This document shows, piece after piece, positions 1-64,000 of a DNA stretch of 64,000 nt. Below the pieces are notes generated by a model. The model saw only the letters and a list, made by a program, of their open reading frames with translations. It ran no database searches and had not been told where the DNA came from. The position numbers and the translations under genes were made by a program. Source of the DNA: Pseudoxanthomonas japonensis (lineage in GTDB: Bacteria > Pseudomonadota > Gammaproteobacteria > Xanthomonadales > Xanthomonadaceae); NCBI RefSeq assembly GCF_010093445.1, contig NZ_PDWW01000009.1, forward strand, positions 1 through 64,000. The letters run 5' to 3'. Each line of letters opens with the position of its first letter. Positions within the stretch are counted from its first letter, which is position 1.

Positions 1-270
1 GCTGCATTGGCCGGACTGGCTCCCTACAACGTGGACAGCGGACAACACGCCGGCAAACGCCGCATCCGCGGCGGACGCGCCGCGATCCGCCGTGTCCTGT
101 ACATGGCGTGCTGGTCAGTGATCCGCAAGCAAGCCGACTTCAAGGCGCGCTACCAGCGACTACGCCAGCAGGGAAAGGCCGCCAAAGTCGCCATCACCGC
201 CTGCATGCGCGTCCTGCTCATCCGCCTCAATGCCATGGTCCGCGAACAGACCGAGTGGCGAACCAGCTAA
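1..270 (+). mobile_element. IS110-family transposase, C-terminal fragment (5' end outside window)
   Basis: The frame is open from the first base and ends at a TAA. The protein begins AALAGLAPYNVDSGQ and continues with GGRAAIRR and a helical basic tail, the usual C-terminal (Transposase_20) half of IS110/IS1111 transposases, which carries a helix-hairpin-helix region and a conserved Ser after GLAPY. The DEDD catalytic half must lie to the left of the window, so whether the element is intact cannot be judged. Family assignment rests on the GLAPYN...SG...GGR..IRR.LYMA pattern. Confidence 0.85.
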
Positions 271-303
271 AAGACAGTTGCTCCTACAACAGCGCACGCC
301 GAC

Positions 304-900
304 TCAAGTCACCGCCCGTCCGCGATACGTCCGGTGATGCGCCATCGCCAGCATCGCCCCATCTTCATGCGTATCGCCGTAGGCATGGATGGCGGCGTAC
401 GCCTGCGGATCGCACAGCGCCAGTACGCGCCGCACCTTCTCATCACCGACGCACTGCGGTCCGGCGTAGCCGCTGATGCGCCCGCCGCGCTCAGCCAGCA
501 CGGAGCACGCAAGTTCGAGACCCTGCGCGGCGCACCACGGCGCCAGGTAGACATCCAGCCCACCGGATACCACGACGATGCGGTCTCCCCGCTCACGATG
601 CCACTGCAGCCGCGCCATCGCATCGGGCCGCAGCGCAGCCGGCAGCACGTCGCGCGCGAACGCCTCGCCTTGCGCGCGCAGGCGCGCTGCATCCATGCCC
701 CGCAAACCCACCTGCACGATGCTGGCCCGGGTCGGGTTGCCGGCCACCCAACCGCGCCGGTAGCCGAACACGATGGGCGCCAGCAGTACAGCGCCGGCCA
801 GCAGTCGCGGGCGTGGCACGGCGTAGCGCATGAAATCGGGGAACGTCTCGCGCGTGGTCAGCGTGCCGTCGAAATCGAACAGGGCGAGGTCCACCGTCAC
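304..900 (-). CDS. HAD-family (subfamily IB-like) phosphatase
   Basis: A 198-residue protein with all HAD motifs. DFDGTLT near residues 9-15 provides the nucleophilic Asp9 and the acid/base Asp11, VVSGG is motif II, GDEKVRR supplies the lysine, and [11 protein letters not shown] is the metal-binding motif. The architecture matches SerB-like HAD-IB hydrolases that act on small phosphate monoesters; the substrate is unknown. The start is a GTG that overlaps the soxR stop codon in a GTGA, so translation is probably coupled to soxR and the two form an operon. The family lacks transmembrane segments, although the hydrophobic run near residues 30-45 resembles the membrane-proximal cap seen in some relatives. 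Confidence 0.85.
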
Positions 901-1358
901 GCGTCCTCCAGCAGCCGCGCGCCCGGCCCCTCTTCGCCCAGTTCGTCCCACGGATTGCGCAGGGGGCAGACCTTCAACGACAGGCAGCCGCAGCCGATGC
1001 AGCCATCCATCTGGTCGCGCAGGCGGGTAAGGCTGGCGATGCGCGCATCCAGTGACTCGCGCCAGCGCGCGGAGAGCTTCTTCCAGTCGGCGGCGGTGGG
1101 CGTGCGGTTCTCGGGCAACGACGACAGTGCGGACTGGATCTCCGCCAGCGGGATGCCGGTGCGCTGCGCGACCTTGATCACCGCCACGCGACGCAGCACT
1201 TCGCGCGGATAGCGACGCTGGTTGCCGCTGTTGCGCCAGCTGTGGATCAGGCCCTTGGCCTCGTAGAAGTGCAGCGTGGACACTGCGACGCCTGCGCGCG
1301 CGGCGACCTGGCCGACAGTGAGCTCCGTTTCGATGGGGGGATGCTGTTTTCCCGGCAT
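897..1358 (-). CDS. soxR: Redox-sensitive MerR-family activator SoxR
   Basis: 153 residues. An N-terminal MerR winged helix ([21 protein letters not shown]) is followed by a dimerisation helix and the diagnostic cluster [17 protein letters not shown], whose four cysteines bind the [2Fe-2S] cluster that senses redox-cycling drugs or superoxide. Length and motif order are canonical. A perfect SoxR operator lies 11 bp upstream of the ATG between this gene and the divergent FMN reductase, so SoxR very likely controls both directions. In non-enteric bacteria SoxR usually acts directly on small redox enzymes rather than through SoxS, and the context fits that. Confidence 0.95.
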
Positions 1359-1364
1359 GGCGCA

Positions 1365-1395
1365 TTGACCTCAAGATTGCTTGAGGTTCTACCCT
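1365..1395 (+). promoter_or_regulatory. SoxR-dependent promoter with SoxR box (1369-1386)
   Basis: The 18-bp operator CCTCAAGATTGCTTGAGG at 1369-1386 has perfect 7-bp arms and matches the known SoxR consensus (CCTCAAG-n4-CTTGAGG). It lies between a possible -35 TTGACC (1365-1370) and a weak -10 TACCCT (1390-1395). The spacing is 19 bp, the overlong spacer expected for promoters that MerR-family proteins activate by DNA distortion. The promoter points at the FMN reductase starting at 1426; the same box lies just upstream of soxR. The -10 assignment is an inference. Confidence 0.85.
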
Positions 1396-1425
1396 GCCCT
1401 CCCGCTCTCCCGCAAGCCCCCTCCG

Positions 1426-1998
1426 ATGTCCGATCCCCTGCACCTGGCACTGTTGTATGGCAGCACCCGCGAAGGCCGTTTCTGCGGCACCGTCGCAGAC
1501 TGGCTCCGCGCGCAGCTCGCGTTGCGACGCGACTACACCGTCGATGCCGTAGACCCCGCCTTGCTCGACCTGCCGCAGCGCCACGGCGGCGCGCCGAGCG
1601 CCGACCTGGTGAACTTGCAGCAACGCATCTGGCGCGCCGACGCCTTCGTGGTGGTGGTGCCGGAGTACAATCACGGCTATCCGGCAGCGCTGAAATTCGT
1701 GATCGATTCGGTCCAGGCCCACTGGCAGGCCAAGCCGGTCGCCTTTGTCGCCTACGGGGGCCACAGCGGCGGCGTCCGTGCGGCGGAACAGCTGCGGCAG
1801 GTGTTCTCCGGCCTGCACGCGGTACCCGTCCGCGACGGTGTGTACTTCAGCCAGGCGTGGGACCGTTTCGATACCACCGGCCGTCCGCATGCGGCCGAGG
1901 CCAGCGAACGCGCCGCGCGGCGCATGCTGGACCAGCTCGCCTGGTTCGGGCATGCGCTGAGGCAGGCGCGCGCCGCATGGCCCTACCCCGCCGGCTGA
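1426..1998 (+). CDS. NADPH-dependent FMN reductase family protein
   Basis: 190 residues with a flavodoxin-like fold. LLYGSTREGRF is the phosphate-binding loop for FMN and VVVVPEYNHGYPAALK is the signature of the NADPH-dependent FMN reductase / chromate reductase family. Such enzymes reduce flavins, quinones or azo compounds with NAD(P)H in the cytoplasm. The start is the ATG directly before SDPLHLALLYGS. It is divergent from soxR and preceded by the SoxR box, so its likely role is detoxification of redox-cycling quinones. The exact substrate is unknown. Confidence 0.9.
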   Translation: MSDPLHLALLYGSTREGRFCGTVADWLRAQLALRRDYTVDAVDPALLDLPQRHGGAPSADLVNLQQRIWRADAFVVVVPEYNHGYPAALKFVIDSVQAHWQAKPVAFVAYGGHSGGVRAAEQLRQVFSGLHAVPVRDGVYFSQAWDRFDTTGRPHAAEASERAARRMLDQLAWFGHALRQARAAWPYPAG

Positions 1999-2049
1999 GC
2001 CGGCATGTTTTTCCGGCGCGCCGATGCGCGCCCACGATGGACCGACCCG

Positions 2050-3897
2050 ATGTTCCGATTCTTCGAAACCCGCATCAATCCGTATCCGAAGGGCGAGCCG
2101 ACCACGCCACCGCGGAAACTGCTGCCGTTCCTGCTGCACTACTCGCGCCCGCTGCTGCCGTGGCTGGTGGTGATGTCGGTGCTGACCGGCGTGATCTCCG
2201 CGCTGGAGATCACCTTCTTCGACTACATGGGCCAGCTGGTCGACTGGATGGGCAGCACCGGCCGCGACAGCTTCCTGCAGGTGCACGGCGAGAAGCTGCT
2301 GTGGATGGGCCTGCTGGTGGTGGTGGCCTATCCGCTGCTGGTGCTGGTGCAGTCACTCGTCATCCACCAGACCATCTTCGGCAACTACCCGATGATCGCC
2401 CGCTGGCTGTCGCACCGCTACCTGCTGCGGCAGAGCGTGGGCTTCTTCCAGGACGAATTCGCCGGCCGCATCTCGCAGAAGGTCATGCAGACCGCGCTGT
2501 CGATCCGCGAGACGGTGATGAAGCTGATGGACGTGTTCGTCTACGTCGTCGTCTACTTCGTCGGCACCGTGGTGCTGGTCGCGCAGGCCGACCTCTGGCT
2601 GGTGCTGCCGCTGGTCATCTGGCTGGTCAGCTACCTGGTGCTGGTGTTCCACTTCGTGCCACGCCTGCAGAAGGTGTCGATGGCGCAGTCGGACGCGCGT
2701 GCGCAGATGACCGGCCGCATTGTCGACAGCTACACCAACATCCAGACCATCAAGCTGTTCGCCCACACCATGCGCGAGCAGGACTACGCACGCAACGCCA
2801 TGGACGAGTTCATGGTGACCGTGCACGCGCAGATGCGGCTGGTCACCCAGCTGACGGTCGCCCTGCACACGCTCAACGCCTTCCTGCTGGCCAGCGTGGC
2901 AGGCGTGGCGATCTGGGCCTGGCTGCAGTCGTCGATCTCGATGGGCGCGATCGCCGTCGCCATTGCATTGGTGATGCGCATCCGCTCGATGTCGGACTGG
3001 ATCCTGTGGGAAGTGGCCGGCCTGTTCGAGAACATCGGCACCGTCGAGGACGGCATGGGCACGCTGGCTCAGCCGCTGGCCATCGCCGATGCGAAGGACG
3101 CGAAAGACCTGGACGTCACTCAGGGCGAGATCCGCTTCGACCACGTCCAGTTCCACTACGGTCGCGAGGCGAAGGTCATCGACGACCTGTCGCTGGTGAT
3201 CAGGCCGGGCGAGAAGGTCGGCATCGTCGGACGTTCCGGTGCGGGCAAGTCGACGCTGGTCAACCTGCTGCTGCGCTTCTACGACGTGGAAGGCGGCCGC
3301 ATCCTGATCGACGGCCAGGAGGTCTCGAAGGTCACGCAGGAATCGCTGCGCCGGAACATCGGCATGGTCACCCAGGACACCTCGCTGCTGCACCGCTCGA
3401 TCCGCGACAACATCCGTTACGGCCGCCCGGACGCGACGGAAGCGGAACTGCTTGAAGCCTCGCAGCGCGCGCATGCGGACGACTTCATCCAGGGCCTGAC
3501 CGACGCCAAGGGCCGCAGCGGCTACGACACCCAGGTCGGCGAGCGCGGCGTGAAGCTGTCCGGCGGCCAGCGCCAGCGTGTCGCCATCGCCCGCGTATTG
3601 CTGAAGGACGCGCCGATCCTGGTGCTGGACGAGGCGACCTCCGCGCTGGATTCGGAAGTCGAAGCCGCCATCCAGGAGCAGCTGTACGCGCTGATGGAAG
3701 GCAAGACCGTCATCGCCATCGCGCATCGGCTGTCCACCATCGCGGTGCTCGACCGGTTGATCGTGATGGACGGCGGCCGCGTGATCGAGAGCGGCAGCCA
3801 CGAGGAACTGCTGCAACAGGATGGCCTGTATGCGGCGCTGTGGCGCCGGCAGTCCGGCGGCTTCATCGGCGTGGATCTGGAGGATGCGGAGGTCTGA
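2050..3897 (+). CDS. ABC transporter, fused membrane and ATPase half-exporter (MsbA/MdlB-like)
   Basis: 615 residues. The N-terminal ABC-type-I exporter membrane domain (about residues 35-330, five to six hydrophobic helices) is fused to an ATPase domain. Walker A is GRSGAGKST near residue 394, the signature is LSGGQRQRVAIA, Walker B is ILVLDEATSALDSE, and the H-loop is IAIAHRLSTI. The protein should homodimerise in the inner membrane and export a hydrophobic compound; substrate unknown, with lipid or drug as options. The chosen ATG (MFRFFETRINPYP) follows a short unconserved leader. It lies 51 bp after the FMN reductase and could share its transcript, which would place an exporter under SoxR, but this is inference. 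Confidence 0.9.
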   Translation: MFRFFETRINPYPKGEPTTPPRKLLPFLLHYSRPLLPWLVVMSVLTGVISALEITFFDYMGQLVDWMGSTGRDSFLQVHGEKLLWMGLLVVVAYPLLVLVQSLVIHQTIFGNYPMIARWLSHRYLLRQSVGFFQDEFAGRISQKVMQTALSIRETVMKLMDVFVYVVVYFVGTVVLVAQADLWLVLPLVIWLVSYLVLVFHFVPRLQKVSMAQSDARAQMTGRIVDSYTNIQTIKLFAHTMREQDYARNAMDEFMVTVHAQMRLVTQLTVALHTLNAFLLASVAGVAIWAWLQSSISMGAIAVAIALVMRIRSMSDWILWEVAGLFENIGTVEDGMGTLAQPLAIADAKDAKDLDVTQGEIRFDHVQFHYGREAKVIDDLSLVIRPGEKVGIVGRSGAGKSTLVNLLLRFYDVEGGRILIDGQEVSKVTQESLRRNIGMVTQDTSLLHRSIRDNIRYGRPDATEAELLEASQRAHADDFIQGLTDAKGRSGYDTQVGERGVKLSGGQRQRVAIARVLLKDAPILVLDEATSALDSEVEAAIQEQLYALMEGKTVIAIAHRLSTIAVLDRLIVMDGGRVIESGSHEELLQQDGLYAALWRRQSGGFIGVDLEDAEV

Positions 3898-3901
3898 ATT
3901 C

Positions 3902-4078
3902 CCTTCTCCCCGCGCGGCGGGGAGAAGGTGGCCGGAGGCCGGATGAGGGGCGAGCGCGATGTCAGGCCGATACTCGCGTGTCTCCGACGTTGGAAACGAT
4001 CCGTTCACATCGACAATGCGGACTTCGTCGCCCCTCACCCGCCTTCGGCCACCCTCTCCCCGCTGCGCAGGGAGAGGG
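3902..4078. repeat. Inverted pair of 'CTCCCCGC' palindromic repeats (family R1)
   Basis: The left unit (3902-3952) is a hairpin of the CTTCTCCCC...GGGGAGAAG type followed by GTGGCCGGAGGCCGGATGAGGGGCGA. The right unit (4028-4078) is its near reverse complement. The two are separated by about 75 bp and form a BIME-like arrangement between the convergent ABC exporter and the membrane gene. The same unit recurs near 48508, 50027-50530, 57432 and 58196. It probably acts as a transcript end or RNA-stabilising structure. Confidence 0.75.
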
Positions 4079-4083
4079 ACAAG

Positions 4084-4521
4084 TCACGACAACCAGCTGC
4101 GCGCCTTCGCCTTGTTGGCGTACCACAGCAGGAACAGCGCGATCGCCACCAGCACGGCCGGCATCACCAGTCCCGTCGGGCCATAGGCGACCCACGCCGG
4201 CGTCGCCGCGAACGTACCGATGATCTGGATCAGCAGGGCCGCCAGCGACGCCAGCAACATCGTGCTCGCCCACCGCTTTTTCAGCAGCAGCCCCAGTCCG
4301 CCCAGCACGCCCGCGAACACCGCCACCGCGAAGACGATGTTGATCCAACCCGGCGTGCCTTCGTAAACCTGTCGCTGCGCTTCAGGCAGCATCGCCAGCT
4401 GCTCGGCCGTCATGTTGACCTGCAGATACCACATCGCCACCCCGATCAGGTTCCAGACCAGCGCGAATACCGCGACGATCCAGTACCCCATCGAGCGCTT
4501 CGTACCCGTCGTGGTCGTCAT
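4084..4521 (-). CDS. Small four-helix membrane protein, function unknown
   Basis: 145 residues with four hydrophobic segments (YWIVAVFALVWNLIGVAMWYL, INIVFAVAVFAGVLGGLGLLL, TMLLASLAALLIQIIGTF and VMPAVLVAIALFLLWY). The start is set by a strong ribosome site GGGAGGGAAGAA just before ATG ACG ACG ACC. It resembles sugar-transporter or YqaA-like small inner-membrane proteins of gamma-proteobacteria but carries no catalytic motif that I recognise. It is convergent with the ABC exporter, separated by the R1 repeat pair. Confidence 0.8.
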   Translation of the reverse strand: MTTTTGTKRSMGYWIVAVFALVWNLIGVAMWYLQVNMTAEQLAMLPEAQRQVYEGTPGWINIVFAVAVFAGVLGGLGLLLKKRWASTMLLASLAALLIQIIGTFAATPAWVAYGPTGLVMPAVLVAIALFLLWYANKAKARSWLS

Positions 4522-4610
4522 TTCTTCCCTCCCCAGGGTCAGTGTGGGACCGGGACGGAGCATAGCGCCGCGTGCCGCGATACGGGCGTTACGGTCTGCG
4601 CGATGCGCTG

Positions 4611-4805
4611 TCAGGCGTCGTCCTGACCCCACGCGACCACGTCGACGGCGCCGTCTTCATCCACGCTTACCCTGACTTCGATCGGCTTGCAGCAGACATG
4701 GCAATCCTCGATGTACTGCTGGTCGCCCGCGGAATCGTCGACCACCAGCGTGATGGTCTCCCCACAGTACGGGCAGGCGATGTCGGCGGTCGGCAGCGGC
4801 GGCAT
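4611..4805 (-). CDS. CPXCG-motif cysteine-rich protein
   Basis: 64 residues. The paired motifs IACPYCGETI and CHVCCKPIEV (CxxC...CxxC) define the CPXCG-motif family, probably a small zinc-ribbon protein. The acidic C-terminus ends VVAWGQDDA. The ATG overlaps the stop of the preceding gene as TGATG, so the pair is translationally coupled. The function of the family is unknown. Confidence 0.85.
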   Translation of the reverse strand: MPPLPTADIACPYCGETITLVVDDSAGDQQYIEDCHVCCKPIEVRVSVDEDGAVDVVAWGQDDA

Positions 4806-5092
4806 CAGGCCGATCCCAGTGCGGTCACCGACGCGATCCGGTCCAGCCACAGGTAGTGGGTCACGTCCGGGCGGGTGTGGTCGTCGATGCGCACGACCGC
4901 ATTGAATCCCTCTTGGCCGTCCGCATCGCGGAACACCTGCACGGTGGGACGCGCGGGGACGACGCCGGTGATCGCACCGCCGTCGGTCAAGCGGATCTCT
5001 ACCCTCGCTTCGTCGGGCAGTTGCCGGATCAGGGCTTCCATGCGGGCGATGTCGGCCTGCTGCGTGTAAAGATGCTCCGGCCCGTCCGTCAT
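4805..5092 (-). CDS. DUF3247-like protein
   Basis: 95 residues, acidic, no membrane segments. The pattern ADIARMEALIRQLPDEARVEIRL, GVVPARPTVQVFRDADGQEG and HYLWLDRIASV matches my recollection of DUF3247, a small family largely confined to Xanthomonadaceae. The role is unknown; the beta-rich core (GGAITGVVPARPTVQVF) suggests a small barrel fold. First gene of a two-gene unit with the CPXCG protein, with a one-base overlap. Confidence 0.8.
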   Translation of the reverse strand: MTDGPEHLYTQQADIARMEALIRQLPDEARVEIRLTDGGAITGVVPARPTVQVFRDADGQEGFNAVVRIDDHTRPDVTHYLWLDRIASVTALGSA

Positions 5093-5155
5093 GTCCTGCT
5101 CCCCTCTATCGGTGACGCACCCTAGCCTGCCAAGGGTAAGGTGCCGTGAATGCGG

Positions 5156-5833
5156 TCAGCGCAGAAGACGCAGCACTTCTTCGGCTGCCGCTTCCGAGGA
5201 CGCCGGATTCTGTCCCGTCACCAGCCGACCATCGGTCACGACGTGCACCTGCCACGCCGCACCACGCTCGTAGCGCGCGCCGTTCTGCGTCAGCACGTCT
5301 TCCAGCGAGAACGGCACGATGTCGGCCAGGCCCACGGCGGTTTCTTCTTCGTTGGAGAATCCGGTGACGCGCTTGTCCTTCACCAGCGGCTCGCCGAGCG
5401 CACCGTGCGTGTGGCGGAATACCGCCGGACCGTGGCAGACCGCCGCCACCGGTTTGCCGGCGGAAAAGGTCTGTTCGATCAGGCGTATCGAGTCCGCGTC
5501 TTCGGCCAGGTCCCACATCGGGCCATGACCGCCGGGATAGAAGACCGCATCGAACGTGTCGTCCACCACGTCCTTCAGGCGACGGGTCGTCGCCAGTGCC
5601 GCCAGCGCGTCGGCGTCCGCATTGAAACGTACGGTGGCGGCCGTCTGCGCATCGGGCGCATCGCTTTTCGGATCCAGCGGCGGCTGGCCGCCTTTCGGCG
5701 AGGCCAGCACGACGTCCGCACCCGCCTCCTTGAACACGTAGTACGGCGCGGCGAATTCCTCCAGCCAGAAGCCGGTCTTGTGCCCGGTCTCGCCCAGGCG
5801 GTCGTGCGAGGTCAGCACCATCAGGATCTTCAT
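5156..5833 (-). CDS. DJ-1/PfpI family protein (type 1 glutamine amidotransferase-like, glyoxalase III/chaperone type)
   Basis: 225 residues. The nucleophile elbow AAVCHGPAVF contains the reactive Cys followed by His, and the acidic residue sits in the early GFWLEEFAAPY segment, as in the Hsp31/YDR533C branch of the DJ-1 superfamily. VFYPGGHGPMWDL is the conserved glycine-rich turn. These proteins scavenge methylglyoxal or act as redox-linked chaperones. It stands alone, between the DUF3247 pair and gnd on the same strand. Family assignment is firm, the reaction is inferred. Confidence 0.9.
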   Translation of the reverse strand: MKILMVLTSHDRLGETGHKTGFWLEEFAAPYYVFKEAGADVVLASPKGGQPPLDPKSDAPDAQTAATVRFNADADALAALATTRRLKDVVDDTFDAVFYPGGHGPMWDLAEDADSIRLIEQTFSAGKPVAAVCHGPAVFRHTHGALGEPLVKDKRVTGFSNEEETAVGLADIVPFSLEDVLTQNGARYERGAAWQVHVVTDGRLVTGQNPASSEAAAEEVLRLLR

Positions 5834-5891
5834 CGGCGGCTCCCAGAATCAGAGCCGCCACCCTAGCGGCGAAGACGATAAGACCGGGTGA

Positions 5892-6800
5892 TCAGTCCTG
5901 CGTCTTGACCGCGTGGCCGCCGAACTCGTTGCGCATCGCCGACAGCAGCTTGTCGGCATAGGAGTCGTGCTCGCGCGAGCGCAGGCGCTCCAGCAGCGAC
6001 ATGGTGATGACGGGCGCCGACACGTCCAGGTCGATCGCCTCGGCCACCGTCCAGCGGCCTTCGCCGGAGTCGGAGACGAAGGGCGCGATGCCGGCCATGT
6101 CCGGGTTCTTCTTCAACGCATCGGCCGTGAGGTCCAGCAGCCACGAGCGCACCACGCTGCCGTGCCGCCAGATCTCCGCCAGCGCGCCCAGGTCGAAGTC
6201 CATCGCCTCCTTCTTCTTCAGGATGGCGAAGCCTTCGGCGAAGGCCTGCATCATTCCGTACTCGATGCCGTTGTGGATCATCTTGGCGAAGTGGCCGGCG
6301 CCGCTCGGCCCTACGTGGCCCCAGCCTGTCTCCGGGGTCGGCGCCAGCGTGGCGAACACCGGCCGCAACGTGGCCACGGCCTCGGCGTCGCCGCCGATCA
6401 TCAGGCTGTAGCCCTCGGCCAGGCCCCACACGCCACCGCTGGTGCCGCAATCGACGTAGCGGATGCCGGCGTCGGCCAGTTCGCCCGCGCGCCGCTGGCT
6501 GTCCTTGTAGTTGGAATTGCCGCCGTCGATGACGATGTCGCCGGCCGACAGCAGCGGACGCAACTGCGCCAGCGTGTCGTCGACCACCTGCCCGGCCGGC
6601 ACCATCAGCCACACCACGCGCGGCGAGGGCAATGCCGACACGGCGTTCTGCAGGGTCGCGTGCGGGACGATGCCGCGCGCCTCGGCCTGCTGGCGGGCCG
6701 CGTCGCCCGGATCGTAGCCGCGCACCGTGTGGCCGCCGCGCACCAACCGTTCGGCCATGTTGGCGCCCATGCGCCCCAGTCCGATCATCGCCAGTTCCAT
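5892..6800 (-). CDS. gnd: 6-phosphogluconate dehydrogenase, decarboxylating (short, probably NAD-dependent form)
   Basis: 302 residues, the length of the short GntZ/YqeC-type enzymes rather than the 470-residue NADP form. The N-terminal GLGRMGANM is the dinucleotide site, GGNSNYKD the family signature 2, CGTSGGVWGLAEGYSLMIGG the substrate loop, and GHFAKMIHNGIEYGMMQAFAEGF carries the catalytic Lys and the conserved H-N-G-IEY. It converts 6-phosphogluconate to ribulose 5-phosphate plus CO2 in the cytoplasm. Short forms generally prefer NAD; I infer that here. No other pentose-phosphate genes are adjacent. Confidence 0.9.
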   Translation of the reverse strand: MELAMIGLGRMGANMAERLVRGGHTVRGYDPGDAARQQAEARGIVPHATLQNAVSALPSPRVVWLMVPAGQVVDDTLAQLRPLLSAGDIVIDGGNSNYKDSQRRAGELADAGIRYVDCGTSGGVWGLAEGYSLMIGGDAEAVATLRPVFATLAPTPETGWGHVGPSGAGHFAKMIHNGIEYGMMQAFAEGFAILKKKEAMDFDLGALAEIWRHGSVVRSWLLDLTADALKKNPDMAGIAPFVSDSGEGRWTVAEAIDLDVSAPVITMSLLERLRSREHDSYADKLLSAMRNEFGGHAVKTQD

Positions 6801-6894
6801 GTGTACTCCCGCCTGTCTGAAAGAAAAGAAGAATGGCCGCCATTGTCCGCGCTTGCGGGCGCGTCTGCTTGCAGTGGCGTGCGCGGAGCACGCG

Positions 6895-7593
6895 TCATGC
6901 CGCCGTCAACCAGTCGCGCAGCACCGCCGCGGTTTCCTGCGGCACCTCCATCGGCGGCAGGTGGCCGCAGCGTGCGAACACGTGCAGCCGCGCGCCGGGA
7001 ATGCGGTCGTGCATCAGCCGGGTTTCCTCCGGCAGCGTCATGCGGTCGTCCTCGCCCACGCCCAGCAGCGTGGGCACGGCGATCGCCGGCAGCAGCGGCT
7101 CCGAATCGGGCCGGTCGATGATGGCGCGCTGCTGGCGCAGGAAGGCATCGCGACCGACACGCTGCGCCATCGCCATGACGTCTTCGCCCACGATGCTCTC
7201 CACGCGACTCTGGTGCACCAGCTGCGGCAACAGCTTGCGGGTGACGCCGGCGAAGCGTCCGGCCTCCGCCATCGCCAGGCCGGCCTGCCGCACCAGCCTG
7301 CGCTTGGGTGGATCCAGCCGCGCGCTCGTGTCGAGCAGGGCCAGCTTCGCCACGCGCTGCGGTGCCTGCCGCAGGATCTCGAACGCAACGTAGCCGCCCA
7401 TCGACAGTGCCGCCAGCGCGAATACCGGCGGCGCGGCGGCCAGGACCCGCGCCGCCATGCCGGCCATGCTGTCGTCCCTGGTCAGGTCGGCGTGGTGCAC
7501 GGTCGCGACATCGGCCAGTTCGGCCGCCGGATCGCGCCACAGGCGCTCGTCGCACAGCAGGCCGGGGAGCAGGAGCAGGGGAAGCGACGCCAT
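6895..7593 (-). CDS. Alpha/beta-hydrolase
   Basis: 232 residues. The oxyanion segment LLLPGLLCDERLW, the nucleophile elbow LSMGGYVAF (G/A-x-S-x-G), the acid in VGEDDRMTLPEE and the histidine in ARCGHLPPME give a complete triad in the expected order. The start is the ATG before ASLPLLLLPG; an upstream in-frame extension lacks similarity and a ribosome site. It acts on an ester or other small acyl substrate that cannot be named. It lies upstream of gnd on the same strand with a gap of under 100 bp, so co-transcription is possible. Confidence 0.85.
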   Translation of the reverse strand: MASLPLLLLPGLLCDERLWRDPAAELADVATVHHADLTRDDSMAGMAARVLAAAPPVFALAALSMGGYVAFEILRQAPQRVAKLALLDTSARLDPPKRRLVRQAGLAMAEAGRFAGVTRKLLPQLVHQSRVESIVGEDVMAMAQRVGRDAFLRQQRAIIDRPDSEPLLPAIAVPTLLGVGEDDRMTLPEETRLMHDRIPGARLHVFARCGHLPPMEVPQETAAVLRDWLTAA

Positions 7594-7709
7594 GTGCGTA
7601 GTGTAGTCACCCGACTCCCGACTGACCGGCGATCGCCGCCCACGGTCCGTTCCACATCCGCAACACGCCGCCGTGCGTAAGCTGGCCCTCATTCCCCACG
7701 AGGCGCGCC

Positions 7710-8600
7710 ATGCACGTCCTGATCACCGGCGGCACCGGCTTCATCGGCCATGCCCTGTGCGAGCACCTGCTGCAGGCCGGCCATGCGCCGAGCGTGCTGA
7801 CGCGCGATCCCGCCAGCGCCCGCGCACGGCTACCGGCCGCCGCGCGTGTGCTGGCGACCCTCGACCAGGCGCGCGACGTGGAAGCGGTGATCAACCTGGC
7901 CGGCGAACCGCTGATGGCCGGCCGCTGGAATGCGGCGCGCAAGGCCGAGTTCCGTCGCTCGCGCCTGGAAACCACGCAGGCGCTGATCGCGTGGATGGCC
8001 AGGCAATCGGTACGTCCGCGCGTGCTGGTCTCCGGTTCGGCGATCGGCTACTACGGTCCGCGCGAAGAGGAAGCGCTGGACGAATCCGCGACACCGGGTG
8101 GCGACTTCGCCGCACAGCTGTGCCGCGACTGGGAGACCACGGCGATGCAGGCCGAAGGCCTGGACGTGCGCACCTGCCGCGTGCGCACCGGCATCGTGCT
8201 GGGCATGGACGGTGGTGCGCTGGCAAAAATGCTGCCGCCGTTCCGCCTGGGCCTGGGCGGACCGATGGGCGATGGCCGCCAGTGGATGAGCTGGATACAC
8301 CGCGACGACCTGGTGCGGATGATCGCGTGGCTGCTCGACAATGACCGCACCGGCGGCGCCTACAACGGCACCGCGCCGGTGCCGGTGACCAACCGCGACT
8401 TCGCGCGTACGCTGGGCAGGGCCCTGCACCGACCCGCCGTGCTGCCGACACCGGCCTTCGCGCTGAAGGCGGGCTTGGGCGAGATGGCGCAGCTGTTGCT
8501 GACCGGCCAGCGCATCCTGCCAGCGCATGCGCTGGCGGAGGGCTTCGTATTCCGCTTCCCGACGCTGGAGACCGCACTGGCGGATCTCGTGCACCGCTGA
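7710..8600 (+). CDS. TIGR01777-type NAD(P)-dependent epimerase/oxidoreductase (YfcH-like)
   Basis: 296 residues. The Rossmann motif TGGTGFIGHAL starts at residue 6, VINLAGEPLMAGRWN is the family hallmark, SAIGYYG replaces the classical SDR active-site YxxxK, and the C-terminal DUF1731-like end is TGQRILPAHALAEGFVFRFPTL. The family (SDR39U1, YfcH) lies among the extended SDR epimerases; its substrate is unknown. The gene is divergent from the alpha/beta-hydrolase. Confidence 0.9.
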   Translation: MHVLITGGTGFIGHALCEHLLQAGHAPSVLTRDPASARARLPAAARVLATLDQARDVEAVINLAGEPLMAGRWNAARKAEFRRSRLETTQALIAWMARQSVRPRVLVSGSAIGYYGPREEEALDESATPGGDFAAQLCRDWETTAMQAEGLDVRTCRVRTGIVLGMDGGALAKMLPPFRLGLGGPMGDGRQWMSWIHRDDLVRMIAWLLDNDRTGGAYNGTAPVPVTNRDFARTLGRALHRPAVLPTPAFALKAGLGEMAQLLLTGQRILPAHALAEGFVFRFPTLETALADLVHR

Positions 8601-8773
8601 CCCTGCCGCACGGTTACACGCGTAGGCGGGAGCTGCGCGGCTTTCTGGTCCTCGCGACATCCGCGATGAGAGAATCGCAGCCCGTTCCGGTCCCTGCGAT
8701 CGAGGTCGATGAAGGCGAATGCGGGCCCTGCGGGAACGCGCCACGACCGTCCGACCGTCCACACCTGCCGCCC

Positions 8774-9241
8774 ATGCCTGCCCTTCGCCCGTACCATCCC
8801 GCCGACGCCATCGCCCTGACCGACCTGTACGCCCGCTCCGTGCGGCACTACGGACCGCGCGCCTACACCCCGGCCCAGGTGGCGGCGTGGGCAGCGACCG
8901 CGGATGTAGCCCGCACAGCGGCGCGATGCAACGACGGACGCCAGGTATGGGTGGCGCAGGATGACGCCGGTGTCGTGCTGGGCTTCGGCGACCTGGAAGC
9001 CGACGGCCACCTGGACATGCTGTACGCCGCACCGGAAGCCGAGGGCCTGCACGTCGGCTCGCTGCTGTACGCCGCGATCGAAAGCCATGCATGCGAGCAG
9101 GGCATGGAACTGATCTTTGTCGAAGCCAGCGAACTCGCCCGCCCCCTGTTCGAACGCCGCGGCTTCACCGTGCTCGGACGCAATGACCTGCTGCTGGGCG
9201 GCGTCGCGATCCACAACTACCGGATGGAAAAGAGGCTGTAG
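8774..9241 (+). CDS. GNAT-family N-acetyltransferase
   Basis: 155 residues starting at the ATG of PALRPYHPADAIALTDLYARSV, a typical GNAT beginning (R.Y...DA..L..L...). The acetyl-CoA loop is reduced (APEAEGLHVGSLLYAAIES), followed by a conserved end LFERRGFTVLGRNDL. Such proteins of the YafP/ElaA-like branch acetylate amines or small molecules; the target is unknown. The preceding frame is open but looks unconserved, so the internal ATG was preferred. Confidence 0.85.
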   Translation: MPALRPYHPADAIALTDLYARSVRHYGPRAYTPAQVAAWAATADVARTAARCNDGRQVWVAQDDAGVVLGFGDLEADGHLDMLYAAPEAEGLHVGSLLYAAIESHACEQGMELIFVEASELARPLFERRGFTVLGRNDLLLGGVAIHNYRMEKRL

Positions 9242-9298
9242 GCGCCTTGCCGGCGGGGATCGCGTTGCGCTCCATACCCGCCTTCGACATGGCCAGGG

Positions 9299-10210
9299 TC
9301 AATGGCCTGAGCTCTCCACGAGGCCGGACGCAATGCCCTGCCCGGCGCCCTGCAGGAAGTCCTGCAGATGGTCGTGCCCATCGGCTTGCAGGCCGTGATC
9401 CGCGCCCGGATACACCACCAGACCGATGTTCTTCTTTCCCGCCGCCTGCGCCGCACGCAGCACCTCGTGCGCGGAGGCGGCCGGCACACTGCGGTCTCGC
9501 TCGCCGATCCCGATCAGCACCGGGATATCCAGCGCCAGGTAGTCGCCGAGCGGAGCGTGGTCGAACGTGTCGAACCAGTACCGATAAGGGTGGCCAAGCC
9601 ACATCTTGCCGGTGCTGTCGGGATAACGCGCGATGTCCTTCCATGCGGCGTCCACGGCTTCGGTGCCCAGCAGGGCAGACAGGTTCTCGCGCATGCTCCA
9701 GCCGCCATCGCCCACGATGACCAGATGCGTGATGTCAGACCGTGAGCGCGCAACGCGAACCGCCAGCGCCCCGCCCTCCGAACCGCCTACCAGCACAACC
9801 TTCTTCCAGCGCCGCGGTTCTTCGTCGAGCGTGCGCGAGATGAACTCCATGTAGTCCGCCATCCACTGGCGTGGCGTATTGCGCGCGTTGAAGGCAGTCG
9901 AGCACGATGCTCCTACGCCGTCGCCGACGGCACCCTTCTCCACATGGCGCTTGTTGAGTGCCAGGTAACGCGCCTTGATGCCCATGCCCTCGGCCAACCG
10001 CGGAAGCCAATACTTGCCGAGGTCGGCACAACCGGATCCTCCGTACGTGAGCACCAGGGTATCTGCCGCCGTCTTCTCGCCCACGAAGATCTCGCGCGTG
10101 CCGGCTTCTCCGCCCTCCACGAAATGGAATGTCCCTTCCTGCGGAGGGGACTGCGCCTCCCCCGTCACTGGCAACCCTATCGCTGCGAGCAAGAACCAGG
10201 CCGTCTTCAT
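9299..10210 (-). CDS. Secreted alpha/beta-hydrolase
   Basis: 303 residues with a signal peptide (MKTAWFLLAAIGLPVTGEAQ). The nucleophile elbow VLVGGSEGGALAV, the acid in IGERDRSVP and the histidine in PGADHGLQAD form a plausible Ser-Asp-His triad, similar to dienelactone-hydrolase or prolyl-oligopeptidase-like folds. The export signal puts it in the periplasm. Substrate unknown. Cysteines near residues 60 and 102 could form a disulfide. Base composition is slightly lower than that of its neighbours. Confidence 0.8.
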   Translation of the reverse strand: MKTAWFLLAAIGLPVTGEAQSPPQEGTFHFVEGGEAGTREIFVGEKTAADTLVLTYGGSGCADLGKYWLPRLAEGMGIKARYLALNKRHVEKGAVGDGVGASCSTAFNARNTPRQWMADYMEFISRTLDEEPRRWKKVVLVGGSEGGALAVRVARSRSDITHLVIVGDGGWSMRENLSALLGTEAVDAAWKDIARYPDSTGKMWLGHPYRYWFDTFDHAPLGDYLALDIPVLIGIGERDRSVPAASAHEVLRAAQAAGKKNIGLVVYPGADHGLQADGHDHLQDFLQGAGQGIASGLVESSGH

Positions 10211-10246
10211 GCCGCCTCCGTCATCCTTGAAATCCTTCCCCGCGGA

Positions 10247-10639
10247 TCATCGCATCCTCCGCCCATCACGCGCGTCCCGCGCCTGCCGGGCCATGTCTTC
10301 GTAGCGGGCACGCAACGCGTCCAGTTCCGCTTCTTCCAGTTCCTCGAGATCCAGCAGCGCGTCGTCGGCACGGCGCGAGACGCGGATCAGTTCATCCAGC
10401 TTGATCTGCATGGCTTCCGTGTCACGGTTCTGCGTGCTCTGGATCAGGAAGACCATCAGGAAGGTGATGATCGTCGTGCCGGTGTTGATGACCAGCTGCC
10501 ACGTATCGCTGAAACCGAAAAGGGGCCCGGTGATCGCCCACACCATGATGATGCCCAGCGCCAGCGCGAAGCACGATGGCCGGCCGGTGAAGGTGGAGGC
10601 TTTCTTGGCGAGACGGGTGAAGGCGGACTGCTGGGCCAT
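10247..10639 (-). CDS. Low-affinity iron permease family protein
   Basis: 130 residues. Two membrane segments (FALALGIIMVWAITGPLFGF and LVINTGTTIITFLMVFLIQS) are followed by TQNRDTEAMQIKLDELIR, the signature of the bacterial low-affinity iron permease-like family (PF04120), and a charged coiled-coil tail rich in Glu and Arg. The start is the ATG before AQQSAFTRLAKKAS; the longer frame has no ribosome site. Despite the family name, iron transport has not been established for the bacterial members as far as I know. Confidence 0.85.
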   Translation of the reverse strand: MAQQSAFTRLAKKASTFTGRPSCFALALGIIMVWAITGPLFGFSDTWQLVINTGTTIITFLMVFLIQSTQNRDTEAMQIKLDELIRVSRRADDALLDLEELEEAELDALRARYEDMARQARDARDGRRMR

Positions 10640-10727
10640 GGCGCGCTCCTCGGTGGGGTTCGCGGAGTGTCGCCGATCCGAACGCGAGGGTGTAACGGCG
10701 TCGTTGCAGGCCGGCAACCGCCTCCGC

Positions 10728-11075
10728 TCACCGCGGCGACAGCACGTCCAGCAGCAACGGCACGCTGAAGGGTTTGGTCATCAGCAGCGTGCCGGTGGGC
10801 AGGTCGCTCATGTGCTCGCGGGCATGGCCCGATACGACGCACACGGTGACGGCCGGCTGCAGGCGCCGGGCTTCCGACACCACCGCGGCGCCGGTGACGC
10901 CGGGCATGTCGTAGTCGGTCACCACGCAGTCGTAAACCTGCTGCTGCAGTAGCGCCCGTGCCGTCGTGCCGCAGGACGCCTGGGTGACGCGGTGGCCGGC
11001 CAGTTCGAGGGCTTCGGCCACCATGGTGCGGTGCCTGTCGTCGTCGTCGACGTAGAGAATGCTGAGTTCGGTCAT
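10728..11075 (-). CDS. Stand-alone response-regulator receiver protein
   Basis: 115 residues, a single CheY-like domain. ILYVDDDDRH holds the acidic pocket, VVTDYDMPG the phospho-acceptor Asp, VVSGH the Thr/Ser position and LLMTKPF the conserved Lys. No output domain is present, so it likely acts through protein contact, as part of a phosphorelay. No kinase lies close by. Start chosen at ATG of TELSILYVDD. Confidence 0.85.
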   Translation of the reverse strand: MTELSILYVDDDDRHRTMVAEALELAGHRVTQASCGTTARALLQQQVYDCVVTDYDMPGVTGAAVVSEARRLQPAVTVCVVSGHAREHMSDLPTGTLLMTKPFSVPLLLDVLSPR

Positions 11076-11224
11076 GGACCGACTTTGCGGCAGGACAACG
11101 CGAACCCGGCGTGAAAGCGCGGCTGCACGGCGACGGGATGCGCGATGCGACCCGAGGGCCGTGACTGTCCGCAACGACGCATCGATGACATCCGCGCGAC
11201 GCCCCACGGGGCTAGCATGCACGC

Positions 11225-11599
11225 ATGGATGTCGCCGCCCTCAAACGCCATTGCCGTTCCCTGCCCGGCAGCGTCGAGCAACGCTATGCAGACCCCGCGA
11301 ACATCCTGACCTATGCGGTGGGCGGCAAGCGCTTCGCCTACTTCAAGACCAGCGAGCCGGAGCGCTGGCGATTCAGCTTCAAGGTGGCGCCGGAGCGCTT
11401 CCTGGAGCTGACCGACCAGCCCGGTATCAAGCCGGCGCGCTGGCTGGGCATCCACCGCTGGATCACCGTGGTGGACGTCGCCTCGGTACCGACCACCGAA
11501 CTGAAGGCGCTGGTGGCATGGTCCTACGGCTACGCCTGGGACCGGCTGACCAGGCGCCAGCGCGCGGCGATCCTGGCCGACGACGCCCCGACCGGCTGA
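11225..11599 (+). CDS. MmcQ/YjbR-family DNA-binding-like protein
   Basis: 124 residues with the family layout: N-terminal LKRHCRSLPGSVEQRY, FAYFKTSEPERWRFSFKVAPERFLELTDQPGI, and W.G.HRWITV, which form the CyaY-like alpha/beta fold of YjbR. Members have been linked to double-wing DNA binding, but the cellular role is unclear. The stop is followed about 130 bp later by the VOC gene in the same direction. Confidence 0.85.
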   Translation: MDVAALKRHCRSLPGSVEQRYADPANILTYAVGGKRFAYFKTSEPERWRFSFKVAPERFLELTDQPGIKPARWLGIHRWITVVDVASVPTTELKALVAWSYGYAWDRLTRRQRAAILADDAPTG

Positions 11600-11729
11600 G
11601 CGCCGCTTCCGCGAATGAAATCCCGCCTGCCGACATGTCGATTCCGGGCCCACCGGATCGTCGCGTACAGGAAGGCCATCCCGGCGTCGTCCGGCGCCAC
11701 CGCGACACCCACCACCCAAGGAGCACGAC

Positions 11730-12143
11730 ATGAACGTCAATCCCTACCTGATCTTCAACGGCGACTGCGAAGCCGCCTTCACCTTCTATGCCCAGGCCAC
11801 CGGCGGCGAGCTGGGGCCGATGATGCGCTTCGACGGCGCCGAGGGCTGCGAGGATTTTCCTCCCGAGCACAAGCAGAAGATCATGCACACCAACATCACC
11901 TTCGGACAGACCGTGCTGATGGGCTCGGACAACCATCCGGCGTATGCGTACGAGGGCGTGAAGGGCTGCTCGGTGTCGCTGTCGGTGGACAGCATCGCGG
12001 ACGCCGAGCGCATCTTCGGCACGCTGTCGGCCGGTGGCCAGGTGACCATGCCACTGGGGCAGACGTTCTGGGCGGTGCGCTTCGGCATGCTGGTCGACAA
12101 GTTCGGCGTGCCGTGGATGATCAACTGCGAGAAGGATGCGTGA
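11730..12143 (+). CDS. VOC/glyoxalase-fold protein (PhnB/YjdN-like)
   Basis: 137 residues. VNPYLIFNGDCEAAFTFYAQATGGELGPMMRF and HTNITFGQTVLMGSDN are characteristic of the PhnB-like VOC family. A metal ligand set typical of true glyoxalases is not evident, so it may bind rather than convert its ligand. A good Shine-Dalgarno (AAGGAG) lies before the ATG. It precedes the ECF42-like sigma factor, and such small proteins commonly travel with ECF41/ECF42 sigma genes. Confidence 0.85.
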   Translation: MNVNPYLIFNGDCEAAFTFYAQATGGELGPMMRFDGAEGCEDFPPEHKQKIMHTNITFGQTVLMGSDNHPAYAYEGVKGCSVSLSVDSIADAERIFGTLSAGGQVTMPLGQTFWAVRFGMLVDKFGVPWMINCEKDA

Positions 12144-12225
12144 TGCCCGCGCGGGGATGTCGTGCGTACGCTGACGCCCCTGCCCGCTGCACTGCGGCTT
12201 TTTCCCGCCGCGGTGCCGTGGTGTG

Positions 12226-13500
12226 ATGCACGGCATGTCGACCTCTCCTACCCATCGCGCGATCGACGCCGTCTGGCGCATCGAATCGGCGCGCGTGATC
12301 GCCGGTCTGGCGCGCATGCTGCGAGACCTGGACCTGGCCGAAGAACTGGCGCAGGACGCGCTGGTCGCCGCGCTGGAGACCTGGCCACGTGACGGCGTGC
12401 CCGACAACCCGGGGGCATGGCTGATGACCACCGCCAAGCGCCGCGCGATCGACCGGCTGCGCCGGCTGCAGTTGCTCGACCGCAAGCATGAGGAACTGGC
12501 GCGCGAGCTGGACGACGCGCACGAGGAGCGGCGTGCGCGCGACGAGGATGCGCTGGACCACGACATCGACGACGACCTGCTGCGGCTGGTGTTCGTGTCG
12601 TGCCATCCGGTGCTGTCGATGGAGGCGCGCGTCGCATTGACGCTGCGCCTGCTGTGCGGGCTGACCACGGACGAGATCGCACGCGCATTCCTGACCTCCG
12701 AGCCGACCGTGGCGCAGCGCATCGTGCGGGCCAAGCGCACGCTGGCCGATGCCGATGTCGCGTTCGAGGTGCCGCGTGGCGAGGAACTGCACGAGCGACT
12801 GGCCTCGGTGCTGGGCGTGGTCTACCTGGTGTTCAACGAAGGCTACTCGGCCACCAGCGGCGACGGCTGGATGCGCCCGGCGCTGTGCGAGGAAGCGCTG
12901 CGGCTGGGCCGCATGCTGGCGGCGCTGGCGCCGCACGAACCGGACGTGCACGGCCTGATCGCGCTGATGGAAATCCAGGCCTCGCGCCTGCCCGCGCGCG
13001 TCGGCAAGGACGGGGCACCGGTGCTGTTGCTGGACCAGGACCGCAACCGCTGGGACCGCCTGCTGATCCAGCGCGGCCTGGAGGCGCTGGCGCGCGCCGA
13101 GCGTCTGGGTGGCGCGTTCGGCCCCTACGCGCTCCAGGCCGCCATCGCCGCCTGCCACGCACGTGCGCACACCGCCGATGCCACCGACTGGAACCGCATT
13201 GCGACGCTGTATGCCGCGCTGGCGCAGGTGAACCCGTCACCCGTGGTCGAACTCAACCGTGCGGTGGCGGTCTCGATGGCCAGCGGCCCGGCAAGCGCGC
13301 TGCCGCTGGTCGACCGGCTGCTCGACGAGCCGGCGATGAAGCACTACCACCTGCTTCCCAGCGTGCGCGGCGACCTGTTGTTCAAGCTGGACCGCCGCGA
13401 GGAAGCACGCGCCGAGTTCGAGCGTGCGGCAGGCATGACGCGCAACGAACGCGAACAGGCCCTGCTGCTGGCGCGCGCGCAGGCGTGCATCGCCGGGTGA
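12226..13500 (+). CDS. ECF sigma factor with long C-terminal extension (ECF42-like, DUF6596)
   Basis: About 424 residues. The first 180 hold sigma region 2 (ARVIAGLARMLRDLDLAEELAQDALVAAL..., AWLMTTAKRRAIDRLRR) and region 4 (LTLRLLCGLTTDEIARAFLTSEPTVAQRIVRAKRTL). A helical C-terminal extension of over 200 residues follows (VVYLVFNEGYSATSG..., RGLEALARAERLG..., ATLYAAL), typical of ECF42. In that group the extension is thought to be needed for activity and no anti-sigma factor is encoded, which fits here. The ATG at 12235 (MSTSPTHRAIDAVWRIESAR) is an equally good start. The usual DGPF/YCII partner is absent; the VOC and MmcQ/YjbR genes occupy that place. Confidence 0.9.
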   Translation: MHGMSTSPTHRAIDAVWRIESARVIAGLARMLRDLDLAEELAQDALVAALETWPRDGVPDNPGAWLMTTAKRRAIDRLRRLQLLDRKHEELARELDDAHEERRARDEDALDHDIDDDLLRLVFVSCHPVLSMEARVALTLRLLCGLTTDEIARAFLTSEPTVAQRIVRAKRTLADADVAFEVPRGEELHERLASVLGVVYLVFNEGYSATSGDGWMRPALCEEALRLGRMLAALAPHEPDVHGLIALMEIQASRLPARVGKDGAPVLLLDQDRNRWDRLLIQRGLEALARAERLGGAFGPYALQAAIAACHARAHTADATDWNRIATLYAALAQVNPSPVVELNRAVAVSMASGPASALPLVDRLLDEPAMKHYHLLPSVRGDLLFKLDRREEARAEFERAAGMTRNEREQALLLARAQACIAG

Positions 13501-13515
13501 CACTGCATTGCGCGA

Positions 13516-14034
13516 TCAGGCGGCGGGACCGAGATAGTCCAGCTTGCCCAGCGGCACGCCACGGTGGCGCAGGATGGCGTACGCGGTGGTGACGTGGAAG
13601 AACAGGTTCGGCAGCGCGAAACCGAGCAGGTAGCCGCGCCCGTCGAACTGCAGATCGCCACGCGTGCGCGTGGACAGGGTGACCGCACGCGTTTCGCTGC
13701 CCAGCAGCGCGGCCTCGTCGAACGTGCGCAGGTAGTCGGCGACCGCGTCGAGGCGCGCGTAAAGCGCCTCGAATGTGGTTTCCACGTCCTCGAAGCGTGG
13801 CGACTCCACGCCGGCCAGGCGCGCCGCGCCGAACTTCGCGGTATCGGTCGCGAGTTGCACCTGCCGCACCAGGGGAAACATGTCCTCGTACAGGCGGGCC
13901 TGCAGCAGCGCGCCCGCGTCCTCGCCATGTTCGCGGGCGTGCGCCTCGCCCTTCTCGAGGATGTGGCGGAGGTTGCGCAACGCCCGCAGGAACGCGGGGA
14001 CGGAGGCCTGGTACATCGACAGGGGAGCGCTCAT
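13516..14034 (-). CDS. DUF1993-family protein
   Basis: 172 residues. The opening LSMYQASVPAFLRALRNLRHILEKGEAHA, then ARLYEDMFPLVRQVQLATDTAK and GYLLGFALPNLFFHVTTAYAILRHRGVPLGK, are the conserved blocks of DUF1993, a helical DinB-like fold. The histidines of the last block may correspond to a metal site, but the function is unknown. Start chosen at the ATG before SAPLSMYQ. Convergent with the sigma-factor gene. Confidence 0.85.
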   Translation of the reverse strand: MSAPLSMYQASVPAFLRALRNLRHILEKGEAHAREHGEDAGALLQARLYEDMFPLVRQVQLATDTAKFGAARLAGVESPRFEDVETTFEALYARLDAVADYLRTFDEAALLGSETRAVTLSTRTRGDLQFDGRGYLLGFALPNLFFHVTTAYAILRHRGVPLGKLDYLGPAA

Positions 14035-14173
14035 GGGAAGGTCAGGAAGTGAAGGTCGCGGAAGCATAGTCGCCAGTGCGCATCCTGATTAGCAGGCATT
14101 GCCGGGAGAATGCATCCCATGGCAGGCGGGCGGTGTGCGGTAGCATCGGCGCCCTCCCGCCTGCGAGCCTCCC

Positions 14174-14692
14174 ATGTCCGCCTGGACCGACCTGCTTCGT
14201 GATATTCCCGACTTTCCCCAGCCCGGCATCCTGTTCAAGGACATCACGCCCGTGCTGGCGGACGCGGGCGCCTTCGCGGAGGCGGTCGCGGCGATGGCCG
14301 CGCCTTGGCGCGGCATCCGCCTGGACGCAGTCGTGGGCGTGGAGGCGCGCGGCTTCATCCTCGGCGCTGCGCTGGCACGCGAACTCGACGTCGGCTTCGT
14401 GCCCGTGCGCAAGCCGGGCAAGCTGCCTGGGCATACGCTGTCACTCGACTACGGACTGGAATACGGACGCGACCGCCTGGAGATCCACGCCGATGCCATG
14501 CCCGCCGGCGCGCGCGTCATCGTGATCGACGACGTGCTGGCGACGGGTGGCACCCTGAAAGCGGCGGTGCAGCTGGTCGAACGGCAAGGCGCGCTCGTCG
14601 TCGGCACCGGGGTGCTGGTGGAACTGGGCTTCCTGGCGGCACGCGCCACCTGGGACCACGCCGCTCCGCTGCATGCGGCGGCGGTCTACTGA
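14174..14692 (+). CDS. apt: Adenine phosphoribosyltransferase
   Basis: 172 residues, normal length for Apt. [19 protein letters not shown] at the N-terminus, [14 protein letters not shown], the flexible loop [18 protein letters not shown], and the PRPP-binding motif [17 protein letters not shown] are all present. It salvages adenine to AMP using PRPP in the cytoplasm. Single gene, own promoter presumed. Confidence 0.95.
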
Positions 14693-14725
14693 CCGCTCGC
14701 AGGCCGCGGCCCGCAGTGTGCCCGG

Positions 14726-14935
14726 TCAGTCCGGCACGCGGGTGATGTAGGCACCGGTGCCGATGATCTGGAAGGTGTCGTTGTCGACACGCCGCACATG
14801 GCTGCCGTCTTCCAGCACATAGGCGGGCGCTTGGGGCCCGCTGCCACCGGACGTGCCAATGTCGCCGCTCCGGATCACCTGGATGCGGCAACGACGGCCT
14901 GCGGAATCCTCGGCGGTGAAAACATGCGTGGTCAT
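14726..14935 (-). CDS. Small protein of unknown function
   Basis: 69 residues beginning MTTHVFTAEDSAGRRCRIQV, with a strong ribosome site (AGGAGG, four bases before the ATG), which decides the start. It is beta-rich, with pattern Y.LEDGSHVRRVDNDTFQIIGTGAYITRV suggesting a small barrel or a KTSC-like fragment. I do not recognise the family. Confidence 0.7.
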   Translation of the reverse strand: MTTHVFTAEDSAGRRCRIQVIRSGDIGTSGGSGPQAPAYVLEDGSHVRRVDNDTFQIIGTGAYITRVPD

Positions 14936-15282
14936 GGGGCCTCCTGCGTGCAGGGATCGGGCCACGACGATAGGCCATCGCGTGTTAAGCGCATCGAAGC
15001 GGAATGTCATCGATCCGTGGAAGCCGGAAAAAGAGAGGGGAGGCATTGCACCTCCCCTCGGCGCCTGAGCGCGACGCCGCCCATGTGTCGGGCATGGACG
15101 GCGATGGGCACACCCGATGGGGATCGGAGTGGACCCACCTAGCCGCGGACGGGGGTACGCCCGCGGATAGCGGTCTGCGGATGAGGTCGTGGAGAGGCTT
15201 TCCGCCTCCGGCACGCCGTTCCGCGTGTTCTGCAGCAACGTCCCCTACCTATTCGCACTGCCTTGCACGTCACAGGACATGC
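14936..15282. other. Gene-free interval with a minus-strand terminator-like hairpin
   Basis: No convincing coding frame. A 9-bp perfect hairpin GAGGGGAGG / CCTCCCCTC lies at 15035-15059; on the minus strand it is followed by TCTTTTTCC, so it could terminate leftward transcripts from the transposase-like gene at 15283-15765. The rest (15060-15282) shows short palindromes only, such as CCGCGG...CCGCGG near 15143. Confidence 0.6.
15035..15059 (-). terminator. Rho-independent terminator candidate
   Basis: On the minus strand a 9-bp G/C-rich stem with a 7-base loop is followed by a TCTTTTT tract. It lies about 220 bp after the stop of the IS5-type domain gene. Confidence 0.6.
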
Positions 15283-15765
15283 TCAGGAAGCGCGCATCGC
15301 CCGGCTGAGGTACTTGGTGTTGTTGCGATGCAGGTAGCGTTCGATCAAGGCATGCAGATCGAGGGCGCGCTGGTCCTGCGGGTCGAAATGCGCCAGCACC
15401 TGGGCCCAGTTGCCGTCCTGCGCCCACCGGATGAAACGGACATAGATGCCGTGCCAGGAACCGAAGTCGCGTGGCAGATCCGACCAGTAGGCACCGGTCT
15501 GCGCGACCCACAACACCGCCTCGATGAACCGGCGCGCGTTGCCGCCATGGCGCGCCCGCGCGCCGACGCGGCCGGGCAAGGCATTCATCAGCTGCTTCCA
15601 CTCCTCCGCCGTCAGGCGCTCGGTGATGGGCCACTGGCTGAGCGCCCTGGGACCGACGCCTTGAGGAAGGGGCCAGTGCGCCGGCAGCGCAACGGCCAGC
15701 GCCTGCGGCTCATCCGCCGCATCGCCGTCCTTCCGCGCAGTATCCACCGCGTCCTCATGCACCAT
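15283..15765 (-). CDS. Stand-alone IS5-type transposase N-terminal domain (DUF4096-like)
   Basis: 160 residues. LTAEEWKQLMNALPG..ARHGGNARRFIEAVLWVAQTGAYWSDLPRDFGSWHGIYVRFIRWAQDGNWAQVL closely follows the DUF4096 N-terminal DNA-binding domain of IS5-family transposases. The protein then ends with a short unique tail (LHALIERYLHRNNTKYLSRAMRAS); the DDE catalytic domain is missing and no remnant of it is seen downstream. It could be a decayed element, but the clean frame, the unique N- and C-terminal extensions and the downstream terminator suggest a domesticated DNA-binding protein. Confidence 0.75.
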   Translation of the reverse strand: MVHEDAVDTARKDGDAADEPQALAVALPAHWPLPQGVGPRALSQWPITERLTAEEWKQLMNALPGRVGARARHGGNARRFIEAVLWVAQTGAYWSDLPRDFGSWHGIYVRFIRWAQDGNWAQVLAHFDPQDQRALDLHALIERYLHRNNTKYLSRAMRAS

Positions 15766-16030
15766 GGGTCGCTCCCTTTTCCGCCGCGGCGATGTCCCCC
15801 GTCCCGATCGGCGCCATTGCCGACGCCACTACCGCACAGACCTTCCTCGAACTACCCATGCCGTCCTCTTGTGGATCCCGCTCTTCCGATACCTGCACCG
15901 CGCATTCCCGGCTCCCTGCCCCCCGTTCCCGGCATGTCGGCGGACGAAGCAGGGGTTACGGCTTGCTTGACGGCCCCGGGAGGGGTTTATATGTAAGGAA
16001 CGAGATCGTGATGACAGGCACATTCCGGAC

Positions 16031-16693
16031 ATGACAGGGCGGCGGGACATTGAGGGGATCGGAGCCGGCGCGGAGGACCTGCCGGGCTCGCTCGACGTGG
16101 CCGCCATACCGCCCGCGGACCCGGATTCCGTCACCCAGCTGCTGGGGGAGGTCGAGAAGGGCGAGTCCGGCGCCTGGAACCGCATCTACGCGCTGCTGTA
16201 CCGCGACCTGCACCAGATCGCCCGGTCGCAGATCCGCCAACAGCGGCGCGGCCATGTGCGCTCGCCCACGTCGTTGATCAGCGAGACGTGGCTGAAGCTG
16301 GCCAGTGCCGACTTCAGCGTGGAGAACCGCGCCCACCTGGTGGCGCTGGTCGCGCGCGCCATGCGCTTCGTCCTGCTGGACGAGGTCCGTCGCACGCTCG
16401 CGGAGAAGCGGGGCGAAGGCATGGACCTGCTGCCGCTGGACGAAACCACCGAACCGGGCCAGAGCTCACGGCTGGAGCAGTTGCTGATCCTCGACCAGGC
16501 CCTCAACGACCTGGCCAAGCTGGATGCGCGGCTGGCACAGGTGGTGGAGATGCGCTATTTCGGCGGGCTCAGCGAACTGGAAATCGCGGGCGTCCTGAAG
16601 GTGACCGAACGCACCGTGCGCCGCGACTGGCGGAAAGCGCGCGCTTTCCTGTTCAGCCATCTCGGCGAAGGCGAACTGCCCGACCCCGTCTGA
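16031..16693 (+). CDS. ECF-type sigma-70 factor (TIGR02999-like, 'ECF43' type)
   Basis: 220 residues. An N-terminal extension precedes VTQLLGEVEKGESGAWNRIYALLYRDLHQIARSQIRQQ, ETWLKLASADFSVENRAHLVALVARAMRFVLLDEVRR (region 2) and LAQVVEMRYFGGLSELEIAGVLKVTERTVRRDWRKARAFLF (region 4). This layout matches the TIGR02999 ECF group, whose genes are often next to Ser/Thr kinases with TPR-like C-termini. Such a kinase occurs at 23518-26388, but about 7 kb away. Divergent from the transposase-domain gene. Confidence 0.9.
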   Translation: MTGRRDIEGIGAGAEDLPGSLDVAAIPPADPDSVTQLLGEVEKGESGAWNRIYALLYRDLHQIARSQIRQQRRGHVRSPTSLISETWLKLASADFSVENRAHLVALVARAMRFVLLDEVRRTLAEKRGEGMDLLPLDETTEPGQSSRLEQLLILDQALNDLAKLDARLAQVVEMRYFGGLSELEIAGVLKVTERTVRRDWRKARAFLFSHLGEGELPDPV

Positions 16694-16854
16694 GTCCAGC
16701 GGCAGTGCGCTGCGGGGGCACGTCCGGAAAGACCTTCCGGCAACGAATGCTCAGACGTGCACCGCCGACTCCCCCCTTCGCCGTTCCTCTGCCGTGCCGC
16801 GTCCTTGCCGGCGCCGATGCAGGGGCATGCCGCCACAGCCCGAACGGCACGCGC

Positions 16855-17112
16855 ATGAAGCAGGCCACGGCACTGGCGATGGACCTGTTCAGCGTGTACA
16901 GCGAGATGTCGGACGACGACCAGGCCGGCGCCCTGGCAATCCTCAGGACCATCGACCCCCTGGTTCACGACGCGCTGGTCCAGTTGCTGGTCACGGACGC
17001 GCTGACGCACGAGCTCGATGCGCCGCCCTGGCACGGACGCCCGTCCTCGGCTCGGGCGGCGGTCGGGCTCCCTGACCTGCCGCACGACAGCACCGACACG
17101 ACGCGGGGCTGA
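16855..17112 (+). CDS. Small protein of unknown function
   Basis: 85 residues, MKQATALAMDLFSVYSEMSDDDQAGALAILRTIDPLVHDALVQLL, mostly helical, with a low-complexity C-terminus. It follows the sigma factor in the same direction. The frame is open further upstream (arginine-rich and unlikely), so the internal ATG was chosen. No family recognised; coding status is moderate. Confidence 0.5.
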   Translation: MKQATALAMDLFSVYSEMSDDDQAGALAILRTIDPLVHDALVQLLVTDALTHELDAPPWHGRPSSARAAVGLPDLPHDSTDTTRG

Positions 17113-17310
17113 CCCGCGGACGCGATGACCGGCGCTGCGCTGTGGCATGCGTCGCACTTCGCATCACACTCGTCGCGGCATCCGGTCACTCTCCTGCCTT
17201 CGGCGCGAAGCGCGGATCTGGAATTGAGACAGCGTTGGCAGCCGCCCCACCGGGGGGGCTCGCTAGCATGGAGCCCTGCTGTCGAACCCCTGCCCGCACA
17301 AGGAGTGCAG

Positions 17311-17733
17311 ATGACGATCCATGCCGCCGCCGCCTTCGCCGGCACCTGGCAGCTGCTGCCCGAGCAGTGCGACTACCAGCTCGGCCGCGCACCGCGCGCC
17401 GGCCACTACCGGCTGGCGTGCGCGGACGACGGCGCGCTGTCGATCGCGTCGGAATGGCTGGGCAGGAACGGCAAGCGCCACCGCGCGGCCTTCGACGGCA
17501 GGGCCGACGGCACGCCCTACCCGTATCACGACACCCCGCATGCGGATGCGCTGAGCTTCGAGCCGGTATCGCCCACGCAACTCCACTCGACCACCTGGCG
17601 CGATGGCCAGGAAGTGCAGTGGTCCGAACGCGAACTGGTGGATGCCGACACGCTGGTCATCCGCATGCGCGGCCACCTGAGCGATGGCCGCAGCTATACC
17701 AACGTGGGCGTGTTCCGCCGGCAGGACAGCTGA
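17311..17733 (+). CDS. Conserved-looking protein of unknown function (lipocalin-like beta pattern)
   Basis: 140 residues without signal peptide. AFAGTWQLLPEQCDYQLGRAPRAGHYRLACADDGALSIASEWLGRNG, then GQEVQWSERELVDADTLVIRMRGHLSDGRSYTNVGVFRRQ, a run of amphipathic strands like small lipocalin or fatty-acid-binding folds. The start is fixed by AAGGAGTGCAG before the ATG. A strong terminator follows at 17774. No family recognised. Confidence 0.75.
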   Translation: MTIHAAAAFAGTWQLLPEQCDYQLGRAPRAGHYRLACADDGALSIASEWLGRNGKRHRAAFDGRADGTPYPYHDTPHADALSFEPVSPTQLHSTTWRDGQEVQWSERELVDADTLVIRMRGHLSDGRSYTNVGVFRRQDS

Positions 17734-17773
17734 CGTCATCCGCTCGGTCGGCAGCGATCCGGCCTGCCGAACG

Positions 17774-17800
17774 GAAAGGGCGCCCCGAGGGCGCCCTTTC
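17774..17800. terminator. Bidirectional hairpin terminator
   Basis: An 11-bp perfect stem, GAAAGGGCGCC / GGCGCCCTTTC, with a 5-base loop lies between the convergent genes ending at 17733 and 17845. The A- and T-containing arms can act on either strand. Confidence 0.8.
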
Positions 17801-17844
17801 TGCTTGCGGAAAACCGGACGGAGATCGTCCGTGGCAATTCGGCC

Positions 17845-18681
17845 TCAGCGCGTCTGCACACAGTTCTGCAGCCACAGCACGCGCTTGAAGTCGTCGTAGC
17901 GCAGGAACTGGCCCTTGAACACCACACGGTCGCCCTTGCGGAACGTCAGTACGTTGGCCAACTGGTTCGGCTTGAACAGGCATGCGACGCCCACGCGCGG
18001 CTCGTTGTCGCCGGGCACCTGCAGCAGGCCCGTGCCCGGCTGCGGAATCTCGAACGAGACGTTGTAGTCCTCGCCATCCTCCTGCACGTAGTCCACGCGG
18101 CCGCGCAGCGCGTAGTTGCGGCCCTTGTGGCGTGCGGTGACGGCCACCGCGTTGCCCTTGGCTTCCCGCGCGATCTCGCGCGAGAACACGTAGACGTCCT
18201 TCACCGTCACGTCGGCGTTGTTCTGCGTCTTCGCGCCCTGCGCCGCCGCGGCGCGCCCTTCCTTGCCGCCCTTCATCTTGGCGAGGATCTCGCACATGTA
18301 GGGCCGCATCGCATCCTGCTTGGCCAACTGGCCCTTTTCCGTCTTCACCGTCATCTGCACGACGGCGGCACCGCCCTCGTCGCTGATGTTGATGAGCGTC
18401 GGGATCGCGCGCGTGCTGCCGGTGGAGCGCTGTTCTACCAGCATGGCGCCAGTGTCGACATCCTCGGTGATCACGTCCATCTTCTCGCCGATCATGATGC
18501 CGCGCATCTGGCCCATCGCGTCCTTGACCGACAGGTCCAGCACCGTGACCCGGCTGGAGAAATCGTTGCCCGAGAAGATGCTGCCGGACTTGCTGAAGTT
18601 GTCCTCGCATTCACCCGCGCTGGCGGCGGGCGCCACACTCGACAGGGCGAGCGCGATGGCGGCAAGTAGCTTGTAGGTCAT
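17845..18681 (-). CDS. Exported protein with OB-fold-like C-terminus (tRNA_anti-like), function unknown
   Basis: 278 residues with a signal peptide (MTYKLLAAIALALSSVAPAASA). The first half contains VTVLDLSVKDAMGQMRGI and a beta-rich segment. The second half (KDVYVFSREIAREAKGNAVAV...YALRGRVDYVQEDGEDYNVSFEI...KGDRVVFKGQF) resembles the tRNA_anti-like OB-fold domain found in many exported proteins of unknown role. Four cysteines (near residues 26, 131, 240 and 273) could pair in the periplasm. Start fixed by the signal peptide. Confidence 0.75.
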   Translation of the reverse strand: MTYKLLAAIALALSSVAPAASAGECEDNFSKSGSIFSGNDFSSRVTVLDLSVKDAMGQMRGIMIGEKMDVITEDVDTGAMLVEQRSTGSTRAIPTLINISDEGGAAVVQMTVKTEKGQLAKQDAMRPYMCEILAKMKGGKEGRAAAAQGAKTQNNADVTVKDVYVFSREIAREAKGNAVAVTARHKGRNYALRGRVDYVQEDGEDYNVSFEIPQPGTGLLQVPGDNEPRVGVACLFKPNQLANVLTFRKGDRVVFKGQFLRYDDFKRVLWLQNCVQTR

Positions 18682-18848
18682 GTGGTCCTCACAAAGTGGA
18701 AGTAGCGGGCATCCCGGACGCCACGCGTCATGCTTCCGACCGCCGGGGTCCGTCCCCACCGCATTCTGGCAAGGTCGGACGACGCATCACAAGCACATTG
18801 CGCTCTAGAATCGCGTTCTTCCTTCAAACAGAGGTCAAATCCACCGCC

Positions 18849-19283
18849 ATGCAAGAGACCCGGCCGTCGTTCCGCATCACCGCCGCCGTCGCGCTGCTCT
18901 CGCTCGCCGCCGGCGCATCCGCAGACGACGGCGCGCCGCCCCGCGTGTTGCCGGCAGATGTGCAGGCCGATGTCGAGGCGATCGCCGGACACCTGACGCA
19001 GGTGAACGACGCCGATGCCATGCTCGCCTGCGGCAAGGCGGTCGACAATGCACGGTACGGCGTGGAGACCATGCTGGAGGTCGGCGAGAAGAACCTGCGG
19101 GCCGGCTACATGACCCAGGCCGCCTACGATGGCATGGCGCCCGCCCTGCGTTCGCTGCTCGCCGCACTGAGCCTGCAGGACTGCGAATCCGCCAGCGGCG
19201 TGCGGCGCGATTTCTACCAGTGCATGTCCAGCGACTACAACCACGTCCTCGCCTGCGGGAAGGCGCATCCGTTCGAACCCTGA
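18849..19283 (+). CDS. Exported protein of unknown function
   Basis: 144 residues. Signal peptide ITAAVALLSLAAGASA with cleavage before DDGAPP, then a helical mature part with four cysteines in the pattern LACGK...LQDCES...FYQCMSS...LACGKAHPF, likely two disulfides. The repeated LACGKA motif at both ends of the mature domain is notable. Divergent from the OB-fold gene, 167 bp apart. No family recognised. Confidence 0.75.
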   Translation: MQETRPSFRITAAVALLSLAAGASADDGAPPRVLPADVQADVEAIAGHLTQVNDADAMLACGKAVDNARYGVETMLEVGEKNLRAGYMTQAAYDGMAPALRSLLAALSLQDCESASGVRRDFYQCMSSDYNHVLACGKAHPFEP

Positions 19284-19382
19284 GGTTGACCCTGCGCATC
19301 CGCGCCCTCACCCTTCCGGCATGATCCAGCACGCTTCTCCCGCCCTCCAGTTCGCGTCTTCCGTCTCCACGGAGGCCTGCTG

Positions 19383-19961
19383 ATGTCGTGGCCCGCATTC
19401 AACGGCTGGCTGCAGGAAGGCGCGGCGGTCGCCATCCCGATCGCCCAGGCGCTCGCGATCCTGCTGGGCGCATGGGTGCTGCTACGCGTGTTGCGCATCA
19501 TCGTGCGCCGCATCTGCGACAGCTACCACCTGCCGGCCCAGGTGGCGGTCAGCGCGCGGCGGCTGCTGGGCGTCCTGGTCTATATGTCCGCAGGCATGCT
19601 GGCCCTGGGCCGGCTCGGCGTATCGGGCAGCGTGCTGTGGACCGCGCTGACCGGCTTCACCGCGGTGGCCGCCGTCGCGTTCTTCGCCGCCTGGAGCGTG
19701 CTGTCGAACATCTTCTGCAGCGTGCTGATCCTGACCACGCGACCGTTCCGGGTGCACGACCACATCGAGGTGCTGGAGAACGGCGACAAGCCGGGCCTGC
19801 GCGGCCGCGTGATCGATATCAACCTGCTCTACACCACGCTGCTGGAAGAGGACGCCCTGCGCGGCGACACCGTACTGCAGATCCCCAACAGCCAGTTCTT
19901 CCAGCGCACCACACGGCGCTGGCGCTCGGGCTCGCCACCGGCCGCCTCCGCACCGGAGTAA
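19383..19961 (+). CDS. Short MscS-type mechanosensitive channel protein
   Basis: 192 residues. Membrane helices at roughly 17-38 and 60-105 include a pore-lining helix TGFTAVAAVAFFAAWSVLSNIFCSVLILTTRPFRVHDHIEVL, typical of MscS, followed by only a short beta domain (GRVIDINLLYTTLLEEDALRGDTVLQIPNSQFFQRTTRR). It would assemble as a heptamer in the inner membrane to relieve osmotic stress. The C-terminal domain is shorter than in E. coli MscS, as in other minimal members. Confidence 0.85.
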   Translation: MSWPAFNGWLQEGAAVAIPIAQALAILLGAWVLLRVLRIIVRRICDSYHLPAQVAVSARRLLGVLVYMSAGMLALGRLGVSGSVLWTALTGFTAVAAVAFFAAWSVLSNIFCSVLILTTRPFRVHDHIEVLENGDKPGLRGRVIDINLLYTTLLEEDALRGDTVLQIPNSQFFQRTTRRWRSGSPPAASAPE

Positions 19962-20010
19962 GGCCCCGCCGCGTCAGACGATTACGGGCGCGAAACGCGT
20001 AAGCCGCGAA

Positions 20011-21252
20011 TCAGGAGGCCGCATCGCAGGCGACCTCGGCCGGCGTGGCCGCGCCGCGCAAGGTCCGTTGCGCCCACAGGTAGATCAGCAGGCCGGCCAC
20101 CGCCATCGCGGCACCGACATAGCCCGTCGACGTCCACCCGTACCCTGCGGTGATCGCCATGCCGCCAAGCCAGGGGCCGAGTGCGTTGGCGGTATTGAAC
20201 GCGGCGTGGTGCGAGGCGGCGGCGAGCGTCTGCGCATCGCCTGCCACGTCCATCAGATGCGATTGCAGGATGGGGCCGAGCGCGCCCATCAGGCCGATGG
20301 TTACCGTGGCCAGCAGGATCGTCGGCAAGCCCTTCGCCAGCAGCGGGAACAGCAACAGCGCCACCATCGCCCAGGCCAGCACCATCCACGCGCCCCGCAA
20401 CTGGAACCGGTCCGACAACCAGCCGCCGACGAAATTGCCGATCACGCCGCCCACGCCGAAGCCGGCGAGGCCCAGCGGAATCCAGGCCGGCGACACCCGC
20501 GTCACCTCCAGCATCGTCGGTGCCAGATAGCTGAAGACCGAGAACATGCCGGCGAACCCGATCGCGCCGATGGCCAGCGCCTGCCACACCGGCAACCGGT
20601 TGAAGGCACGCAGTTCGTCCAGCGGGTGCGCCTTGGCGCCGTCGATGCCGGCCGGCAACCAGATCGCCAGCAGCGTGGCGGTGGTCAACGCGACCAGCGC
20701 CACCGCGGCGAACACCCAGCGCCAGTCGATGATCTGGCCCAGCCAGGTCGCCAGCGGATTGCCGATCAGGATCGCCAGGGTCAGGCCCAGCATGACCAGG
20801 CTGATCGCACGGCCGCGCTTGTTGGGCGGGCTGATCGCCACCGCGGTCAGCGCGGCGACGCCGAAGTACGCCCCATGTGGCAGGCCGGCGATGAAGCGGA
20901 ACACCAGCAGGCTTTCGTAAGTCGGACCCAGCGCACTCGCCAGGTTGCCCAGCGCATAAAAGCCCATCAGGGCCAGCAGCAGGGTCTTGCGCTTCCAGCC
21001 GGCGCCGAGGATCGCCAGCAACGGCGCGCCGACCACCACGCCGAGCGCATACGCGCTGATCAGGTGCCCGACCTGCGGCTCGGTCACGCCCAACGACGCC
21101 ACCATGTTGGGCATCAGGCCCATGCTGGCGAACTCGCTGGTGCCGATGGCGAAACCGCCCAGCGTCAGCGCGAACAGGATCAGGCCGACCTGACGTGCGG
21201 TCAGTTCATCGGCGACGGAGGGGAGAGAAGTGGGGGGCGGTGCGACATCCAT
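20011..21252 (-). CDS. MFS transporter (DHA1/AraJ-like)
   Basis: 413 residues with twelve hydrophobic segments. FALTLGGFAIGTSEFASMGLMPNMVASLGVTEPQVGHLISAYALGVVVGAPLLAILGAGWKRKTLLL contains the family start and a variant of motif A between helices 2 and 3. FIAGLPHGAYFGVAALTA is typical of the AraJ/YdhP sugar-efflux and drug-efflux branch. It likely exports a small molecule with proton antiport; substrate unknown. It is convergent with the MscS-like gene. Confidence 0.9.
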   Translation of the reverse strand: MDVAPPPTSLPSVADELTARQVGLILFALTLGGFAIGTSEFASMGLMPNMVASLGVTEPQVGHLISAYALGVVVGAPLLAILGAGWKRKTLLLALMGFYALGNLASALGPTYESLLVFRFIAGLPHGAYFGVAALTAVAISPPNKRGRAISLVMLGLTLAILIGNPLATWLGQIIDWRWVFAAVALVALTTATLLAIWLPAGIDGAKAHPLDELRAFNRLPVWQALAIGAIGFAGMFSVFSYLAPTMLEVTRVSPAWIPLGLAGFGVGGVIGNFVGGWLSDRFQLRGAWMVLAWAMVALLLFPLLAKGLPTILLATVTIGLMGALGPILQSHLMDVAGDAQTLAAASHHAAFNTANALGPWLGGMAITAGYGWTSTGYVGAAMAVAGLLIYLWAQRTLRGAATPAEVACDAAS

Positions 21253-21318
21253 GTCGCCATTATGCTGCGCCGCAGCACTGGCGGTCGACCTTGCGGGTGG
21301 AACGCTGCGGGCGACGGA

Positions 21319-22608
21319 TCAGGGGCGCGCCACCAGGAACGGCAGGTTGGCGTAGGCCGCATGCCCCTGACCGTCGTGGACTTCGACGAACAGCCGGTAG
21401 GCACCCGGCGCGTCCGGCGCGATGAGGGTCATGCCGCCCTTACCGTCCTGTTGCAGGACCAGTTCGACCTCGTCGGGCACGTCCTCGCGGTCGCCGCCGA
21501 TGCTGGTGGCCGTGCTCTCATGCAGCACGGTCCATGTGTACGTCACGGCATCGCCGTCGGCATCCTGCGCATCGGCGTGCGCGGCGTACGACTTCCCCGC
21601 CGCCAGCACGATGCTGTCGGTCGCGACGCGGCCGTCCAGCCGCAATGGCCGGATCGAAGGCGCGCGGTTCGCCGGCCACGCACCGGTCCAGACGTACTGC
21701 ATGGCGTCCACCGCCGGCGTGCTCGCGCCGCTGGGCAGGAACAGGCCGTACCACGTCGGCGTGCGCTCCTGCTTGTCGCCCCACAGGAACACGTACGAGC
21801 CCAGTCCCTGCTTCGTGTCGGCGGCGATGACCTGTTCGTAGCGCTGCTGCAGCAACGCCGCCTTGCGCGAGGCGTCGTCCTCCATGGGCGCCTTCCACGT
21901 CGTCAACGGACTTTCCCAGTGCCCGGTCGGGCCCCACTCGGTGACGACGTACGGTCCGGTCCAGCCGCTGCTCTCGAGCTTCTCCGGCAACGCACCGATG
22001 TCGCCATACAGCTGGATGCCGATCAGGTCGAGCGACGGCGCGCGCGCCTTCAGCAGGTCGATGAGCTTCCTGTCGAAACCGGCCAGCGTGGTCATCACCG
22101 GATGGTTCGGGTCTTCGGCGTGGATCATGTCGGCGATGCCGCCGACGGCATTCCACACCTTCGGGTTGCTGTAGTGCAGGTTCAGTTCGTTGCCGACCAC
22201 CCACATCAGCACGGCAGGATGATCCTTGTAGAGACCGACCTCCCGGCGGATACGCTCGAGCTGCCCCTTCACCGCGGCGCGATCGTCGTAATCGAACCCG
22301 TGGCGCTCGTTGCCCACCTCGATGCCCATCGCCACCTTCAGGCCGTTGCGCTGTGCACGGTCCAGCATCGCGCGCACCCTGGCCTCGTCCATACCGGTGC
22401 TCCACGTGCGGAAGGAATTGCCCCCGCGCGCGGCCAGCGCTTCCTGGCGGTCGCCACTCATGCCCGCGCCCTTCACACGAAACGGCGCGCCATCGACCAG
22501 CAGGACATGTGCGCCGTCCTGCTGGACGATGCGGACCTGCGATGGCGCCGCGAGCGCCAGGGGAGAGAGAGCGAGCATCAGGATCGATGCGAACAGGCGC
22601 TGCAGCAT
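21319..22608 (-). CDS. Secreted glycoside hydrolase, clan GH-A TIM barrel (GH2-like catalytic domain)
   Basis: 429 residues with a signal peptide (MLQRLFASILMLALSPLALA). VDGAPFRVKGAG and FRTWSTGMDEARVRAMLDRAQRNGLKV are barrel strands. MWVVGNELNLHYSN holds the Asn-Glu acid/base pair and YVVTEWGPTGHWESP the nucleophilic Glu, the two catalytic residues of clan GH-A. A C-terminal beta domain of about 100 residues (ANRAPSIRPLRLDG...) looks like a PKD- or cadherin-like module. It presumably hydrolyses a beta-glycan in the periplasm or outside the cell. Confidence 0.85.
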   Translation of the reverse strand: MLQRLFASILMLALSPLALAAPSQVRIVQQDGAHVLLVDGAPFRVKGAGMSGDRQEALAARGGNSFRTWSTGMDEARVRAMLDRAQRNGLKVAMGIEVGNERHGFDYDDRAAVKGQLERIRREVGLYKDHPAVLMWVVGNELNLHYSNPKVWNAVGGIADMIHAEDPNHPVMTTLAGFDRKLIDLLKARAPSLDLIGIQLYGDIGALPEKLESSGWTGPYVVTEWGPTGHWESPLTTWKAPMEDDASRKAALLQQRYEQVIAADTKQGLGSYVFLWGDKQERTPTWYGLFLPSGASTPAVDAMQYVWTGAWPANRAPSIRPLRLDGRVATDSIVLAAGKSYAAHADAQDADGDAVTYTWTVLHESTATSIGGDREDVPDEVELVLQQDGKGGMTLIAPDAPGAYRLFVEVHDGQGHAAYANLPFLVARP

Positions 22609-22688
22609 GCGGATGTTCTCCGGCCACGGATGACGGGGCATCATGCCATGCACGCCGTCGTTGGCCTCACCAGGGCTAGAATGGCCGC

Positions 22689-23075
22689 ATGAACACCATC
22701 CTCATCCCCGTCTCCATCGGCGAACTGGCCGACAAGCTGACCATCCTCGAGATCAAGGCCGAGCGCATCGAGGATGCCGGCAAGCGCGCGCACGTGCAGG
22801 TCGAACTGGAGGGGCTGCGCGCACTGTGGGCGCCACTGGAAAGCGCGCAGGAAGCACTCGCCCCGCTGAAGCGCGACCTGCGCGCGATCAACGAGCGCAT
22901 GTGGGACGTGCAGGACGCGTTGCGCGCCAAGGAAGCCGCGCAGGCCTTCGACGGCGAATTCGTCACCTTGGCGCGCGCAGTCGCGCAGCGCAATGGCGAA
23001 CGCATCGCGGTGAAGAACACGATCAACCGCCTGGCCGGCTCCCGCTTCATCGAAGAGAAGCAGTACCAGGCGTAA
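22689..23075 (+). CDS. DUF6165-like protein
   Basis: 128 residues. The opening ILIPVSIGELADKLTILEIKAERIED and the helical middle (LRAINERMWDVQDALRAKEAA, NGERIAVKNTINRLAGSRFIEEKQY) match the DUF6165 family, which often occurs near polysaccharide genes. It is predicted to be a coiled, soluble protein. Role unknown. It is divergent from the glycosidase gene with only about 80 bp between them. Confidence 0.8.
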   Translation: MNTILIPVSIGELADKLTILEIKAERIEDAGKRAHVQVELEGLRALWAPLESAQEALAPLKRDLRAINERMWDVQDALRAKEAAQAFDGEFVTLARAVAQRNGERIAVKNTINRLAGSRFIEEKQYQA

Positions 23076-23087
23076 GCCGGTGGTGCG

Positions 23088-23288
23088 CTACGCGACGCCG
23101 TGGCGCTCGCGGATCACCTGCAGGCGCTCGCGGTAGTACAGCGCATCCGCCGCGACTTTCGGCGGATTCTCCGCCAGCCAATCCACTGCCTGCCGCATCA
23201 GCGCCGCCTTGTCGGCGTCCGGTGCTTCCAGCGCGGTATCCACGCGATCCAGCTGCAGGATGACGTCTTCGCGGGTCGGATGGGTCAT
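23088..23288 (-). CDS. Small protein of unknown function
   Basis: 66 residues (MTHPTREDVILQLDRVDTALEAPDADKAALMRQAVDWLAENPPKVAADALYYRERLQVI), helical and acidic. An ATG six bases further upstream exists, but the AGGAGA ribosome site is spaced correctly only for the chosen start. No family recognised; convergent with the DUF6165-like gene. Confidence 0.65.
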   Translation of the reverse strand: MTHPTREDVILQLDRVDTALEAPDADKAALMRQAVDWLAENPPKVAADALYYRERLQVIRERHGVA

Positions 23289-23517
23289 GGGCATTCTCCT
23301 GTCTGATGGCCCGATTCTGGCCGCGCGGGCGTGTGCGCCATGTCATCGTCGCGGCGAACCCGCATGCGCCGCCCGGGGCGCGTCCTGTCGACGCTCGCCT
23401 TGCCGATGTCACCTCACATGACACCGCCCGCCGGGAACCTCGTCCCATGAAGTGCACGCGTCGCCCCTCCTCCCCGATACCTCCGCGTGCAGATGCCGGA
23501 CAGGGCGTCCGTCCGGC

Positions 23518-26388
23518 ATGAATACCCCCACCCTCCGCGCGCTGGCGCTGTTCGACGAGTACCTCACGCTGCCGGTCGCACGGCGTGCCACCGCGCTGGC
23601 TTCCCTGCAGGATGAAGATCCGGACACCCACCGCATGCTGCAGCGCCTGCTGGCATCGGACATGGCGCTGGATGCCGGCGAACAGGCGGACCTGCTCGAC
23701 CAAGTGACGGAGACCCTGGTCGCGCCCACCCGGTCGTCGGCCTCCGCGCGCGATCCCCTGCTGGGACAGCGCCTGGGTCCGTGGCGCATCGAGCGCGTCA
23801 TCGGCCTCGGCGGCATGGGCACCGTCTACGAAGCGCAGCGGGACGATGGCCAGTACCGGCAGCGGGTGGCCTTGAAGTGCATCCATCGCGAACTGTCGTC
23901 GCCACCGCTGGTCGCCAGTTTCCTGCGCGAGCGCGAAACGCTGGCGGCGCTCGATCACCCGGGGATCGCGGGACTGATCGATGGCGGGCTGGATCCGCAC
24001 GGCAATCCCTGGTTCGCCATGCGCTACGTGCAGGGCGACCTGATCGATGCGTGGTGCGACCGTCGACGCAGCGGACTGCGGCGACGGGTGGAACTGCTGG
24101 TGCAGGCCTGCGATGCGGTCGCCTACGCGCACGCGCGCCACGTGCTGCACCAGGACATCAAGCCGTCCAACCTGATGGTGACCGACGAAGGCCAGGTGCA
24201 GTTGCTCGACTTCGGCCTGACCGCCTCGCTCACCGCATCCGGCAGCGCGCCACGCCTGGCGATGTCGCAGGGCTACACCGCACCGGAAGCCCTGTCGTCC
24301 GCCGACCCGCAGGCCACCGCCGACATCTGGTCGCTGGGCCGACTCATGTACTCCCTGCTGGGCGGCATGCTGCCGCCGCCGCGATCGCCCCTGCAGTTCG
24401 TCGGGCCCGCGATGGCGGACACCGATGCGGAGACGCCGACGATGTCGTCGCTGGCCGCTCGCATGCCCGTCGCCTCGGCCCGCATGCGCGGTGCGCGCAC
24501 GGCGGCATCCCTGGCGCGCCAGCTGGCCGGCGACCTGGACGCCATCGCACTGCGCGCCACCGCGCCGTTGCCGGAGGCACGCTACGCGTCGGTGGCCGCA
24601 TTGCGAAGCGACCTGACCGCATGGCTGAACGGACAGCCCGTGCAGGCGCGCGCAGGCGGACTGGCGTACCGCATCGGTCGTGCGTTCGCGCGCCATCGCA
24701 TCGCCACCGCCCTAACGGTCCTGTGCCTGCTCGCACTGGCGGCGGGCGGCGGCATCGTCGCCTGGCATGGCCGGCAACTGGCGCACGAGGTGGCGGAAGC
24801 GCAGGCGCTGTCGCAGGTGTTCGAGCAGACGCTCGGCACCGCGACCCTGTCCAGCCTCGGCGCCACGCCGTTGTCGTCGCAGCAGTTGCTGGCCGATGCC
24901 GAACTGCGCATGCGGACGATGGACCTGCACGAACATCCCCGCGTACAGGCCCGCGGACTTGCCATGCTGGCGCGCAACTACATGGCCATCGGCGACTACG
25001 CACGCGCCACGGTGCTGGCGCAGGAAGCGAGTGCGCTGCAGCCGGACGATCCCGCCGGCAGCGCCGCCACCCTGGCTGCGCTGCTCAACCTGCAGGGCAA
25101 GCCCGCCGAAGCCGGCCGCGTGGCCCACAGCGCGCTGGCGGCGGCCGGCGACGACGTGCCCGCATCCACACGGCTGCAATTGCTGACCGAACAGGCGCGC
25201 AGCCAGTGGCATCAACTGCAGCGCGACGAGGCGGAGCGCACCCTGACCGCGGCGCTGGCGCTGGCCCGGACACACGGCGATGCGATCGCGCAGTCGGAAT
25301 TGCTGACCCTGCGAGGCCAGTGGGCGTTGCGGCAATTCAGCTTCGCCGCAGCCGACGCCGACCTGCAGGCGGCGATCGCCTTGTCGCGCGACCGCGCGCC
25401 GCTGGTGGCCGATGGCGCCCGCTTCCTCGTCGCCCAGAACCTCATGGCGCTGGGTCACGTGGAAGAGGGGCGCGATCTGGCGGCAAAAGTGCTGGCGGAC
25501 TACCGGCGACAGCTGGGGGAGTCGCACCCGCTGGTCGGCCGCGCCTGGCGCATGCTGGCGCACGCCGACTGCGCGCTCGGGGCGTCGCGCGCATGCCAGG
25601 ACGGGCTGGACCGCGCCGAGGCGATCGTGCGCCGCCACTATGGCGAGCAACATCCCGAGTACGCCGACGTCCTGCGCGTGCGTGCGCTGGCTTCGCTGTT
25701 CGACCCCGACAGCCCGATCGATGGCATCGCGCTGCTGCGCCGGGCGGACACGATCCTGCGTGCATCCTATCCCGCGGACCACGACGACGTGCAACGGGTA
25801 GCTTCGATGCTGGCCCGCCGCCTGCTCACCCTGCGTGCCCCCACGCCCGTCGTCCGTCGCCAGCAGGTGAACGAAGCCATCGGCATGCTGGAAGCCGCGC
25901 TGGTGCACAGCCGGCAGAACCGCCTGCCATTGCCTCCCCTGCACCGGATCAGCCTGGCCGAGGGCCTGATCGAACGGAACGCGCCGGGCGACCTCGCGCA
26001 TGCGCGCCGCCTGCTGGAGGAGAACACGGAACTGCTGCAGGCCTATGCGCCCGACTTCATCTGGGGCTTACTGAACCGCCTGCTGCAGGCGCGCCTGGCG
26101 CTGCGTGCGGACGACCTCGACCAGGCGGACGCGCTGGTGTCGTCGCTCGAAGCGACGCTGCCCCGGCAACCGGCCACGAACCAGCGGCCGGAATGGTGGG
26201 CGAACGTGCTGGTGATGCGCGCCGACCTCGACCTGCGCCATGGCCGCCGCGCACAGGCACGCACCGCGCTGGAAAGTGCCGTCGCGTACACGCAGGCCAC
26301 GTACGGAAACGAGCACGCGCAGACCCGTGCGATGCGCCACCTGCTGGCGACGTTCGACAGGACCGGCACGATCGCGTCCAACGAGTGA
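23518..26388 (+). CDS. Membrane-anchored Ser/Thr protein kinase with large TPR-like C-terminal domain
   Basis: 956 residues. The kinase domain (about 86-370) contains the glycine loop GLGGMGTVYEA (96-106), VALK with Lys120, the catalytic loop HQDIKPSN (Asp213, Lys215, Asn218), DFG at 231-233 and APE at 255-257. The usual HRD is HQD, so the activation-loop Arg partner is absent. One transmembrane helix lies at about 395-416, and a C-terminal half of helical repeats (tetratricopeptide-like) would sit in the periplasm. This layout is typical of kinases partnered with TIGR02999-type ECF sigma factors. The following gene may be co-transcribed. Confidence 0.9.
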   Translation: MNTPTLRALALFDEYLTLPVARRATALASLQDEDPDTHRMLQRLLASDMALDAGEQADLLDQVTETLVAPTRSSASARDPLLGQRLGPWRIERVIGLGGMGTVYEAQRDDGQYRQRVALKCIHRELSSPPLVASFLRERETLAALDHPGIAGLIDGGLDPHGNPWFAMRYVQGDLIDAWCDRRRSGLRRRVELLVQACDAVAYAHARHVLHQDIKPSNLMVTDEGQVQLLDFGLTASLTASGSAPRLAMSQGYTAPEALSSADPQATADIWSLGRLMYSLLGGMLPPPRSPLQFVGPAMADTDAETPTMSSLAARMPVASARMRGARTAASLARQLAGDLDAIALRATAPLPEARYASVAALRSDLTAWLNGQPVQARAGGLAYRIGRAFARHRIATALTVLCLLALAAGGGIVAWHGRQLAHEVAEAQALSQVFEQTLGTATLSSLGATPLSSQQLLADAELRMRTMDLHEHPRVQARGLAMLARNYMAIGDYARATVLAQEASALQPDDPAGSAATLAALLNLQGKPAEAGRVAHSALAAAGDDVPASTRLQLLTEQARSQWHQLQRDEAERTLTAALALARTHGDAIAQSELLTLRGQWALRQFSFAAADADLQAAIALSRDRAPLVADGARFLVAQNLMALGHVEEGRDLAAKVLADYRRQLGESHPLVGRAWRMLAHADCALGASRACQDGLDRAEAIVRRHYGEQHPEYADVLRVRALASLFDPDSPIDGIALLRRADTILRASYPADHDDVQRVASMLARRLLTLRAPTPVVRRQQVNEAIGMLEAALVHSRQNRLPLPPLHRISLAEGLIERNAPGDLAHARRLLEENTELLQAYAPDFIWGLLNRLLQARLALRADDLDQADALVSSLEATLPRQPATNQRPEWWANVLVMRADLDLRHGRRAQARTALESAVAYTQATYGNEHAQTRAMRHLLATFDRTGTIASNE

Positions 26389-26460
26389 CGCGATAACGAC
26401 GTCCGGTGAAAACGCCCTGACACGAAAGGCAGAAGATTCCCCGGCGCCTGGAGCCCTGCC

Positions 26461-27261
26461 ATGTGTGGTCATTGCACCGAGCGCGCCGCGCTGGCCGAAC
26501 GCCTGGCGACGCCGACGCCATGGGGCGCCGCATCGCCCGATCCGCTGCTGCTCCCCGTCCACCTTCAGGAGGCCGGCGACTGGCGCCAGGTGGCCAGCAC
26601 CGTCGCCGGCGGCGGCGACCTGGTGCTGGCGATCATCGCGCTGTGCCGTGCCGCCTGCGCGCGCCTCATGCAGGGCGAGCGCGCGTCGCTGCGCGACGTC
26701 CTCGCGCCTGCGTTGCACGCGCGGCTCGAGCACTGGCTCGCCTCGCTCGATCTTCCCGATGCGTGGACATGGCTGCGCGACGAAGCGCCCGCGCCCTGCC
26801 CGCTGCCGCTGGCGATCGCGCGGGACGAACTCGATGCCTACCTCGCCGGCTGGCTCCGGGTGCCGCATGCCCTCGCGCCCGCCTGGGACGAGACGATGCT
26901 GCACGAACGCCTGCCGCGCCTGTCCGCCGCACTCGACGTCCTGCACCGCGATGCGCCGGACGACGACCGCCTGCTCCTGCTGGCCCTGTCGTCCCCCGGC
27001 GCCACGTCGCCCTTCAGCGCCATCGACCTGTGGCTGCAGCGACGCGCCGTCCGGGCGGTGATCGCCCATCGCGGCGTCGCCTTCGTGCTTCCGCTGCTGG
27101 AGCGATGGCGCAGCGGCACCCTGCTGGCAGCGGTGCTGCGCGGCGACCTCGACGCGCCGGCGCTGCAGGTTCTCCATGCCGCAATGGCGCAGCGTCCCGA
27201 CGACGGCACCGAGGGCACGCGCGACCTGCGCATCGCCGTCGAACAGGCATTGCCGCGCTAG
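26461..27261 (+). CDS. Protein of unknown function
   Basis: 266 residues, soluble, mostly helical and leucine/alanine rich. It begins MCGHCTERAALAERLATPTPWG, with a CxxC that might bind metal, and contains WTWLRDEAPAPCPLPLAIARDELDAYLAGWLRVPHALAPAW. It follows the kinase gene in the same direction by 72 bp, so it may be a partner of the kinase. No family recognised. Confidence 0.65.
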   Translation: MCGHCTERAALAERLATPTPWGAASPDPLLLPVHLQEAGDWRQVASTVAGGGDLVLAIIALCRAACARLMQGERASLRDVLAPALHARLEHWLASLDLPDAWTWLRDEAPAPCPLPLAIARDELDAYLAGWLRVPHALAPAWDETMLHERLPRLSAALDVLHRDAPDDDRLLLLALSSPGATSPFSAIDLWLQRRAVRAVIAHRGVAFVLPLLERWRSGTLLAAVLRGDLDAPALQVLHAAMAQRPDDGTEGTRDLRIAVEQALPR

Positions 27262-27292
27262 GGCGATGCCGCGGTGCGCCGGTGGCCGCGCA

Positions 27293-28747
27293 CTACAGGG
27301 CGAGCAGCACCACGTCCTCGCGCAGGCTGGCCGGCTCGACGACCGACTTGATGTCGACGAAAAGACCACCCGGGCGCAAGGCCTGGCCGATCAGCGCGTG
27401 GATGCCCTCGACGTATTCCGGATGCGGCACCGCCAGCACCAGCACATCCAGATTGTTCCAGCCCGTCACGTCCTCCAGGTCCAGGCCGTATTCGCGCCGG
27501 GCCTCGTAGAAATCGGCGCGCGTGTCGGCGATGCGTGCCTTGATTCCGTAGATACCCAGCGCTTCGGCCAGCTCGAACGCCTTCGAGTCGCGCAGGTCGG
27601 CGATCCCCTCCTTGAAGGTGATGCCCAGCACGCCCACGCGCGCACCACGCACCTTCTTCTCCTGCGCGGCGAGCTGCAGCACGATGCGGCTGGCCACGTA
27701 GGCCGGCATGCTGTCGTTGATCCGGCGCCCGGCCAGGATGATCTCCGGGTGGTAGCCCAGCTGCTCCGCCCTGGCATTGAGGTAGAGCGGCTCCACGCCG
27801 ATGTGGTGGCCGCCGCCCACCAGTCCGGGCGTGAACGGCAGGAAATTCCACTTGGTCGACGCCGCCTTCAGCACGTCCGCGGTACGGATGCCGACCAGCG
27901 CGCAGATCTTCGCCATCTCGTTCATCAGCGCGATGTTGACGTCGCGCTGCGTGGTCTCCAGCACCTTGGCTGTTTCGGCGACCTTGATGGAACTGGCACG
28001 ATGCACGCCGGCCCCGATGATCGCCCCGTACACCTCGGCCACCAGGTCGAGCGACGCGGCATCCTGTGCGGAGACGACCTTGGTGACGGTATCGAGCGTG
28101 TGTTCCGGGTCGCCAGGATTGACGCGCTCGGGACTGTAGGCGAGCTTGAAGTCCACGCCGCAGACGAGCCCGCTGGCCTTCTCCAGTGCCGGACCGCAGA
28201 TCTCTTCGGTGGCGCCGGGGAACACGGTGGACTCGAAGACGATCACCGCCCCGGGCCGCATCACCTCGCCCACCAGCGCGCACGCGGACTCCAGGCAGGC
28301 GAGGTCGGGCTTGCCGCCCGCGGTCAACGGCGTGGGCACCGCCACGATGAAGAAGTTGCAATCGGCCAGCGCCGTCCTGTCGTCGCGCAGCTCCAGGCGG
28401 GTGCGCGCGAGATCGGCCTCCGCCACTTCGCCGGTGCAGTCCACGCCACGGCGCAGCATCCAGATGCGGATCTCATCGATGTCGAAACCGATGGTCGGGA
28501 ACGTGCGCGCCATCGCCATCGCGACCGGCAGCCCGGCGTGTCCCAGCCCGATCACGGCAGCGGAAATCCTGCCGAGCCGCCCCTCGCGCTGGTCCCACAG
28601 GTAGGCGCCGCCGGGACAGGCGAGCGCATGGTCGCCGTGTCCGTCGTGCTGCACGCCGCAGGCGTCGATGACGGTGTTCGCGCTCCGCGCCACCGCGGCG
28701 TCTTCGGTGGAAGCCGTACAGCGCTTCTGCATCTCCAGGGCGTTCAT
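27293..28747 (-). CDS. Nucleotide-sugar dehydrogenase-like protein (WbpA/TviB family) lacking the catalytic cysteine
   Basis: 484 residues. The Rossmann N-terminus AAVIGLGHAGLPVAMAMARTF, VPTPLT, ESTVFPGATEEI, YSPERVNPGDPEH and the SIKVAETAKVLETTQRDVNIALMNEMAKI helix are those of UDP-GlcNAc/ManNAc 6-dehydrogenases. The C-terminal half has the second Rossmann unit (VGVLGITFKEGIADLRDSKAFELAEAL, a variant of GLAFKxxTDDxRxS). The catalytic motif, normally GLVGGHCIGVDP, reads GLVGGGHHIGVEP, with His315 (codon 27803-27805) where the Cys should be and one extra Gly. Enzyme activity is therefore doubtful or altered. A GGGAG site decides the start. Divergent from the MalT-like regulator. Confidence 0.9.
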   Translation of the reverse strand: MNALEMQKRCTASTEDAAVARSANTVIDACGVQHDGHGDHALACPGGAYLWDQREGRLGRISAAVIGLGHAGLPVAMAMARTFPTIGFDIDEIRIWMLRRGVDCTGEVAEADLARTRLELRDDRTALADCNFFIVAVPTPLTAGGKPDLACLESACALVGEVMRPGAVIVFESTVFPGATEEICGPALEKASGLVCGVDFKLAYSPERVNPGDPEHTLDTVTKVVSAQDAASLDLVAEVYGAIIGAGVHRASSIKVAETAKVLETTQRDVNIALMNEMAKICALVGIRTADVLKAASTKWNFLPFTPGLVGGGHHIGVEPLYLNARAEQLGYHPEIILAGRRINDSMPAYVASRIVLQLAAQEKKVRGARVGVLGITFKEGIADLRDSKAFELAEALGIYGIKARIADTRADFYEARREYGLDLEDVTGWNNLDVLVLAVPHPEYVEGIHALIGQALRPGGLFVDIKSVVEPASLREDVVLLAL

Positions 28748-29022
28748 GGCGATCTCCCGTGTGCGTGTTGACGGCACTCTGATCGAAAGGCGGTGCACCG
28801 TCGCCGTCCTAAAGGACGGTTCTGCTCGCGCAACGCGCATGGCTGCTGTCACAAATGCGGTCAAGACGCAAAAGGAGTACGGTCCCTCAATCGGCACCAT
28901 CGCACGTGTCACATTCACGTCGGACGCTTCATCGGGAAAGGATCGCGACGGCGACATGCCGTCGCTCGACAACGGGTCGTCGCCTCTCGCCACACCAGGG
29001 GCGTACCAGAGAAGGAATGGCC
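28748..29022. promoter_or_regulatory. Divergent intergenic promoter region
   Basis: About 275 bp with no gene, between the dehydrogenase-like gene (minus) and the MalT-like regulator (plus). Promoters for both must lie here. The short inverted element ACGTGTCACATTCACGT near 28904-28920 is a possible operator, but it is not a confident call. Confidence 0.5.
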
Positions 29023-31761
29023 ATGCCGCCGGGCGCATCGCACATCCTGTCCACGAAGCTGCGTCCTCCCACGCAGCTCGCCGATGCGATCGACCGGCCC
29101 CGATTGACCGCGCGGCTGGTGCGCGAACTGCCGAAGGTGGTGCTGGTGACGGCCGCTGCCGGCTTCGGCAAGACCACGCTGATCGCGCAATGTCACAAAC
29201 TCATGGGCGACCAGGCGGTGTGGCTGTCGCTCGACCGCAACGACCAGGACCCCTTCGTCTTCCTCCGCCACCTGATCGCCGGTTTCAACCGCGCGCGGCC
29301 GGTCATTTCCCTGGCCACGGAGAGCTTCGTGGAAGGCCGTGCCGCCACGGTGGACAAGGACGAAGTCACCCTCCGCATCGCCAACGACCTCGACCGGCTC
29401 GAGGAAGACCGTGTCCTGTTCCTCGACGACTACTACCTGGCCGAGACGCCGGAGTTCAACGACCTGGTCCACTGCCTGATAGAACGTTCTTCCGCGCGCC
29501 TGCACGTGGTCATCACCAGCCGCGCGATCCCCGGGCTTCCGATCGCACGCTACCGGGCCCGCAATGCGATGCGTGAAGTCGGCACGCGCGAACTCACCTT
29601 CAATCGCACCGAAGCGCATGCGCTGCTGGTACAGGCGCACCGTCTGAACCTGGCCCCACGCGAACTCGACCTGCTGCTCCGCCACACCGAAGGCTGGGGG
29701 GCCGGGCTGCACCTGGCCAGCCTCTTCCTGAAGGACAGTCGCGATCCGAAGGACGCGCTGCATGGCCTGTCGGGCGATACGCGCGACATCGCGGACTACC
29801 TGGCGGCCGAAGTGGTGCAGCGCCAGCCACCGGATGTCCAGCGGTTCCTGCTGCACACCGCCATCCTCGACCGCATGAACGCCGACATCTGCAACGCGCT
29901 GCTCGGTCGCGACGACGCGCAGGCCATGCTGGAACGCATCGAAGCGCTGGGCCTGTTCCTGCTTCCGCTGGATGCCCGGCGCCACTGGTACCGTTACCAC
30001 CACCTGTTCCGCGACTTCCTGCGCGCGCAGCTCAAGCGCCTGCATCCTGCGGCCGTGCCGGCGCTCTACCGCAGCGCGAGCACCTGGTTCGCGCAGGCAG
30101 GACTGCAGGAAGAAGCCGTCAACATGGCGCTGGACGCCGACGACTACGACCACGCCGCGCACCTGGTCGAGCAGTTCGCCATCGACATGATCAAGCACGG
30201 GCACGTGCCGCAGGTGGCGCGCTGGATCCAGCGCTTCCCCGCGTACGTGCTCGAACAGAATCCGCGCCTGCCGCTGTACCAGTGCTGGGCGGTGGCGCAC
30301 ATGGCGCAGGTCCACCAGGCCGAACACCTGCTGCGCCGGGTGGAAGGTGCCGTCGACACCCTTAGCGCCGGCTCCGCCGACGCGCGCGACATGCTGCACG
30401 CGGAGATCCACACCCTGCGCGCCATCGTGGCGCTGATGGCCGACGACATCGAGCGTACCGAGGCGCTGTCGGCGTTGCGCCTGCCCGATACGCCCGACTA
30501 CCAGTTCCTGTCAGGCTGCCTCAACAACGTCGCCGGCCTGGCCGCGCTGGCGCGCAGCGATTTTGCACAGGCCATCGTGTCGGCGGAACGGGCCGGGCAC
30601 TTCCACGCGGACTCGGGCTGCGTGTACGGGGTCTGCTACAGCCGCTGCATCATCGGCCTCACCCACGTGGCGCAGGGACGGCTGTCCGAAGGGCGCCGCC
30701 ACTTCCTTGGCGCGCGCGAGGTCGCGGTACAGGGCAGTGGCGCTCGCTCGTTCAATGCGGCGATGCCGCGCGTGCTGATCGCCATGCTCGACTACGAGGC
30801 CGATGCGCTGGACGCCGCCTACGCCATCCTCGAGGAGGACCTGCCGCTCGTCGACGAATGCGCCTACGTCGACATCCGCACCGGCGGCTTCCTGGCCATG
30901 GCCGGCGTGCTCGGCGCACGCGGCCAGACCCATGCCGCCCTTGCCTACCTGGACCAGGCGGTCACCATCAACGTCGAGGCCGCGTTCGAACGGACCTGCG
31001 CGCTGGCCCACGGCGAGAGCATCCGGCTGCGGCTGGCGGCCGGCGACGTGGCCGGCGCGCGGCGGTTCGCGCGCCACACCGGCATCGACGATGCCATCGT
31101 GCTGCCCACCGCGTGGTCGCGCCTGCCCGCGCTGCGCGCCACCAGCCAGTGCCGCCTGCTGATCGCCGAAGGACAGGCCGCGGCCGCCATCGCACCGCTG
31201 CAGGCCCTGATCGTGCTGGCCCAGGCCGCCGACCGCCGCGCGCGCGAGATCCAGTTGCTGTCCCTGCTCATCGTCGCCTTCGTACAGACGCGCCAGCAGG
31301 ATGCCGCCTTCGTCGCGGCACGCCGCGTCCTCCGGCTGGGCGCGGAGGAAGGCTTCATCCGCAGCATCCTCGACCAGGGCAGCGCCGCCGGCGAGACGTT
31401 CGCCGCCTTCGCGCGCGACAAGGCGAGCGTGGCGCACCTGCCACCGGTCGAAGCCGACTATCTCGCCCGCATCTGCGCGTCCGGCGGCACAGGCGAGGCC
31501 GTCGGAGACGACGCCGTGCCGTTCGCCCCAGGCGCCACCACCTCGTTCGTCGTCAACGGCATCACCGAATCGCTGACGCATCGCGAGATCCGCGTGTTGC
31601 GCCTGCTCGCCGACGGCGCGTCCAACACGCAGATCGGCGCGTCGCTCTTCATCTCGGTCAACACCGTGCGCTGGCACGTCGCCAACATCCTCAGCAAGCT
31701 GCACGTCGAGAACCGCACCCAGGCCGCCGCCACCGCGCACCTGCTCCGCCTGGTCGACTGA
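29023..31761 (+). CDS. Large ATP-binding LuxR-family regulator (MalT/LAL type)
   Basis: 912 residues. The N-terminal STAND NTPase begins [19 protein letters not shown], the MalT-family start, with P-loop AAAGFGKTT near 44-52 and Walker [14 protein letters not shown] winged helix follows ([36 protein letters not shown]), then TPR-like repeats to about residue 820. The C-terminal LuxR helix-turn-helix is [39 protein letters not shown] and an inducer presumably promote oligomerisation. The ribosome site GAAGGA fits this ATG better than one six bases upstream. Likely controls the adjacent divergent gene, by position only. Confidence 0.9.
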
Positions 31762-31821
31762 TCCGCCGGTAACCGCTTCGCCCCGCATCGCACCCGGTAC
31801 GTCCCAGGCGGTCCACCTCCA

Positions 31822-32883
31822 TCACTGGCACGGGATCGGCTGCACCGTGCCCTCCAGCCGGCGCTGTTCGGCGGCGTCGAGCCGGGGCAGGAAGTCGAAG
31901 CCGGTCGCGTCCTCGATGGCGTCGATGCTGGTGGCGAAGTCGTCGAGCTGGGCATTCTCCGGCAGCACCTCGTTCGGCATCACTGCGGCCCATGCGCGCA
32001 GTTCGTCGGCAGGCGTGCGGTACACGAGAATCTTCCAAGTGTGCGTGGGGATCACCACGCCGTCGCCGAGGGTGTCGACGGTGACGAACGCGACATCGCG
32101 CTCGGTATAGACCATCGGGCCGCTGATCACCCACTTCGCGCCGCGCACCGGACCGGTGGTGCGTGCGCAGGCTTCCAGCCGCGCCCACTGCCCGCGGTTC
32201 ATCGACCGGTGCTGCGGCACCGCGTTGGAGAGATAGAAGGTGTCCTGCATGCGCGACGCGCTGCTCGAATGCGCTTCGGCCGGCGCCATGTGGCCGATGT
32301 CGATTGGGAACAGGCCCGCCCGCGTGCGGTGCTGCGAGGAGCCGGCATAGTCGCGCGGCACCGCACGCGCCAGTCGTAGCTGCGGGTCGGCCTTGAACGA
32401 CAGCGACCCGCGCTCGACGTTGCTGCGCAGCGATGCCGTCGTATAGGTCTCGCACACCCAGTAGGGCGTCTTCAGGTCGGCGCTGTGCAGCAGGGCATAG
32501 CCTGCACGCACGACGCGCTCGGTGTCGCCGAAGTCCAGCCCGCGCCGCGGCACCGGTTCGCCGAACGGGCATTGCGTCGTGGCCGTGCTGGTCGCGGCGG
32601 TCGTCGCCATGGCCGTGCGCGCCGTCTCCGGCGGCGGCGGTGGAGGCAAGGCGGCGTCGCCCGCCATCAGCGGTGATCCCATGGCATCGGCGATGGTGGT
32701 GGCCGCCTCGCCACCGAAGTGCGGACGGACGGCGGCATCGTGCGGCACGCGGCTCGGTATCCGCTTCGCCTCGTCGCCCGTGGACGACCGCACCGGTCCG
32801 CGCGTCGTGCAGCCGACCACCACCAGGCCCACGGCGAGCAGCAGCGCCGCGCGTAGCCACGCGCATGAGGATGGAACCGTCAT
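31822..32883 (-). CDS. DNA/RNA non-specific endonuclease family lipoprotein
   Basis: 353 residues. The N-terminus has a lipobox (LAVGLVVVGCTTR), then a Pro-rich linker (LPPPPPPE) to about residue 100. The nuclease domain has FPIDIGHMAPAEAH in place of the usual DRGHMxPA, MQDTFYLSNAVPQHRSMNRGQW with the metal-binding Asn region, and WVISGPMVYTE. His of the motif is kept but Arg is replaced by Ile. It probably sits in the outer or inner membrane facing the periplasm and degrades nucleic acid. Ends with FLPRLD...QPIPCQ. Confidence 0.85.
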   Translation of the reverse strand: MTVPSSCAWLRAALLLAVGLVVVGCTTRGPVRSSTGDEAKRIPSRVPHDAAVRPHFGGEAATTIADAMGSPLMAGDAALPPPPPPETARTAMATTAATSTATTQCPFGEPVPRRGLDFGDTERVVRAGYALLHSADLKTPYWVCETYTTASLRSNVERGSLSFKADPQLRLARAVPRDYAGSSQHRTRAGLFPIDIGHMAPAEAHSSSASRMQDTFYLSNAVPQHRSMNRGQWARLEACARTTGPVRGAKWVISGPMVYTERDVAFVTVDTLGDGVVIPTHTWKILVYRTPADELRAWAAVMPNEVLPENAQLDDFATSIDAIEDATGFDFLPRLDAAEQRRLEGTVQPIPCQ

Positions 32884-32992
32884 GGGGAACCTCCGGTGTC
32901 CGGGGTGGCGGACGATCCATCGCCCGTCGCGAGGACCTCATCCCTCGACACGCATCCCCGCGCGCGCGCCGGCCACCACCGGCGGCCGTGCG

Positions 32993-33997
32993 TCAGCCGG
33001 AACGGAACTGCCCGCGTTCGATCCCGTCGCGCCAGCGCTCCGGCTGCGGCTGCCAGGGGCCTTCGCCCAGCACCGCCTCCACCAGATGCGCGATGGGAAA
33101 GCCGAGGTGGTGTTCGGCGGCCAGCCCGCCATCCTGCAGGTGCGCGGCGGCGACGAACGCACGGAACGCCGGCTCGTCGCGCGCCGCCAGCGCGGTGATC
33201 TTCTTCGCCAGGTCGTACGACAGGCGGTTGCCCTCGTCGGTGGCGAGGAATGACCTGCCCGACCAGAACGCCTGGATGCTGTCGGCGTTCCAGTACGCCG
33301 CATGCTGCGCCGCGACCTCGTAAGGGAAGTAGAGCTGCGCCTGCGGTGCGGCCAGCTGCGGGAACATCGTGTGCTCGGTGTTCACCGCCAGCCCTTCGTT
33401 GAGCCACGCCGGGATGGGCAGGTGGGTCAGCAGGCAATGGGTCAGTTCGTGTGCGATCACCGGTTCCATCGCGTCGATCTGCTCCAGCGGCATCACGAAA
33501 TGCCCGTAGCCCGCCTGGATGAACATGCCGGACGACATCGCGTACTCGCCACCGTCCGGGTAGTAGTGGCCGACGTAGTCGTAATAGTCGTCGGGATCGT
33601 CGAACACCATCACCACGTGCCGCCCCCACCCGCCCTGGTCGGCCAGCGACCCGAGGTTGCGCACGATGCGCGCGCGCATGCGCTGGCAGGTCGCCAGGAA
33701 CACCTGCGCGGGACGCGCCTCCAGCGTGGACAGCAGCAGGAAATCCTGCGACGCGGCGATGCCGTAATGCGTGCCGAGCGCATCGCGCAGCGCCTCCAGC
33801 CACGCCTGCGCGGCCGAGTCCCAGAACGCGTGCGCCGCCTCGCCGGCAAGGTCGCCGGCCTGCGCGTCCAGGCGTTCCCAGTCCACGATCGGCAACCGTG
33901 TATCGGCGAACCAGGCCATGTCCACCGCGACGCGCGGACGTGCTGCCGTCGGCGTGGCCTGCGGGCGTGAGAAGAGGCGGGTCAGGTGCCTGAGCAT
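32993..33997 (-). CDS. Putative zinc-dependent peptidase (HExxH type)
   Basis: 334 residues, no signal peptide. IAHELTHCLLTHLPIPAWLNEGLAVNTE holds the HExxH zinc motif and a downstream Glu in the NEGLA helix, the gluzincin arrangement. A preceding segment DDYYDYVGHYYPDGGEYAMSSGMFIQAGYGHF is Tyr- and Gly-rich. It belongs to a group of uncharacterised bacterial zinc-peptidase-like proteins related to DUF1570. Substrate unknown. Confidence 0.8.
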   Translation of the reverse strand: MLRHLTRLFSRPQATPTAARPRVAVDMAWFADTRLPIVDWERLDAQAGDLAGEAAHAFWDSAAQAWLEALRDALGTHYGIAASQDFLLLSTLEARPAQVFLATCQRMRARIVRNLGSLADQGGWGRHVVMVFDDPDDYYDYVGHYYPDGGEYAMSSGMFIQAGYGHFVMPLEQIDAMEPVIAHELTHCLLTHLPIPAWLNEGLAVNTEHTMFPQLAAPQAQLYFPYEVAAQHAAYWNADSIQAFWSGRSFLATDEGNRLSYDLAKKITALAARDEPAFRAFVAAAHLQDGGLAAEHHLGFPIAHLVEAVLGEGPWQPQPERWRDGIERGQFRSG

Positions 33998-34073
33998 GGC
34001 ACTCCTTTGCGTACGGCCAGGGGATCGCGGAAGACGGCCTCGCTTGCATGCCGCCTCGCTTCGGCACGCGACA

Positions 34074-34475
34074 TCACGGCGCCCCGCGCAACACGTCCAG
34101 TCCGCTGCGCGGATCCGACGCCGGCCCGGTCAGCGAGCAGATGCCCGTCGCCAGCGCATCGTCCTGGCCCCACGCGTACACCACGTAGTCCTGCCCGGTG
34201 TTGAAGCGGTACCCGCAATCACCGCCGCCCATCCCCGTCTCCACCGAGAGCCGGCGCACGGGGGTGCCCTTGAACGTCTCGCGGACGAGGAAGCGGACGC
34301 GGCGGCGGGGCTCGCCGTGGGCGTCGTCCTCGATGGCCTGCACCTGCCCCAGGAATACGCGCGTGTGCCGCGTCTTCTCTTCGACCGGCGTGCCGGGACG
34401 CATGCAGGAACACGCGTCGGCGCGCACTGGCAGCGACGCGGCGGCGAGCAGCAGGCAGAGGATCGCGGGTTTCAA
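34074..34475 (-). CDS. Exported TIMP/netrin-like protein, TTG start
   Basis: 133 residues. The signal peptide LKPAILCLLLAAASLPVRA starts at TTG; an AGGAGC ribosome site eight bases upstream supports it, and no ATG in this frame is usable. The mature part starts ACSCMRPGTPVEEK, the CxC start of the tissue-inhibitor-of-metalloproteinase fold, with RVFLGQVQAIEDD, RRRVRFLVRETFKGTP and CGYRFNTGQDYVVYAWG. Bacterial members are common and uncharacterised. Its neighbour on the same strand upstream is the membrane gene at 34570. Confidence 0.8.
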   Translation of the reverse strand: MKPAILCLLLAAASLPVRADACSCMRPGTPVEEKTRHTRVFLGQVQAIEDDAHGEPRRRVRFLVRETFKGTPVRRLSVETGMGGGDCGYRFNTGQDYVVYAWGQDDALATGICSLTGPASDPRSGLDVLRGAP

Positions 34476-34569
34476 GCGGCATGCTCCTGTAGGGAGGGTG
34501 CGCCGGCGCAGGAGGGCGAGGACGACGACGTTCCCGCTGCGGCGTCGCGATGGTAGCAGCGGCATTGCC

Positions 34570-35124
34570 TCATCGATCATGCGCGTGGTCGTCGCTCCGC
34601 AGGCTGTCGATCATGTCCACCAGCGGCGACACGATCAGTGGCATCGCCAGCAAGCTGACGCCCAGCGTCAGCAAGTACAGTCCGAAGGGGTTGGTGACCA
34701 GCAGCGCCGCCTTGCCCGGCTCCCAGCCATGCAGGTAACGCCAGAACGGCACCAGGCCTGCGGCCCAGCCAACCAGTCCCGCAAGCGGCGCCAGCTGCAG
34801 GTATTCCGCGTTCGCCACGGTGCCGCGCTGCAGGTGCAGGTCGTCGTCGATGTCGCGGAACGCGGTGACGCCCATCCTGATGCCGCCCGCCGCCATCGCC
34901 AGCAGGCACAGCAGGTACATGGATGCCGACATGTCCAGGCCGGGGTGATGTTGGGTGAACAGCACCCAGCCGGTGACGGACACGATCACCAGTACCTGGA
35001 CGCAGGCGAGCCATCGCCATCGCCGCCGGAGCTGCGCGACCCGGCGTGTGTCTTCATCCTTTGCGCGGAACTGCAGGTCCTTCGGCTCGGGACGCGAGCC
35101 GGGGCCGGCGGTATCGGGCTGCAT
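34570..35124 (-). CDS. Four-helix membrane protein of unknown function
   Basis: 184 residues. A charged N-terminus (PEPKDLQFRAKDEDTRRVAQLRRRWRW) is followed by four hydrophobic segments (LACVQVLVIVSVTGWVLF; MYLLCLLAMAAGGIRMGV; LAGLVGWAAGLVPFW; LYLLTLGVSLLAMPLIVSPLV). No family recognised. Start set at the ATG before QPDTAGPG, after which the composition becomes protein-like. Confidence 0.7.
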   Translation of the reverse strand: MQPDTAGPGSRPEPKDLQFRAKDEDTRRVAQLRRRWRWLACVQVLVIVSVTGWVLFTQHHPGLDMSASMYLLCLLAMAAGGIRMGVTAFRDIDDDLHLQRGTVANAEYLQLAPLAGLVGWAAGLVPFWRYLHGWEPGKAALLVTNPFGLYLLTLGVSLLAMPLIVSPLVDMIDSLRSDDHAHDR

Positions 35125-35182
35125 GGCATCCCCTTGCCGTATGCCTGCGCATGATAGAGCGCCGGAGCGCGCGTCGCGCCGC

Positions 35183-35572
35183 TCAGGTGCCCGCAGGCGG
35201 GACGGTGTCCACGGTGGCGCGCACTGCGTTCCAGTTGAACAGGAAGCCACGATGCTCGGCCCAGGTCTGTCCCGTCGCGGTGTCGCCGGTCAGACAGACG
35301 GAGGTGTGGTACGGGCCCACGCCGTCTGTGGTGCGGAAGCTGGCGCACAGCCGGCCGCGGCTCTGCTTCCAGCGTCCCGCCTCGATCGTGCTGTTGTAGA
35401 AACGGCCGGCGACCGTTCCGTCGGCATTGAGCGTCAGTTGCATCGGCTGCGTATACGGCGTGCCGGGCTCGGTGGACAGATCGACCACCCACGCACCGTC
35501 CAGTGGGGTGGCGTCGGCGACGGCGGGCACGGCGTGCAGCAGGGCGAAGGCGAACAGGAGGAAAGGGCGCAT
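35183..35572 (-). CDS. Exported beta-barrel-like protein of unknown function
   Basis: 129 residues. Signal peptide MRPFLLFAFALLHAVPAVADA, then PLDGAWVVDLSTEPGTPYTQPMQLTLNADGTVAGRFYNSTIEAG, a start typical of small lipocalin-like exported proteins, and two cysteines (RLCASF, SVCLTG) that could pair. Function unknown. Confidence 0.75.
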   Translation of the reverse strand: MRPFLLFAFALLHAVPAVADATPLDGAWVVDLSTEPGTPYTQPMQLTLNADGTVAGRFYNSTIEAGRWKQSRGRLCASFRTTDGVGPYHTSVCLTGDTATGQTWAEHRGFLFNWNAVRATVDTVPPAGT

Positions 35573-35690
35573 GGAGGTCCTGAGGGGAAAGCCGGTGTGG
35601 CGTGTTCCGCTTACGGCATCCTGTAGCCGACCGGATGCACGCCTCCGCACGCGTGGCCCTCGACGTCGCGGCGGCGGGCGCGAGCCCGCC

Positions 35691-35936
35691 CTACGCGGTG
35701 GGCGTGTCGTGCAGCGCGACGTTCAGGCGGTCCACCACCATCGCCCAGTCGGCGTCGTCGAGGCGCTCTTCGCGCAGCAGTTGCGCCTGCGCAGGCGACC
35801 AGAACGGCGCCTCTTCCAGACGCACGTCATCGGGCAACGGCGAATGCGTGGCGATGAACTGCTGGATGCTGGCGTTGTCGTTCGGCAGGCCCAACTGCGC
35901 GAACAGGTCGGAGAACGGGTGGACGGTCGGTTCCAT
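35691..35936 (-). CDS. DUF2789-family protein
   Basis: 81 residues: HPFSDLFAQLGLPNDNASIQQFIATHSPLPDDVRLEEAPFWSPAQAQLLREERLDDADWAMVVDRLN matches DUF2789 from end to end. A small helical protein of unknown role, found singly in many gamma-proteobacteria. Confidence 0.9.
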   Translation of the reverse strand: MEPTVHPFSDLFAQLGLPNDNASIQQFIATHSPLPDDVRLEEAPFWSPAQAQLLREERLDDADWAMVVDRLNVALHDTPTA

Positions 35937-36046
35937 GGTGTCGTCTCGTGGAGGAAGGGTTCCAGCCTATTCGCAGGAGCGTGAAGCCGGCGGGTAACGC
36001 ATGGTCCCGGAGGTTGCGGGCCGCACCGACGGCATGGCGGGCAACC

Positions 36047-36466
36047 TCAGGCGCGACGCTGCGCGAACCAGCGGCGAACCGAAGGAAGGAACAGCATCGC
36101 GCCAACGGCGATCCGCAGGATCCCGGCCGCCACGGCGGGCCACTGCGCGATCGAGACACCCCGCCAGAGCAGCCGCCCGAGCAGGAATGCCGCGATCACC
36201 GTCGTCAGCACCAGCCACACCCTGGCCCACGGCTGCTTTCGCCACAGCGCGACCGACATCGCCACGCCGTAAAGGCCGATGACCACCATCGAGGGCGTGA
36301 AGAGTTCGAACTGCGCCATGGGCGTGGCATACAGCGGAAGGATCTCGAGCGCCAGATGCGCGAGGTAACACGCGATGATCGCCAACATCGCGGGCGGCAT
36401 GGAGGTGCCGTCAGGCGCGGGAAGCGATGCGCGTGGCGCTTCGTAGGGATTGGATGCGTCGCTCAC
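36047..36466 (-). CDS. Four-helix membrane protein of unknown function
   Basis: 139 residues. It begins SDASNPYEAPRASLPAP, the NPYEAP-type N-terminus common in small Xanthomonad membrane proteins, followed by four hydrophobic helices (AMLAIIACYLAHLALEILPLY; PSMVVIGLYGVAMSVAL; ARVWLVLTTVIAAFLLG; IAVGAMLFLPSV). Function unknown. Confidence 0.75.
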   Translation of the reverse strand: MSDASNPYEAPRASLPAPDGTSMPPAMLAIIACYLAHLALEILPLYATPMAQFELFTPSMVVIGLYGVAMSVALWRKQPWARVWLVLTTVIAAFLLGRLLWRGVSIAQWPAVAAGILRIAVGAMLFLPSVRRWFAQRRA

Positions 36467-36517
36467 GATGGCGCCTGCATGGACGTGGGGTTCATCGACA
36501 GTGCTTCGGATACCAAG

Positions 36518-36664
36518 CGTAGCCCGGATAAGGCCGCAGGCCGCATCCGGGGCCGGACGGTCGACTGGCCGGCGGGAACGCTGCGCCTGCGCGGGCTGCG
36601 TCGCTCGATCCGACGCGCCCCTGTGCGGAGGGTGCGCGATGGCGGGCTTGAGCCCGCCCTACGG
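36518..36664. repeat. Half-copy of RAYT-linked repeat (R2) and a GGCGGGCTTGAGCCCGCC palindrome
   Basis: 36518-36552 carries CGTAGCCCGGATAAGGCCGCAGG..., one arm of the R2 element. 36637-36664 carries GATGGCGGGCTTGAGCCCGCCCTACGG, a short palindrome repeated at 38231-38259 and, in opposite orientation, at 38852-38875. They fill most of the 270-bp gap between the membrane gene and the aminopeptidase. Confidence 0.7.
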
Positions 36665-36737
36665 CGACGTGGTGGCGCCGAGGAAGTGGTAGCGTGGCGG
36701 TCGTAATGCTGCGGGCCGGCATCCGGGGGAGGCGACG

Positions 36738-38183
36738 ATGAAACTGTTCTGGCTGGGGCCGATCATGCTGCTGCTCGTGCTGGTCAGCGCGGGACTGTTG
36801 CGGTCGGACACGCGGCGCGCGACACACGCCGCGGCGGTACGCACGCAGGCCGTGTCTTTCGTGATCCGTTCGTCTGCGCCGCATGCCGTGGATCCCGCGG
36901 ATGCGCCTTCCCCGATTCGTGCTGGAACCGGCATGACGATCGCCGCGCCCGCGGCGGCGGCACCCTCGCCCGCCGACCCGTTCGCGCCGGTGTACCTCGT
37001 GACCTCGCAGGCCACCTGGCAGGGCATCCGTGGGCTGACGCGCCAGGCCGTCGCGCGTCGCGACAGTGCGGGCATGCCGCTGGTGATCGCCGAATCGCGC
37101 GCGGACAGGCTGGGCGAGATCAGCCACTACGTGCACGTCAACGAGAAGCGCTGCGGCGGTTACTTCGCTTTCTCCACCCGCGCGCGGGCCGAGGCCTTCG
37201 TGCAGGCCGACCGCGCGAAGCAGGCGATGGCGAAAACGATGCTCGCGGGCTACACGCTCGACAACCAGGCCACGGTCAACCGCTGGTTGCCGCAGGTGCA
37301 GGAGCGACGCCTCTACGACACCATCAACCACCTCTCCAGTTACCAGAACCGCTATTTCGCCAGCAGCCATGGCAGGACCTCGGCCGACTGGATCCGCAAC
37401 CACTGGCAATCGCTGGCCGCTGGCCGCAGCGACGTCACCACCGAGCTGTTCACCGCCTGCACCAACTGCAGCACGCAACCCTCGGTCATCCTGACCATCC
37501 GCGGCTGGGACCTGCCGAATGAAGTCGTCGTGCTGGGCGCGCACCTGGATTCGATCAACGCCAGCAATCCGTACGACCCCAACCAGCATGCACCCGGCGC
37601 CGACGACGATGCCTCGGGCATCGCCACGCTCACCGAGACGCTGCGCATCGCGCTGGCCGACGGCTGGCAGCCGCGGCGTACGGTGAAGTTCATGGGCTAT
37701 GCCGCCGAGGAAGTCGGCCTGCGCGGCTCCAATGCCATCGCGCAGTCGTTCCGCGCCAGCGGCGTCAACGTGGTCAGCGTGCTGCAGGTGGACATGACCA
37801 ACTACAAGGCGGGCGCGACCAGCGACATGAAGCTGATCAGCGACTACTCCAACACCGACCTGAAGACCTTCTTCGTCACCCTGTTCGACACCTACCTGGC
37901 GCCGATGGGCCTGACGCGCAGCGCCACCGCATGCGGATACGCCTGCTCGGACCACGCGTCGTGGACGAACGCGGGATATCCCGCGGCGATGATGTTCGAA
38001 GGCGGCAGCCCGAGCGGCAGCTTCCCCTACATCCACACGTCCTACGACACGCTGGCCACGATGGGCGAGTCCGCGCAGCACAGCGTCAAGTTCACCCAGT
38101 TCGCCCTGGCCTACCTGGGCGAGACTGCGAAGACGCGCGGCAAGGTCACGGGCGGGCCGGCGCAGATGCGGGTGAGGGAGTGA
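36738..38183 (+). CDS. Secreted M28-family aminopeptidase (leucyl aminopeptidase type)
   Basis: 481 residues. An N-terminal signal anchor (LFWLGPIMLLLVLVSAGLL) and a propeptide-like segment of about 190 residues precede the M28 catalytic domain. Zinc ligands and catalytic residues are in order: GAHLDS (His), APGADDDASG (Asp), GYAAEEVGLRG (Glu-Glu), LQVDMTN (Asp) and YIHTSYDTL (His). Paired cysteines ACTNCSTQ and ACGYACSDH are as in Vibrio/Aeromonas secreted aminopeptidases. It removes N-terminal residues from peptides outside the cytoplasm. Confidence 0.9.
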   Translation: MKLFWLGPIMLLLVLVSAGLLRSDTRRATHAAAVRTQAVSFVIRSSAPHAVDPADAPSPIRAGTGMTIAAPAAAAPSPADPFAPVYLVTSQATWQGIRGLTRQAVARRDSAGMPLVIAESRADRLGEISHYVHVNEKRCGGYFAFSTRARAEAFVQADRAKQAMAKTMLAGYTLDNQATVNRWLPQVQERRLYDTINHLSSYQNRYFASSHGRTSADWIRNHWQSLAAGRSDVTTELFTACTNCSTQPSVILTIRGWDLPNEVVVLGAHLDSINASNPYDPNQHAPGADDDASGIATLTETLRIALADGWQPRRTVKFMGYAAEEVGLRGSNAIAQSFRASGVNVVSVLQVDMTNYKAGATSDMKLISDYSNTDLKTFFVTLFDTYLAPMGLTRSATACGYACSDHASWTNAGYPAAMMFEGGSPSGSFPYIHTSYDTLATMGESAQHSVKFTQFALAYLGETAKTRGKVTGGPAQMRVRE

Positions 38184-38189
38184 CATCGC

Positions 38190-38259
38190 GGGATGGGCCT
38201 TGGCCCACCGTGCGGGATGGCCGATGGTGCGCGATGGCGGGCTTGAGCCCGCCCTACGG
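38190..38259. repeat. Two short palindromes after the aminopeptidase
   Basis: GGATGGGCCTTGGCCCACC (38190-38209) and GATGGCGGGCTTGAGCCCGCC (38231-38255) are perfect small hairpins. Copies occur at 40585-40612 and 36637-36664 respectively. They may terminate or stabilise the aminopeptidase transcript. Confidence 0.65.
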
Positions 38260-38273
38260 ATCTGGAGACCGAC

Positions 38274-38855
38274 ATGAGACATGCATTCGCGAACATCGCG
38301 TTCACCCCGGCCGTCCGCGACGCGCAGGCACGCGACGGCAGCCGCGCGCAGTACGCCCGCGCCTTCGAGTCCGGCGACGAGGTGCGCAATGCCGAGCTTG
38401 GCCCGGACGAGGCGGCCTTCATCCACGCGCAGCGCAGCTTCTACATGGCGACGGTGTCGGAAACGGGCTGGCCGTACGTGCAGCATCGCGGCGGCGCGGC
38501 GGGCTTCCTGCGCGTGGTCGATGCGAAGACGCTGACGTTCACCGACCTGCCCGGCAACCGGCAGTTCATCAGCGTGGGCAACGTGGCCAACGACGACCGC
38601 GTGGCGTTGATCCTGATGGATTACACGCACCGGCAACGGTTGAAGCTGCTGGGCCGGCTGAGCGTGGAAGAGTCACCGGGCGAGGCGCGCACCGAACGCA
38701 CCATGACGATCCACGTGGACGCCTTCGACTGGAACTGCCCGAAGTACATCCCGGTGCGCTTCGAAGCCGAGGACGTGCAGCGCGCCCTGGCCGAGCGCGA
38801 TGCGCGCATCGCCGAGTTGGAAGCGCAACTGGCCGCGTTGCGCCGTTCGTCGTAG
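38274..38855 (+). CDS. Pyridoxamine 5'-phosphate oxidase-like (split-barrel FMN-binding) protein
   Basis: 193 residues. FIHAQRSFYMATVSETGWPYVQHRGGAAGFLRVVDAKTLTFTDLPGNRQFISVGNVANDDRVALILMDY is the FMN-binding split barrel of the PNPOx-like family; the C-terminus is a coiled coil (ALAERDARIAELEAQLAAL). Relatives reduce flavins or act as general-stress FMN proteins. The coiled-coil tail is long for the family. The TAG stop merges with a GGGCGGGCTCAAGCCCGCC palindrome. Confidence 0.85.
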   Translation: MRHAFANIAFTPAVRDAQARDGSRAQYARAFESGDEVRNAELGPDEAAFIHAQRSFYMATVSETGWPYVQHRGGAAGFLRVVDAKTLTFTDLPGNRQFISVGNVANDDRVALILMDYTHRQRLKLLGRLSVEESPGEARTERTMTIHVDAFDWNCPKYIPVRFEAEDVQRALAERDARIAELEAQLAALRRSS

Positions 38856-38875
38856 GGCGGGCTCAAGCCCGCCGA
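38852..38875. repeat. Palindrome GGCGGGCTCAAGCCCGCC at gene end
   Basis: Overlaps the stop codon of the preceding gene and could act as its terminator. Same family as 36637 and 38231, opposite orientation. Confidence 0.65.
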
Positions 38876-38914
38876 CTGATGGGTACCGATCGCGTGCAAT
38901 GGCTGGCCGCGCCA

Positions 38915-39005
38915 CGTAGCACGGGTAAGGCCACAGGCCGCACCCGGGGTCTCGGACACGCTCCGTGCAAGGCACCCCGGGCGCGCTGCGCTTACCCGGG
39001 CTACG
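38915..39005. repeat. R2 (REP-like) palindromic element, left of RAYT
   Basis: About 91 bp: CGTAGCACGGGTAAGGCCACAGG ... CGCGCTGCGCTTACCCGGGCTACGC. The two arms pair as an imperfect palindrome. The copy right of the RAYT (39565-39655) has the same orientation, and further copies are at 43368-43458 and, in half, at 36518-36552. Confidence 0.8.
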
Positions 39006-39042
39006 CATGTTTGCTGAACCCGCATCAGGGTCCGATACTCGC

Positions 39043-39543
39043 TTACCGTTCGCCCCACCGACCCGCGACATCACGATCTGCCGCCCACTCACGCGACAGC
39101 CATCCCCGCGCCACGTAACGATGGAAGCTGGAATGCGGCCAGGCCGCTACCGTCTCGACCAGCCCATGCTTGAGAGGATTGATGTGCACGTAGTCGACCA
39201 GCGCCTGCAGCTCTTCCTCGTCGCGAACGGTTCGCTCCCAGTAGCGCGACTGCCAGGGTGACGGCGCCCCGGCGGGAACAACCCGCCGCGTGAACCCCTT
39301 CTTGATGTCCTGCCACAGCCGCGGATAGTTGGAGGTCGCGTCCGTCATGCGGATCACGGCATGCAGGTGGTCCGGCAGAACGACGGCGGCGATCACCACA
39401 TGCGGTATGCGTCTGGCGGCAACACGCCACGCGGCACGCAACGCATCGATCTCGCGAACGAGCAGATCACTCCTGCGGTCCCGCAACGTGACCGTGAAGA
39501 AGTACGTTGCGCCTGCAATCCGATTGCGGCGATACCTGACCAT
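39043..39543 (-). CDS. REP-associated tyrosine transposase (RAYT, Y1/IS200-like)
   Basis: 166 residues. The start MVRYRRNRIAGATYFFTVTLRDRR, the HUH-type motif LPDHLHAVIR (His59, His61), a basic segment YPRLWQDIKKGFTRR, the box WQSRYWERTVRDEEEL, and catalytic Tyr118 in VDYVHINPLKHGLV all fit RAYTs. These single-strand endonucleases are thought to mobilise the REP palindromes that flank them. Here the gene lies between two R2 elements, with no IS200 ends. Full length and apparently intact. Confidence 0.92.
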   Translation of the reverse strand: MVRYRRNRIAGATYFFTVTLRDRRSDLLVREIDALRAAWRVAARRIPHVVIAAVVLPDHLHAVIRMTDATSNYPRLWQDIKKGFTRRVVPAGAPSPWQSRYWERTVRDEEELQALVDYVHINPLKHGLVETVAAWPHSSFHRYVARGWLSREWAADRDVAGRWGER

Positions 39544-39564
39544 GCCGCGACCATAACGGAAACC

Positions 39565-39655
39565 CGTAGCCCGGGTAAGGCCGCAGGCCGCACCCGGGGA
39601 TCGGAAGCATTCCGGGTAAAGCAACCCGGGTGCGCTGCGCTTACCCGGGCTACGC
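39565..39655. repeat. R2 (REP-like) palindromic element, right of RAYT
   Basis: CGTAGCCCGGGTAAGGCCGCAGGCCGC...GTGCGCTGCGCTTACCCGGGCTACGC, the best-conserved copy in the window. Starts 22 bp upstream of the RAYT start codon. The arms GTAGCCCGGGTAAG and CTTACCCGGGCTAC are perfect inverted repeats. Confidence 0.85.
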
Positions 39656-39671
39656 GAATACGTCGCGCGGC

Positions 39672-40025
39672 TCAGGTCCCCAGCAATTCCACGTCGAACT
39701 TCAGGGTGGCGTTGGGCGGGATGACGCCGCCGGCGCCGCGCGCGCCGTAGCCGAGGCTGGCGGGAATGATGAGGGTGCGCTGGCCGCCCACCTTCATGCC
39801 CTGCACGCCTTCGTCCCAGCCCTTGATGACCATGCCGCCGCCGAGGGGAAAAATGAAGGGTTCGTCGCGGTCCTTGCTGGAATCGAACTTGGCGCCCTGC
39901 GCGCCGTTCTCGTACAGCCAGCCGGTGTAGTGCACGGTGACGTTGCTGCCGGGCTTGGCCTCGATGCCGCTGCCGACGACGGTGTCTTCGAACTGCAGGC
40001 CGGAGGCGGTGGTGGTGAAGGGCAT
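39672..40025 (-). CDS. FKBP-type peptidyl-prolyl cis-trans isomerase
   Basis: 117 residues, a single FKBP domain. VTVHYTGWLYENGAQGAKFDSSKDRDEPFIFPLGGGMVIKGWDEGVQGMKVGGQRTLIIPASLGYGARGAGGVIPPNATLKFDVELL keeps nearly all active-site aromatics (Tyr, Phe, Trp, Tyr). No signal peptide, so it should act in the cytoplasm on prolyl bonds. The start MPFTTTASGLQFED is typical. Confidence 0.95.
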   Translation of the reverse strand: MPFTTTASGLQFEDTVVGSGIEAKPGSNVTVHYTGWLYENGAQGAKFDSSKDRDEPFIFPLGGGMVIKGWDEGVQGMKVGGQRTLIIPASLGYGARGAGGVIPPNATLKFDVELLGT

Positions 40026-40111
40026 GGGGTGTTCCTTGAGGATGAGGGATTCGTGGTGGGTAGTCTATCGCCCGTGCGGCAGGGTGCGCTGCGCTTGTCC
40101 GGGCGGCCGCG

Positions 40112-40495
40112 TTACGCGTCGCACTCGCCCACGCGCTTTCCGTCCTTGCGGACGTAGGTGGAATCCGAGCCCGTCTTGTCGCTATGGAGTTGCAGCACGT
40201 CGCGCGTGGCGGTGAAGGTCAGCGTGATGGGAATGGCGCGGCCGTTGGCATTGGCCAGCAGTTCGACACGCTGTTCGCGCACGCGGTAGACGGTCTCGAT
40301 GTTGCCCTTCTCGCGCAGCACCCAGCCGGTGCCATCCGGCTCGAAGCGCAACGTGTCCTTCGCGCTCTTGTCCGGGTCCTTGCAGAGCATCCAGTCGCCA
40401 ACCAGCCAGGCGTTGGGCGTAGCGGCGGGCACGGTGGCCATGGCAGGCATGGCGATCACGCCCAGCAGGGCGGCGGCGATGAGGGATCGCGGCAT
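40112..40495 (-). CDS. Exported small protein of unknown function
   Basis: 127 residues. Signal peptide MPRSLIAAALLGVIAMPAMA, then a beta-rich mature part (WLVGDWMLCKDPDKSAKDTLRFEPDGTGWVLRE...VELLANANGRAIPITLTF) with two cysteines. It resembles other small exported lipocalin-like proteins of this group. It is transcribed towards the FKBP gene. Confidence 0.75.
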   Translation of the reverse strand: MPRSLIAAALLGVIAMPAMATVPAATPNAWLVGDWMLCKDPDKSAKDTLRFEPDGTGWVLREKGNIETVYRVREQRVELLANANGRAIPITLTFTATRDVLQLHSDKTGSDSTYVRKDGKRVGECDA

Positions 40496-40584
40496 GGGAC
40501 AGTCCTTGTGGATGGTCCCGGCATGATCGGTTACAGGGCAGCAGGATGGGAAGCGCAGGACTTACGGCGACGGATGCCGTCCGC

Positions 40585-40612
40585 GTAGGGTGGGCCTTGG
40601 CCCACCGCGCGG
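40585..40612. repeat. GTGGGCCTTGGCCCAC palindrome
   Basis: CGTAGGGTGGGCCTTGGCCCACC. A copy of the hairpin seen at 38190. It marks the left border of the accessory region. Confidence 0.6.
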
Positions 40613-40699
40613 GCTAAGGTCCATGATCGCGGGATAGAGCCCGCGCGACCGGTCCGCTATATTCGAACGTGCTCGAAGGGGCATAGAACAGGGGGATAG

Positions 40700-41584
40700 G
40701 TGCTTCGCCACGACTTCGTCGCTGATCTGGAACGGATCGCTCCACATATCGGAACCACCCTGCACTGGCCGCGAGAGTCCGACGTCTTGTCGCATGACGG
40801 ACTCGCGGATCTCGGGAAAGCACTTGATGAAGCGCTTGTCTTGGTCCAACGCCAAGCGCGCAAGCTGCTGGATGCTCACTTGCTGGACGTTCCAGACAGT
40901 CCTCTTCTTGGCCGGATATCGCTGTTTCGCGCGATCGGCATGATCCGCCAGGAGACCATACATACGGGCACGCTGTCGTGGCTGATTGATCCCAGGCAGC
41001 CGCATGGCTTTGAGTCGGCGCTCTGCCAAGCCTTCGTTCGCGCGATCAATGTCTCCGGCGAACAGGATCCCGCCAGCTCCCTCAAAAGCCTGATCCTTGA
41101 CCCATCCTCTCGAGTCACGAACGTCGCATCCGAGTTCTGGTTATCAAGTGACTGCAGGATGGATGTCCTGATCGAAGGACATGCCAAGAACGGGACCCGC
41201 TGGGCAGTGGTGGTTGAAGCGAAGGTGGACGCGGAGGAGCAGAAAGATCAGCTCCTGAATTACGACCGCGCATTGGAACGTCGCGCAAGGCAGGGGTGGT
41301 CGGATGTCCAGGTCCTCCGTGTATTCCTCAGCGAAGACGGCCGATCCGGAAAGTCGTCTGCGCTTGGGTCCGCATGGGCACGAATGAGCTACCTGGACAT
41401 CGCGAGGGAGTTCCTGGCGACCTACCGCGGACTCGGACAAAGCGAGGGGCATGCGTTCCTGCGCATCTACCTGTCAGGGCTCCTGGAGGAGCTCTGCGGG
41501 ATCTCTTGCGGGGCGGACCTGATCGACCTGCTAGCAAAGAACAACGCCGTTGATATCGAGCGGCTACTGACGGAGCGCAAATGA
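40700..41584 (+). CDS. PD-(D/E)XK nuclease-superfamily protein (PDDEXK_4-like)
   Basis: 294 residues, GTG start supported by AGGGGG upstream. The N-terminal half contains HTGTLSWLIDPRQPHGFESALCQAF, typical of the PDDEXK_4-like group. The nuclease core is SSDCRMDVLIEG (Asp155) ... WAVVVEAKVDAEEQKDQLLNYDRAL with Glu173-x-Lys175 and the following Gln184/Tyr. These residues match PD-(D/E)XK. Its stop overlaps the start of the next gene as ATGA, so the two are coupled. Such stand-alone nucleases are frequent in phage-defence loci; the role here is inferred. Confidence 0.8.
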   Translation: MLRHDFVADLERIAPHIGTTLHWPRESDVLSHDGLADLGKALDEALVLVQRQARKLLDAHLLDVPDSPLLGRISLFRAIGMIRQETIHTGTLSWLIDPRQPHGFESALCQAFVRAINVSGEQDPASSLKSLILDPSSRVTNVASEFWLSSDCRMDVLIEGHAKNGTRWAVVVEAKVDAEEQKDQLLNYDRALERRARQGWSDVQVLRVFLSEDGRSGKSSALGSAWARMSYLDIAREFLATYRGLGQSEGHAFLRIYLSGLLEELCGISCGADLIDLLAKNNAVDIERLLTERK

Positions 41585-42219
41585 CCGATTCGATAGCCTT
41601 GGGCTTCTGGGCCAAACACTGCTGGGCGATGGAACTGCTGAACGTGGAGGAGGACGATGATCTTCCGGAAGAGCTGAAATCCATTCGTTCGAACGAACGA
41701 TTCGGAGACATGGTGAATGAGGTGATCACCTCCGCAGAGCGGGACGCGCTGCTTCTCCTTGGCGGCATCCAGCACGACATCGAGGCTGAACTCTGCCGGA
41801 AAGGAAGTCCGTTCAAAGTAATGCGGAAGCGATCCAGCGATCCATGGCAACTGAATCTGCATTTTCAGCCCCGCCGGGGAGGAAAGGATTCCTTCAAGGC
41901 AGAGGTTGGCGCGCGTATCTACGAGTCCAGCGAAAGGAACATGAAGCTGGCCGTCTGGATATGGGCCAAGGGCGGCAGAAGCGCTGAGAAGACGTTCACC
42001 GAAATCCTGGCCGGGACTATCGAAGCCTCCATGGACAAGAACAATGGCTGGGCGAGCGGCGTGGCTTTTCTCTTCAATGAGCCGCTGGCAAGTCCCATGT
42101 TCGCCGGCATGGCCGAGGGTTCGGTTGACCTGCTGAAGGTTCGTGGAGCAGCCCGCGAAGCCCTCGCCAGGCAGGACAACGACCGATTGCTACGTCTCGT
42201 CAGGGAGCTCAGGAACTGA
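41581..42219 (+). CDS. Protein of unknown function, partner of the PD-(D/E)XK protein
   Basis: 212 residues, soluble. ALGFWAKHCWAMELLNVEEDDDLPEEL, LLLLGGIQHDIEAELC and MKLAVWIWAKGGRSAEKTFTEILAGTI stand out. It overlaps the nuclease gene by four bases and is presumably translated with it. Its 3' end overlaps the convergent ankyrin-type gene by about 30 bp. No family recognised. Confidence 0.75.
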   Translation: MTDSIALGFWAKHCWAMELLNVEEDDDLPEELKSIRSNERFGDMVNEVITSAERDALLLLGGIQHDIEAELCRKGSPFKVMRKRSSDPWQLNLHFQPRRGGKDSFKAEVGARIYESSERNMKLAVWIWAKGGRSAEKTFTEILAGTIEASMDKNNGWASGVAFLFNEPLASPMFAGMAEGSVDLLKVRGAAREALARQDNDRLLRLVRELRN

Positions 42220-42486
42220 TTGCCTGCGCTCCCTCCTCGTTGCCCCAAGTAGCTCAAGAATCTCCGTTCGCCCCCATTTCTCCGCCAGTTCCAGGGGCGT
42301 GTGATAGCCCTCGTTGTCGAAGGTGCATGCGTCCGTCGGAGCTCCCTTTCCGAGTGCGGAACGGGCACCTTCGATGTCTCCGCGGCGAATCGCCAGGTTG
42401 AGCTCATCGACAGCCTCGGCAGCAAGCTTTGGTCGTCCAACGACTTCGTTCCGATTCTTTCTAAAGAAGTTGAACCAACGTTTCAT
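42190..42486 (-). CDS. Small ankyrin-repeat-like protein
   Basis: 98 residues. AVDELNLAIRRGDIEGARSALGKGAPTDACTFDNEGYHTPLELAEKWGRTEILELLGATRRERRQ contains roughly two ankyrin units (the TPLELAxxxGRTEILELL pattern). A basic N-terminus MKRWFNFFRKNRN may touch membranes or nucleic acid. The start is preceded by AGGAAAGATCGAT. Convergent overlap with the preceding plus-strand gene. Confidence 0.75.
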   Translation of the reverse strand: MKRWFNFFRKNRNEVVGRPKLAAEAVDELNLAIRRGDIEGARSALGKGAPTDACTFDNEGYHTPLELAEKWGRTEILELLGATRRERRQSVPELPDET

Positions 42487-42509
42487 ATCGATCTTTCCTG
42501 GTCGGCCAC

Positions 42510-43280
42510 TCAGCCAAGCAATGCCGTCCTGGCGATGCAATGGATGCTTCCGTCGTCCGCTTTGCTCACCCGGCGGCAGGTCTCCATGCGAGTCACCGCC
42601 GAGCGCGGGATGATGTCGGTCTTGTCGCCACGCAGCAGCACGCACATCTCGCTGCCGCATTGCATGACCAGCGCTGGCCGGGCGGATTCCGCTTCGGTGT
42701 ATCCCAGCACCCAGTTGCGTTCCAGCGTGGCGAGCTTGGACAGCGCGGCGCGCTCTTTCTCCGCATCATGCTTCGCTTTGGTCGAAGCAGGTTTTACGCC
42801 GAGATAGATCAGGCCGAAGGCGAACAGGAACAGCAGGAGGAAACCGAGCACACCCACCTGGAGATTCTCGAATCCGGCATCGACGGCATCGGCGAGCGCG
42901 CGATGTCGGGGTGCGACCTGCATTCGCCGATTCATCTCGACGAAGAACTTTCTGACTTTCCGGCCGATACCTGACAGGCGGGGAATGCCAAAGGTCCTGA
43001 TGCAGGCCACGATGAGAAGAGTCACGACGGACACGCCCGCGAACCACGCGACCCACGACGTGCGTCCGAGGATCGACAGGATGAGCACCAACGCGCCTTG
43101 GCGGATGTAATCCACGCTGGAATAGCCCAACAGGGCGTCGCTGATACCGAACTCGCCCCAGTAAGTATCCAGGTACGCCCATCCGGCGAAGTACAGCGCG
43201 GGCACGCCGATGACAGTGAGCTTGGCGGCCAGTTCGATGAGGTGTTGGGTCTTGGACCCGATGCTTGCCAGTGCAGCCAT
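42510..43280 (-). CDS. Membrane protein of unknown function
   Basis: 256 residues with three to four hydrophobic segments (LAAKLTVIGVPALYFAGWAYL; GALVLILSIL; WVAWFAGVSVVTLLIVACI; VGVLGFLLLFLFAFGLIYLG). The C-terminal soluble part, ERNWVLGYTEAESARPALVMQCGSEMCVLLRGDKTDIIPRSAVTRMETC, has several cysteines and the look of a small sensor domain. Lies just upstream of the ankyrin gene (23 bp) and may be its operon partner. No family recognised. Confidence 0.75.
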   Translation of the reverse strand: MAALASIGSKTQHLIELAAKLTVIGVPALYFAGWAYLDTYWGEFGISDALLGYSSVDYIRQGALVLILSILGRTSWVAWFAGVSVVTLLIVACIRTFGIPRLSGIGRKVRKFFVEMNRRMQVAPRHRALADAVDAGFENLQVGVLGFLLLFLFAFGLIYLGVKPASTKAKHDAEKERAALSKLATLERNWVLGYTEAESARPALVMQCGSEMCVLLRGDKTDIIPRSAVTRMETCRRVSKADDGSIHCIARTALLG

Positions 43281-43367
43281 CCCCGACGCTCCTTGTGGTT
43301 ATCCCCTGCCGCGAACTATGCCACCAGTGGCCAGCGGAGCACCGATGGAAATGGCACCACCCGGGAA

Positions 43368-43458
43368 CGTGGCCCGGGTAAGGCCAAAGGCTGCACCCGG
43401 GGCACGGACGGGTCACGTGGCAGGCGTCCCGGGTGCGCTGCGCTTAGCCGGGCTACGC
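43368..43458. repeat. R2 (REP-like) palindromic element
   Basis: CGTGGCCCGGGTAAGGCCAAAGG...CGGGTGCGCTGCGCTTAGCCGGGCTACGC, about 91 bp, same layout as the two copies around the RAYT but with more mismatches. Confidence 0.75.
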
Positions 43459-43460
43459 GT

Positions 43461-43862
43461 CTACGCGCGCTCGTCCGGCACCAGGGTGATGTTCGGGTGT
43501 GCGGCGATGATCTCCAGCACGATGTCGAAGTAGGTCTGTCCGCGGCCGGCGTCCAGGGCATCGAGTGCGCGTTGGAAGTGTGCGCTGTTGAAGCGTTCGG
43601 GCTGCGCCAGTTTGGCGAGCAGGTATTGCCGTGTGGTGTCGACGCCGAGTGCGTCGCGGCTGGCGGCGAAGTTGGTCCAGACGAGCGTTACCGGGGCAGC
43701 GCCATCGAGTGCGCCGTAGCCGCCGTAGAGCATGTCGTCGAGGGCATCCAGGCTGGGGCCGAGCGTCCAGTCGACGCCGGTCATGAAGACGCGGTTGATC
43801 TCGTCGTAGAAGGACGGGATGTCGCGGATGCGGGCGCCGTCGAGGGTGAGGGTGTGGGGCAT
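43461..43862 (-). CDS. Barstar-like (ribonuclease inhibitor) protein
   Basis: 133 residues. HTLTLDGARIRDIPSFYDEINRVFMTGVDWTLGPSLDALDDMLYGGYGAL matches the barstar family, including the Asp-rich LDALDDML helix that inserts into barnase-type active sites. A longer C-terminal part (RFNSAHFQRALDALDAGRGQTYFDIVLEII) extends it beyond the 90-residue classical barstar. No barnase-type gene was found near it, so its target is unknown. Confidence 0.85.
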   Translation of the reverse strand: MPHTLTLDGARIRDIPSFYDEINRVFMTGVDWTLGPSLDALDDMLYGGYGALDGAAPVTLVWTNFAASRDALGVDTTRQYLLAKLAQPERFNSAHFQRALDALDAGRGQTYFDIVLEIIAAHPNITLVPDERA

Positions 43863-43913
43863 GGGGGTCGTTCCCGAGGCGAGGAGTTCACGCGCCCACC
43901 CCACCCTACCGCA

Positions 43914-44303
43914 TCAGTTGCCCAACGCCTTGAACAGCAGCAGCCAGAAGAACCAGCCGATCATCATGAAGAACAGGCCTTCTCCAGCGGCCTTCTTCCT
44001 GCCGGCCATCAGGTAGCCAGCCGCCAGGAAGATGACGATGCCGGGCAGCAGGACGCACAGCACCTTGAGCACGAGCGGCAGGGTGTCGGTCGGCTTGGCG
44101 CCGGGGATGGGCGGCGGTGAGCGTCCCGGCGGAGTGTCGAAGCGCGCGTCCTGGATGCCGCGCCCGATGAGTTCGTGCCGCGCCAGGTCGATCGCTTCCT
44201 CGCCGTACTCGTCCGTCGTCGCCAGCGCGATGCGCATCAGGCGATCGGTTTCGTACTCGCGGTACTGCTGTTTGACGGCGTCCGCATCGAAGTGGGTGGA
44301 CAT
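43914..44303 (-). CDS. Small membrane protein of unknown function
   Basis: 129 residues. A helical charged N-terminal half (AVKQQYREYETDRLMRIALATTDEYGEEAIDLARHELIGRGI) resembles the DUF2007-neighbour type helical domain. Two C-terminal helices follow (LVLKVLCVLLPGIVIFLAAGYLMAG and GLFFMMIGWFFWLLLFKALG). Function unknown. Confidence 0.75.
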   Translation of the reverse strand: MSTHFDADAVKQQYREYETDRLMRIALATTDEYGEEAIDLARHELIGRGIQDARFDTPPGRSPPPIPGAKPTDTLPLVLKVLCVLLPGIVIFLAAGYLMAGRKKAAGEGLFFMMIGWFFWLLLFKALGN

Positions 44304-44367
44304 GGACGCTCACTCCTTGATCGTTGTCTTGGGGCCTAATCGACTCACTGGGGTATGCCGAAATGTA

Positions 44368-45192
44368 CTATGACCCCTGTTCCCACAAACTTGGCTTCAG
44401 CTTCTTTCCTTTGCTCCGAGTGTTCTTCACGTGCACAGGATCAACCATCTTATCGGCGGGAAGATCAATCAGAACATTGACCAAACTAGCAATCGCCTGA
44501 TCTGACAGCATGAAGTCCTTTGGAATACCACTAGATAAACCCGCGCGATTCTCAAGGATAGCCGCCTCCAGCGCACGGGTGAAGTCAGCCGTCGAGGGGC
44601 GCTTACTGCGCGTGGCACCTTCTGTAAGAGGATCCGATGCCACAACCAGCGCCCTACGCGCATCTTCCGCGATAGTTCGGACGATTGCATCCAACGCAGG
44701 CCAGTACTTCATATCGAACCTGCCGCCGAGCCGCTCTAGAGGTTCTTTCAGATAGTACGTATAGCGTCCGTTATCTGCGCTCGCCTCATCGATCACTTGC
44801 ACTATGTCGTAGTGCGTATCACTGTAGAAACCAGAGCTGTTGTGAAGTTCGTCCCGCTGCACCAGGAGGCCTGCTAGTTCATAAGCGACCTTTGAGATCG
44901 CCAAGTTTAGTGCGACGAGCTCATCACGGTCCGAGCGATCTTTAGCTATCCGATCCGGCGACCAAAAAGCTCCCGTGGAAAGGAAGCAAGCCATTAGAAC
45001 TCGCTTTGGCGTCTCCCCGCGCAGCTTGGCATGCATCTCTTCATACACTTGAGCCAGCTCACCACTCCTACCAAGTAGGCGATATGCAACCGCACTCTCG
45101 CTGGGAAGACAGTTATGCTCATCGTTGTAGCGTATATGGTCCCGCAGGCATTCCTCGAAAAAAACTTGGACACTGCGTGAGGTCTCACTCAT
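44368..45192 (-). CDS. Protein of unknown function in low-G+C segment
   Basis: 274 residues, soluble, helical. The start MSETSRSVQVFFEECLRDHIRYNDEHNCLPSESAVAYRLLG is preceded by a good context, and the C-terminus is basic (HVKNTRSKGKKLKPSLWEQG). No family recognised. Codon and base use are clearly poorer in G+C than in the surrounding core, which suggests transfer. It is divergent from the HEPN-like gene at 45400 with about 207 bp between them, so the two may be functionally linked. Confidence 0.7.
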   Translation of the reverse strand: MSETSRSVQVFFEECLRDHIRYNDEHNCLPSESAVAYRLLGRSGELAQVYEEMHAKLRGETPKRVLMACFLSTGAFWSPDRIAKDRSDRDELVALNLAISKVAYELAGLLVQRDELHNSSGFYSDTHYDIVQVIDEASADNGRYTYYLKEPLERLGGRFDMKYWPALDAIVRTIAEDARRALVVASDPLTEGATRSKRPSTADFTRALEAAILENRAGLSSGIPKDFMLSDQAIASLVNVLIDLPADKMVDPVHVKNTRSKGKKLKPSLWEQGS

Positions 45193-45399
45193 AGGGTTTT
45201 CTTTCGCCGAAACAGGATTGACGGAAATCTTACGGACAACTCCATGGCGATCTGGCATCCGAAACTGCGAATTCTAAAGTCGATTCGGACACCCGCGAAT
45301 CTGATTCAATCAGACCGTTCGGTCCATCCTTACCCTCTACGCGTCCCACCTGTCGGTCAAGCCACCTTAATTAAGCTAGCCCCCCCCTTGGAGGCCAAC

Positions 45400-46128
45400 A
45401 TGCCCAGATCAACACAGTTTCCCCGCCCAGTCTTCGATGAGACTGGCGTCTATACGATCAACGAGGCGGGTACTTACGAGGTCATTTCTCCATCAGTTCA
45501 GCGATATCACGAACTAGTCTTCTCTATTCGCGACTTACATTCGGCCCACGAGATGATGGAACAATGCTGCCGTAACGACCTAGACGACTTGCATCCCTTG
45601 CTAGAGCAAGGCTTATGGGTGGGCGCTGTGATCCAGTACAGCAAACCGTTCAAGGCTAACCACGCGCGTCGAACCTTTGATGCCGGAAACTTGGTGCGCA
45701 CTCAAGCAACTGAGAGCATGCGCGACTTCCATCACTACCTGATCACTCTTCGCGACAAGATGTTTGCTCACGACGATGCCCTAGGCGAGTGCAAACAAGT
45801 CGCGATCGGATTGCCATATAAACGCCCCAGGCATCCCTTCGAGATAGGGATAGAGCCAACGAATCCCCGTGTCATCTCGCTAGGCGGAGATATCGCGAGA
45901 GATGCAGAACCCCATTTCAGGGCAATGCTCCAACTTTTTGAACAACAGCGAAATCAGATCAGAGAAGAAACTATTGGAGAACTATTCCGAACAAATCTTA
46001 ATGAAGTGACGCTAGTCGGACCAGCGAGGAAGACTGCTCTAGAAGTTGGACGCGACGATGTTGCGGCCCGCTGGCCAAGAAAGGATGGACAGTCTGCCAA
46101 GCAGTCTGGGAGCAAGAACAGCAGGTAG
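45400..46128 (+). CDS. HEPN-like protein (candidate), function unknown
   Basis: 242 residues, ATG preceded by GGAGG six bases upstream. The middle is helical (VQRYHELVFSIRDLHSAHEMMEQCC) and contains HHYLITLRDKMFAHDDALG, with Arg118-Asp...His124, an RDx4H motif as in HEPN nucleases. The preceding long helix and the spacing agree with a HEPN fold. The C-terminus is Lys/Ser rich. HEPN proteins act as RNases in toxin-antitoxin and anti-phage systems; this assignment is inference from the motif alone. Low G+C like its neighbours. Confidence 0.65.
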   Translation: MPRSTQFPRPVFDETGVYTINEAGTYEVISPSVQRYHELVFSIRDLHSAHEMMEQCCRNDLDDLHPLLEQGLWVGAVIQYSKPFKANHARRTFDAGNLVRTQATESMRDFHHYLITLRDKMFAHDDALGECKQVAIGLPYKRPRHPFEIGIEPTNPRVISLGGDIARDAEPHFRAMLQLFEQQRNQIREETIGELFRTNLNEVTLVGPARKTALEVGRDDVAARWPRKDGQSAKQSGSKNSR

Positions 46129-46225
46129 ACGCCAACAACATAGGGCTGACTAAATTTCAGAACGCCGCCACTAGATGGGGATGCACTCCCCCCTGCTCTC
46201 GGATCAACGCAACCTATCGCCGACA

Positions 46226-46570
46226 TCAATCGGCCCTTAGCCCCCAACCATAAGCACCGCGCGCAGAGGAGAACCCGTAATTTTTCTTGTGAAAAGCCTT
46301 CATCGCAGCAACGGCCTGCCCCAGCATCAGAACGACATCACTGTTCTGAGGAAGATCATCCTCATCCAGAAGATCGAGATAACTACGAGATACCTCACCA
46401 TCCAGAATCTCAAAAACAGACTCGAGCAATCTGTTGACAATCTGGACTTTTTTCTTGTTCAACGCTCCGTCGGGCTTCTTCTTCGCTGCATCTTGAAATT
46501 CGCGAAACATTGCCTCCAACAACGGCATCAGTTCGTCGTGACGAGCACCGCGAGCTTTAACTGAAGTCAT
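46226..46570 (-). CDS. Small protein, paralog of the next gene
   Basis: 114 residues, helical. KKKPDGALNKKKVQIVNRLLESVFEIL and DLPQNSDVVLMLGQAVAAM align with the neighbouring protein (46578-46943). Starts seven bases after its stop, with AGGA five bases before the ATG. It is the third gene of the minus-strand unit. No family recognised. Confidence 0.8.
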   Translation of the reverse strand: MTSVKARGARHDELMPLLEAMFREFQDAAKKKPDGALNKKKVQIVNRLLESVFEILDGEVSRSYLDLLDEDDLPQNSDVVLMLGQAVAAMKAFHKKNYGFSSARGAYGWGLRAD

Positions 46571-46577
46571 AGAAATC

Positions 46578-46943
46578 CTACTTCCTCCGTAGCTTGCGTG
46601 GAGCCAACGTGCGGATGCTCCGCCCTTCTACTCGCCAGTACCAGTTGCCCATCTCTTGGTAGATGTTATCGGCCCTGAGCTTCTCCATACACTCAATGTA
46701 TTGAGACACGATCAAGGCAACATCGCTATTCGTTGGGAGATCATCCGAGGAAAACTCTGAGAACTCCTGAAAAGGTCGATACTTGTCTTCAAGTAAATCA
46801 TTCGCCCTTCTGATTGTGGAGTTTATAAGTCCAATCTTGAAGGAATTAACAGCATCGTTCGGCGACTTCTTCACCAGAACAGAAATCTCTTGATACACAC
46901 CATCAAGCTGCCCACTAACCTTCTCGAACTCGTCAACATCCAT
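46578..46943 (-). CDS. Small protein, paralog of the following gene
   Basis: 121 residues. KSPNDAVNSFKIGLINSTIRRANDLLEDK and DLPTNSDVALIVSQYIECM mirror the blocks of the 46226-46570 protein, so the two arose by duplication and then diverged. The ATG at 46943 has GAGGTGA at five bases; alternatives at 46949 and 46982 have no proper site. It follows the nuclease-like gene with a 10-bp gap. No family recognised. Confidence 0.8.
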   Translation of the reverse strand: MDVDEFEKVSGQLDGVYQEISVLVKKSPNDAVNSFKIGLINSTIRRANDLLEDKYRPFQEFSEFSSDDLPTNSDVALIVSQYIECMEKLRADNIYQEMGNWYWRVEGRSIRTLAPRKLRRK

Positions 46944-46953
46944 ATTCATCACC

Positions 46954-48330
46954 TCATGATGGACATGCTCGTCGAAAATCAATGTACTTCTTCTTCAGGA
47001 CATCTATTGGCTGCCTTTGCTTACTCTCGAAGACATTTACCATCAACTCCAGGTCCTCATCAGTCAGAGAGATGATGCACCTTCGCTGGCCGGACCACAG
47101 ATCAATAGTGTTCTTGAACATGGCTTTAGACAACGGATTTCTAGTCACGAAGACACCGAAAGCTCCGAACTCATTCAGCAGATAGCGATTCAACTGATTT
47201 ATGTGATCACGCTCTATGGACCGAACGTTTTTCAACTCCATGACAACCTGGCGACTCGAGTAGTCTTGAAGTATCTCACCAAGAAAGTCCACGGATCTAT
47301 TGTTGTAGAAAACGAGATCCCGAATGGTAGAACCGCCTTCAGAGCGACTTTGAGTAGCCGCGAAATCAAGGTGTGGATACAACAGAGACGACAATAACTG
47401 CGTAGCCGCCGCTTCGTATTTTTTGTCAGCTTTATCCCCTACGCCAGTGGGGAGCTTCTGGATCTCAGCAAACTTCCTCTTAGCTGAGATCACCGGAATT
47501 TGCTTGAAGAGCGGGTCGTTCCTGCAATCGTCGGCCGATCGCTCTTTTGCGGCAATGTATCCCGCGACCGCATCATAATTTGATCGATTGTACGTAAGAA
47601 CGCTTACGCGACCGTCATCGCCACACTGGTTGACTACATCATCTTTCGGGCAGGAGCTGGCGAAGTAGTCATCGAAATTTATCCAAGGGACAAAGCGAAG
47701 CCACCTCTTAGGGACAAGCAAAATTGGCTGGTTCGTTTCTGGATTTACAGGAAGATCAACTGATACATCAGCGGAGAATTCGTACTTCCTGTAATCGTAA
47801 AGCGAAGGAAGGACCACTTTGACCAATGGAATGCCCAAGCCAAGACATTGATCTACCGTGTAGTCGATTAGAAATGACTTGAGGAAATTGCATGCGATAT
47901 CGCTAATGCGGTCACGCGAGATGCCGTCAACGTATAACTGAATTTCTTCGAAGTGGTTGAATCCATGGCGACCATACTCTGGAACATGCCGAAACAAGTT
48001 CAGCGTACTTGTCGCCACCCGACTGCCTATCCGCTTGCCCTTCTTGGTCGCGGACACGCCCAATCCAACCTCATCACACTCACTTGCGAGAATTAAGCTA
48101 CTAACCGCCTCGCTCTCCCTGCCTTTTTGAAGCAACCAGTTCAGCCGATTGAACGAATTTACTAGCGAGGTATGGAGGGCCTGATCTTGCAACGATGGCG
48201 ATCGCCACAGCAAGAACGGATCCAAATAGAGCGGTATGTCTTCCTGCAGAAGCGGTATTGCGAAGTCCAAGTCTGACTGCGCCAGTGAGACTCCGTAGTG
48301 ATCCGTAAAGCGGGGGCGGACTAGCGCCAT
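46954..48330 (-). CDS. Putative PD-(D/E)XK nuclease-type protein of an accessory operon
   Basis: 458 residues. The N-terminal region (RPRFTDHYGVSLAQSDLDFAIPLLQEDIPLYLDPFLLW) and a central block without known domains are followed by a restriction-endonuclease-like core: STIRDLVFYNN (Asp338), RQVVMELKNV (Glu365-x-Lys367) and HINQLNRYL (Gln379). Followed closely by two small paralogous genes, it is probably the effector of that unit. It begins 10 bp after nrdJb, but base use is much poorer in G+C. No known system name can be given. Confidence 0.75.
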   Translation of the reverse strand: MALVRPRFTDHYGVSLAQSDLDFAIPLLQEDIPLYLDPFLLWRSPSLQDQALHTSLVNSFNRLNWLLQKGRESEAVSSLILASECDEVGLGVSATKKGKRIGSRVATSTLNLFRHVPEYGRHGFNHFEEIQLYVDGISRDRISDIACNFLKSFLIDYTVDQCLGLGIPLVKVVLPSLYDYRKYEFSADVSVDLPVNPETNQPILLVPKRWLRFVPWINFDDYFASSCPKDDVVNQCGDDGRVSVLTYNRSNYDAVAGYIAAKERSADDCRNDPLFKQIPVISAKRKFAEIQKLPTGVGDKADKKYEAAATQLLSSLLYPHLDFAATQSRSEGGSTIRDLVFYNNRSVDFLGEILQDYSSRQVVMELKNVRSIERDHINQLNRYLLNEFGAFGVFVTRNPLSKAMFKNTIDLWSGQRRCIISLTDEDLELMVNVFESKQRQPIDVLKKKYIDFRRACPS

Positions 48331-48340
48331 AACCTCAAGG

Positions 48341-49180
48341 TCACCCGCACTTCGAATAACCACAGTTCAAGCACGTCGCGCACCCGTCCATGATGACGAG
48401 GGCCTTGGTGCTGCACTTGTGGCAGAGCGTCGCGGAGGGCGGGAAGCTGGCGCCATCGCCGGTCACGGCGATGTCTTCGGAGGAGCCGGGGGACTTCACG
48501 GCAGAGGCGCCCTCATCCGCCCTCCGGGCACCTTCTCCCGCGGGTGCGGGAGAAGGAACGACGCTTACGTCAGAGTTTTTTTTTGCGCGGTCTTCGTACT
48601 GCTTGCGCTTCTCGGCCAGGATGGCGCGCTGGTGCGCGCTCATTTCCGGATCGTGGATCAGGCCGATCGACTTCATGTGTTCTTCCACGATGGCGCCCAA
48701 CTCCGCCACCAGCGACGGCATGTACACGCCACCGGCCTTGAAGTAGCCACCGCGCGGATCGAACACGGCCTTCATCTCGTCCACCAGGAACGTCACGTCG
48801 CCGCCCTTGCGGAACACCGCCGACATGATGCGCGTCAGCGCCACGATCCACTGGAAATGCTCCATGGACTTGCTGTTGACGAAGATCTCGAACGGACGGC
48901 GCAGCTCGTGCTCCGTGCCCGCGTTCAACACGATGTCGTTGATGGTCACGTACATGGCGTGCTCCACCAGCGGCGACTTGATCTTGTAGGTGCTGCCGAT
49001 CAGGACTTCCGGGCGCTCGATGCGCTCGTGCATCTGGATGATGTTGTCCTGCGGGGTTTCCTTTTCCACCGTCTCGCGCGGCACCGACGCCGTCGGAATG
49101 GCAGCGGCGGCTTCGCGCGCCTTGTCTTCCGGGGTGAGCACGCTGTAGCCCTTGATTTTCTTGTCGATCTTGACGGCCAT
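48341..49180 (-). CDS. nrdJb: NrdJb-like small subunit/C-terminal part of class II ribonucleotide reductase (TSCPD and zinc-ribbon)
   Basis: 279 residues. The core EVLIGSTYKIKSPLVEHAMYVTINDIVLNAGTEHELRRPFEIFVNSKSMEHFQWIVALTRIMSAVFRKGGDVTFLVDEM is the TSCPD-type domain that follows the catalytic barrel in unsplit NrdJ/NrdZ proteins. The C-terminus LCHKCSTKALVIMDGCATCLNCGYSKCG is the redox-active cysteine-rich zinc ribbon. Residues about 208-225 (PSPAPAGEGARRADEGA) are encoded by an R1 repeat in frame, in the linker between the two domains. Encoded downstream of nrdJa. Confidence 0.85.
   Translation of the reverse strand: MAVKIDKKIKGYSVLTPEDKAREAAAAIPTASVPRETVEKETPQDNIIQMHERIERPEVLIGSTYKIKSPLVEHAMYVTINDIVLNAGTEHELRRPFEIFVNSKSMEHFQWIVALTRIMSAVFRKGGDVTFLVDEMKAVFDPRGGYFKAGGVYMPSLVAELGAIVEEHMKSIGLIHDPEMSAHQRAILAEKRKQYEDRAKKNSDVSVVPSPAPAGEGARRADEGASAVKSPGSSEDIAVTGDGASFPPSATLCHKCSTKALVIMDGCATCLNCGYSKCG
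48508..48558. repeat. R1 repeat inside nrdJb coding sequence
   Basis: GCCCTCATCCGCCCTCCGGGC followed by ACCTTCTCCCGC/GCGGGAGAAGG matches the intergenic R1 element found at 4028-4078 and 50220-50500. It leaves the reading frame intact. Confidence 0.8.
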
Positions 49181-49260
49181 GACGGTGGAATCCTGTTCGT
49201 ATCTGAAAGTTGTCGTCGATGGGTGGACGCCTGGCCTTCCGGGCCGGCCCCCACCCCAAT

Positions 49261-49282
49261 CCTCCCCCGGACCCGGGGGAGG
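49261..49282. terminator. Hairpin after histone-H1-like gene
   Basis: CCTCCCCCGG ACC CGGGGGAGG is a near-perfect stem 20 bp downstream of the H1-like stop (minus strand) and upstream of nrdJb. Part of an R1-type repeat; could end or attenuate the transcript. Confidence 0.55.
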
Positions 49283-49301
49283 AGGGGTAAAGCATCAGGT
49301 C

Positions 49302-49919
49302 TTACTTACGGGCCGCTTTTTTGGTGGCTTTCTTCGGGGCTGCCTTGCGCACGGCCTTCTTGGCCGCTTTCTTCGGAGCGGCCTTCTTCGCCGCCTTCTT
49401 CACGGGCGCCTTGCGGGCGACCTTCTTCACTGCCTTCTTGGCGACCTTCTTCACTGCCTTCTTGGCGGCCTTCTTGACCGGCGCCTTCTTGGCGGCGGCC
49501 TTGCGGGCGACCTTCTTGACCGCCTTCTTGGCCGCGGTCTTCTTGGTCGCTGCCTTCTTGGTGGTCTTCTTCGCTGCCTTCTTCGCCGTTTTCTTGGCGG
49601 CCTTCTTGCCGGTGACCTTCTTCTGCAGGCTGGCGGCTTCGGCCTTGGCGGCGGTGCTGGCGGCGGCCAGCTTCTTCTTGGCCTTGGCGACGGTCTTCTT
49701 CACCGCCTTGGTGGCCTTGTCGGTGCGCTTGGCCACGGCCTTCTTCGCCTTGGCGATGTCGGCGGTCACCGTCTTGCGCGCCTTCTTGGCCGCCTTCTTG
49801 GCCTTGGCGACCGTCTCGCTGGCGGTGGAAGCGACCGCTTCCCCGATCCCCGCCACTGTTTCCTTCACGCTTTCGGCTGCGCCGGAAAGCGTCGCCGTGA
49901 CACCATTACCGTTGCTCAT
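49302..49919 (-). CDS. Histone H1-like, Ala/Lys-rich DNA-binding protein
   Basis: 205 residues. A mildly acidic N-terminus (MSNGNGVTATLSGAAESVKETVAGIGEAV) is followed by many KKAAKK/KKAVKK and KKAPVKKAAKK repeats to the end, the composition of AlgP/Hc1-type bacterial histone-H1-like proteins. It should bind nucleic acid non-specifically and may influence nucleoid structure or transcription. It sits between nrdJa and nrdJb on the same strand. Repeat number is likely to vary among strains. Confidence 0.9.
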   Translation of the reverse strand: MSNGNGVTATLSGAAESVKETVAGIGEAVASTASETVAKAKKAAKKARKTVTADIAKAKKAVAKRTDKATKAVKKTVAKAKKKLAAASTAAKAEAASLQKKVTGKKAAKKTAKKAAKKTTKKAATKKTAAKKAVKKVARKAAAKKAPVKKAAKKAVKKVAKKAVKKVARKAPVKKAAKKAAPKKAAKKAVRKAAPKKATKKAARK

Positions 49920-50540
49920 GTTGCCCTCCTTGTGGGCGAGGTTGGTTTGACGCTGCCGATGCTATACCCGATGGCGCGGGGTGGAACGGTGAAGCGGGTG
50001 AATCGGTGGTTCAACTTCCTGGAGCTGCCCCTTCCCCCGCGTGCGGGGGAAGGTTGGGATGGGGGCACTGTTGGCTGAGAGCAAAAGCAACTCGCTGCGC
50101 TCGCCTCCCCTCTCCCGCCCCTTCGGGGCACCCTCTCCCGCGAGGGGAGAGGGGTACAGCCAGTGCTCTTTCCTTCCCTTCTCCCCGCAAGCGGGGAGAA
50201 GGTGGCAGGAGGCCGGATGAGGGGCCGCTGTTCGCGAGAAGTAAAAGCAACTCGCTGCGCTCGCTCCCCCTCACCTGCCCTCCGGGCATCCTCTCCCCGC
50301 AGGCGGGGAGAGGCGTAAAGCCGGTCCCTCTTTCTTTCCCTTCTCCCCGCAAGCGGGGAGAATGTGGCCGGAGGCCGGATGAGGGGCCGCTGTTCGCGAG
50401 AAGCAAAAGCAACTCGCTACGCTCGCTCCCCCTCACCTGCCCTCCGGGCATCCTCTCCCCGCAGGCGGGGAGAGGCGTAAAGCCGGTCCCTCTTTCTTTT
50501 CCTCTCCCCTGCAATGGGGGAGAGGAACAAAGCGCGTTCC
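49920..50540. repeat. R1 repeat array including two tandem copies of a 162-bp unit
   Basis: No gene. 50027-50066 and 50098-50160 hold diverged R1 units. From about 50178 to 50500 a composite unit, CTCCCCGCAAGCGGGGAG ... GGCCGGATGAGGGGCCGCTG ... GCAACTCGCTGCGCTCGC ... CATCCTCTCCCCGCAGGCGGGGAG, occurs twice with a period of 162 bp (50181 and 50343) and few differences. The last hairpin (CTCTCCCCTGCAATGGGGGAGAG) directly follows the nrdJa stop. Confidence 0.8.
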
Positions 50541-52691
50541 TCAGAACTTGCCGTAATACCCTTCCTTCAACGCGTCGAACAGGTTGGCGGCGGTGTGCAT
50601 TTCTCCGTCGTACTCGATCTGCTCGTTGCCCTTCACCTCGATGACGTTGCCGTCTTCCAGCTCGAAGCGGTAGGTGGTGTTCTCCAGGTCGGCTTCCTTC
50701 ACCAGCACGCCCTGGAAGGCGGCCGGGTTGAAGCGGAACGTGGTGCAGCCCTTCAGGCCCTGCTGGTGGGCGTAGCGGTAGATGTCCTTGAACTGCTCGT
50801 ACGGGTAGTCCGTGGGCACGTTGGCGGTCTTGGAGATGGAGCTGTCCACCCACTTCTGCGCGGCGGCCTGCACGTCGACGTGCTCCTTGGGGGAGATGTC
50901 GTCGGCGGCGATGAAGTACTCCGGCAGTTTGGCGTCCGGGTCGTCGGAGAACGGCATGGCCTTGCCGTTGACCAGCTCGCGGTAGGCCAGCAGCTCGTAG
51001 GAATAGACGTCGACCTTTTCCTTGGACTTCTTGCCTTCGCGGATCACGTTGCGGCTGTAGTGGTGCGCGAACGAGGGCTCGATGCCGTTGGAGGCGTTGT
51101 TGGCCAGCGACAGGCTGATGGTGCCGGTCGGGGCGATCGAGCTGTGGTGGGTGAAGCGGCTGCCGACTTCGGCCAGCTCATCGACCAGCTCCGGCGCCAC
51201 GGTGGCCACGCGCTGCATGTAGCGGCTGTACTTGGCGTGCAGCACCTTGCCGGGGATCTCCTGGCCGACCTTCCAGCCGTCGGTCGCCATTTCCGGGCGC
51301 TGGCGCAGCATGGCGGCGGTGACGGCGAAGCGCTCTTCCATGATCGGGGCGGCGCCCTTCTCCTTGGCCAGCGCCAGGCCCATTTCCCAGCCGGCCACGG
51401 CCATCTCGCGGGCGATCGCCTCGGTGAACTCGCAGGACGCGGCGCTGCCGTACTTGTGCTTGAGCATGGTCAGCGTGCTGCCCAGGCCCAGGAAGCCCAT
51501 GCCGTGGCGGCGCTTGCGCAGGATTTCCTGGCGCTGCTGTTCCAGCGGCAGGCCGTTCACTTCGACCACGTTGTCGAGCATGCGGGTGAACACGCGCACG
51601 ACTTCCTTGTATTCCTCCCAGTCGAAGCGCGCCTGGTCGGTGAAGGGGTCGCGCACGAAGGTGGTCAGGTTGACCGAGCCCAGCAGGCAGGCGCCGTACG
51701 GCGGCAGCGGCTGCTCGCCGCACGGGTTGGTCGCGCGGATCGTCTCGCACCACCAGTTGTTGTTCATCTCGTTGACGCGGTCGATCAGGATGAAGCCCGG
51801 CTCGGCGTAGTCGTACGTCGAGACCATGATCATGTCCCACAGGTGGCGGGCACGGATGTGGCCGTAGATCTTGCAGGCCACCAGGCCGTCTTCGCGGACG
51901 ATGTAGTTCTTGTGGGTGGGCCACTCGCGCCAGACGACCTGGGCGGCGTCCTCGACGTCGATGTCGCCCTTCTCCTTGACGTTCACCGGGAACACCAGCG
52001 GCCAGTCGGCGTCGGTGTCGACCGCTTCCATGAAGCCGTCGGTGATCAGCAGCGACAGGTTGAACTGGCGCAGGCGGCCGTCTTCGCGCTTGGCGCGGAT
52101 GAAGTCCTTGACGTCCGGGTGGGAGATTTCGAACGTGCCCATCTGCGCGCCGCGGCGGCCGCCGGCGGAGGACACGGTGAAGCACATCTTGTCGTAGATA
52201 TCCATGAAGGACATCGGGCCGGAGGTGTACGCGCCGGCGCCAGCGACGAAGGCGCCCTTCGGGCGCAGCGTGCTGAATTCGTAGCCGATGCCGCAGCCGG
52301 CCTTCAGGGTCAGGCCGGCTTCGTGGACCTTGTCCAGGATGCCGTCCATCGAGTCCTCGATGGTGCCGGAGACGGTGCAGTTGATGGTGCTGGTGGCCGG
52401 CTTGTGCTGCTGGGCGCCGGCGTTGGAGGTGATGCGGCCGGCCGGGATGGCGCCGCGGCGCAGCGCCCACACGAAGCGCTCGTACCAGTAGGCGCGCTTC
52501 TCGGGGGTGGCTTCCGCGTCGGCCAGGGCGCGGGCCACGCGCTGGTAGGTGCCGTCGATGTCGGCGTCGAGAGCCTCGCCCTGCTTGGTCTTCAGGCGGT
52601 ACTTCTTGTCCCAGATGTCCTGGGACGCCGGCTGCATGGGGACCAGGGTGGGCTGTTCCGTCTTGATCGCCTCGAGGCGCACCGTACTCAT
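50541..52691 (-). CDS. nrdJa: Class II (adenosylcobalamin-dependent) ribonucleotide reductase, catalytic subunit NrdJa
   Basis: 716 residues. The effector and active-site segments are visible: INCTVSGTIEDSMDGILDKV with the active-site cysteine region, LKAGCGIGYEFSTLRP, SSAGGRRGAQMGTF, NPCGEQPLPPYGACLLGSVNLT with the radical cysteine motif, and SIAPTGTISLSLANNASNGIEP. It converts ribonucleotides to deoxyribonucleotides with an adenosylcobalamin radical. The C-terminal redox cysteines are encoded separately in nrdJb. GGAGAA lies 12 bases before the ATG. Upstream is a pair of NrdR-box-like sites. Confidence 0.92.
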   Translation of the reverse strand: MSTVRLEAIKTEQPTLVPMQPASQDIWDKKYRLKTKQGEALDADIDGTYQRVARALADAEATPEKRAYWYERFVWALRRGAIPAGRITSNAGAQQHKPATSTINCTVSGTIEDSMDGILDKVHEAGLTLKAGCGIGYEFSTLRPKGAFVAGAGAYTSGPMSFMDIYDKMCFTVSSAGGRRGAQMGTFEISHPDVKDFIRAKREDGRLRQFNLSLLITDGFMEAVDTDADWPLVFPVNVKEKGDIDVEDAAQVVWREWPTHKNYIVREDGLVACKIYGHIRARHLWDMIMVSTYDYAEPGFILIDRVNEMNNNWWCETIRATNPCGEQPLPPYGACLLGSVNLTTFVRDPFTDQARFDWEEYKEVVRVFTRMLDNVVEVNGLPLEQQRQEILRKRRHGMGFLGLGSTLTMLKHKYGSAASCEFTEAIAREMAVAGWEMGLALAKEKGAAPIMEERFAVTAAMLRQRPEMATDGWKVGQEIPGKVLHAKYSRYMQRVATVAPELVDELAEVGSRFTHHSSIAPTGTISLSLANNASNGIEPSFAHHYSRNVIREGKKSKEKVDVYSYELLAYRELVNGKAMPFSDDPDAKLPEYFIAADDISPKEHVDVQAAAQKWVDSSISKTANVPTDYPYEQFKDIYRYAHQQGLKGCTTFRFNPAAFQGVLVKEADLENTTYRFELEDGNVIEVKGNEQIEYDGEMHTAANLFDALKEGYYGKF

Positions 52692-53215
52692 GGTTGTCTT
52701 GTTCTCCTGAACGACTGGAACGTCATTGACTGTGGTGGCGGGCGAGCCGTGGCCCACCCCGGTACTCATTGCGGTGCCGGACGACGGAGACGACACCGCG
52801 CGCGGCCGCACGACGTGCGCCACACCGGTTGCCGATTTGTGGACGTGGACCCTGCCGATGCCGTGGTGCCCACTGCTTCCCTCGCCCTCATGCGCCAATC
52901 CCCAAAGGCGCCCGATTTCCCAAGGCGTGTTGCCCGAAAAAACACCAGCACTTGGGTCCGCTTCGTGCTGGACCGCAACATCTTGTGTCAGCACGAAGTG
53001 GCAAAACTACGCCCGGGGGTGCCCCCTGTCAACCGGATTGACATGACATTTGCATGGCAGCGACCCCACCGTCCGTCATCACGCGGCGAACCGCGACGGA
53101 CGGTCGCAACCGGTGAACTTCATTGCAGGTTTAGGGGTCGGTCAGCAGACTCATTCAGGTTCGCGGGCGGCGCCGCCGGCCCGCTCCCTCCTTCGCAACG
53201 AGCTGCCGACCGACC
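52692..53215. other. Divergent intergenic region between nrdJa and the DegP-like protease gene
   Basis: About 520 bp without a convincing gene. It contains two NrdR-box-like sites (52942-52957, 52973-52988). No cobalamin riboswitch could be made out. Confidence 0.6.
52942..52988 (-). promoter_or_regulatory. Pair of NrdR-box-like sites upstream of nrdJa
   Basis: The site at 52973-52988 (CCGCAACATCTTGTGT) matches 12 of 16 positions of the NrdR consensus acaCwAtATaTwGtgt. The second, at 52942-52957 (ACACCAGCACTTGGGT), matches 10 of 16. Their centres are 31 bp apart, the usual three-turn spacing for NrdR. They lie about 250-300 bp upstream of the start codon, which is far but compatible with a long leader. 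Confidence 0.55.
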
Positions 53216-54697
53216 ATGAAGAAAACGCTGCGCCCGTTCCCCACCCTGCTTGCCCTGTCCGCCGCCGCCGCGTTCGGCGGGTTCGCCGCCACCGGCCTCA
53301 ACGACCTCTTCCAGAAACCCGCCCAGGCCGCGCCCAACGCCGCCGCCGCGGTCCCGACCGTCGCCGCCCTGCCCACCGCCGTGGACGGCCAGGTGCTGCC
53401 GTCGCTGGCGCCGATGCTCAAGCGCGTGACCCCGGCGGTGGTCAGCGTGTACAGCCGCCAGACCGTGCGCGTGGCCAGCCCGCTGGGGCCGTTCGGCGAC
53501 GATCCGGTGTTCCGCCGCATCCTGGGCATTCCCGACATGCCGCGCGAACGCGTCGAACGCGCGCTGGGCTCGGGCGTGATCGTCGATGCGACGCGCGGCT
53601 ACGTGCTGACCAACCACCATGTGGTGGAGAACGCCGACGGCGTGTCGGTCACGTTGAACGACGGCCGCCAGGTGGAAGCCGAGTTCATCGGTTCGGACCC
53701 CGACACCGACGTGGCGCTGATCCGCATCCCGACCCAGGGCCTGACCGCGGTGCCGATGGCCAACAGCGACCAGCTGCAGGTCGGTGATTTCGTCGTCGCG
53801 ATGGGCAACCCCTACGGCCTGGGCCAGACCGTGACCTCGGGCATCGTGTCGGCGGTGGGACGCAGCGGCATTCCGGTGGCGGGCTACCAGAACTTCATCC
53901 AGACCGATGCGTCGATCAATCCAGGCAATTCCGGCGGCGCGCTGGTCGACCTGCAGGGCCGGCTGGTCGGCATCAACACCGCCAGCTTCAACCCGCGCGG
54001 CAGCATGGCCGGCAACATCGGCTTGGGCTTCGCGATCCCGATCAACATGGCGCGCGGCATCATGGACCAGCTGATCGCCAACAACGGCGTGGTCCGGCGC
54101 GGCACGTTCGGCGTGGAATCGCAGGACGTGGACGAGCGCACCGCGCGCGGCCTCGGGCTGGACGTGGCGCGCGGCGCGCTGATCACCCGCGTGTATCCGG
54201 GTTCGGCCGCGGCCACCGCCGGCCTGCAGCCGGGCGACGTGGTGCTGTCGGCCAACGGCCAGCGCGTCGACAACCGCGCCGCCCTGCATAACTTCGAGGG
54301 CCTGCAACCGGTGGGCACGCAGGTGGCGCTGGACGTGCGCCGCGACGGCAAGCCGCTGCAGCTCAGCGTCGCGTTGAAGGAAGGCGTGCGCAACGCCGAG
54401 GGCGCGACGATCGATGCGCGCCTGACCGGTGCCACGTTGAAGGAGCTGGACGAATCGGCGCGGCAGCAGCTGCGCAGCATGATCCGCGGTGCGCAGGGCG
54501 GCGTGCAGGTCGGCAACGTGGTGCGCGACAGCCGTGCCTGGAACAGCGGCCTGCGGCCGGGCGACATCATCGTCGCCAGCAGCAGCGGCGAGTTCGGCGA
54601 CCTGCCGGGCTTCCGCGCCAGCTTCGAACGCAAGCCTGCGCAGCTGGTGCTGAACATCCTTCGCGGACGCGGCACCGGTCGCCTGCTGATGCAGTGA
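53216..54697 (+). CDS. Do/DegP-DegQ family periplasmic serine protease
   Basis: 493 residues. Signal segment PFPTLLALSAAAAFGGFAATG, then the trypsin-like domain: His in VLTNHHVVENADG, Asp in SDPDTDVALIRI and Ser in NPGNSGGALVDLQG. Two PDZ domains follow (GTFGVESQDV...GLQPGDVVLSANGQRV and VQVGNVVRDSRAWNSGLRPGDIIV). It degrades misfolded envelope proteins. Assignment to degP, degQ or mucD is not possible from the sequence alone. ATG preceded by the long nrdJ intergenic region. Confidence 0.92.
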   Translation: MKKTLRPFPTLLALSAAAAFGGFAATGLNDLFQKPAQAAPNAAAAVPTVAALPTAVDGQVLPSLAPMLKRVTPAVVSVYSRQTVRVASPLGPFGDDPVFRRILGIPDMPRERVERALGSGVIVDATRGYVLTNHHVVENADGVSVTLNDGRQVEAEFIGSDPDTDVALIRIPTQGLTAVPMANSDQLQVGDFVVAMGNPYGLGQTVTSGIVSAVGRSGIPVAGYQNFIQTDASINPGNSGGALVDLQGRLVGINTASFNPRGSMAGNIGLGFAIPINMARGIMDQLIANNGVVRRGTFGVESQDVDERTARGLGLDVARGALITRVYPGSAAATAGLQPGDVVLSANGQRVDNRAALHNFEGLQPVGTQVALDVRRDGKPLQLSVALKEGVRNAEGATIDARLTGATLKELDESARQQLRSMIRGAQGGVQVGNVVRDSRAWNSGLRPGDIIVASSSGEFGDLPGFRASFERKPAQLVLNILRGRGTGRLLMQ

Positions 54698-54710
54698 GGG
54701 AGATGACGCG

Positions 54711-54810
54711 GGAATGGGGAATGGGGAATGGATTCTTGCGTCCGCCGAAAGTCGCCGGACTTCCGGCGACGATATCGCCTCATTCCCCGTTCCCCATTCC
54801 CTGCTCCACC
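54711..54810. repeat. Inverted GAATGGGG repeats (palindromic element R4)
   Basis: GGGAATGGGGAATGGGGAATGG on the left and CATTCCCCGTTCCCCATTCCC on the right, with a small hairpin CGCCGGACTTCCGGCG in the centre. It lies between the protease gene and the DUF883 operon and could fold into a long stem that ends the protease transcript. Confidence 0.75.
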
Positions 54811-54871
54811 TAACAGCCCGTTCACTCCCGTGCATTAGAGTGACCGCATCCCCCGCCTGCAGGAGACACCC

Positions 54872-55240
54872 ATGAGCATGCCCACCAACACCGATGCCCT
54901 GAAGTCCAACCTCGGCGAAGCCGGATCGCACCTCGCCTCGGCCGCTGCCGCTGCCGGCGAAGCGATCAAGGGCGCGGCCAGCGCCGCCGGCGACGAACTG
55001 CGCCTGGGCAAGGCGAACATCAAGTCCGAGCTTGCCGACGGCGCGCTGTCCGGCCTGGCCGCGGCCGAAGCGGGCGGCGGCGCCGCCCGCGAGCAGGTCG
55101 ATGCGCTGATGGACAAGGGCCGCGACCTGATCGACAGCGCCGCCGACCTGATCCGCGAGCGCCCGATCGCCTCGTTCGGCGTCGCCTTCGCCGCGGGCTG
55201 GATCATCGCCAAGCTGGCGCGCAGTGGCGGCGACAAGTAA
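54872..55240 (+). CDS. DUF883-family (ElaB/YqjD-like) membrane-anchored protein
   Basis: 122 residues. An alanine-rich amphipathic helix region (SHLASAAAAAGEAIKGAASAAGDELRLGK) is followed by AREQVDALMDKGRDLIDSAADLIRERPIASFGVAFAAGWIIAKLAR, the ERPIASFGVAFAAG..A signature that ends DUF883 proteins with one C-terminal membrane helix. E. coli homologs tether ribosomes to the membrane in stationary phase. First gene of a three-gene unit. Confidence 0.88.
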   Translation: MSMPTNTDALKSNLGEAGSHLASAAAAAGEAIKGAASAAGDELRLGKANIKSELADGALSGLAAAEAGGGAAREQVDALMDKGRDLIDSAADLIRERPIASFGVAFAAGWIIAKLARSGGDK

Positions 55241-55249
55241 GCCCGCCGC

Positions 55250-55723
55250 GTGAGCGACGCGCCCCGCGACACCGAGACGCCGCCACCGCCCGACCTCATC
55301 GACAGCCTGAAGGAGGTCGGTGAGGCTGGCCGTGCCGCGTACGGCTCGGCCAAGGACACCGGCCGCGCGATGCGCGCGCTGGTGTCGGCCGACTTCGGGC
55401 TGGCGCGCAGCGCCTTCGGCCGCGCGCTGGCCTGGGCCGGCGTGGCCATCGTGTTCGGCGCCTCGGCCTGGCTGCTGGTCACCGGCGCGCTGATCGCGCT
55501 GATGCAGCGCTTCGGTTTCTCCTGGCTGCAGTCGCTGTCGTTCGCGGCGCTGCTCAGCCTGGCGGTCGCCGCGCTGGCGGCCTGGAAGGTGGGGCGCTAC
55601 TTCGACTACACCGGCATGCACGCCACGCGCCGGCAGCTGTCGAAGCTGGGCCTGTTCGACGAGGACCGCGCGGACGAGGAAGATCCGCCGGCGCCGCCCC
55701 CCGCCGGCAACGGAGGCGCCTGA
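55250..55723 (+). CDS. YqjE/phage holin-like membrane protein
   Basis: 157 residues, GTG start nine bases after the DUF883 stop. It has two hydrophobic helices (WAGVAIVFGASAWLLVTGALIAL and LSFAALLSLAVAALAAWKV), preceded by LIDSLKEVGEAGRAAYGSAKDTGRAMRALVSADFGLAR, as in YqjE-like proteins. The acidic C-terminus is Pro-rich. Probably a membrane partner of the DUF883 protein. Confidence 0.85.
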   Translation: MSDAPRDTETPPPPDLIDSLKEVGEAGRAAYGSAKDTGRAMRALVSADFGLARSAFGRALAWAGVAIVFGASAWLLVTGALIALMQRFGFSWLQSLSFAALLSLAVAALAAWKVGRYFDYTGMHATRRQLSKLGLFDEDRADEEDPPAPPPAGNGGA

Positions 55724-56154
55724 TGCGTTTCGAGCAACTACAGCAGCACGTGGAGCGCGCGGAGAAGCGGGTGGAACTGCGTGGCGCGCAGACGTCGCTG
55801 TACTGGACCATCCTCAAGCAGACATGGAAGGACGGCTGGACGCCGGGCCGCATCGTCATCGCCGGCGTGGTCAGCGGCTTCCTGGCCGGGCGCGCCGAAC
55901 CGCTGCGCGCGATGAACGGCGCACGCTGGATGCAGATGTTCACCGCGGTCTCCAGCTTCGTGGCGAGCGCGCAGGCGGCGGCCGCGGCCGACACCGCCGA
56001 GCAGGCAGCCGATACCGCGCAGGACATGCAGGAACAGGCCGAGGGCGTGCAGGCCGACGAGGAGCCGCTGGTGGACGAGGCCTTCGACCAGGACGACATC
56101 GTGGTCACCGCCCCGCGCCCGGCCGAAGCGGCGACGGAGCTGTCCGAGCGCTGA
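55723..56154 (+). CDS. Third membrane protein of the DUF883 operon (YqjK-position), function unknown
   Basis: 143 residues. MRFEQLQQHVERAEKRVELRGAQTSLYWTILKQTWKDGWTPGRIVIAGVVSGFLAGRAEPL has one hydrophobic segment. A coiled, acidic C-terminus is rich in Ala, Gln and Asp. The ATG overlaps the stop of the previous gene by one base (TGATG). In E. coli the third gene of this locus is yqjK; this one is not recognisably similar to it. Confidence 0.75.
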   Translation: MRFEQLQQHVERAEKRVELRGAQTSLYWTILKQTWKDGWTPGRIVIAGVVSGFLAGRAEPLRAMNGARWMQMFTAVSSFVASAQAAAAADTAEQAADTAQDMQEQAEGVQADEEPLVDEAFDQDDIVVTAPRPAEAATELSER

Positions 56155-56163
56155 GGTCCAGCG

Positions 56164-56280
56164 TTGTGGGTGCGACGTAAGTCGCGAGCTCTTCATGTGG
56201 CCGTGTCCCGCCTAGCGCGCGGGTGAACGCACCACACGCCCGACCTTCCGCGCCCATCGCGACTCACGTCGCTCCCACAG
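56164..56280. repeat. Inverted pair of GGTGCGACGTAAGTCGCGA repeats (family R3)
   Basis: TTGTGGGTGCGACGTAAGTCGCGA at 56164-56187 and TCGCGACTCACGTCGCTCCCACAG at 56257-56280 are inverse copies of an R3 element, also present as a pair at 62877-63027. It lies just before the AI-2E-family gene. Confidence 0.75.
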
Positions 56281-56324
56281 GATTGCCGCCACAATCGCGC
56301 ATCCTTCCAGGCGGCCACCTGCCC

Positions 56325-57422
56325 ATGAGCACACCCGCTCCACCCGACACACCGCCCGCCCCGGTCACGCCGCCGCCTTCACGCCCGCGCGCGTCGACGC
56401 CGCTGCTGGTGCTGGCCACGCTGGCCGTGGGCTACACGCTGTGGGCCGCGCAGGAAGTGCTACTGCCGGTGCTGCTGGCGATGTTCTTCGCCCTGGTCGG
56501 TAACCCGATCATCCGCGTGCTGCGGAAGCTCTACATCCCCCGCTTCGTCGGCGCGCTGATCGTGCTGGTGGGTGGCATGGCCGTGGCCGGGCTGCTGGCG
56601 CAGAAGATGCTGCCCTCGGCGATGGAATGGGCACAGCAGGCGCCGCGCGAGATGCGCCAGTTGGCGCCCAAGTTGCGCGAACTGACCAAGCCCGTGCAGG
56701 ACGCCAACAAGGCCGCCGAGAACTTCGCCCGCGCCGCCGCCGGCAGCCAGACCGGACGGCAGCCGCAGATCGTGCAGGCCAGGCCGGACGACCCGTACGG
56801 CAAGCTGCTGGCCACGCCGCGCGTGGTCGCCTCGCTGCTGGCGGTGGTGCTGCTGACGTTCTTCTTCATGGTCTACGGCGAGAACCTGCAGCGCAACGCG
56901 ATCGCGCTGCTGCCCGGACGGCAGCAGAAGAAGTTCACCGTGGAGATCCTGCATTCGATCGAGCGCGAGGTGTCGCGCTACGTGCTGACCATCAGCATCA
57001 TCAACACGGTGGTCGGCTTCGTGTTCGCAGGTGTGCTGTACCTGCTGGGCCTGCCGCTGGCCGAGGCGCTGCTGTGGGGCACGATGGCGGCGCTGCTGAA
57101 CTTCGCGCCCTACGTGGGACCGTTGATCGGCATGGTGGCGATGCTGCTGGTGGGTTTCATCAGCTTCGAACAGCCGTTCCAGTCGCTGCTGCCGGCGATC
57201 GCGTATCTGGTGCTGCACACGATCGAGGGTCAGATCGTCACGCCGATCATCCTGGGCAGGCGGATGGCGCTGTCGCCGCTGATCCTGATCCTGGCGCTGA
57301 TGCTGTTCGGCTGGTTGTGGGGAATCATCGGGTTGTTGCTGGCGGTGCCGCTGCTGGTGTGCGTGAAGCTGGTGCTGGCGCGGGTGGAAGGGATGGAAGG
57401 ATGGGCACGGCTGCTGGAGTGA
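56325..57422 (+). CDS. AI-2E/PerM-family transporter
   Basis: 365 residues. A Pro-rich N-terminus is followed by about eight hydrophobic helices (LLVLATLAVGYTLWAAQEVLLPVLLAMFFALV; GALIVLVGGMAVAGLL; VVASLLAVVLLTFFFMVYG; YVLTISIINTVVGFVFAGVLYLLGLPLAEALLWGTMAALLNFAPYVGPLIG; TPIILGRRMALSPLILILALMLFGWLWGIIGLLLAVPLLVCVK). The last blocks (NFAPYVGP, EGQIVTP, LGxRMALSP) are the family signature. Members export AI-2 or act as sodium/proton antiporters; the role here is open. Start chosen at the ATG before STPAPPDTP. Confidence 0.88.
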   Translation: MSTPAPPDTPPAPVTPPPSRPRASTPLLVLATLAVGYTLWAAQEVLLPVLLAMFFALVGNPIIRVLRKLYIPRFVGALIVLVGGMAVAGLLAQKMLPSAMEWAQQAPREMRQLAPKLRELTKPVQDANKAAENFARAAAGSQTGRQPQIVQARPDDPYGKLLATPRVVASLLAVVLLTFFFMVYGENLQRNAIALLPGRQQKKFTVEILHSIEREVSRYVLTISIINTVVGFVFAGVLYLLGLPLAEALLWGTMAALLNFAPYVGPLIGMVAMLLVGFISFEQPFQSLLPAIAYLVLHTIEGQIVTPIILGRRMALSPLILILALMLFGWLWGIIGLLLAVPLLVCVKLVLARVEGMEGWARLLE

Positions 57423-58295
57423 GCTAAGCCTCTCTCCCTGCGGGAGAGGGGTTGGGGTGAGGGGCGACGAAGCCCGCTTCCTCAATCTGCCCGGTTTTCC
57501 CAACATCCGCGATGGCTCTTCTGTTCCATGGCCTTGCGGAATGGATCTCTTTACTCACGCATGGCGCCGCTCGCCGCGGAGGGCATTCTTGACCAGCCAT
57601 CCGGCTGTTGAAAACCGCTTCTTTGCTTGTGCAAAGAAAGAATCAAAGAAACACACCCCAGGCGGCACGCCCTCCGCGCTGCGCGCTCCGGGTCCGCGAG
57701 CAGGCCGGGAACTACGTAAGGCACATCCATGTGCCATACGAAAACGCCGTCATCCATGACGGCGCCCTTCGGGTTGTACCCGGTCCACTCGCCGTGCCTC
57801 ATGGGGGCCCGAAGGCAAACAAAAGCAGAGCAGCGGTCTGGAGGTCTCAGGCGTGGCTCTTGGGGCCCCTGAGGTCCGGCAGGCCCGGCGTGTAAAACCC
57901 GCAGGGCGGCGCACAAGGATGTACGCCGTTTTCGTACAGGGCAGAGCCTGCCCCGTACTCGATACGGGGATGCCCTGCACGAAAATTCACGCCGGAACTG
58001 CGCACCCGTCGCGCAGCGACGGGCGGACCGCCGGGGTGTGTTTCTTTTGCCTACTTTTCTTTGCACAAGCAAAGAAAAGTAGGGCCCCCGCGGCCAGCGG
58101 CACCATGCCTGCAAGCCTACAGAGCCCCCCGCCAGGCCACGCAACAGGAAGCGACAGCGCGCGTCTGGAAAGGCGCAATGTCCGCGCAGGCGACGGACTT
58201 CGTTGGCCCTCACCCCAACCCCTCTCCCGCAGGGAGAGGGGCTCTATCCGGGCCCGGTGAAAGGCCCCCGGCCGCCCGGGTGTAAAATTGTGCCG
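57423..58295. repeat. Gene-free zone of nested inverted repeats
   Basis: 873 bp without a convincing gene. Outer pair: CTCTCCCTGCGGGAGAGGGGTTGGGGTGAGGG plus ACGAAG (57432-57475) and its reverse complement (58196-58240). Inner pair: CTTTGCTTGTGCAAAGAAA...AAAGAAACACACCCC (57617-57665) and its reverse complement (58029-58080). Each inner copy holds a TTTCTTTGC-TTGT-GCAAAGAAA hairpin. The 360-bp centre is not repeated in this window. Open frames here follow the repeats and look like shadows. Confidence 0.7.
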
Positions 58296-59036
58296 ATGAG
58301 CTTCCCCGTCCGCGCCATCACCCTCGACCTCGACGACACCCTCTGGCCGTTCGCCCCCATCGGCGCACGCATCGAGCGCGTCCTCGACGACTGGCTGCGC
58401 GAGCACAGCCCCGCCACCGCCGCCATGTTCCCCGTCGAACGCATGCGCGCCTTGCGCGAAGACATTTTCGCCGCCCACCCGCAGTACCTCCACGACCTCA
58501 GCCGCCTGCGCCGGTTGACGCTGGAACACGCCCTGCGCGAAAGCGGTGCCGACATGGCCCTGCTGGAACCGGCGTACGAGACCTTCTACGCCGCGCGCAA
58601 CCAGGTGGAGTACTACCCGGACGCACTGGACGCGCTGCAGCGCATCGCCGCACGCTTGCCCATCGCCGCGGTGACCAACGGCAATGCCGACCTGCAGCGG
58701 ATCGGGCTGGGGCACTTGTTCGTGCACCAGGTGCATTCGCGCGAGCACGGCGCGGCGAAGCCCGATGCCAGCATCTTCCACGCCGCCTGCGACCTGCTTG
58801 GCGTGCCGCCGGGCGACGTGCTGCACGTCGGCGACCATATCGAAATGGATGCCGTCGGCGCGTTGAAGGCCGGCCTGCGCAGCTGCTGGATCAACCGTCC
58901 GGAAGACCACGGCGGGCATCCACGCGCATGGCCGCACGACGCGCTGCGTCCTGATCTGGAATTCGCCACCCTCACCGCGCTGGCCGACTGGCTGGACGCC
59001 CACCCCGACTTCGCCACGGAACACGCCGCCGCATGA
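58296..59036 (+). CDS. HAD-family hydrolase (haloacid dehalogenase-like phosphatase)
   Basis: 246 residues. ITLDLDDTLWPFAP holds the nucleophile, VTNGNADLQRIGLG motif II, AAKPDASIFHAACD the lysine and HVGDHIEMDAVGALKAGL the metal-binding Asp pair. The cap helices are those of HAD-IA type, e.g. YjjG or phosphoglycolate phosphatase relatives. Its ATG lies just after TGTAAAATTGTGCCG, without a strong ribosome site. It overlaps the aminopeptidase gene by four bases (ATGA). Confidence 0.88.
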   Translation: MSFPVRAITLDLDDTLWPFAPIGARIERVLDDWLREHSPATAAMFPVERMRALREDIFAAHPQYLHDLSRLRRLTLEHALRESGADMALLEPAYETFYAARNQVEYYPDALDALQRIAARLPIAAVTNGNADLQRIGLGHLFVHQVHSREHGAAKPDASIFHAACDLLGVPPGDVLHVGDHIEMDAVGALKAGLRSCWINRPEDHGGHPRAWPHDALRPDLEFATLTALADWLDAHPDFATEHAAA

Positions 59037-60406
59037 GCGCTGCCCTCGCCTATACCGATTCCTCCCCCAACGCGCGTCCGCTGCATGTGCTCGAACGCGC
59101 GCAACTGGCGACCTGGCGCGCGACGCAGTCGCCGGCGGTGAACGCCTGGATCGACGCGCAGAATTTCACCGCGTCGCCCGGCTCGCTGCTGCCGCTGCCG
59201 GGCGAGAACGGCCTGGCCGGCGCGGTGATCGGCATCGGCGACGCGCTCGATCCGTATGCCTATGCGCATGCCCCGTTCGGTTTGCCTGCGGGCGACTGGC
59301 AGGTCGCCAGCGACCTGTCCGCCGAGGCACGCACCGCGCTGCAACTCGGCTGGGGCCTGGGCAGCTACCGGTTCGACCGCTACAAGCAGCCGCCGCGCAA
59401 GCCGGCGCGCTTGGTGTTGCCGCAGGCCGATGCCGAAGCGCTGGACCTGCTGGCCGCCAGCCTGCAGGTGCGCGACCTGGTCAACACGCCGACCGAGCAC
59501 ATGGGTCCGGACGATCTGGAAGCCGCGGTGCGCGACCTCGCCGCCACCCATGGCGCCGAGGTGGAGGTCGTTGCCGGAGACGCGCTGCTGGCGCAGAACT
59601 TCCCCGCCATCCACGCGGTGGGCCGCGCCTCGCACCGCGCGCCGCGGCTGATCGCGCTGCGCTGGGGTGATGCCTCGCGGCCGCACGTGGCGCTGGTCGG
59701 CAAGGGCGTGTGCTTCGACACTGGCGGCCTGGACATCAAGCCGGCCGACGGCATGCGCCACATGAAGAAGGACATGGGCGGCGCGGCGCACGCGATCGCG
59801 CTGGCGCGACTGGTGATGGCGCGCAACCTGCCCGTGCGGCTGACCCTGCTGGTGCCTGCGGTGGAGAACAGCATCGGGCCGAACGCGTTCCGCCCCGGCG
59901 AGGTGATCGCCACGCGCAAGGGGGTCAGTGTCGAGATCGACAACACCGATGCCGAAGGCCGCGTGATCCTGTGCGACGCACTGACCTACGCCGGCGAGCA
60001 GGCGCCCGACCTGTTGCTGGACTTCGCCACGCTCACCGGCGCGGCGCGCATCGCACTGGGCCCCGACCTGCCGGCGCTGTTCGCCAACGACGACGCGGTG
60101 GCCAACGACTGGATCGCCGCCGGCGAGCGCATGCGCGACCCGGTGTGGCGCATGCCGCTGTGGCGTCCGTACCTGCGCTATCTCACCAGCGGCATCGCCG
60201 ACCTGGCCAATGCCGGATCGCGCATGGCCGGCGCGGTCACTGCGGCGCTGTATCTCGAACGCTTCGTGCCGGACGGCATGGCGTGGGCGCACCTGGACGT
60301 CTACGCGTGGAACGACAGCGATCGCGCCGGACGCCCGGCCGGTGGCGAAGCGCTGGCGCTGCGCAGTGCGTACGCGATGCTGAAGGCGCGCTACGCGGCC
60401 GACTGA
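59033..60406 (+). CDS. M17-family leucyl aminopeptidase-like protein
   Basis: 457 residues. The C-terminal catalytic domain shows LVGKGVCFDTGGLDIKPADGMRHMKKDMGGAAH (metal-binding Lys/Asp and the active-site Lys), NTDAEGRVILCDALTYA (Asp and Glu ligands, Arg) and LDFATLTGAARIALG. These are the metal and bicarbonate-binding sites of M17. It releases N-terminal residues from peptides in the cytoplasm and is coupled to the HAD gene. Its end overlaps the convergent GGDEF gene by 16 bases. Confidence 0.92.
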   Translation: MSAALAYTDSSPNARPLHVLERAQLATWRATQSPAVNAWIDAQNFTASPGSLLPLPGENGLAGAVIGIGDALDPYAYAHAPFGLPAGDWQVASDLSAEARTALQLGWGLGSYRFDRYKQPPRKPARLVLPQADAEALDLLAASLQVRDLVNTPTEHMGPDDLEAAVRDLAATHGAEVEVVAGDALLAQNFPAIHAVGRASHRAPRLIALRWGDASRPHVALVGKGVCFDTGGLDIKPADGMRHMKKDMGGAAHAIALARLVMARNLPVRLTLLVPAVENSIGPNAFRPGEVIATRKGVSVEIDNTDAEGRVILCDALTYAGEQAPDLLLDFATLTGAARIALGPDLPALFANDDAVANDWIAAGERMRDPVWRMPLWRPYLRYLTSGIADLANAGSRMAGAVTAALYLERFVPDGMAWAHLDVYAWNDSDRAGRPAGGEALALRSAYAMLKARYAAD

Positions 60407-62103
60407 TCGCCGGCGGGGTCCAGCGTTGCGGTTTCAACGCGGTTGCGGCCGGCGCGCTTGGCGCGGTACAGCGCCGCGTCGGCCTGCCGCATCAGGCTTT
60501 CGCCGAGCCCGCCATGCTGCGGGAACATCGCCACGCCGATCGACACGGTCACCGGCGGCAGTTCCTGCCCCAGGTGCGTCACCCGCATGCCTTCCACGCC
60601 GGCACGGATCGCCTCGGCGCGCGCCTGCACGGTGATCGGGTCGGCTTCGGGCAGGATCAGGGTGAACTCCTCGCCGCCGTAGCGGCAGGCGATGTCCTCG
60701 TCGCGCGACAGCGCCTGCAGCAGGCGACCGAACTCGGACAGCAGCGCATCGCCGCCGGCATGGCCGTGCAGGTCGTTGAAGCGCTTGAAGTGGTCCAGGT
60801 CCAGCATCATCAGGCCCAGCGGCATGTGCCGGCGCTCGCAGCGCGCCAGTTCGCGCGCCAGCGATTCTTCCAGGTAGCGGCGGTTGAACAGGCCGGTCAG
60901 CGGCTCACGGATCGACTGCACGCGCAGGCGCGCCTGCAGCTCCAGGCTGGAGAGCGCCATCGACAGCTGCTCGGCCGCCGTCTTCACCAGATCCATCCGC
61001 GCGAGGAAGGCATCGTCGTGGCTGGACAGGTACAGCAGGCCCAGCTGGCTGCCCTGCGCGATCAGCGGCACGCAGGCGTAGCTGGGCGTGGCACCCAGCG
61101 ACGGCGTGGCCACGTGGCTGCACGGCAACAATTCGTGATGCGCGCGATGCACGTGCGGCTGGCCGCGACGCAGCGCCCAGCAATCGGGCAGCGGGAACAT
61201 CGCCGGTCCGTTGATCGCGTGCTCGCCCCAGTGCGCGACTTCTTCCGCGTAGTCCTGCGAGGCGCGGATGCGATACAGCGTGCCGCCGGTGTCCGGCAGC
61301 AGCCGCGAGAAGTACTGCGTGGCCAGGCCGATGGCCTCTTCGGCGCGCACGCAGCTCTGCAGCATGCCGCCGTAGCGGCTCAGTTCATTGAGGTCGGCGC
61401 CATGCTGTTCCAGCGCCTGGATGTTGCGCAGCAGGTCGCCGCGCGCGTCGTCGCCATCGGCCTCGGCGCGGGCACGGTGGCGGATTTCGGCGACCAGCCA
61501 GCCGTAGACCACCGCGATGATGACCAGGCCCAGCGGAATGCCGAGGATCGCCAGTGCGCGCAGCAGGTTGGCGCTGCTGCGGCTGGATTCCGCGCGCTGT
61601 ACGAGCAGTTGCTGCTCGCTGGCCACCAGTTGGCGGGCCTGCGCGCGCAGCGCGGCCGACGTCCGCCGCACTTCCTGACCGATGGACCGCTGCGCCGAGA
61701 CAAGCCCGCCGGTGGCGTAGTTGCCCAGCGTGGCATCCATCTGTCCGAGCCGACGCTCGATCTCGAGTTTCCACGCCAGCACCCGCCGGCTCTGGTCGGG
61801 GTTGTCGCGTACCAGCGCGTGCAGCTTCGCCAGCAGTTCGGGCAGGTCGCCGCGGCTGCGCTGGTAGTCGGCCAGGTAATCGACGTCGTCGGTGAGCAGG
61901 TAGCCGCGCTGCGCAGCTTCGCCATCGCGCAGCTGCGCCTCGATGGCGACCACGAGGGCGATCACTTCGTTGGTGTGCGACACGCGGTTGGCGTCGACGA
62001 TGAAGCGCTGCGCGCCAAGCACGACGCCCACGCCGACCGCGACGAAGATCAGGGCGGCCGCGAGCAGGCCGAGACGGTTGGCAAGACGACGACGCTGGGG
62101 CAT
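60391..62103 (-). CDS. Diguanylate cyclase with CHASE3, GAF and GGDEF domains
   Basis: 570 residues. Transmembrane helix at about 11-30, CHASE3-like extracytoplasmic helical domain to about 180 (QLRDGEAAQRGYLLTDDVDYLADYQRSRGDL), second helix 183-205, GAF-like domain to about 400, and GGDEF to about 560. The active site is YGGEEFTLILPEAD, and RDED five residues before it is the inhibitory I-site. It therefore should synthesise cyclic di-GMP and be product-inhibited. The sensory ligand is unknown. Confidence 0.92.
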   Translation of the reverse strand: MPQRRRLANRLGLLAAALIFVAVGVGVVLGAQRFIVDANRVSHTNEVIALVVAIEAQLRDGEAAQRGYLLTDDVDYLADYQRSRGDLPELLAKLHALVRDNPDQSRRVLAWKLEIERRLGQMDATLGNYATGGLVSAQRSIGQEVRRTSAALRAQARQLVASEQQLLVQRAESSRSSANLLRALAILGIPLGLVIIAVVYGWLVAEIRHRARAEADGDDARGDLLRNIQALEQHGADLNELSRYGGMLQSCVRAEEAIGLATQYFSRLLPDTGGTLYRIRASQDYAEEVAHWGEHAINGPAMFPLPDCWALRRGQPHVHRAHHELLPCSHVATPSLGATPSYACVPLIAQGSQLGLLYLSSHDDAFLARMDLVKTAAEQLSMALSSLELQARLRVQSIREPLTGLFNRRYLEESLARELARCERRHMPLGLMMLDLDHFKRFNDLHGHAGGDALLSEFGRLLQALSRDEDIACRYGGEEFTLILPEADPITVQARAEAIRAGVEGMRVTHLGQELPPVTVSIGVAMFPQHGGLGESLMRQADAALYRAKRAGRNRVETATLDPAGDQSAA

Positions 62104-62207
62104 TCCGTGGGGGACGCGACAGAGTTCCCGGGCAGACTAGGTGGCAACGTACCGCGGGACAACCCGGCGCACGCCCGAACTGCCAACCACGGCACATCTT
62201 CGCCGGG

Positions 62208-62810
62208 CTACAGCCACCCGCGCTGGCGTGCGAGCCGGTACGCCTCGATGCGGTTGGCTACGCCCAGCTTGCCGATCGCCTCGGACAGGTAGTTGCGCAC
62301 GGTGCCCTGCGAGAGGTTCAGCTGTTTGGCGATATCGCCCGCCGACTGGCCTTCGCCGGCGAGCCGCAGTACTTGGCGTTCGCGGTCGTTGAGCGGATCG
62401 GCGTCGGACCAGGCTTCCAGCGCGAGTTGCGGATCGATGGCGCGCCCCCCGCGATGCACCTTGCGCAGCGCCTCGGCCAGGTCTTCGGCGGGTGCATCCT
62501 TCAGCAGGTAGCCGGACACGCCCGCATCGAGCGCGCGCCGCAGGAAGCCGCCGCGCGCGAACGTGGTGACGATGACGACCTTGCACGGCAGTTCGTGCCG
62601 CTGGATGCGCTGGGCGAGTTCCAGGCCGCTGAGGCCCGGCATCTCGATGTCGGTGACCAGCAGGTCGGGCTTCAGCCGCTGCAACTCGCGCCAGGCGGTC
62701 TCGCCATCCGGCGCGCTGCCGACCACCTCGATGTCGGTCTCCATGCCCAGCAGTGCGGTAAGCGCGCCACGCACCATGGCCTGGTCTTCGGCGAGGAGTA
62801 CGCGGATCAT
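62208..62810 (-). CDS. DesR-like NarL/FixJ response regulator
   Basis: 200 residues. Receiver domain with LLAEDQAMVRGAL, phospho-acceptor Asp in LLVTDIEMPGLSG, IVTTFA and LLKDAP (Lys). The LuxR-type output domain is LNDRERQVLRLAGEGQSAGDIAKQLNLSQGTVRNYLSEAIGKLGVANR. It is similar to DesR-type regulators that control membrane-lipid desaturases, and its cognate kinase gene follows upstream on the same strand, separated by an R3 repeat pair. Target genes are not in the window. Confidence 0.9.
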   Translation of the reverse strand: MIRVLLAEDQAMVRGALTALLGMETDIEVVGSAPDGETAWRELQRLKPDLLVTDIEMPGLSGLELAQRIQRHELPCKVVIVTTFARGGFLRRALDAGVSGYLLKDAPAEDLAEALRKVHRGGRAIDPQLALEAWSDADPLNDRERQVLRLAGEGQSAGDIAKQLNLSQGTVRNYLSEAIGKLGVANRIEAYRLARQRGWL

Positions 62811-62876
62811 CGGGAGGCCGGAAGGGAAGGATCGGGTGACACGCTAGCAAATCATCGAGATGAAGTGGACCGCTCG

Positions 62877-63027
62877 TTGTAGGAGCGACGTAAGTCGCGA
62901 CCGCAAGGCTTGAGCTCTCTGATATACCGGCGGAAAGAAGGGGTATCCGTGTGCAACCGACCGCACCGCTTCGATCGTCCTCACTGGAACCGACGCAATG
63001 CGGTCGCGACTTACGTCGCTCCTACAG
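62877..63027. repeat. Inverted pair of GTAGGAGCGACGTAAGTCGCGACC repeats (family R3)
   Basis: TTGTAGGAGCGACGTAAGTCGCGACCG starts at 62877 and its reverse complement CGGTCGCGACTTACGTCGCTCCTACA starts at 63001. They lie between the regulator and kinase genes and could form a long stem, partially separating their expression. Same family as 56164-56280. Confidence 0.85.
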
Positions 63028-64000
63028 TGCCTTCGTCTTGCGTCGCAGTGCGTGCCGGCTCGTCCTCCCGCGACGGCAGCGGCAGCACGATCTCCACGCA
63101 CGTCCCCTGCCGCAGCGTCGAATCGATGCGCAGGCGACCGCCGCGCGACTCGACCCGCTCGCGCATGCCACTCAACCCGTTGCCCGGCACGGCGGCGCTG
63201 CCGACGCCGTTGTCGCGGATGCGCAGCCGCACATGCTCGTCCGTCGATGCGAGCGACACCTCGGCGAGCGTGGCGCGGGCGTGGCGCTGGATGTTGGTGA
63301 CCGCCTCGCGCAAGGCCAGGGCAAGGACGGTTTCGAGATCCGGCGGCACGACGGCCTCCTGTGCGTCGTAGCGCAGGGTGACGCCGTCCGACTCCAGCAG
63401 CAGCTTCGCCGATGCGAGTTCGGCCGCCAGGCCGGCGGCACGGATGCCGGTGACCGCGCGACGGACCTGCGCCAGCGCATCGCGGGCGACGCGGCTGACC
63501 TCGACGATCTCGTTGCGTGCGGCCTGGGGATCGCGCTCGATCAGGCGACCGGCGAGATCCGACTTCAACGCCACCAGCGAGAGCGTGTGGCCGAGCAGGT
63601 CGTGCAGGTCGCGGCCGATGCGTTCGCGCTCGGCGAGCGCAGCGAGGCGGCGGACTTCCTCGTGCGACAGCTTCAGCTCCGCACGCTTGCGCACGGTCTC
63701 GGACTGGAAATAGTTGCCGGTGAACACCGCCACCGAGATGATCGCGGTCAACACCGGGACGAACACCGGGAACCCCAGCCACACGGACAGGCCGTAGTAC
63801 GTCCCCAGCAATGCCGCCAGCGCGACCAGCCGCGTCCACAGCGTGCCGGGCAGCAGCGCGACGAACGCCGCCGCATAGATGATGTAGGTGTTGGAGAAGG
63901 CGTTGTACGCCATCAGTCCGCAGCCGAGCGCGGCGATGCCCAACGTGCACAGCACCCGCGTCATCGCGCTGCCGCGGTATGCGAGGAAGTACATCGGCAG
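63011..64000 (-). CDS. DesK-like sensor histidine kinase (5' end outside window)
   Basis: At least 327 residues, open at the right edge. Several hydrophobic helices (VLCTLGIAALGCGLMAYNAF; YIIYAAAFVALLPGTLW; LVALAALLGTYYGLSVWLGFPVFVPVLTAIISVAVF) are followed by the H-box ERERIGRDLHDLLGHTLSLVALKSDLAG, with the phospho-acceptor His, and the ATPase part (LREAVTNIQRHARAT, LRIRDNGVGSAAVPGNGLSGMRERV). This is the HisKA_3 type of DesK, a thermosensor of membrane state. An internal ATG at 63994 lies six bases from the edge, and the frame stays open beyond it. Its C-terminus runs into the R3 repeat, so the last codons are repeat-derived. Confidence 0.9.
   Translation of the reverse strand: MPMYFLAYRGSAMTRVLCTLGIAALGCGLMAYNAFSNTYIIYAAAFVALLPGTLWTRLVALAALLGTYYGLSVWLGFPVFVPVLTAIISVAVFTGNYFQSETVRKRAELKLSHEEVRRLAALAERERIGRDLHDLLGHTLSLVALKSDLAGRLIERDPQAARNEIVEVSRVARDALAQVRRAVTGIRAAGLAAELASAKLLLESDGVTLRYDAQEAVVPPDLETVLALALREAVTNIQRHARATLAEVSLASTDEHVRLRIRDNGVGSAAVPGNGLSGMRERVESRGGRLRIDSTLRQGTCVEIVLPLPSREDEPARTATQDEGTVGAT

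What the first reader, a model, noticed from the sequence alone, without database searches (positions are those of the whole stretch)
46226..48330. Compact three-gene unit: PD-(D/E)XK-type protein followed by two small paralogous proteins
On the minus strand a 458-residue protein with a nuclease core (Asp338, Glu365-x-Lys367, Gln379) is followed after 10 bp by a 121-residue protein and after 7 bp by a 114-residue protein. The two small proteins share DLP[QT]NSDV[VA]L and the Lys...Asn-helix block, so they are duplicates. Their base use is about half G+C, and they sit directly after nrdJb. Nuclease plus small accessory proteins in a transferred block is typical of defence modules, but I cannot match this combination to a named system.
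Basis: partly seen in the sequence, partly recalled or inferred. Interest (0 to 1): 0.72.

Follow-up and report, generated by a model that had tools for sequence, protein, structure and literature searches.

The report
Nuclease trio, candidate phage-defence system PDC-M36
Three adjacent bacterial genes, a probable DNA-cutting enzyme and two small helper proteins that arose by duplication, form a transferable set already listed as a candidate anti-virus defence system, although what it does has not been shown.

Summary
Window 46226-48330 (minus strand) holds a 458-aa PD-(D/E)XK-type protein (A) and two small paralogues (B1, 121 aa; B2, 114 aa). PADLOC-DB already lists the unit as candidate system PDC-M36 (A: E 1.6e-235; B1 and B2: PDC-M36B). 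Asp338, Glu365, Lys367 and Gln379 are invariant in 20 aligned sequences; the model has the nuclease core order, with restriction-enzyme-fold PDB matches at weak E-values. All 16 other distinct loci found by searching with A at 52-66% identity and complete enough to judge have two B genes directly downstream. B1 and B2 are two old clades. Distant A relatives (19-26% where measured) show no B in 23 loci. Of 10 trio loci whose selected neighbours were scanned, 5 have defence-family neighbours. In this genome the trio lies in a variable site after nrdJb that, in other genomes of the genus, holds Drt3b, SIR2-HerA, DarG and PDC genes. Most likely it is a triggered nuclease effector with B1/B2 as obligate sensor/regulators; that mechanism is inferred, and no paper naming PDC-M36 was found. 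New member of a known, uncharacterised kind.

The parts
46954..48330 (-). Protein A, 458 aa: N-terminal conserved domain of unknown function plus C-terminal PD-(D/E)XK nuclease domain (PDC-M36A)
   Evidence: PADLOC PDLC04597 E 1.6e-235 over 1-458; AlphaFold model; conservation
47641..48330 (-). N-terminal domain of A (about residues 1-230); D31, D37, P38, E84, G91, G98, D140, D144, T158, P194, P207 invariant in 24 rows that reach down to 21% identity
   Evidence: alignment A3; phrog_27295, best stretch 7-223, E 9.5e-24
47146..47439 (-). Nuclease core of A (residues 298-395): D338, E365, K367, Q379
   Evidence: invariant in 20 rows; model elements H298-317, E329-331, E334-336, E339-342, H348-357, E361-366, H374-384, E391-395; residues 322-336 mostly below pLDDT 50
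46960..47043 (-). C-terminal stretch of A (residues 430-457) whose conserved positions are all specific to relatives that carry B genes; one candidate docking site for B
   Evidence: 12 trio rows against 10 distant rows of A1; other trio-specific positions are spread over A, also around 241-300; docking is inference
46578..46943 (-). B1, 121 aa (PDC-M36B): three-helix bundle plus beta hairpin
   Evidence: PADLOC PDLC04599 E 9.9e-55; model mean pLDDT 95.8
46226..46570 (-). B2, 114 aa (PDC-M36B), paralogue of B1
   Evidence: PADLOC PDLC04600 E 4.3e-41; BLASTP with B1 E 3e-8
48341..49180 (-). nrdJb, TSCPD-domain protein of B12-dependent ribonucleotide reductase; conserved edge of the variable region, 10 bp upstream of A
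   Evidence: Pfam TSCPD; homology to 12 same-genus genomes ends at its stop codon or within 6 bp of it
40026..48340 (.). Variable region between nrdJb and an FKBP-type isomerase gene (39672-40025; name given from its sequence, not from a search), with other accessory genes in same-genus genomes
   Evidence: blastn against 12 same-genus loci; FKBP-type gene at 90-97% identity in 7 of the 12 loci, in L069 as an edge fragment

Best explanation
The trio is an intact, horizontally acquired copy of the PADLOC candidate defence system PDC-M36. Protein A is the effector: a PD-(D/E)XK nuclease (Asp338, Glu365, Lys367, probably with Gln379) behind a conserved N-terminal domain. B1 and B2 are obligate small partners that form a homo- or hetero-oligomer, bind A and hold or release the nuclease in response to a phage trigger; A then cuts DNA, either the phage's or, as abortive infection, the cell's. 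Shown here: gene order, nuclease motif, fold class (model), constant pairing with B in close relatives, the B1/B2 split, defence-family neighbours at some loci. Inferred: nuclease activity, B-A binding, the trigger, the DNA cut and anti-phage function. I put about 0.8 on a defence role and about 0.5 on this division of labour.
For: PADLOC match. Catalytic set invariant in 20 rows; PDB matches include RPB5 (top), Nt.BspD6I, MspJI, EcoT38I, LlaBIII, FokI, Can2 (that RPB5's jaw domain has this fold is recalled). Two B genes downstream at 16 of 16 distinct loci found by searching with A and complete enough, gaps -4 to 61 bp; the one locus found by searching with B (L048) has A. Distances of A, B1 and B2 are correlated (Mantel r 0.58-0.60, p 0.0002). 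B2 diverges fastest (mean identity A 0.58, B1 0.45, B2 0.37), as might be expected of a sensor. Neighbours: Kiwa KwaA-KwaB (L004), type I restriction parts and PDC-S08 (L005), type II restriction-modification (L036), PDC-S05 (L003), NsnA-like (L001). In same-genus genomes the window's site holds Drt3b, SIR2-HerA, DarG, PDC-S06, -S20, -S33, -S42, -S49. No ATPase or methyltransferase match among the three proteins.
Against: No experiment. Distant A relatives lack B in 23 of 23 loci, so B is not needed by every member of the A superfamily. L006 has two B1-type proteins, so a B1-B2 heteromer is not strictly required. The A model is of medium confidence, with residues 322-336 mostly below pLDDT 50, and the best Foldseek E-value is 0.0027. 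PADLOC's naming is itself a prediction by neighbourhood, so defence neighbours are not fully independent support. No defence family among the neighbours scanned at L002, L006, L008, L033, L035. The correlated distances could come from shared ancestry of the loci alone. Two other PADLOC candidates (PDC-S04, PDC-M63AB) showed no activity when tested (PMC12409345, passages).
Confidence: 0.5

Rival explanations
1. Modification-dependent (type IV-like) restriction: A directly recognises modified or otherwise foreign DNA through its N-terminal domain and cuts it; B1 and B2 are structural or DNA-loading subunits.
For: No methyltransferase in the unit; fold matches include MspJI, a modification-dependent enzyme (recalled), and a nicking enzyme; the N-terminal domain is conserved across the whole superfamily.
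Against: MspJI ranks 20th with probability 0.20; no known DNA-reader domain was found in A; B proteins are mostly acidic, pI 4.5-6.8 in 34 of 36.
Confidence: 0.22
2. Toxin-antitoxin-like unit: A is a self-toxic nuclease held inactive by B1/B2 as antitoxins, with plasmid or island maintenance as the main benefit.
For: Compact operon of a nuclease and small proteins; also on plasmids (L028, L029) and viral contigs (L032, L033, L035-L037).
Against: The effector gene comes first and there are two non-identical partners; distant A proteins occur without B; defence-family neighbours at several loci.
Confidence: 0.15
3. DNA repair or nucleotide-stress function linked to its expression partners (nrdJb here, umuC-type genes on two plasmids).
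For: 10 bp downstream of nrdJb in the window; downstream of umuD/umuC-type genes in L028 and of a DUF4113 protein in L029 (that DUF4113 occurs in UmuC proteins is recalled).
Against: Rare and patchy: PDC-M36B in 2 of 398 phylum genomes, its own included; no other close A in 297 family genomes; different neighbours elsewhere; the nrdJb site takes unrelated genes in other genomes.
Confidence: 0.08

Closest known systems
PDC-M36 (PADLOC-DB 2.0.0, phage defence candidate)
   Same: Both protein families match over nearly full length; two PDC-M36B models correspond to B1 and B2
   Different: No difference found. PADLOC lists both small proteins under one name, whereas they form two separate clades. 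The preprint behind the PDC names (Payne 2024, doi 10.1101/2024.01.29.577857) was seen only as a reference in PMC12988326
PD-(D/E)XK restriction enzymes and nickases (Nt.BspD6I, MspJI, EcoT38I, FokI)
   Same: Nuclease core order and D...E-x-K motif
   Different: No sequence match in the PDB searches; different N-terminal domain; no methyltransferase in the unit; two small partners
Stand-alone relatives of A (unnamed; weaker PDC-M36A matches, 19-26% identity where measured)
   Same: Same N-terminal domain with invariant acidic residues and, in the ten rows of A1, the E-x-K pair
   Different: No B genes in 23 of 23 loci; the C-terminal stretch of trio members is shorter or absent
Bacterial proteasome activator Bpa (fold of B only)
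   Same: Helical bundle; ranks 1-6 in the PDB search, TM 0.49-0.61
   Different: E 0.19-0.49, 9-13% identity; B1 also has a beta hairpin; no proteasome link; may be only a common bundle shape

Membership tests
PDC-M36 | PDC-M36A protein, full length | tested here: met
   E 1.6e-235, residues 1-458 to profile 1-457 of 457
PDC-M36 | PDC-M36B protein adjacent | tested here: met
   B1 E 9.9e-55, B2 E 4.3e-41; gaps 10 and 7 bp. PADLOC's own gene-order rule was not seen
PDC-M36 | anti-phage activity | not testable with these tools
   needs an experiment; no paper naming PDC-M36 was found in the library, whose supplements were not searched
PD-(D/E)XK superfamily | conserved D ... (D/E)-x-K catalytic set | tested here: met
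   D338, E365, K367 invariant in 20 rows; E365 and K367 in 22 rows
PD-(D/E)XK superfamily | alpha-beta-beta-beta-alpha-beta core fold | tested here: met
   element order in the model and PDB matches; residues 322-336 low confidence, best E 0.0027
PD-(D/E)XK superfamily | match to a curated family model above its cut-off | tested here: not met
   PDDEXK_3 15.2 bits against cut-off 22; low sequence similarity within the superfamily is recalled, so this is not taken as defining
Type I / type II restriction-modification | methyltransferase in the unit | tested here: not met
   no methyltransferase match among the three proteins
Toxin-antitoxin system | effector toxic alone, neutralised by the small partner | not testable with these tools
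   needs an expression experiment

The most novel reading that the evidence does not exclude
An ATP-independent defence mechanism in which two anciently split, Bpa-like helical-bundle paralogues assemble into a (hetero)oligomer that senses infection and gates a PD-(D/E)XK nuclease whose conserved acidic N-terminal domain is a second, undescribed ligand-binding or catalytic module; the same effector domain, used with and without gate proteins, would define a large unrecognised family of defence nucleases.
Probability: 0.2. Interest if true: 0.7.

Novelty: new member of a known kind. Interest (0 to 1): 0.38.

Why it matters
PDC-M36 is a catalogue entry for which I found no published experiment. 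The survey turns it into a testable unit: named catalytic residues, candidate docking stretches in A, two separable partner clades, and a natural exception (L006). It also shows that the effector belongs to a wider family of proteins that occur without B, a few of them next to restriction systems, and that the 3' end of nrdJb is a recurrent site of accessory and defence genes in this genus.

Tried and rejected
Pfam, NCBIfam and PHROGs gave no usable name for any of the three proteins. PDB sequence searches gave no credible relative of A or B; the best was E 0.052 for B, the molecule DHP1. The viral structure library gave only weak matches, RPB5 and restriction endonucleases among them, best E 0.054. 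Searching viral contigs with A alone found nothing; the alignment did. Two Klebsiella phage records match 39% of A at 25.5%, no other phage record matches. No match in E. coli genomes to the DNA of the Proteus copy (DNA only, so distant copies would be missed). I looked for a direct repeat of the nrdJb 3' end farther downstream: longest exact repeats 8-12 bases in the 11 of 13 loci for which the script gave a result (none for L069 and L071), so no att-like site is shown. No promoter-like site in 45900-48700, where shuffles give 2.0; the region before nrdJa was not scanned. The pooled PADLOC and Pfam scans of 90 hotspot proteins cannot be assigned to genomes, so I counted only the 20 proteins scanned singly.

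L037's B1 frame is short (105 aa).

Full report
Observation. Their G+C is 0.47-0.49 against 0.67 for the window, and A starts 10 bp after the stop codon of nrdJb. B1 and B2 align at BLASTP E 3e-8, 28% over 82 residues.

Identity. PADLOC-DB names them: A is PDC-M36A (E 1.6e-235), B1 and B2 are PDC-M36B under two models. No paper in the library names PDC-M36 (supplements not searched). The PDC names come from a preprint (Payne 2024) that I saw only in the reference list of PMC12988326 (passages seen); [quoted passage not shown] Passages of PMC12409345 report that PDC-S04 and PDC-M63AB, tested in their native host, gave no evidence of defence. I read no paper whole.

Nuclease. In alignment A5 (20 rows, 22-66% identity to A), Asp338, Glu365, Lys367 and Gln379 are invariant. 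In A1 (22 rows, 19-66%) Glu365 and Lys367 are invariant, Asp338 and Gln379 nearly so. In A3, with four more rows whose C-terminal half misaligns, only Asp338 of the four is listed, as nearly invariant. The AlphaFold model of A (mean pLDDT 81.1, pTM 0.78; the other four models 66-76) has the expected order of helices and strands, with Glu365 on strand 361-366; residues 322-336 are mostly below pLDDT 50. Foldseek's best PDB matches are RPB5 of RNA polymerases (E 0.0027 at best), then Nt.BspD6I, MspJI, EcoT38I, LlaBIII, FokI and Can2; other proteins stand among the lower ranks, and none is below E 1e-3. Pfam's PDDEXK_3 is below its cut-off. I take the fold class as well supported by motif and model together, and the activity as inferred.

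The N-terminal domain. Of the 13 columns invariant in A3, 11 lie in residues 31-207, five of them acidic (D31, D37, E84, D140, D144). The C-terminal misalignment in A3 exaggerates this contrast: in A5, 19 of 34 invariant columns lie in residues 18-222 and 15 beyond. The domain matches phrog_27295 (unknown function) and no Pfam family. It could bind a ligand or metal; I had no model coordinates, so I could not test whether these residues cluster.

The trio as a unit. Close relatives of A (52-66% identity) came from genome contigs, plasmids and viral contigs. Of those, 16 distinct loci are complete enough to judge, and all 16 have two B genes directly downstream on the same strand (by profile). 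A 17th, L048, was found by searching with B and has A. With the window that makes 18. Set aside: L009, L030, L034 and record H2 (see Tried and rejected). Source names include Chloroflexi, Acidobacteria, Cyanobacteria (Leptolyngbya), Proteus, Nitrosovibrio, Methylobacterium, Pseudodesulfovibrio and Lachnospiraceae; several are metagenome bins, whose labels can be wrong. In a tree of 36 B proteins, B1 and B2 fall on two sides with 100/100 support, with one exception: the second B of L006 is of B1 type. Pairwise distances of A, B1 and B2 are correlated (Mantel r 0.58, 0.60, 0.59, p 0.0002 each), although shared ancestry of the loci alone would give this. B2 is the least conserved, L006 included. 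More distant relatives at 23 loci (L012-L022, L031, L038-L047, L074) have no B: none by single-sequence search in 22 of them, and none by a B profile even at E 1 in all 23, with longer stretches (L075-L084) held for ten; the same profile found two B frames in 17 of 17 trio loci.

Distribution. A family sample had a close A in 1 of 297 genomes (its own) and weaker matches in 11 others. PDC-M36B was found in 2 of 398 phylum genomes, its own included. The second, G593, has the trio between genes that look like housekeeping ones by eye.

Context. I picked neighbours by eye, so these counts are not a random sample. PADLOC scans covered 7 non-window trio loci (L001, L003, L004, L005, L006, L008, L036) and Pfam scans 3 more (L002, L033, L035). 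Five of the 10 have defence-family matches: NsnA-like (L001, E 1.2e-66), PDC-S05 (L003), Kiwa KwaA and KwaB (L004), type I specificity and restriction subunits plus PDC-S08 (L005), type II restriction enzyme and methyltransferase (L036). The other five have none among the proteins scanned, although L008 carries an ArdC and a resolvase gene and L033 an integrase gene; L003 also has an integrase arm domain. Of 7 distant-A loci with one or two proteins scanned each, 3 have restriction or TIR proteins in the stretch (L076, L080, L084).

Site. I fetched 12 of the other same-genus genomes with an nrdJb match (35 of 38 genomes match, the own genome included). Homology to the window ends at the nrdJb stop codon or within 6 bp of it in all 12. 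It resumes at 40071-40080 in six (L062-L065, L070, L073), at about 40045 at the edge of L069's stretch, at 38837-38874 in L066 and L067, and not within the stretch in L068, L071 and L072; single genes inside the interval are shared by a few (for example 40112-40495 and 42510-43280). In all 13 genomes, the window included, the first open reading frame of 100 aa or more after nrdJb runs in the same direction and starts within about 110 bp of its stop, some start codons being uncertain. I scanned 20 chosen proteins from 8 of these loci: 6 of 8 have PADLOC matches at E 1e-10 or better, namely PDC-S06 (L062), PDC-S20 and PDC-S33 (L063), Drt3b (L064), SIR2 and HerA (L065), DarG, PDC-S20 and PDC-S42 (L067), PDC-S33 and PDC-S49 (L070); none among the two proteins each from L066 and L073. 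So the site recurrently takes defence genes, and its cargo may be read through from nrdJ. No att-like repeat and no promoter-like site near the trio were found; read-through is inference.

B. The B1 model is confident (pLDDT 95.8): three helices and a beta hairpin. The six best PDB matches are all bacterial proteasome activator Bpa, at E 0.19-0.49 and TM 0.49-0.61. Bpa forms rings (recalled); this makes a B ring a lead, no more.

Mechanism. The unit has a nuclease, no ATPase or methyltransferase match, and two co-inherited small proteins. The most economical reading is a nuclease that is held or armed by B1/B2 and released by a phage signal. The C-terminal stretch of A (430-457) has conserved positions that are all specific to B-carrying members and is one candidate docking site; trio-specific positions also occur elsewhere, with about as many per 20 residues in several other parts of A. 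Type IV-like restriction and a toxin-antitoxin arrangement are live rivals.

Verdict. Real, intact, and a further member of a catalogued candidate system whose function I found untested. Interest is moderate.

Noticed in passing
window 40026-48340 and L062-L073: The interval after nrdJb is variable in this genus; the first sizeable reading frame after nrdJb runs in the same direction in 13 of 13 genomes examined, and Drt3b, SIR2-HerA, DarG and PDC genes occur there in 6 of 8 loci scanned.
   Followed up: partly
window 43461-43904: Barstar-family protein (Pfam E 2.8e-9) inside the variable region; no partner ribonuclease was looked for.
   Followed up: no
window 49302-49919: 205-aa lysine- and alanine-rich, histone H1-like protein between the two nrdJ genes (likeness judged by eye).
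   Followed up: no
window 50006-50644: Repeated stretch between the two nrdJ genes: an open frame carries the same peptide block more than once, and blastn hits overlap there.
   Followed up: no
L028 4163-5846 and L029 4928-5959: On two unrelated plasmids the trio follows UmuD/UmuC-type genes (L028) or a DUF4113 protein (L029), so it may share damage-induced expression.
   Followed up: no
L006 9804-10205: The second small gene is of B1 type, the only one of 18 loci without a B2-type protein.
   Followed up: partly
L076 7140-10818 and L080 3613-8631: Distant relatives of A without B lie beside a type II restriction enzyme and a type IIG enzyme, so the wider A superfamily may be defence-linked.
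   Followed up: partly
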